Assembly: GCF_001279695.1 (NCBI RefSeq)
Contig: NZ_LGDD01000021.1
Location: 1-18,940 of the forward strand
Direction of reading: 5' to 3'
DNA from: Streptomyces sp. WM6378
Lineage (GTDB): Bacteria; Actinomycetota; Actinomycetes; Streptomycetales; Streptomycetaceae
Length of the DNA stretch: 18,940 nt
Positions 1 through 18,940 of this stretch are shown one piece after another. The notes below the pieces were generated by a model. That model made no database searches, was not told where the DNA came from, and saw only the letters and a program-made list of their open reading frames with translations. A program made the translations under genes and the position numbers. Numbering within the stretch: position 1 is the first letter of the stretch; every line of letters begins with the position of its first letter.

Positions 1-1032
1 TGCGGCGACTGCCTTGCGGTCGGCCAGGGCCAGTACGGACAGGACGTCGATGCCGCCGAAGGCCGGCGGCGGAGCCGTGCACACCCGGTACCCAAAAGCT
101 GGCCCGCACAAGGGAGTACGCTCGCGGGCCCGGTAGCCCGCGAGGTCCCGCACGGTCATGAGCGAGGGGATCACCGCAGTTCCCCGGCTGTCCGTACGGG
201 GTTTGAGGAAGCCGCCCGCAGCACGTGCCACAAGGGAGGGTGCGATCCTGCCCCGCGGCGCGTAGAAGGCATCGGCTCCGCCGGCCGCCACCTCTTCAAG
301 GACTGAGGCAAGTTCGGGGTTGACCACCCTGGCCCCGACCGGCACGGGCGTGCCGCCGGGGCAGTAAAGGGCACGCACATCGGGGTAAGCACAGCCCTCC
401 TTGGCCATGGTGTGAAGGTACCGGCCGGCCGGAAATCCGCGAGCGGCCAGTCGCTCCCCTGCGCCGAAGAGAGATCCCCAGGGCAGACGGCCCAAGGCGC
501 GGTGCAGCGTGCCGAGAACTCGCACGGTGCCGGGAACTCCCACGGCGCGCCCGGTGTGCTCGACGCCTTCATCGAAGGCCCGCACGCCGAGACGCTGTTC
601 GCCGGCGGTAGGGGTGCGCAGTCCTGCGGTGGCCACGGCCGGTGCCTGGGCGAGTCCTTCGAAGAAGCGGACGCGGTGGCGGCCGTGGTCCCAGTAGAGA
701 ATCTGCGTGCCGCCGCCCAGTCCGGACGACTGCGGTTCGACCACCGCCAGCACCGCCTGTACGGCCACGGCCGCGTCCGCCGCGGTGCCGCCGCGTCGCA
801 GCGCCTCACAGCCGGCCCGGGCTGCCAGAGGACTGGCGGCAGCGACCATGAACCGCCTCCCTCGCGCGGGGGAGGCGGAGGAACGGCCGATGACCGGTGC
901 ACACACGTGATGCTGCCCCGCGGACGCGACGGGAGGGAGCGGTCTGGAAACCCGGGCCTGGGCGCTTGGCACAAGGAGCGGGAGGGAGAAGAAGACGGCG
1001 AGTACGTGAGAGGCACAGCGGCGAAGAGACAC
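1..1032 (-). CDS. Gamma-glutamyltransferase family protein, secreted (3' end outside window)
   Basis: This is an N-terminal nucleophile hydrolase of the gamma-glutamyltranspeptidase family, which hydrolyses or transfers the gamma-glutamyl group of glutathione-like substrates outside the cytoplasm. The frame is open from position 1032 to the left edge (344 codons). A GTG start at 1032 gives a signal peptide (SLRR, then a hydrophobic run LAVFFSLPLLVPS ending in AQA). The family's N-terminal block follows: FMVAASPLAARAGCEALRRG, GGTAADAAVAVQAV, VVEPQSSGLGGG and FFEGLAQAP. The catalytic Thr that begins the small subunit lies beyond the window, so autoprocessing cannot be judged. The usual D/E-G-R-E-x-A-P segment reads EGLAQAP, so the Arg that normally binds the substrate carboxylate is missing. 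An alternative ATG at 849 would remove the signal peptide. Assignment to the family is secure, but GGT activity is not. Confidence 0.88.
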   Translation of the reverse strand, partial: MSLRRCASHVLAVFFSLPLLVPSAQARVSRPLPPVASAGQHHVCAPVIGRSSASPARGRRFMVAAASPLAARAGCEALRRGGTAADAAVAVQAVLAVVEPQSSGLGGGTQILYWDHGRHRVRFFEGLAQAPAVATAGLRTPTAGEQRLGVRAFDEGVEHTGRAVGVPGTVRVLGTLHRALGRLPWGSLFGAGERLAARGFPAGRYLHTMAKEGCAYPDVRALYCPGGTPVPVGARVVNPELASVLEEVAAGGADAFYAPRGRIAPSLVARAAGGFLKPRTDSRGTAVIPSLMTVRDLAGYRARERTPLCGPAFGYRVCTAPPPAFGGIDVLSVLALADRKAVAA

Positions 1033-1981
1033 ATTGCCCCCAGAGCAGAGTCGGCCAGCACGTACTCGCCGGGCCCGCAGCCGGGAGAGTCTGACGCACG
1101 CGACGCGAGCGGCCCGCCGCCACCATCGCCGGTGACGGGCCTTGGCCCCCGCGACCGGGCACTCTCCCTCGGATGAGAGAAATCCCCCCTCCACTATCCC
1201 AAAGCTGCGCTTGGACTGGGGGCGGACGCGCCGCTTGGGGACGTTCTCAACGACGGCCCCAGGCGCCGCGCAGCGGTTGCGCATGGTCCGCGAGGTGGAC
1301 AGCAGCCCGGACAGCACGATGGCCAGCGGCGCCGCGGTGTCTCGCACGTCTTCTCCGCGACGGGCCACTGCGTTCAAGCCATCCGCGGTCGCCAGCGCGC
1401 GGCCCTGCCGGTGCCTGCGCCAGGTGCAAGTCTCCGGCGTTCGCGCCACCTGAGGCCACACCGAATCAGCTTTGCCCACACGGCCGCTGGCTGCAGACGC
1501 CGCAGACGAACAGGACACCGGTCCGCCGATGCCGAGAACGAGACCGTCGAACGACCAACGGAGCTGACACGGCCGCTACGTGCGGGCACTGAGAATCGGC
1601 TGGAGTGCCTGGTCGTCATCAGGAACTCCAGCCGAGACGGATATCGTCACTCAGTCAAAGCCGCACATGGCACCCGGCAGTACGCAGTCTCTTTCCCATA
1701 GGAGTCTGTGGCTGTCGGGGTCGTGGATGGTGGCTGGGTGTTCGGCGGCATCGGGCCTGGTGGGGGCGGTGCCCGGTGTAGTGACCGCTCAGCCGGTCCA
1801 CGAGGATCGGTGCCCGGATGCGCTCTGGGGGCACCGGGCCTCCCCATGCAGACGGGTGCCGACAGGACAGGACGCTGACCGTTGTGAAGGCCCGCTCTCG
1901 GAAATCCTGCTTTGGTACCTCACAAGACTCGTTTGACCTGCATGTATTTACGTCCAGGTACCCAGTGGCTAGCCTGGAGGC
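1033..1981. other. Gene-poor stretch, no confident CDS
   Basis: About 950 bases lie between the GGT-like gene and the toxin-antitoxin pair. Open frames exist on both strands but none combines a ribosome binding site, good codon bias and a recognisable protein. On the minus strand around 1250-1450 one frame has GC-rich third positions and reads plausibly (for example LNAVARRGEDVRDTAAPLAI), so it may be the tail of a decayed gene that I do not recognise. No tRNA or CRISPR-like repeat was seen. Confidence 0.5.
1933..1959 (+). promoter_or_regulatory. Candidate promoter/operator of the toxin-antitoxin pair
   Basis: TTGACC at 1933-1938 resembles a -35 box. Overlapping it is the inverted repeat ACCTG (1936-1940) and CAGGT (1955-1959), separated by an AT-richer core. 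It lies 22 bases upstream of the antitoxin start, where RHH antitoxins commonly bind their own promoters. No clear -10 box is visible. The role is inferred. Confidence 0.3.
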
Positions 1982-2233
1982 ATGTCAGCACTCAATGTGG
2001 ACTTCGACGATGAAGAACTTGAGGCCATCCGCGAGATGGCCCGGGAGCGCGGCCTGACGATGAAGGCGTTCGTCCGCTCCTCGACCACCGATGCCATCGC
2101 CCAGCATCGTGCTCTCAAGGAAGCAGCGGCCGAGTTCCAGCGGGTCTTCCACGACTCCGCGCTCGCCGACGCCATCGCGGCCGCCGGGCTCGACGACGGC
2201 CCTGCCGGGCACCGTTCCGGACAGGCTGCCTGA
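1982..2233 (+). CDS. Ribbon-helix-helix antitoxin (Doc partner)
   Basis: This 83-residue acidic protein begins MSALNVDFDDEELEAIREMA and continues RERGLTMKAFVRSSTTDAIA. The pattern of a beta strand and two helices at residues 4-45 is that of CopG/Arc-type DNA-binding antitoxins. The C-terminal half is helical and then disordered, as expected for a toxin-neutralising tail. It ends 3 bases before the Doc-like toxin gene, the usual antitoxin-first order. It probably binds the toxin and represses the operon. The only strong Shine-Dalgarno (GGAGG, 1976-1980) lies just 1 base before this ATG. The in-frame GTG at 1997, 16 bases away, is not better placed, so the exact start is uncertain. Confidence 0.7.
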   Translation: MSALNVDFDDEELEAIREMARERGLTMKAFVRSSTTDAIAQHRALKEAAAEFQRVFHDSALADAIAAAGLDDGPAGHRSGQAA

Positions 2234-2236
2234 TCG

Positions 2237-2614
2237 ATGCCGCCCGTTCTGCACATCGACGTGCGCTGGCTCCTGCAGCAGCAGGAAACCGCCATGCCCG
2301 AGACGCCCACCATCTCCGACTTCTCCGCGCTCGTGGCCGCTGTCGCACGCCACCGCGTTGACCCGCCACGGCTGGGCGTGAACTCCGACGCCTCCTGGAG
2401 GGCTGCCGCGCTACTCCACACGCTTGTCCTGCTCAAGCCTCTGCCCGCGTACAACATCAGGTTCGCCTGCGCGGTCACCATCGCCTACATGCACGCCAGC
2501 GGTGAAGGACTCGACACCCCCTACGGCGAACTGGTCGACCTCACCCAGCAGTTGCTCACCGGCAAGGCCGACGTCTTCATCGCCGCCGAACACATCCGCT
2601 CCTGGCGGATCTGA
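2237..2614 (+). CDS. Fic/Doc-family toxin with degenerate Fic motif
   Basis: This 125-residue protein is the size of phage P1 Doc. Residues 5-12 (VLHIDVRW) and the helical middle (SWRAAALLHTLVLLKPLPAYNIRFACAVTIAYMH) match the small Fic-fold toxins annotated in streptomycetes. Doc phosphorylates EF-Tu and Fic proteins AMPylate targets through a loop of the form HxFx(D/N)(G/A)N(K/R)R. Here the same place reads KPLPAYNIR: the catalytic His is Lys, the Phe is Leu, and only the central Asn and final Arg remain. The gene follows the antitoxin after 3 bases with no ribosome binding site of its own, so translation is probably coupled. Family membership is likely, but toxicity and chemistry are uncertain. 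Confidence 0.72.
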   Translation: MPPVLHIDVRWLLQQQETAMPETPTISDFSALVAAVARHRVDPPRLGVNSDASWRAAALLHTLVLLKPLPAYNIRFACAVTIAYMHASGEGLDTPYGELVDLTQQLLTGKADVFIAAEHIRSWRI

Positions 2615-2660
2615 ACACCGTCATCCGCGGAAGCACTGGACAGCCCAACACGACGGCTCC

Positions 2661-2990
2661 ATGGCCGGCTTCGAGCCGGACGTGTGCCGCGGGCCGCACC
2701 GTCGGCTCCCGGGGCACTTGGCGATCTCCATCGTGCTGCCCGGGGTGGGCGTGAACCGCTGGCCGTCGGCCGGCCTACCGGTCGACCGCGAGATCCCGGT
2801 CCGGGAGAACCGTGCCAGGGGGCTGGACCAGCTCGGGTACGACTTGGTCACTTTGGGACGGCGCTCCTGGGAGTGGACCGAGGTGCAGGACCAGGACAGC
2901 GAAGAGGTCCGCTTGGTCGCCGCTGCCCAGGTGCGCTTCGGTCCCGGTCTGGCGGACGACCGGCTCGCTGAGTACGACGCGACTCTGTGA
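2661..2990 (+). CDS. Small DUF6303-like hypothetical protein
   Basis: A frame of 109 codons ends in TGA at 2988-2990. From about residue 17 it reads LPGHLAISIVLPGVGVNRWP, then VRENRARGLDQLGYDLV and SWEWTEVQDQ, and ends with VRLVAAAQVRFG. A beta strand, a WP motif, an R-A-x-x-L-x-x-LGY helix and a W-x-W-T/E strand are how I remember the short streptomycete DUF6303 proteins of about 100 residues. Their function is unknown. The N-terminal 15 residues do not look conserved and there is no clear ribosome binding site before ATG 2661, so the start is a guess and the gene may be 5'-damaged. It lies 46 bases after the Doc-like gene. Confidence 0.5.
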   Translation: MAGFEPDVCRGPHRRLPGHLAISIVLPGVGVNRWPSAGLPVDREIPVRENRARGLDQLGYDLVTLGRRSWEWTEVQDQDSEEVRLVAAAQVRFGPGLADDRLAEYDATL

Positions 2991-3148
2991 GACGCCCCCG
3001 GCTTCCGTCGCGGGCGTGATCTGTCCGCGCTGGGCGGCGGTGAAGTCCGCGATACGCAGCAGCTCGCGGGCGACCGCACGACGCCCGCGAACCAGCTGTC
3101 CTGTGACCCTGAGCGTGGTGCGCAATGCGGCAGGGAACAGAGCAAGCC

Positions 3149-3280
3149 GTGAGTATCCGACTGATGATCTCGTCTCTGATCGCCGCCTGCACGCTTGCTG
3201 TCAGCATCGTCCCTGCCGCCGGCGCTGGTACCCGTCGACCTGCGGAACTCCAGTGTGATCCCGTGCCCTCCAGCGTCTGA
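3149..3280 (+). CDS. Short secreted peptide or truncated exported protein
   Basis: A GTG at 3149 opens a 43-codon frame reading MSIRLMISSLIAACTLAVSI, then VPAAGAGTRRPAELQCDPV. This is a clear Sec signal peptide (Arg, hydrophobic core, A-G-A cleavage region) followed by only about 17 mature residues with one Cys. The upstream AGGG is weak and about 12 bases away. I suspect the 5' end of a larger secreted protein cut short by a stop or frameshift, but a genuine small peptide cannot be excluded. The product is not recognised. Confidence 0.4.
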   Translation: MSIRLMISSLIAACTLAVSIVPAAGAGTRRPAELQCDPVPSSV

Positions 3281-3461
3281 ACCCGCCGAGAAGTGCTGCC
3301 AAGAAGGCTGTGGGGTGAGTGTTTACGCCAGCTGCTGCGACTCGATCTGAACCAAGTTCAAGCACTGGAGTAGGACACCTGATCAGTGTCAGCGTCCGCC
3401 CGTGGCTGATCATCGGCTCAGCTGGGCGCAACGACTCTCCGCAGCCCGGGGCACCCGCGCC

Positions 3462-3677
3462 CTACGCCGAGTCGATTCCGAGCTCGGCGAGCTGCTGTTC
3501 GTTCAGCTCGCGGCGGCTCATCTGGTTGGAGACCCATACTCCGAGCCGTACGTCATGCTCGTGGCCGTCGACGGTGATCCGTTCGGAGTGCTGCCGCGGG
3601 ATGACGGTCCGCTGCTCACGGTGGACGTACTGCGTAAGCGCCGCCAGGCCCCGGGCGAAGGCCTCCGCGCCCCGTGC
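3462..3677 (-). pseudogene. C-terminal remnant of a helicase-associated-domain protein
   Basis: The minus-strand frame ending at the TAG (plus 3462-3464) reads EAFARGLAALTQYVHREQ, then TVDGHEHDVRLGVWVSNQM and ELNEQQLAELGIDSA. The alternation of a G-L-x-x-L-x-x-Y-V helix, a basic H-x-T/V-x-DG-x-x-LG-x-W strand and an ELNEQQLAEL helix matches the tandem helicase-associated domains at the C-terminus of large streptomycete DEAD-box proteins. The frame extends upstream but homology stops after about 70 residues. No start codon, ATPase or helicase motifs are present, so this is a leftover tail. Confidence 0.6.
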
Positions 3678-3867
3678 AGTCCCTGCCCCGCCCCGCTGGC
3701 CGACGGGGTCTTACGGGCCTGGGAATCCGTTCCGCGCGGTCCGTGAGACGGCCACCGCACCGCGCCCCGAGCTCAGGGCGGATTCGTACGGTCCGAGCCG
3801 CACTTCGTCGATGTCGGCTGCGGATCCGCCTTCCCCACCGCCGCCCCGGAGCCGGGACCCGTGTGGG

Positions 3868-4173
3868 CTACCTGCCGAAGATGACGGTGTTGTCGCAGCC
3901 CTGGCCTGAGCCGACGTTGGTGTTCTGCGTGCCGGGCGAGCCCTTGCCGCCGGACCGGTTGCCCTCCAGGCCGTTCTGGTACCCGGACTGGCCCTGTACG
4001 TCGGCGTTGTCTTCGACCGTGCTGCATGTGTTGCTCTGGTTGACGACGAGCGTCTTGGTCTCTTTGCCGGCGTGCTCGTGTTCGTCTCCGTGGGCGTAGG
4101 CGGTGCCGGTGCCGAGGAAGCCGATGGCGCTGATGAGGACGGCTACGACAGCGGTCTTTCGGGGCTTGCGCAT
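3868..4173 (-). CDS. Small secreted Asn/Gly/Ser-rich protein with one Cys pair
   Basis: This 101-residue protein has a textbook Sec signal peptide: MRKPRKTAVVAVLISAIGFL, then GTGTAYA with cleavage at about residue 27. The mature part of about 75 residues starts HGDEHEHAG (His/acidic), continues VVNQSNTCSTVEDNADVQGQ and a Gly/Asn/Ser-rich low-complexity stretch, and ends GQGCDNTVIFGR. The two Cys could form one disulfide. GGAGAA sits 3 bases before ATG at 4173, and the upstream AT-richer region is consistent with its own promoter. Size and layout recall surface-associated small proteins such as chaplins, but no chaplin or rodlin motif is visible. No function is assigned. It is intact, unlike its neighbours. 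Confidence 0.8.
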   Translation of the reverse strand: MRKPRKTAVVAVLISAIGFLGTGTAYAHGDEHEHAGKETKTLVVNQSNTCSTVEDNADVQGQSGYQNGLEGNRSGGKGSPGTQNTNVGSGQGCDNTVIFGR

Positions 4174-4398
4174 ATCTTCTCCGAACGTTGAAGCGGACGC
4201 GTACGCGATCCGCCACCTCTTAAGGTGACGAGAGGTTAATGCGAAAGTGCCTGAGATCCGTTTGTCGGCGCGCCGGATCGTCTGACCAACGAGCAGGGGT
4301 GCCGGCCCCGCGGCCGGCCCAAGTTCCCTGTACGGCCAAGGCATCAAGAAGCCGGATGCGGGCGTGAGCGCTCCGCACAGAACCACCCGTGTGGCCGC

Positions 4399-4776
4399 GT
4401 GACGAGCGCGCGGCACCCAGGCTCTTCGTCACTGCCCCAGGGCGCCGACGAAACTCCCGTGCGGCGTCGCCGAGTTCGTCTCACGACGGCGCATCTCGAC
4501 GACGTCACGCGCCGCGTACCGTGGGCAACGATCAAGGGGTCCAGGTCCCTGCTCCTGCAGTCCATGACGGGTAGCGGACTCACCCCCACGGGACTGCGCG
4601 TGCGGCGCGAGGGCGACGACACCACGGAGCTCCGGGCAGTCGTCGCGGCCGGCGGCGACCCCGCCCAGGCCCTGGAACAGCTCATTGCCCGCCTCTCACT
4701 CGAACCCGGCATCCACGATCTGCACTGGCACCTGGACGCAACGCCCACCGAAGCCGAACAGGACGCAGTGGCATGA
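4399..4776 (+). pseudogene. MgtC/SapB-family protein, C-terminal domain only
   Basis: From about 4540 the frame reads RSLLLQSMTGSGLTPTGLRV, TELRAVVAAGGDPAQALEQL and IARLSLEPGIHDLHWHLD. This is the ACT-like soluble C-terminal domain of actinobacterial MgtC/SapB membrane proteins, ending in the usual acidic tail EAEQDAV. The N-terminal membrane domain of about 130 residues with four or five TM helices is absent. The first 45 codons after GTG 4399 (Arg/Ser-rich) do not resemble it. MgtC proteins are involved in growth at low Mg2+ and ATPase modulation, and without the membrane part that role is unlikely. The stop overlaps the next start (ATGA, 4773-4776), so the two were once an operon. Confidence 0.65.
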
Positions 4777-5036
4777 ACGACCACGACGATGGCCGCGACC
4801 TGCCGGAGGAACGCCGCGCCGTACTACTCGCCGCCCGCCGCCTCGCCGAGGAAGCGCCCGACGCCTGGTGGCCGCCTCCGCCGACGCGCTCCGTGCCGGA
4901 CTGGCCGTCCGCGCGGACACCCTGCGCCAAGCCGCCCTCGCCGCCTGGCATGCGGGCATCCTGTCAGAAGGTCACAGCCGAGGACTCCGGGGTGTCCTCA
5001 GTCATCGTGCCGCGGTGGATCGAGGCGGACGCCTGA
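4773..5036 (+). pseudogene. Frameshifted alpha-helical hypothetical protein downstream of the MgtC remnant
   Basis: The gene starts by ATGA overlap with the MgtC remnant. It reads MNDHDDGRDLPEERRAVLLA, then ARRLAEEAPDA, after which the frame becomes proline/tryptophan-rich. At about 4862-4868 the neighbouring frame takes over with a sensible helical sequence (LVAASADALRAGLAVRADTL, RQAALAAWHAGILSEG). Restoring one C in GACGCCTGGTG would join the two as DALVAAS. It is therefore a one-base deletion pseudogene, or a sequencing error. The 3' end is unclear: the original frame ends at 5034-5036 and the shifted frame runs on into poor sequence. The family is not recognised. Confidence 0.5.
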
Positions 5037-5134
5037 GCGAACGATCCGCCGCTTCGGATGAGCCTTCGCGCGCGCCTCATGGTCACCCTGGGCCCGGGAC
5101 TCGAGGGCGCGCATGGTCCTTCCGCAGCCCGGCA

Positions 5135-5593
5135 TCAGCTCCGGTCGTGGCGTGCGGCAGCCGCGTCGACGAGGAGGGCTGCGACATCGTGGGACAGGCC
5201 CAGGCGGCTGACGATCCAGGCGGTGTCGTGGCCGTGGAGCGCGAGGACCCAGGCCATGTAGAGGCGGTTGAGGTCCGGGGCCTCAGGCCCGAGCAGCAGG
5301 GGACGGACGGCTTCCATCGGGAAGCCGTCCAGGGTCCGGGCGGTGAACCAGGACGCGTCGACCGCCTCCGATGACACGGAGGGGTGATGGTGAGCCGCGA
5401 TCCGCCGCCGCCGGTGCACCAGGACGGCGGTCATCGCGAGAACGGCGACGGACGCGCCGAGCAGAAAGCCCGTGATCCCGGGGCGGAGTCCGGGCGAGGC
5501 GAGGCGCAGCGCGGTGAGCTCCAGGGCAGCCACGAGGGCCACCACGATCAGGGCGACACCGTCGCGGGTGTGAGGGCGAAGCGTCACTGTCAC
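5135..5593 (-). CDS. Two-TM membrane protein with soluble C-terminal domain, unknown function
   Basis: This 152-residue protein is read on the minus strand from GTG 5593, preceded by AGGAAGGAG at 6-base spacing, which decides the start over an upstream ATG. Two hydrophobic segments (about residues 12-30, VALIVVALVAALELTAL; and 36-55, GITGFLLGASVAVLAMTAVL) are followed by the basic VHRRRRIAAHHH stop-transfer. A cytoplasmic helical domain of about 90 residues then follows (FPMEAVRPLLLGPEAPDLNR, YMAWVLALHGHDTAWIVSRL). The last part looks like a small helix-turn-helix-like fold (SRLGLSHDVAALLVDAAAA). I do not recognise a named family. It converges on the frameshifted gene at 4773-5036. Confidence 0.72.
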   Translation of the reverse strand: MTVTLRPHTRDGVALIVVALVAALELTALRLASPGLRPGITGFLLGASVAVLAMTAVLVHRRRRIAAHHHPSVSSEAVDASWFTARTLDGFPMEAVRPLLLGPEAPDLNRLYMAWVLALHGHDTAWIVSRLGLSHDVAALLVDAAAARHDRS

Positions 5594-6358
5594 GTTGCTC
5601 TCCTTCCTAACTACCACGCGGTGGCGCGGCGCCAGGGCAGCGGCACGGATGATCGAGGAAAGCCAGGCTCGGCCGTCGATCGCCACACCTCAATGCTTGC
5701 ACAAATACGCAATAAGGAGCAATGGAACCCGAGCCGGATCACCACAGGGGGCGTCGCCCCGAGAGGTCCAGTGGGAGGTCAGACGCAGGGCGGGGCAGGG
5801 AGTACGACGAACCTTCCGGGCCCTGCCGTGGTCGCGGCGGGCCACGGGTCCGTTCCTGCGAGGTCGCCGGACTCCGGCGGCGCCGGCTGTGCTGTCAGGT
5901 GCAGGGTCGCTTCGAGCGGGGACCGGGTTGCGCAGCTCGGGTTGGCGCGCGCTCTGGGGCGGGGCGTAGGGTTCGCACCGTTGGTTTCAGGCACCTCGTT
6001 TGGTGAGGCGTCTTCACGGACACACGCCGCTGGTCTCATCCGCGAGTGGCTTCCCCTGGGCATGGGGTGCCCGTGAAGGGCTGTAGCCCGACGAGTTGGG
6101 GTGAGCCGGTCGATCAAGTCCGGGCCCCTGCCGTGATGGCGGAGCGCGGGGCGCTCATGAGCGGGGGAGGCGAGATGGACAGCAGTCCGGGCCATAGTCA
6201 GCCCCACCGTCTGTGTTCCTCGCCGTCTCTTCGCGGTACCAGGTAGCCGCTTCTCCCGTGAGCCCTGTCCGAGTAGCACCCGCTCGGTCTCGGTGGCGTG
6301 AGATGTGTGTCCTGGTGTTGCCCGTGTCCCGCCGTGTCGGGTCCAGGGGGAGTCCACT
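5594..6358. other. Intergenic region upstream of the MgtE-N/Nramp operon
   Basis: About 765 bases have no confident gene. An ATG at 5722 with AAGGAG 2 bases upstream opens a 94-codon Arg/Gly/Ser-rich frame (MEPEPDHHRGRR...) that has only mediocre codon bias and is probably decayed. I looked for an M-box magnesium riboswitch before 6359 and did not find its conserved segments. The stretch 6120-6350 is GC-rich and could fold, but I see nothing diagnostic. Confidence 0.45.
5697..5712 (+). promoter_or_regulatory. Candidate ArsR/SmtB-type operator palindrome
   Basis: TTGCACAAATACGCAA is an imperfect palindrome with an AT-rich centre in very GC-rich surroundings. It resembles the TGAACAAATATTCA half-site pair bound by ArsR/SmtB metal sensors. 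It sits just upstream of an AAGGAG and ATG (5722) whose reading frame no longer encodes a recognisable protein. The regulator is not in the window. The assignment rests on pattern only. Confidence 0.3.
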
Positions 6359-7726
6359 GTGTCTGCCAACAATCTGCTCATGGCCACATCCGCACGTCTG
6401 CGCGACCGCCGGGTCCAGCTCGCACGCCGTGCGACCGCCTCCAAGGCGGTACGCGGCTCTTTGGTTTCCGTGGCAGGGCTGGTCGGCGGCCCTGTCATCA
6501 ATCAGGCCGGGGATGACGTCGGACGCGTGGTCGACGTGGTGGCCCGGCTGTACGGCTCGGACCCTTACCCGCCGGTGACCGGCCTGGTCGTGCGGGTCGG
6601 GCGTCGACGCGCGTTTCTCCAGGTCGACGCCGTCGAGCAGGTCAACGCCGGACGGGTGCGTCTGCGCACCGCGCGGATGGACTTGCGCGAGTACGAGCGT
6701 CGCCCCGGCGAGGTGCTGCTGGCCCGGGATGTGCTCGACCACCAACTGGTGGACGTGGACGGCGTCCAGGTCACCCGCGCTGCGGACTTGTACCTCGCGC
6801 CCCTGGCCGATCGCATCGTCCTGGTGGGCGTGGACGTCTCGCTGCCCACGCTGCTGCGCAGGCTGGGCCCGCGTCGCTGGCAGGTGCGGCCCACCCCCGA
6901 GCGTGTCCTGGACTGGCAGTCGGTGGCCCCGTTCGCCGAACACGCCACCGAAGGACCTGCCGAGGTCCACCTCCGCGGCACGCGCGCCACACTGCACCAG
7001 CTGAGGCCCGCGGACTTGGCCGACGTGCTGGAGGACTTGGGCCGAGCCGAGCGCCAGCAGTTGCTGGCCTGGCTGGAGCCCGGTCACGCAGCCGACGCTC
7101 TGGAGGAGATGGAACCCGGCGAACTGGAGAACCTCCTGCGCGAGGCCGGACCCGTCTACGCCGCTCAGATGCTGGGGGAAATGGAACCCGACGAGGCCGT
7201 CGACGCACTGCGTGACCTCGGCGCGGGCGAGCGCACCAGCCTCCTGGATCAGATGTCCCCGGCCCAGGCGACCGGCCTGCGCGAACTGCTGGCCCGCCCC
7301 GAGGACACCGCGGGCGGCGCCATGACCACGCGGCTCGTCACCGCCGTGCGCGAGCACACGGTCGCCGAGGTCCGCGGTCTGCTCGCCGAACAGGCCGAAC
7401 ACCGCACGGAGATCGACGCCGTGGCTGTCGTGGACACCGACGGCCGGCTCATCGCGGACATCCCGCTGTTCCACCTCACCGTCGCCGAAGACACCTCGAC
7501 CATGGGGGACGTCGTGGACTGGCTCGCCCAGTTCGGAACGCAGGTCGTCGTCGGCCCCGACACCCCCATCGACGAGGTCGCCGACCACCTGCTCGCCTCC
7601 CGCGCCTCCTCCCTCCTGGTCGTCGATGAGAACGAGAGCCCGCTGGGGCGCATGCTCGCCGACGACATCCTCGATGCCCTCCTGCCCGAACGCGGGCGCC
7701 GCCACTTCCGGAGGTTCTTGCAGTGA
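6359..7726 (+). CDS. Cytosolic PRC-barrel / MgtE-N / CBS-pair protein, regulator of the adjacent Nramp transporter
   Basis: A 455-residue protein starts at GTG 6359, with GGGGGAG 6 bases upstream. Residues about 40-200 are two PRC-barrel-like repeats (PVINQAGDDVGRVVDVVARL; LLARDVLDHQLVDVDGVQV). Residues about 210-315 form an MgtE N-terminal superhelix of repeated L-x-x-x-x-P-x-x-x-A-D-x-L-E-x-L/M units (LRPADLADVLEDLG, EPGHAADALEEMEPGEL, EPDEAVDALRDLG). Residues about 316-445 form a CBS pair (EDTAGGAMTTRLVTA; PDTPIDEVADHLLASRASSL). The MgtE membrane domain is absent, so this is the Mg2+-sensing part alone. Its stop overlaps the Nramp start (GTGA), implying stoichiometric production and probable assembly as the cytosolic gate or sensor of that transporter. 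That partnership is inferred. Confidence 0.87.
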   Translation: MSANNLLMATSARLRDRRVQLARRATASKAVRGSLVSVAGLVGGPVINQAGDDVGRVVDVVARLYGSDPYPPVTGLVVRVGRRRAFLQVDAVEQVNAGRVRLRTARMDLREYERRPGEVLLARDVLDHQLVDVDGVQVTRAADLYLAPLADRIVLVGVDVSLPTLLRRLGPRRWQVRPTPERVLDWQSVAPFAEHATEGPAEVHLRGTRATLHQLRPADLADVLEDLGRAERQQLLAWLEPGHAADALEEMEPGELENLLREAGPVYAAQMLGEMEPDEAVDALRDLGAGERTSLLDQMSPAQATGLRELLARPEDTAGGAMTTRLVTAVREHTVAEVRGLLAEQAEHRTEIDAVAVVDTDGRLIADIPLFHLTVAEDTSTMGDVVDWLAQFGTQVVVGPDTPIDEVADHLLASRASSLLVVDENESPLGRMLADDILDALLPERGRRHFRRFLQ

Positions 7727-9024
7727 CCAGCGACGCGGACACCACCACCCCGGACGTCGCTCCGGACGGCACCCGAGGGCCCGAGCCTCGAAAGGGCTGG
7801 CGGCGGATCACTACCGTGGTGGCGATCGCGGGCCCCGGTCTGGTGGCTGCCAACGCCGGCAACGATGCCGCCGGCATCGCCACCTACGCCTCGGCGGGCT
7901 CCCAGTTCATCTACGGCACCCTGTTCTTCATGGTGCTGGTCACGATCGCCCTGGTCATGGTCCAGGAGATGGCCGTCCGGCTCGGCGCCTACACCGGCAA
8001 AGGTCTGGGGGCGCTGATTCGCGAGCAGTTCAGCCTGCGCCTGACCGCACTCGCGGTGTTCTGCCTGCTGCTGGCCAACACCGGCCTGGTCGTCTCCGAA
8101 TTCGCCGGGATCGGCGCTGCCTTCGAACTCCTCGGCGTGCCCAAATGGGCCGTCATCCCCCCAGCCGCGCTGCTGCTGTGGGCGCTGGTGCTCTTCGGTT
8201 CCTACCGATGGGCCGAGCGCATCTTCCTGATCATGTCCCTGGCGTTCTTCGCGTACCCCGTCGCGATGGTCCTCGGCCACCCCGACTGGGGCCAGGTCGG
8301 CTCCCACCTGGCCATCCCGCACATCGAGGGCAGTCAGGCGTTCATCCTGCTCGCCGTTGCGCTGATCGGCACCACCGTCAGCCCCTACATGCAGTTCTAC
8401 GCCGCCGCCGGAGTCGTAGACCGCGGCGCGAAGCCCGAGGACTACAAACTGATCCGTGCCGATGCCGTCCTCGGCGCAGTCTTCGCCTGCCTCATCAGCT
8501 TGACCATCATCATCGCCACTGCCGCTGCCATCGGCGGCACCGGCCCCCTGCAATCCGCCGCCCAGGCCGCCCAAGCGCTCGAACCCGTCGCAGGACAAGG
8601 CGCCGAACTCCTCTTCGCGTTCGGTCTGATCGGTGCTTCCGCACTCGCCGGAGCAGTGGTCCCGCTGTCCGCCAGCTACGCGGTGGGCGAAGCCGCAGGC
8701 GTCGAACGCTCCGTCTCCCGCCGCTTTCGCGACGCGCCCTTGTTCCTGGGCCTGTTCACCGCCCAGATCATCCTCGGCGCCGCCGTCGCCCTCACCCCCG
8801 TCAACGTCATCCAGCTCCTCATCGGCACCCAAGTACTCCAGGGCCTGATCAGCCCCGTCGTCCTGGTCTACCTGCTGGTCCTGACCAACCGCCGGTCCGT
8901 TCTGGGCGCCGCAGCCAACGGCCCCCGCTACCGCATCGCCGCCACCGTCGTCGTTCTCGCCGTCGCGGCCATGTCCACCATCCTCCTCGTCCAGACCATC
9001 CTGAGCTGGATCGGCTGGGCCTGA
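7723..9024 (+). CDS. Nramp-related divalent metal (probably Mg2+) transporter
   Basis: A 433-residue integral membrane protein of the SLC11/Nramp fold with about 11 TM helices starts at GTG 7723 (GGAGG 8 bases upstream, overlapping the previous stop). TM1 reads GPGLVAANAGNDAAGIATYA and aligns with the Nramp GPG...DPGN segment, but DPGN is DAAG: the Asp is kept and the Asn is Gly. In TM6 the A-T-V-M-P-H motif reads TTVSPYMQ, so the soft-metal-binding Met is Ser and the His is Tyr. Loss of the Met is the hallmark of Nramp-related magnesium transporters, and the coupled MgtE-N/CBS gene supports Mg2+ as substrate. Canonical Mn2+ transport is therefore unlikely. The first 25 residues are soluble and acidic. 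Confidence 0.88.
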   Translation: MTSDADTTTPDVAPDGTRGPEPRKGWRRITTVVAIAGPGLVAANAGNDAAGIATYASAGSQFIYGTLFFMVLVTIALVMVQEMAVRLGAYTGKGLGALIREQFSLRLTALAVFCLLLANTGLVVSEFAGIGAAFELLGVPKWAVIPPAALLLWALVLFGSYRWAERIFLIMSLAFFAYPVAMVLGHPDWGQVGSHLAIPHIEGSQAFILLAVALIGTTVSPYMQFYAAAGVVDRGAKPEDYKLIRADAVLGAVFACLISLTIIIATAAAIGGTGPLQSAAQAAQALEPVAGQGAELLFAFGLIGASALAGAVVPLSASYAVGEAAGVERSVSRRFRDAPLFLGLFTAQIILGAAVALTPVNVIQLLIGTQVLQGLISPVVLVYLLVLTNRRSVLGAAANGPRYRIAATVVVLAVAAMSTILLVQTILSWIGWA

Positions 9025-9091
9025 CCCTGCAGGCGCGGTCAGCGCGTTGTGGACGCCGCCGGTTTCTGGCGTCAGGGGTGGCCCGGGCTGC

Positions 9092-9604
9092 GGGGTTCTT
9101 GGTTTCCGCTCCGTGGGCGAAGCCGCCGGCGTCTTCCTCGGCGCGGTGCGGAGCCTGCTTTTCAAGGCGCGGCAGGACGCGGCGGAGGTCTTCGAGGAGG
9201 AGGTCGGCGAGATGGTGGCCGAAGCCATTGCGCACCACGATGCGCAGAGCGGCCAGCTCGGTGCGGTTGGCCGGGAAGGTGTAGGCGGGTACGAGCCAGC
9301 CGCGTTCGTGCACGGCTGCGGAGACGTCGAAGACGGTGAAGTTGTCGACACTGTCGTTGATGCGGAAGGCGAAGACGGGGGTATGGCTTCCGGCGGTGAG
9401 CAGTTCGAAGGGGCCGAGTTTGGCGATGTCGGTGGCGAGGCGGGTAACGACGTCACGGCACGTCTGCTGGATGCGGCGGTAGCCGTCGTAGCCGAGGCAC
9501 AGGAAGTTGTAGTACTGGGCGATGATCTGGGCGCCTGGGCGGGAGAAGCTGAGGGCGAGGGTGGGCATGTCTCCACCGAGGTAGTTGACGTGGAAGACCA
9601 AGCT
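9092..9604 (-). pseudogene. Glutamate decarboxylase, C-terminal remnant
   Basis: The minus-strand frame reads LVFHVNYLGGDMPTLALSFS, RPGAQIIAQYYNFLCLGYDG, YRRIQQTCRDVVTRLATDIA, GWLVPAYTFP and RIVVRNGFGHHLADLLLEDL. This is the last 170 or so residues of a GadB-type PLP-dependent glutamate decarboxylase, which makes GABA and consumes protons in acid resistance. Homology starts abruptly at LVFHVNY, just after where the PLP-binding Lys would be. Upstream residues (GRCGATPTPCPTS) are unrelated, and the frame runs on antisense into the Nramp gene without the normal stop. Both ends are therefore lost and it cannot be active. Confidence 0.82.
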
Positions 9605-9723
9605 CGTCGGGCAGGGCGTCGGTGTCGCGCCGCAGCGACCAGCGATCACGCGAAAACCCTGTCCGGCGGGCGTCTCATCGGCGATGATCACTCTCCATCA
9701 CCGGCAGACGATGGAGACCAGTC

Positions 9724-9924
9724 ATGGACAGCGGCAAGCGGATCACCGGCGCCGTACGCGACAAGCTCACCGATGAACTGATGAAGGCGTACGAGAGCGG
9801 GCAATCCGTCCGCACCATCACCGAGGACGCCGGCCGTTCGTACGGCTTCGTCCACCGCATCCTCACCGAAGCCGGTGTCACCCTGCGCAGCCGGGGCGGC
9901 AACAGCCGCAGCCATGGCGTGTGA
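9724..9924 (+). CDS. Small helix-turn-helix DNA-binding protein
   Basis: A 66-residue basic protein begins MDSGKRITGAVRDKLTDELM, then KAYESGQSVRTITEDAGRSY, GFVHRILTEAGVTLRSRGG. The segment at residues 28-50 (SVRTITEDAGRSYGFVHRIL) is a canonical helix-turn-helix, and the SRGG tail is typical of a short actinobacterial HTH family that resembles resolvase and transposase DNA-binding ends. GGAG lies 7 bases upstream of ATG 9724. It is a single complete domain, so probably a small regulator or nucleoid-associated protein. It is convergent with corA and no target is evident. Confidence 0.8.
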   Translation: MDSGKRITGAVRDKLTDELMKAYESGQSVRTITEDAGRSYGFVHRILTEAGVTLRSRGGNSRSHGV

Positions 9925-9989
9925 CCAACTTTTGAAGCTGCGGGCCCGCCGCGCGAGGGCCAAGGTCCGGGAACGCTTCCCTGCCCTCT

Positions 9990-10002
9990 GCCCCGCCGGG
10001 GC
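9990..10002. terminator. Possible hairpin between convergent HTH and corA genes
   Basis: GCCCC-GCC-GGGGC forms a 5-bp GC stem right beside the corA stop (10006-10008) in the 81-base convergent gap. There is no T-run on either side, as is common in high-GC actinomycetes. It could serve both genes. Confidence 0.35.
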
Positions 10003-10005
10003 GGG

Positions 10006-10983
10006 TCAGATCCAGTCTTTGCGTTTGAAGGCTGCGTACAGAACGACGGACAGGACGACGATGGCAGCGGTCGAGGTGATGAACCCCGCCTGGGTGCTGA
10101 AGCCGGGGTAGGGGACGTTCTGGCCGTAGAAGCCGGTGATGGCGGTGGGCACGGCGATGATGGAGGCCCAGCTGGTGACCTTCTTCATGATGAGGTTCAT
10201 GCGGTTTCCCTGCACCGTCAGGTTGGTCTCCATGATCGAAGCGATCATGTCCCGCAGTGACTCGGTCCACTCGCCGGCCCTCAGCACGTGGTCGTAGACG
10301 TCCTGGTAGTAGGGCAGCAGCGGCTCGGCCACGATGTGCAAGTCCCGGCGCAGAAGGCTGTTGACGACTTCCCGCATGGGCAGGACGACCCGGCGCAGCC
10401 TGGACAGGCTTTTGCGCAGTTCGTATGAGCTGCGTTGGACGGTGTCGGCCTGCTGGCGGCCTTCCTCGAACAGGAGGTCCTCGATGGTTTCGATGCGGTC
10501 GTCGAGGTCCTGCACGGCAGCGAAGTATCCGTCGACGATGTGGTCGAGCAGTCCGTGCAGAAGATAGCCCACGCCGTGCTTGGCCAGGTCCGCGTTGTTG
10601 TCCCAGCGCTCGACGACCTTCTCGATGTCGAAGCGCTCGTCGGGGCGGATGGTGATGAGGGCGCTCTCGGTGACGAAGACCGACAGTTCACTCGTGGACA
10701 ACTGCCCGGTGTCCGGGTCCGTGCAGACGGCGTAGGCACTGAGGAAGGCGTGGGTGCGGTAGCGGTCGAGCTTGGGACGCTGGTGCTCGTGACGGGCGTC
10801 CTCCATCGCCAGTTCATGCAGTCCGAACTCTTCGCTGATCATGGCGAAGTCCGCAGGGGCCGGTGCACACAGGTCGAGCCACACCGCCACCCCCGATTCC
10901 GACACATATTCTGATATGTCCTCGGCAGGAAAGTCTTCGAGCGTCAATATGCCGTTGCGGTAAAGCCGCGTCCGTGTAGCCAT
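10006..10983 (-). CDS. corA: CorA-family Mg2+/divalent cation channel with GQN selectivity motif
   Basis: A 325-residue protein is read from ATG at 10983 (weak AGGG upstream). It has an N-terminal alpha/beta cytosolic domain (residues about 20-120, VAVWLDLCAPAPADFAMI, HELAMEDARHEHQRPKLDRY) and a long helical stalk (about 150-270, DRIETIEDLLFEEGRQ, SLSRLRRVVLPMREVVNSLL). Two C-terminal TM helices (about 275-318) follow, then the basic tail KRKDWI. CorA pentamers conduct Mg2+ passively through TM1, gated by Mg2+ bound to the cytosolic domain. The periplasmic Y-G-M-N signature at the end of TM1 here reads ITGFYGQNVPYPGF, with Gln for Met. The fold is otherwise intact, so the protein is probably functional, though ion preference could differ. 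It lies 1 kb from the Nramp/MgtE-N pair. Confidence 0.9.
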   Translation of the reverse strand: MATRTRLYRNGILTLEDFPAEDISEYVSESGVAVWLDLCAPAPADFAMISEEFGLHELAMEDARHEHQRPKLDRYRTHAFLSAYAVCTDPDTGQLSTSELSVFVTESALITIRPDERFDIEKVVERWDNNADLAKHGVGYLLHGLLDHIVDGYFAAVQDLDDRIETIEDLLFEEGRQQADTVQRSSYELRKSLSRLRRVVLPMREVVNSLLRRDLHIVAEPLLPYYQDVYDHVLRAGEWTESLRDMIASIMETNLTVQGNRMNLIMKKVTSWASIIAVPTAITGFYGQNVPYPGFSTQAGFITSTAAIVVLSVVLYAAFKRKDWI

Positions 10984-11370
10984 GAGCCGCAACCCTAGGC
11001 CGACGGCGCACCGAGCCTGAGAGCGGGTTCCGCACCGGGGAGGACGGCACAACAGTTCGAGGCATCGGCGTCGGTTCACGGCTGGTCGAGAGTGATCGAG
11101 TTGATGGGCCCCAGGTCCGCCCAGAACCCGACGGCGCATTGATGCCGGAGCCGGCGCAGCCGTGTTCGGCGTCCCTGGTGCCAGACGGGCGTCGCTTCGC
11201 TGTCCGGCGGTGGCCAAGGTCGCCAGGACGCGAAATGAGGCCCGCGCCCTGCCAGGAGCCGTCGCCGCCCGTGCGTGCCTTGGGCTGTTCGGGAGGTAGG
11301 GGCGGGACTAGGCTGTCGGGCACAGCCCCAGCCCCCGGCAGCGTGAGGATCCGCTCCGAGGAGGCGCACG
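10984..11370. other. Divergent intergenic region between corA and the STAS gene
   Basis: About 390 bases between two divergently transcribed genes must hold both promoters. I see no clear -35/-10 pair and no conserved RNA element. GAGGAGG at 11358-11364 is the ribosome binding site of the STAS gene. Confidence 0.4.
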
Positions 11371-11874
11371 GTGTCCCGAGGTGCCAGAACTTCTCTCATC
11401 CCCGCAGACGCACTCCGCTCGCCCCCTGAGGGGGAGGGCGTCCGTGCGTCCGTACGAAGCCGCCGCTCCTTGTCTCCGCTCTCCCTGCCGATGCCGGACG
11501 GACAGCCCGCGCCCACCGGTGTTCCTGCGGACCAGGTGGTCGTCGTGGTCAGCGGAAGTCTTGGCCCGGCCAATGTTCCAGTACTGCGCGAGCGCCTGCT
11601 GCGCGTATCCCACGGCCCTGGAATCCGGTTGGTCCTCGACCTGTCGGGCGTCACCTCCTGCGACACCCTGGGCCTCGGGTTGATCGTCGCCACCGCCCGC
11701 CGGGCCCGATCCTTCGGCGGCAGCCTGCGCCTTGTCGCCCCGAGCCCCGCCGTTGCCAGGGCCCTCGGCGCCAGCGGGCTGATCCGGCTCCTCCAGGTCT
11801 TTCCCGCTCTCGACACGCCGGCCAGGACTTCGGCCACCGAGGCGACCAGCCCGGATCTCCGCGAAGCGGCCTAG
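11371..11874 (+). CDS. STAS-domain protein (anti-sigma factor antagonist-like)
   Basis: A 167-residue protein starts at GTG 11371, with GAGGAGG at 6-base spacing, giving a basic Ser/Arg-rich N-terminal extension of about 45 residues before the domain. Residues about 53-150 form a STAS fold: VVVVVSGSLGPANVPVLRER, then RLVLDLSGVTSCDTLGLGLI, then LRLVAPSPAVARALGASGLI. Such proteins bind anti-sigma kinases of the SpoIIAB/RsbW type and free sigma factors when unphosphorylated. The SpoIIAA-like D-S-S-G phosphorylation motif reads D-T-L-G, so the phosphorylated Ser is Leu, with a Thr one residue earlier. No kinase or sigma gene is adjacent, so its partners are encoded elsewhere. Confidence 0.82.
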   Translation: MSRGARTSLIPADALRSPPEGEGVRASVRSRRSLSPLSLPMPDGQPAPTGVPADQVVVVVSGSLGPANVPVLRERLLRVSHGPGIRLVLDLSGVTSCDTLGLGLIVATARRARSFGGSLRLVAPSPAVARALGASGLIRLLQVFPALDTPARTSATEATSPDLREAA

Positions 11875-11903
11875 ACACTCAGCCAACCCGTGGAGGCGGT
11901 CAA

Positions 11904-12020
11904 CTGCCCTTCGCTCGCATCCTCTTCGTGGCCCTGGTCGGCTTTGGCTTCCTCCACCCCGTCCTGTGGGCGCCCGCGGTTGTAATGATCTTCGGCTTCG
12001 TCCGTCAGGAACGGAGATAG
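11904..12020 (+). CDS. Tiny hydrophobic membrane peptide with apparent CTG start
   Basis: The frame reads (L/M)PFARILFVALVGFGFLHP, then VLWAPAVVMIFGFVRQERR and a TAG at 12018-12020. This is a 38-residue, two-segment hydrophobic peptide with a positively charged end. GGAGG (11893-11897) lies 6 bases before CTG at 11904, exactly where a start codon should be. Either CTG is used or an ATG has mutated. Small hydrophobic proteins of this kind are frequent in streptomycetes, but I cannot name a family. Confidence 0.4.
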   Translation: MPFARILFVALVGFGFLHPVLWAPAVVMIFGFVRQERR

Positions 12021-12112
12021 TCGATGGGTAGCGATGCTTCTGGGACAAGGACGGTTTCTGCGGGCAACCGCCCACAGGCCGCTGTGCAGGGTGTTGTCGT
12101 CTTGGAGGGGTT

Positions 12113-12259
12113 GTGGAACTGACCGACTGGCTGCTCGCGCCCGGCGAGCGAGGCAATCCGGCGACTCGCCTGGAGATCCGTCGGCCCGGCGGGGTGGCCT
12201 GGTCGATGGGGAACGAGGTGCGCCCCTGGTCCACGGGGCGGTGCACTTCGCTGAACTAC
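12113..12259 (+). pseudogene. Phospholipase D-like protein, 5' part (interrupted by mobile element)
   Basis: GTG 12113 (GGAGG 4 bases upstream) begins VELTDWLLAPGERGNPATRL, EIRRPGGVAWSMGNEVRP, the N-terminus of a streptomycete phospholipase D-like protein. After CGCCCC at 12221-12226 the frame must slip by one base (one C missing from a run of Cs) to continue LVHGAVHFAEL. At 12259 the gene is cut by the 3.3-kb element. Its continuation begins at 15602, where the duplicated GAACTAC is followed by TCAAGGCC, giving AELLKAIQSQ in frame. See 15602-17052 for the rest. Confidence 0.82.
12253..12259 (+). repeat. Target-site duplication, left copy (GAACTAC)
   Basis: GAACTAC immediately precedes the left terminal inverted repeat. 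The same 7 bases follow the right terminal repeat at 15602-15608 in the same orientation. Deleting one copy plus the element restores the codons GAA-CTA-CTC-AAG of the interrupted gene. Confidence 0.85.
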
Positions 12260-12303
12260 GGGCTAGGGACTGGTAGGGCCGCATGTTGAGGTGTCGCGTA
12301 TTC
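12260..12303 (+). repeat. Left terminal inverted repeat of the mobile element
   Basis: It starts GGGCTAGGGACTGGTAGG and ends TGTCGCGTATTC. It pairs with 15558-15601 at 39 of 44 positions. The similarity to the internal copy continues to 12345, where the minus strand spells RFPPGDHAR-stop, the last codons of a recombinase-like gene. Confidence 0.88.
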
Positions 12304-12383
12304 CTCGACGAGGCGGGACGAACGTCACCGTGCGTGATCGCCGGGAGGGAACCGTCCGTGCGGGGATCCGACCCCGGCCCACC

Positions 12384-12500
12384 AGGAACGCCTCGCTCGT
12401 AGATCTGGCCGCCGAGCTTCCCGCGCTCATTTTCAGGCGTCTGCTCGGCCTCTGCGAGCAGACCGCAGCGTGCTGGATGGCGAGAGCGGCGGCGACGCAG
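12384..12500 (+). pseudogene. Recombinase-like C-terminal remnant (plus strand)
   Basis: The frame reads RNASLVDLAAELPALIFRRL, LGLCEQTAACWMARAA. Streptomycete tyrosine-recombinase-like proteins typically carry an ALAAELPAPVLADLLG-x-H-x-x-TA-x-x-W segment near the C-terminus, and this fits with decay (the ADLLGIH region is altered). About 40 residues remain, with no start and no catalytic residues visible. Its direction is opposite to the other recombinase remnants in the element. Confidence 0.5.
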
Positions 12501-12599
12501 CCCGCAATGCCGCCCACCGGGCTCGCGGGGAGAACCGCCTCTGATATATCCCCCGGTTCTGCCGGGTAAGGGGCGGGGCACAGGGCGTGGGCAGGGGCC

Positions 12600-13262
12600 C
12601 TACAACAGGGCGCCGCCGGACACCTCGAGGCGCTGGGCGGTGACCCATCGCGGGTCCTCGGAGGCGAGCGCGGCAATCGCGTCGCCGATCTCCTGCGCTT
12701 CGCCGACGCGGCCGAGCGCGGTCTGCGCGCCCAAGTCCTCGCGCATCTGCGCGTCGTCCCGCATGGCACCGCCGTTGAAGTCGGTGGCTGTCGGCCCCGG
12801 CACGATGGCGTTGACGCGGATCGTGCGCGCCCCCAGCTCCACGGCCAGGGTCCGGCTGAGGGCCTCGACCGCCGCCTTCGAGGCCGAGTAGACCGAGGTG
12901 CCGGCACTGGTGTGGCGGCTGAGGGAGGAGGAGACGTTGATGATCCGCCCCCCGTCGGCCAGCACGGGCGCAAGCGCCTGGGTGAGGAAGAACGTGCCGC
13001 GCACGTTGGTGTCCATTACCGCGTCGAAGTCGTCGACCGTGACCGCTTCCAGCGGTCCGAAGAGCCCGATTCCGGCATTGTTGACCAGGACATCCAGCCG
13101 GGTCGCGTCCCAGCGTTCCAGTTGCGCAGCCAGGTGGGAGACGAAGGCGGGAAAGGAGGCCACATCGCTGATGTCCAGCCGCAGCGCGGCAGCCGTGGCG
13201 CCGGTTTCCTGAACGTTCCTGACCGTCTCCTCGGCCTCCTGCGCGTCGCCGCGGTAGGTCAC
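12600..13262 (-). pseudogene. Short-chain dehydrogenase/reductase lacking its N-terminal cofactor motif
   Basis: The 220-codon minus-strand frame has the SDR core: LDVLVNNAGIG (NNAG), GGRIINVSSSLSRHTSAGTS (catalytic Ser region), VYSASKAAVEALSRTLAVEL (YxxxK), IRVNAIVPGPTATDF, and the normal C-terminus RWVTAQRLEVSGGALL. The first recognisable residues are LRVIVTYRGDAQEAEE. A TGA stop lies just upstream of A-W-L-R, and the TGxxxGIG dinucleotide-binding loop with the first 30 or so residues is missing. It could be translated from GTG 13262 but would not bind NAD(P) normally. Usual length is about 250 residues. It is cargo of the mobile element. Confidence 0.82.
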
Positions 13263-13403
13263 GATGACGCGCAGCCAGGCTCAGCGCACTTGGCCGAGGT
13301 GGATGCGGATGATGCCGTCCGCGTACGGCTCGGCCAGCCGGCGCTGTCCGGTGCCGTCACACAAGACCGGAATGCGGGCCGGCTTCTGCTGGTTATCGCC
13401 GAC

Positions 13404-14325
13404 ATGACTACAGGAGTAGCGCTCAACGCGACCGACGCCGACAACCAGATCGATGCCTCGGTGCGGCTCGCACACGAGGCCGCGGCTGCTGGGCTGCGGT
13501 CGGCCTGGTTCGGACAGACCTTCGGCGCGGACTCACCCCAGCTGGCGGCGGTCGTCGGGCGAGAAGTACCCGGTCTGCACGTCGGCACGTCGGCGATCCC
13601 TGTTTTCGGCCGCCACCCGCTGCTGGTCTCCAGCCAGGCCCAGACCGCCCAGGCGGCCACCCACGGCCGCTACCACCTCGGACTTGCGCTCGGCACCAAA
13701 CTCCTGACCGAGGCGGGCTTCGGCATCCCCTACGAACGGCCCATCGCGCGTCTGCGTGAATTCCTCACCGCATTGCGGCAGTTGACCGAGACCGGCACCG
13801 CCGACTTCCACGGCGAACTGCTCACCGCGACGACACCGATCCCCGCCCGCGTGCCGGGCGCCGAAAGCGGCGTGCCCCTGCTCGTCGCCGCGATGGGCCC
13901 CCAGGCGCTGCGTGCCAGCGGTGAATTGGCCGATGGGATCCTGCCCTATCTGGCCGGGCCGCGCGCACTGAGTGAGCACATCGTTCCGGCAGTCACCGCA
14001 GCGGCAGAGGCCGCCGGCCGGCCCGCGCCCCGGATCGTCGCCCTGGTGCACGGCGTGGTCACCGACGACGTCGACTCCGTACGGGAAGGCCGCCGAGCAG
14101 CTCGCGTTCTACGAGCAGTTCCCGTCCTACGCACGAGTCATCGGACTCTCCGGCGGCCAGCGGGCCGTCGATGTGGCTGTGATCGGCGACGAGCGGACGG
14201 TCGCCGCCGAGGTGCGCCGTTACCGAGATGCCGGAGCGACGGAGGTGGTGTTCTCGGGGACGGAAATGGCCGGAGAGTCCGACCGGCGCCGTACCTGGGC
14301 ACTCCTCGGAGAGCTGGCCGACTGA
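13404..14325 (+). pseudogene. F420-dependent LLM-class oxidoreductase, frameshifted
   Basis: From ATG 13404 the frame gives a luciferase-like TIM-barrel protein: LAHEAAAAGLRSAWFGQTFG, VPGLHVGTSAIPVFGRHPLL, QAATHGRYHLGLALG, VPLLVAAMGPQALRASGELA and DGILPYLAGPRALSEHI. This matches the mycobacterial/actinobacterial F420-dependent LLM subgroup. At about 14083-14092 (DDVDSVREG) coding shifts to another frame, which continues KAAEQLAFYEQFPSYARVIG, then VAVIGDERTVAAEVRRYRDA and GATEVVFSGTE, ending at TGA 14323-14325. Together they make a near full-length protein of about 306 residues. The break is one insertion/deletion or a sequencing error. No ribosome binding site is evident before the ATG. Confidence 0.82.
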
Positions 14326-14440
14326 GCCCCGGCGGGCGGTTGTACGCTCTGGTGGCCGGACATCCTGCAGATTCCGCAGTAATGACAAGCAGCGTGCTGA
14401 CTCCCTGCCAGCTGCTGTGTCTCATGCTGCGGAACCGCAG

Positions 14441-14602
14441 AACAGATGGCTTGCCTCGATCGCCAACTACGTCCTGTGGCCGCGGATGTTGCTCGCCGAC
14501 TGGAGCCCCGCACCTGCCGACATCGACCACGCCGTCGACGAGGCGGTCACGACGATGCTCGCCCGCTACGGCCGCAGCGCCAACGACCGGCAGCAGCCCT
14601 GA
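14441..14602 (+). pseudogene. TetR-family regulator, C-terminal remnant
   Basis: The frame reads NRWLASIANYVLWPRMLLAD, then WSPAPADIDHAVDEAVTTML and ARYGRSA before TGA at 14600-14602. This resembles the last 50 or so residues of the ligand-binding domain of streptomycete TetR/AcrR regulators that sit next to SDR genes. The N-terminal HTH is absent and upstream sequence in this frame is not protein-like. It is cut just before the internal terminal-repeat copy. Confidence 0.5.
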
Positions 14603-14624
14603 GATCTCCCGGGTGTGAGTAGTT

Positions 14625-14710
14625 GGCCCTCGGACTGATAGGCGCGCATGTTGAGGTGTTGCGTATTCCTCGACGAGGCGGGACGGATGTCACCGTGTGT
14701 GGTCGCCGGG
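14625..14710 (+). repeat. Internal third copy of the terminal repeat
   Basis: Positions 14632-14710 match 12267-12345 at 71 of 79 bases, in the same orientation as the left end. The copy overlaps the last codons (APGDHTR-stop, minus strand) of the recombinase-like gene. On its outer side stands GAGTAGTT, the reverse complement of the AACTACTC that borders the right end of the element. Confidence 0.85.
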
Positions 14711-15058
14711 GGCGTATCGGCTCCAGGTTCCTCCGGCTTCGGTGACCAGGCGGGTGACTGTCTTGTCGTGGTAGCCGAGCGCCTTGGCGACGACGGGAGC
14801 CGGTGCCTGGAGCACGAGTTGGCGGATCGCGGAGATCCTGTCGCGTTGCGGCGGGACGCCGATCTCCCGCAGGTGGACTTGGAGGCTGACCGGGTTCATC
14901 GGTTGTCCGGGCTGGCGGCCGGGGAAGAGCCACTGTGAGCTTCTGCTGCTGACGTAGGGCAGGTGCTGGCGGGACTGAATGTAGGCCCGCACGAGGTCAG
15001 CGACGGGCTCCGGGAGCGGGGACGGCGGATCTCCCAGCCGGACGGCGACGGCCGGCAC
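14690..15058 (-). pseudogene. Tyrosine-recombinase-like protein, C-terminal fragment
   Basis: The minus-strand frame reads AVRLGDPPSPLPEPVADLVR, AYIQSRQHLPYVSSRSSQWL, FPGRQPGQPMNPVSLQVHLR, AIRQLVLQAPAPVVAKALGY, HDKTVTRLVTEAGGTWSRYA, PGDHTR-stop. This is the C-terminal half of a widespread actinomycete family related to site-specific tyrosine recombinases: LFPGR...G.P, then a G-Y-H/x-T helix, then a final Tyr. The classical R...H-x-x-R...Y set is not obvious in this fragment. The 5' part is absent: a GTG at 15058 could start it, but the family protein is several hundred residues longer. Its stop lies inside the terminal-repeat copy, as expected for an element's own recombination gene. Confidence 0.6.
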
Positions 15059-15129
15059 GCCGCTCTGCCGCGACTGCGCGGGCTCTCGGGAATCAGCGCG
15101 ACGAGCTTTCGGGGCCGGCCACTCAGACC

Positions 15130-15489
15130 ATGGAAGCCCCGATCGTCACCCGGAGCGAATACACCCTGGTCGGCATCGACGACGGTTACCTCAACCTCAT
15201 GGATGACTCAGGCGAGGTGAGGGAAGACATCAAGTTCCCGGAAGACGGACTGGGTAGCGAGCTCCAGCGAGCGTACGAGGCCGGCACAGAATTCCAGGTC
15301 GCCGTACTCACCGCCACGGGGGACGACGGCCGTCGTCAGCTTCAGGGAAGCCGCGAAGTAGTTCGCTGCCCCAACACGGCCCGCCCCCGGACGATCAGCC
15401 CACCCCACCGACGGCAAGTCGGCCCTGGCAGCGCCACCGATGGTGCGCGTACCGCTCCGCGTGCATCTGCCCCACTGAGGAAACCGTGA
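15130..15489 (+). CDS. eIF5A-like OB-fold domain protein (N-terminally truncated)
   Basis: From ATG 15130 the protein reads EAPIVTRSEYTLVGIDDGYL, then LMDDSGEVREDIKFPEDG, LGSELQRAYEAGTEFQVAVL and TATGDDG. This closely follows the C-terminal OB domain of eukaryotic/archaeal initiation factor 5A (P-x-V-x-R-x-x-Y-x-L-x-x-I-x-DGYLSL-x-x-x-SGEVREDL-x-x-P-E, G-x-L-G-x-E-I, VLSAMGEE). The preceding in-frame residues SGPATQTMEAP still match the domain linker (PSTHNM-x-x-P), so homology extends upstream of the ATG and the SH3-like domain with the hypusine Lys loop is missing. The last 45 residues (Arg/Pro-rich) are unrelated. No ribosome binding site is seen. Bacteria normally use EF-P, so this is probably a transferred fragment carried by the element. 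Function is unknown. Confidence 0.72.
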   Translation: MEAPIVTRSEYTLVGIDDGYLNLMDDSGEVREDIKFPEDGLGSELQRAYEAGTEFQVAVLTATGDDGRRQLQGSREVVRCPNTARPRTISPPHRRQVGPGSATDGARTAPRASAPLRKP

Positions 15490-15557
15490 CGTGGACGACG
15501 TCCAGGCTGTTCCTGATACCGGCTGCGGTCAGTGATCAGTTTCCGCGCCTGCCGACC

Positions 15558-15601
15558 GAATACGCGACACTGGAACATGCGGGCCTACCAGTCCCAAGCC
15601 C
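15558..15601 (-). repeat. Right terminal inverted repeat of the mobile element
   Basis: Read on the minus strand it begins GGGCTTGGGACTGGTAGG and ends TGTCGCGTATTC. It is directly followed on the plus strand by the duplicated GAACTAC. Of the five differences from the left end, three are in a cluster in the middle. Confidence 0.88.
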
Positions 15602-15608
15602 GAACTAC
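15602..15608 (+). repeat. Target-site duplication, right copy (GAACTAC)
   Basis: This is the second copy of the 7-bp sequence flanking the element. It is continuous with TCAAGGCC, which resumes the phospholipase D-like gene in frame. Confidence 0.85.
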
Positions 15609-17052
15609 TCAAGGCCATCCAGTCCCAACAGTCGGGCGATTTACTGCTGTTCACCGACTGGCGGGGCGATCCCGACGAGAGGCTGGGCGGCCTGGGCAGC
15701 GAGATTGGCCCGGTGTTGTGCGAGGCCGCCGAACGCGGCGTCAACGTCAAGGGCCTCATCTGGCGATCCCACCTGGACCGCTTCCAGTTCAGCGAAAGCG
15801 AGAACCGCCACTTCGGCGACGAGATCCAGACCGCGGGCGGCGAGTGCCTGCTGGACATGCGGGTGCGCCCCGGCGACTCGCACCATCAGAAGTACGTCGT
15901 CCTGCGCCACCCCGGCCGGCCCGAACACGACGTTGCCTTCGTTGGTGGGATCGACCTGTGCCACAGCCGCCGTGATGACAGCACTCACCGGGGCGACCCG
16001 CTCAGCCAGCTCTTCGCCGCCGTCTACGGGCCCCATCCACCCTGGCACGACATCCAGTTGGCCATCCGCGGCCCGGCCGTCGGTGACGCCGAAGCCACCT
16101 TCCGGGAACGCTGGGAGGACCCAGCGCCGCTGAGTCGCAGCCCGTTCGGCCGCCTGCGCTCCCTCCTGCACTATGAGGACACGAAGGCAGATACATTGCC
16201 GCCGCAACTGCCCGACCCGGCCCCCTGCGGCACCCACACCGTGCAACTGCTGCGCACCTACCCCGCCCGCATCCACGGGTACGACTTCGCCCCGCACGGG
16301 GAACGCAGCATCGCCCGCAGCTACCAGAAGGCGCTACGACGGGCCCGGTCACTGATCTATCTGGAAGACCAGTACCTGTGATCCGCGCAAGTGCTGACGT
16401 GCTTCGCGAAGGCCCTGTCCGCCCACCCCGCACTGCACATGATCGCCGTCATCCCGTCGGCTCCCAGCGACGACGGCCGCCTCTCCCTGCCGATGAACCA
16501 CCTGGGCCGCATCCAGGCCCTCGACCTGCTGCACCGCGCAGGCGGCGACCGGGTCGCCGTCTACAGCCTGGAAAACCATGCAGGAACCCCCGTGTACGTC
16601 CACGCGAAGGTGTGCGTCGTCGACGATGTATGGGCCTCCGTCGGCTCGGACAACATCAACCGGCGCTCCTGGACGCACGATTCGGAACTGAGCTGCGCGT
16701 TCCTGGATGAGACGCAGGATTCCCGCGAGCCACGTGATTCCGGCGGCCTCGGCGACGGCGCCCGTACCGGTGCCCGCGATCTGCGCCTCCAACTGGCCCG
16801 TGAACACCTGGACCACAGCGACCCGACCGCACTGTGCGATCCGGTGACGGCCTTCCGCGCCTTCGCCGAGTCGTCCGCCGCACTGGACGCCTGGCACAAC
16901 ACCGGACGCGCGGGCCCCGGCCCCCCGGCCGCCTGCGCACGTACCGCACCCCACATCTGTCACGCACCACCACGGCCCTGGTCACCCCCCTCTACCGGCT
17001 CCTCGCCGACCCCGACGGCCGCCCCCTGGCCCTGCGACGTCGCGACGCCTAG
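15602..17052 (+). pseudogene. Phospholipase D-like protein, 3' part (interrupted, with further mutations)
   Basis: The reading frame resumes ELLKAIQSQQSGDLLLFTDW, RGDPDERLGG, VKGLIWRSHLDRFQFSESEN. It has two HKD-type regions: SHHQKYVVLRHPG with VAFVGGIDLCHSRRDD at about 15880-15980 (HxK kept, the Asp spacing atypical), and VYVHAKVCVVDDVWASVGSD at about 16590-16650 (HxKx4D intact). Such proteins hydrolyse or transfer phosphodiester bonds. YLEDQYL is followed by TGA at 16379-16381, where the family has Trp (TGG), so this is a nonsense mutation. Near 16908-16925 another frame takes over (RGPRPPGRLRTYRTPHLSRT, PLYRLLADPDGRPLALRRRD) to the TAG at 17050-17052. Together with the 5' frameshift and the insertion, the gene is dead. 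Intact length would have been about 530 residues. Confidence 0.87.
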
Positions 17053-17103
17053 TGAACGAAGGTGCCGATGGACTCCGTACCGGCAGAAGAGTCTGTCCCC
17101 TCA

Positions 17104-17130
17104 CACACGGTTGCCGCGGCAACCGGTGTG
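17104..17130. promoter_or_regulatory. Near-perfect palindrome upstream of the glycosyltransferase gene
   Basis: CACAC is followed by the perfect 16-bp palindrome GGTTGCCGCGGCAACC (17109-17124), then G and GTGTG. The symmetric 27-base unit lies 107 bases before the PIG-V-like start and 52 bases after the dead gene. It has no T-run. It could be an operator for a dimeric regulator or a transcription terminator. Confidence 0.45.
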
Positions 17131-17236
17131 CGGTCTCCCGCACCGGTTCCGGTCCGAGACCAGCCGGTGGTAAGTAGAGTCGCACCAACACTCTTGCACG
17201 GCCCCCGGCCGGCGGCCGCTCTTGTGGGAGGGGGCG

Positions 17237-18439
17237 GTGCGCGTGTGCGCTGCCGGGCCTGTCTCGTTTTCTCCGCTCCCCGTCGCAGCCGGCCCGCCTC
17301 CTGCGGCCCGTCTGCGGGCCGCGTTGCGTCGGGCGGCTCCGGCTCTGGTGGTGTTCGGGGCCGCCCGGGCGACCGGGCTGCTCCTGATGTCCCTGTGGGC
17401 CTGGCAGGGCGGTAGGCATCCCCGCAGCGTCCTCGCGCTCGAATGGGACGGCCGGTGGTACTACCGGATTGTCGAGTGGGGCTACCACCTGCCTGCGGAC
17501 TCCGTTCCGTTACCCGGATTCGCCTCGGAGAAGCTCGCCTTCTTCCCCCTGTACCCAGGGCTGATCAGAGTTGTTGACGCGGTACTTCCGATCGGCGACC
17601 TCAACGCGGCCCTCTTCATCTCCTGGGTGTCTGCGGGGGTGGCCGCCTGGGGGATCTACGCGATCGGGGAGCTGCTCTACGGCCGCCGGACCGGCATTGC
17701 CCTGGTCCTGCTGTGGGGGCTGCTGCCCCACGCGATCGTGCTGACGATGGCGTACGCCGAGCCGCTCATGACAGCCTTCGCCGCCTGGGCCCTGTACGCG
17801 GTGCTCACCCGCCGCTGGCTCGCCGCCGGGACTCTGGCCGCGCTGGCCGGGCTGGCCCGGCCCAACGGCATCGCGGTCGCTGCGGCGGTGTCCGTTGCTG
17901 TCACCGCGATTGCCTGGCGGCGCCACCGCGCGCACGAGCCCCAGGACGGGCATGCCTGGATCGGTGCGGCGCTCGCCCCGCTGGGCTGGCTCGGGTACAT
18001 CGCATGGGTCGGCGTCCAGACCGGCGACCCGCTGGGCTACTTCGCCATCGAGAGCCGCTGGGGCTCCCGTTTCGACTTCGGCCAATACGCCGCGCACTAC
18101 ATCGCGGGCCTGGTCACCGGCCGCAACCGACTCGCTGTCTACGCCGCCGTCGCGATCGTCGGTGTATCGCTACTGCTGCTCGTCCTCGCCGTACTGGACC
18201 GCGTCCCGCTGCCCTTGCTCGTCTATACGGCCGTCCTGACCCTCATCGCCCTCGGCGGCACCGACTACTTCCAGTCCAAGCCACGCTTCCTGCTTCCCGC
18301 CTTCCCTCTCCTCATCCCCTTGGCCATCGCCCTGTCGCGTGCTCGACCTCGCACCGCCTGCCTGGCCGTCGCAGCCCTGGCCAGCATCTCGTTCTTCTAC
18401 GGGACATACCTGCTACTGGTCTCCCCACTGGCACCGTAG
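17237..18439 (+). CDS. PIG-V-like integral membrane mannosyltransferase (GT-C fold)
   Basis: A 400-residue protein starts at GTG 17237 (GGAGG 5 bases upstream; GTG 17243 is an alternative). It has about 9-10 TM helices. The first lumenal/external loop has the acidic signature LALEWDGRWYYRIVEWGYH, where W-D-x-x-Y/W-Y is the GT-C catalytic region. SEKLAFFPLYPGLIRV and MAYAEPL follow, all typical of the PIG-V/GPI mannosyltransferase 2-related proteins of actinomycetes. These use polyprenyl-phosphate sugar donors to glycosylate lipids or proteins on the outer face of the membrane. The later signature TDYFQSKPRFLLPAFPLL (family K-P-R-F-L-L-P-A-F-P) is intact. The gene appears complete and is unrelated to the broken gene upstream. 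Confidence 0.85.
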   Translation: MRVCAAGPVSFSPLPVAAGPPPAARLRAALRRAAPALVVFGAARATGLLLMSLWAWQGGRHPRSVLALEWDGRWYYRIVEWGYHLPADSVPLPGFASEKLAFFPLYPGLIRVVDAVLPIGDLNAALFISWVSAGVAAWGIYAIGELLYGRRTGIALVLLWGLLPHAIVLTMAYAEPLMTAFAAWALYAVLTRRWLAAGTLAALAGLARPNGIAVAAAVSVAVTAIAWRRHRAHEPQDGHAWIGAALAPLGWLGYIAWVGVQTGDPLGYFAIESRWGSRFDFGQYAAHYIAGLVTGRNRLAVYAAVAIVGVSLLLLVLAVLDRVPLPLLVYTAVLTLIALGGTDYFQSKPRFLLPAFPLLIPLAIALSRARPRTACLAVAALASISFFYGTYLLLVSPLAP

Positions 18440-18940
18440 GACCGCGCCGCTCAGCTCCCAGCCCGAATGCCGTCACCAACCGGATTCGACAGTTGTGGGG
18501 CTGAGTTGCGATTTCGCGCGGCGCCCTGGCCCACCAGGTCCTCGGCCTCGGCAACTACCGGCCCGGGCGGCGAGGAAAGAGGCGTGGAAGGTTGTACGCA
18601 CAGACGTGAGGCCTCCACGATGAGCTCCCTGTCAACTGTGAGGATGGGGCACCCAGTTCACGTGTAAGAAACATCTGCCGGTAGCCGAACATTACGCACA
18701 GTGAACCGTTCCGGGTTCGGTAGGGACCAAACACTCAGTGAGCGCTGGAGATGAACGGGGTTGGTCCCTTCAGGCAGTCAACTGTGCTCTCCCGAACCTG
18801 GTGACAGCTCTGGTGGATTGCTATGCAGGGGAGGGTCCGTTTTAGAGGCCCTAACAGAAGTGGTTGTTGACGTGACTGTCGGCTTGGCTGTTCGTTGGTG
18901 TGGGTGTGGGGAAGAGACAGTCGCGGCCGTGGATCGTGTC
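18440..18940. other. Intergenic region with an inverted repeat; no confident gene
   Basis: About 500 bases to the right edge. From 18660 GC content falls noticeably. AGGGACCAA (18722-18730) and TTGGTCCCT (18761-18769) form a perfect 9-bp inverted repeat around a 30-base loop. On the minus strand a frame enters from beyond the edge and stops at 18853-18855 (DTIHGRDCLFPTP..., NNHFC). It may be the tail of a neighbouring gene or insertion sequence, but I do not recognise it. Confidence 0.4.

Follow-up and report, generated by a model that had tools for sequence, protein, structure and literature searches.

Insertion in a phospholipase D-like gene

The window (the whole 18,940-nucleotide stretch of Streptomyces sp. 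WM6378 that we analyzed) contains a phospholipase D-like (PLD) gene split by 3.3 kb of inserted DNA at 12259-15602. The 5' fragment (12113-12258, forward strand) matches the N-terminal part of uninterrupted orthologs and shifts frame upstream of the junction, and the 3' fragment (15603-17173, forward strand; PLDc_2, 6.5e-7 in 16391-17173) is further damaged by an in-frame TGA at 16379-16381. We compared the left and right flanks with intact relatives separately, not as a joined reading frame. The orthologs printed in these alignments are continuous across the junction (...LVHGAxYFAELL...DLLLFTDW...), and 12259-15602 is therefore an insertion at that site. None of them carries a Tn3 repeat at this position. 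The gene itself is present in 26 of the 198 other genomes searched (27 of 199 when the genome of the window is included). The initial annotation had described a transposon-like element that splits the gene, bounded by inverted ends and flanked by a duplicated target, and had suggested looking for empty sites in orthologous genes. Inverted ends, duplication and orthologs that read through the junction all agree with that description.

The interior is a mixture of damaged cargo and remnants of a recombinase gene, rec, the third gene of a second mobile element that is described below. A remnant around the 3' end of rec occupies 12305-12354 (reverse strand), in a stretch that matches the internal copy, where the rec 3' end is located, at 86% over 88 nt. 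It is followed by an SDR oxidoreductase devoid of its N-terminus (12603-13262, reverse strand; PF13561, 1.1e-51 from profile position 26), by an F420-dependent LLM-class oxidoreductase split over two frames (13353-14330, forward strand; TIGR03564, 1.8e-86 and 4.8e-17) and by the C-terminal remnant of a TetR-type regulator (14438-14602, forward strand; PF14246, 1.8e-9). Positions 12549-13274 and 14458-14609 are each 92% identical to plasmid DNA of Streptomyces sp. Alt2, and the LLM-class oxidoreductase region is 82.7% identical to an S. chartreusis plasmid. The C-terminal ~120 residues of Rec are encoded at 14693-15052 (reverse strand; 91% identity to residues 369-488 of the 490-aa protein P0121), and an open reading frame with an eIF-5A-like OB fold lies at 15130-15489 (forward strand; PF01287, 3.1e-20). 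A tblastn search with a Tn3 transposase detected no such gene (PF01526) in the window. The earlier statement that no known transposase gene is recognizable inside holds for the Tn3 type, and it had overlooked the recombination-gene remnant at 14693-15052.

Hybrid ends of the insertion

The inverted ends (12259-12303 and 15558-15602) are 89% complementary over 45 nt. Over 46 nt they match at 40 positions, while the maximum among 200,000 random pairs of 46-mers from the window is 29. On sequence comparison, these 46-nt ends are hybrids of an outer 9-nt Tn3-type tip and an inner arm of ~37 nt that corresponds to the right end (RE) of the second mobile element. The outer 9 nt, CGGGCTAGG on the left (12259-12267, forward strand) and CGGGCTTGG on the right (15594-15602, reverse strand), are the tips of a 38-bp Tn3-family inverted repeat, with 8 and 9 of the 9 nt, respectively, as in the complete transposon of locus L245. 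The RE arm fused to the left tip spans 12268-12304 (forward strand) and is one of 120 RE matches. The arm of the right end spans 15557-15593 (reverse strand), and its inner sequence is 78% identical over 86-90 nt to loci L033 and L170, a lineage carrying a NUDIX gene. When bases 11-38 of the window ends are compared with 16 Tn3 repeats, at most 10 of 28 positions agree, near the background of shuffled sequences (7.4, sd 2.3) and against a mean of 18.3 between repeats, so that only the outer 9 nt of a ~38-bp inverted repeat are recognizable.

A third copy of the RE arm lies at 14625-14669 (forward strand; E = 1.8e-12), in direct orientation relative to the left end. It is preceded by what looks by eye like the start of another Tn3-type inverted repeat, CGGGTGTGAGTAGTT (14610-14624, forward strand), which begins where the Alt2-like DNA ends (14609). 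The inner half of either Tn3 repeat and the left end (LE) of the second element were sought in the window and not found. The 44-bp terminal inverted repeats initially annotated are real as inverted ends; what does not stand is their reading as a single repeat unit, as they are hybrids and occur in three copies instead of two. The right flank AACTACTCA also matches the internal tip TGAGTAGTT over 9 nt, a similarity that is due to chance or unexplained.

Complete Tn3 relatives and the target duplication

A profile of the repeat that the second element targets (see below) recovered paired 38-bp repeats around a transposase in 8 of 20 loci inspected (L232, L233, L235, L238, L241, L242, L243 and L245). 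These are complete Tn3 transposons, with a Tn3-type transposase, repeats that are identical within each pair at 35-38 of 38 positions, ends starting with CGG and a 5-bp duplication immediately outside (GCGCC, CGCGA, ATGAA, CCTCC, AGGTC, TACGT, TTGTC and GTAAC). We set the tip at the position that gives CGG at both ends together with identical outer 5-mers. The PF01526 scan was run on the query transposase, and the relatives were identified by tblastn only. Tn3 transposase sequence occurs in 16 of the 107 sequences searched, although several of the 16 had been chosen because of the genes they carry and L074 and L179 overlap. A pattern search of the window's own genome returned no Tn3-type 38-bp repeat, and the only PF01526 gene of that genome (G000:C324, with one TGA) has none in its 4.2-kb locus.

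The heptamer GAACTAC is identical on both sides of the insertion and had been annotated as a 7-bp duplication. The identity of the flanks stands, and their length is best read as 5 bp, AACTA (12254-12258 and 15603-15607, forward strand), although the same letters would also allow a duplication of 7 bp. We dropped the longer version since the eight complete relatives fit 5 bp and the flanks of 83 RE copies show a preference that is symmetric over 5 bases, with no common 7-mer. The extra C/G pair is assigned to the transposon tip because a C precedes GGGC in 70 of these 83 canonical copies and complete Tn3 ends start with CGG. The family, which had been left open along with the mechanism, can be named: tips and 5-bp duplication point to the Tn3 family, with the arm of a tyrosine-recombinase element in both ends. 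The insertion, with AACTA on both sides and uninterrupted orthologs, is classed as a relic of this family and not as a functional member.

A tyrosine-recombinase element inside Tn3 repeats

The second element (~3.55 kb) encodes Int (372 aa), an HTH protein (108 aa) and Rec (488-490 aa). These are the genes annotated inside it, and a DEDD transposase of the IS5075/IS4321 type is not among them. Tyrosine recombinases share the motif R..H-x-x-R..H..Y. Int matches PF00589 (1.7e-17) and has R199, H307, R310, H333 and Y342 invariant in 11 sequences, by which it is a canonical member. Rec combines a Zn-finger, with five invariant CxxC motifs, and a tyrosine-recombinase-like domain that scores 18.2 bits against PF00589, below the cut-off of 27.1. 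R445 and Y481 are invariant in 12 Rec sequences, and the residue three positions before R445, usually His, is Ser or Ala. When Rec was searched against PDB sequences, no recombinase was retrieved.

A complete copy, with dissimilar LE and RE, lies inside a Tn3-type repeat of the Streptomyces goshikiensis plasmid NZ_CP108578.1 (L256:13417-16971). The same DNA is found devoid of the element in NZ_CP115937.1 and NZ_CP011665.1, where the break maps to a single point inside ...GGGTCTGAG|TAGTTGCGG... Sequence alignment thus demonstrates that the complete element precisely occupies a Tn3-type inverted repeat in this plasmid, and that the RE arm comes with the element and is missing from the empty repeat. 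In this one filled/empty comparison element and target share only 1-2 bp at the junction, and a 6-bp donor-flank footprint of the Tn554/SE type is not established. The empty repeat is single in L254 and L255, with no partner repeat found and no transposase of the Tn3-type family annotated in the stretch. When 13 elements were examined, 11 could be typed by eye. In nine of them both junctions are halves of the same repeat type, two of these (L070 and L071) resting on diverged inner halves, and in the other two (L121 and L251) the halves are mismatched. Inspection by eye of the invaded loci L074/L179, L121, L147, L195 and L234 revealed no partner end whose 5-bp duplication matches, and a search with a flank of L087 returned mostly partial matches and no empty site. 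The sequence outside LE corresponds to the inner half of the Tn3 repeat and not, as we had also considered, to the end of an insertion sequence.

Distribution of the RE end

Of 392 genomes of the genus, 71 carry the hybrid end, including that of the window, and it is mostly solitary. Among the 107 sequences searched, 103 contain RE (120 matches). Besides the window, convergent pairs were seen in L082 and L135, in L084, where the second end is truncated, and in L134, where one end has only 25 nt and the two are 54 bp apart. No autonomous transposase gene with RE on both sides was seen in the 107 sequences. Failure to find the repeats as a pair elsewhere had initially been proposed as evidence against a transposon. 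Pairs do exist in a few sequences, and the test is misleading for an end that is mostly solitary. In our reading, a solitary end would mark the Tn3 end into which the second element has integrated, the other Tn3 end looking different. A simple transposon with RE at both ends was discarded given that RE is mostly solitary. Two further candidates, RE as the Tn3 transposon's own inverted repeat and the int-HTH-rec trio as a Tn3 resolvase, were rejected since transposase loci have different 38-bp repeats and the second element has its own empty site.

Reconstruction and alternative explanations

We propose, with a probability of roughly 0.7, that the window holds a dead and decayed Tn3-family relic whose two ends were later occupied by the second mobile element. 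A Streptomyces-type Tn3 transposon (38-bp repeats starting with CGG, ~1045-aa transposase) would have entered the PLD-like gene by DDE transposition, duplicating AACTA. The Int/HTH/Rec element would later have entered each of the two inverted repeats by site-specific integration, past roughly base 9, each time leaving a Tn3 tip joined to its own right arm. These were probably two separate invasions, because the two arms look like different lineages. Deletions would then have removed the transposase, the inner repeat halves and the second element almost entirely, so that what is left is the damaged cargo (the SDR and F420-LLM oxidoreductases and the TetR tail) with scraps of the recombinase. 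The insertion site, the tips, the arms and the rec remnant can be read directly in the DNA, and from sequence only we infer the mechanism, the order of events, the enzymatic roles and the immobility of the relic. The double invasion is a reconstruction, as the window is without transposase, inner repeat halves and LE.

The 5-bp duplication and the intact tips at both ends would also be expected if the RE-RE unit had transposed whole, as a non-autonomous Tn3 derivative (similar to a TIME or TIME-COMP) with RE arms as inverted repeats and a Tn3 transposase acting in trans. Tn3-derived non-autonomous elements and composites are described in the passages available from PMC4133298 and PMC13367494, and a two-RE unit with shared cargo is present in three genomes (L082, L084 and L135; L082 and L135 are 94% identical over 2819 nt) with different left flanks, which hints that such units can move. 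This explanation is nevertheless unlikely: bases 11-38 of the window ends hardly resemble Tn3 repeats, the RE arm arrives with the second element in S. goshikiensis, and the three-genome unit runs 49 bp beyond its second RE.

The identical GAACTAC flanks and the recombinase remnant inside the insertion could instead suggest that the whole 3.3 kb is a site-specific element moved by Int/HTH/Rec, its ends inverted and its crossover 7 bp long. The dissimilar LE and RE of the complete element, its junction of 1-2 shared bp, the orthologs devoid of a Tn3 repeat at the site and the 5-bp symmetry of the RE flanks make this very improbable. We give least credit to the view of the initial annotation, a DDE transposon that is unrelated and undescribed, with inverted repeats of 44-46 bp and a duplication of 7 bp. 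The long inverted ends, the duplication and the lack of a transposase in the window favor it, but the mostly solitary habit of the end, the few convergent pairs among the 107 sequences, the Tn3 identity of the tips and the 5-bp duplication of the complete relatives all speak against it.

Relation to known elements

Among known systems, the closest is the Tn3 family and in particular Tn4556 of Streptomyces fradiae, a member with 38-bp inverted repeats, the left one starting with C, 5-bp duplications, a PF01526 transposase and a PF00589 resolvase, according to the passages available from PMC6403206. The window differs in that it is devoid of a transposase and retains of each repeat just the first ~9 bp, and the likeness is drawn from the description of Tn4556, not from its repeat sequence. 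TIMEs and TIME-COMPs, Tn3-derived miniature and composite elements as portrayed in parts of PMC4133298 and PMC13367494, are similar in that Tn3-type ends surround transposase-less DNA with a target duplication (5 or 6 bp). The ends of the insertion, however, each join a truncated Tn3 repeat to an arm that comes from another element, and because of this they would probably not be recognized by TnpA.

Parasitism of Tn3 ends is known for IS5075/IS4321, which target Tn21-type repeats; in the partial accounts that we consulted, these are IS1111/IS110-type insertion sequences with a DEDD transposase and RNA-guided targeting, whereas the second element codes for a tyrosine recombinase together with an HTH protein and a Zn-finger recombinase relative. 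SEs, GInts, RITs and Tn554 resemble it in their multi-gene tyrosine-recombinase make-up and site-specific integration, with several recombinase genes and mostly a small accessory protein (excerpts of PMC10214605 and PMC5385486). As far as these excerpts go, the second element departs from them in its Int-HTH-Rec order, the five CxxC motifs of Rec, its dissimilar ends and its target inside Tn3 repeats. The open-access literature searched, judged by titles, abstract beginnings and passages, returned no tyrosine-recombinase element targeting Tn3 repeats.

We consider it fairly probable that the three-gene unit (Int, HTH, Zn-finger Rec) represents a widespread and apparently undescribed Streptomyces class that integrates into the inverted repeats of Tn3-family transposons, covers the transposon ends with its own arm, is able to take both of them, and thereby immobilizes and reshuffles Tn3 transposons and their cargo. 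Tn3 ends are well studied, and an element homing to them with a tyrosine recombinase would have reached the niche of IS5075/IS4321 independently, as a second solution. Filled and empty sites are available for direct tests of target recognition. Such an element would also explain the solitary '46-bp repeats' of Streptomyces genomes, which can be mistaken for transposon inverted repeats.

Ends of the insertion and their distribution

The insertion that splits the phospholipase D (PLD)-like gene spans positions 12259-15602, and its termini are inverted copies of one 46-nt end (40/46 nt identical; maximum of 29 for 200,000 random window pairs). A third copy of the end, in direct orientation to the left one, lies inside the insertion (14625-14669; 86% identity over 88 nt). 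Of 198 other genomes searched with the downstream fragment, 26 carry the PLD-like gene; the homologues displayed, which are those with the search motif, are uninterrupted across the junction ('FAELL'). For this comparison, each of the two fragments was set separately against intact relatives, leaving the flanks unjoined. The interrupted gene has additional damage, namely a frame change 5' and an in-frame TGA 3' of the junction.

The end is widespread, yet mostly solitary. Counting the window's genome, it was found by blastn in 64 out of 295 genomes and by pattern (up to three mismatches) in 71 out of 392, with no match to the reversed control pattern among the matches listed. All 70 plasmid records with the end are from Streptomyces, which, together with the close relatives of the recombinase fragment described below, marks the window's genome as one of the Streptomyces type. 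Within 107 sequences picked for carrying the end or the associated genes, 103 contained a total of 120 matches. Besides the window, the loci with convergent inverted pairs are L082, L135, L084, whose second end is truncated, and L134, which has one end of 25 nt at a distance of 54 bp; 10 neighbouring pairs run in direct and two in divergent orientation. Omitting copies that deviated in length or whose flank recurred left 83 canonical copies, 70 of which have C before GG. The five bases preceding this C favour G-A-N-T-C and are A/T-richer than the outer flank. This symmetric 5-bp preference outside the end is the pattern expected from target duplication.

Recombinase remnant and the corresponding intact element

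The insertion retains a recombinase remnant. The minus-strand ORF at 14693-15058 has 486 relatives at E <= 0.001, the close ones mostly bearing the name Streptomyces, and the stretch 14693-15052 shares 91% identity with residues 369-488 of P0121, a protein of 490 aa that scores 18.2 bits against PF00589, under the cut-off of 27.1. Intact loci have the gene order int, HTH, rec and 46-nt end, where int encodes 372 aa (PF00589, 1.7e-17), HTH 108 aa (HTH_26) and rec 488-490 aa. Conserved residues are R199, H307, R310, H333 and Y342 in Int (11 sequences) and R445 and Y481 in Rec, which also has five conserved CxxC motifs and Ser or Ala at the position of the usual His (12 sequences). In some lineages, a NUDIX gene lies between rec and the end.

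At another site, the window's genome has a distantly related rec-like fragment with 34% identity (L036, G000:C320:12288-12968). On plasmid pSGE, a right end (RE) of the element abuts the C-terminal portion of a different rec gene (L121:15765-16012), as if it had inserted into an older rec copy, the front part of which was not found in the stretches covered.

The element resides in Tn3-type repeats

By searching with the flanks of the element on the S. goshikiensis plasmid NZ_CP108578.1, we identified two plasmids without it, NZ_CP115937.1 and NZ_CP011665.1, in which similarity reaches the end and resumes past the genes. The complete element (L256:13417-16971) is about 3555 bp long with dissimilar ends, and the empty site reads ...GGTCC GGGTCTGAG|TAGTTGCGGTACAGGATGTAGCGCTGAG..., with junctions sharing only 1-2 bp. 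Both of these empty plasmids have a solitary repeat, for which we found no partner.

We scanned the loci with a profile of the sequence outside the left end (LE), which recovered paired repeats flanking Tn3-type transposases (query transposase: PF01526, 1.1e-133). Of 20 transposase loci extracted together with wide flanks, eight have the two repeats plus a 5-bp duplication: L232 (GCGCC), L233 (CGCGA), L235 (ATGAA), L238 (CCTCC), L241 (AGGTC), L242 (TACGT), L243 (TTGTC) and L245 (GTAAC). The two repeats of a pair agree at 35-38 of 38 nt. Pairs were located by the profile and the exact tip was set where both ends were CGG and the outer 5-mers agreed; this agreement helped to place the tip, yet a match was obtained in all eight loci. 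For the other 12, we detected a single repeat, an invaded repeat or none.

The tip of the Tn3 repeat adjoins RE externally and the inner half adjoins LE. Since the profile leads to paired repeats around Tn3 transposases, the tyrosine-recombinase element occupies the interior of a Tn3 repeat, following approximately base 9-10. We examined 13 elements, drawn from a much larger set of loci with Int-HTH-Rec relatives; typing by eye succeeded for both halves in 11 of them, with agreement in nine (L068, L070, L071, L073, L074, L087, L147, L234 and L256), but the inner halves of L070 and L071 have diverged. The halves are mixed in L121 and L251, and typing on both sides was impossible in L067 and L069.

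History of the insertion

The ends of the window insertion are hybrids of a Tn3-type tip and an RE arm. Their tips CGGGCTAGG and CGGGCTTGG match the L245 repeat at 8/9 and 9/9 positions, respectively, and the best agreement of bases 11-38 with any Tn3 repeat is 10 of 28 positions (7.4 for shuffled sequences, sd 2.3; 18.3 from repeat to repeat). Over 86-90 nt, the right arm is similar to the NUDIX lineage (78%), and the left arm has rec tail sequence attached, which points to two invasions. The window retains neither an inner repeat half nor an LE end, and a pattern search of its genome, whose only PF01526 gene (C324) carries one TGA, gave no inner half.

Most likely, a Tn3 transposon inserted and duplicated AACTA, the tyrosine-recombinase element then would have occupied both Tn3 repeats, and deletions would have followed. 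The sequences show the insertion, its hybrid ends, the recombinase remnant and a complete element lodged in a Tn3-type repeat that has empty counterparts; from these we infer the role of each enzyme, the order of events and the immobility of the relic. A common unit with two REs in L082 (6491-9311), L084 (5172-7537) and L135 (6033-8841) counts against a history of pure invasion after insertion. It carries a quinone-oxidoreductase-like gene and an AraC-type regulator, as judged from ORF translations, and is 94% identical between L082 and L135 over 2819 nt. Its left flanks differ among the three loci, and similarity continues 49 bp beyond the second RE, ending at about the same point. These features suggest that two-RE units may be mobile, via TnpA, Int or recombination. 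In five other invaded loci, no matching duplication was found by eye at the partner end.

Among the systems compared, the closest described Streptomyces Tn3 transposon is Tn4556, with 38-bp repeats (one beginning with C), 5-bp duplications and a PF00589 resolvase (PMC6403206). IS5075 and IS4321 sit in Tn21-type repeats (PMC8269217); multi-gene elements with tyrosine recombinases include SE, GInt, RIT and Tn554 (PMC10214605, PMC5385486); TIMEs are Tn3 derivatives without transposase (PMC4133298, PMC13367494). As described in the portions of these sources consulted, none targets Tn3 repeats by means of a tyrosine-recombinase trio, and we found no report of such targeting in the open-access literature consulted.

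On the plasmid of Streptomyces sp. Alt2, two Tn3-type inverted repeats delimit a 0.9-kb segment with one hypothetical gene (L257:5430-6324). It could be a TIME-like element; no matching 5-bp duplication is evident there by eye.

Cargo and a possible nested event

The cargo comprises an SDR oxidoreductase that lacks the N-terminus, an F420-dependent LLM oxidoreductase split over two frames, the C-terminal end of a TetR regulator and a bacterial ORF with an eIF-5A-like OB fold (15130-15489; PF01287, 3.1e-20). The transposon history does not account for this last ORF. Identity to neighbouring genes on the Alt2 plasmid, which are annotated there as whole, is 92% for both the SDR and the TetR portions, and it therefore seems that the LLM segment took the place of DNA that lay between the two.

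Alt2-like DNA ends at 14609, where a further tip, CGGGTGTGAGTAGTT, starts (14610-14624); beyond it come the internal arm and, next, the rec remnant. Judging from this order, a further Tn3-type or tyrosine-recombinase element event seems to be nested inside the insertion. Part of the internal tip, TGAGTAGTT (14616-14624), is the reverse complement of the right flank AACTACTCA (15603-15611), a match that may reflect either chance or an older event.
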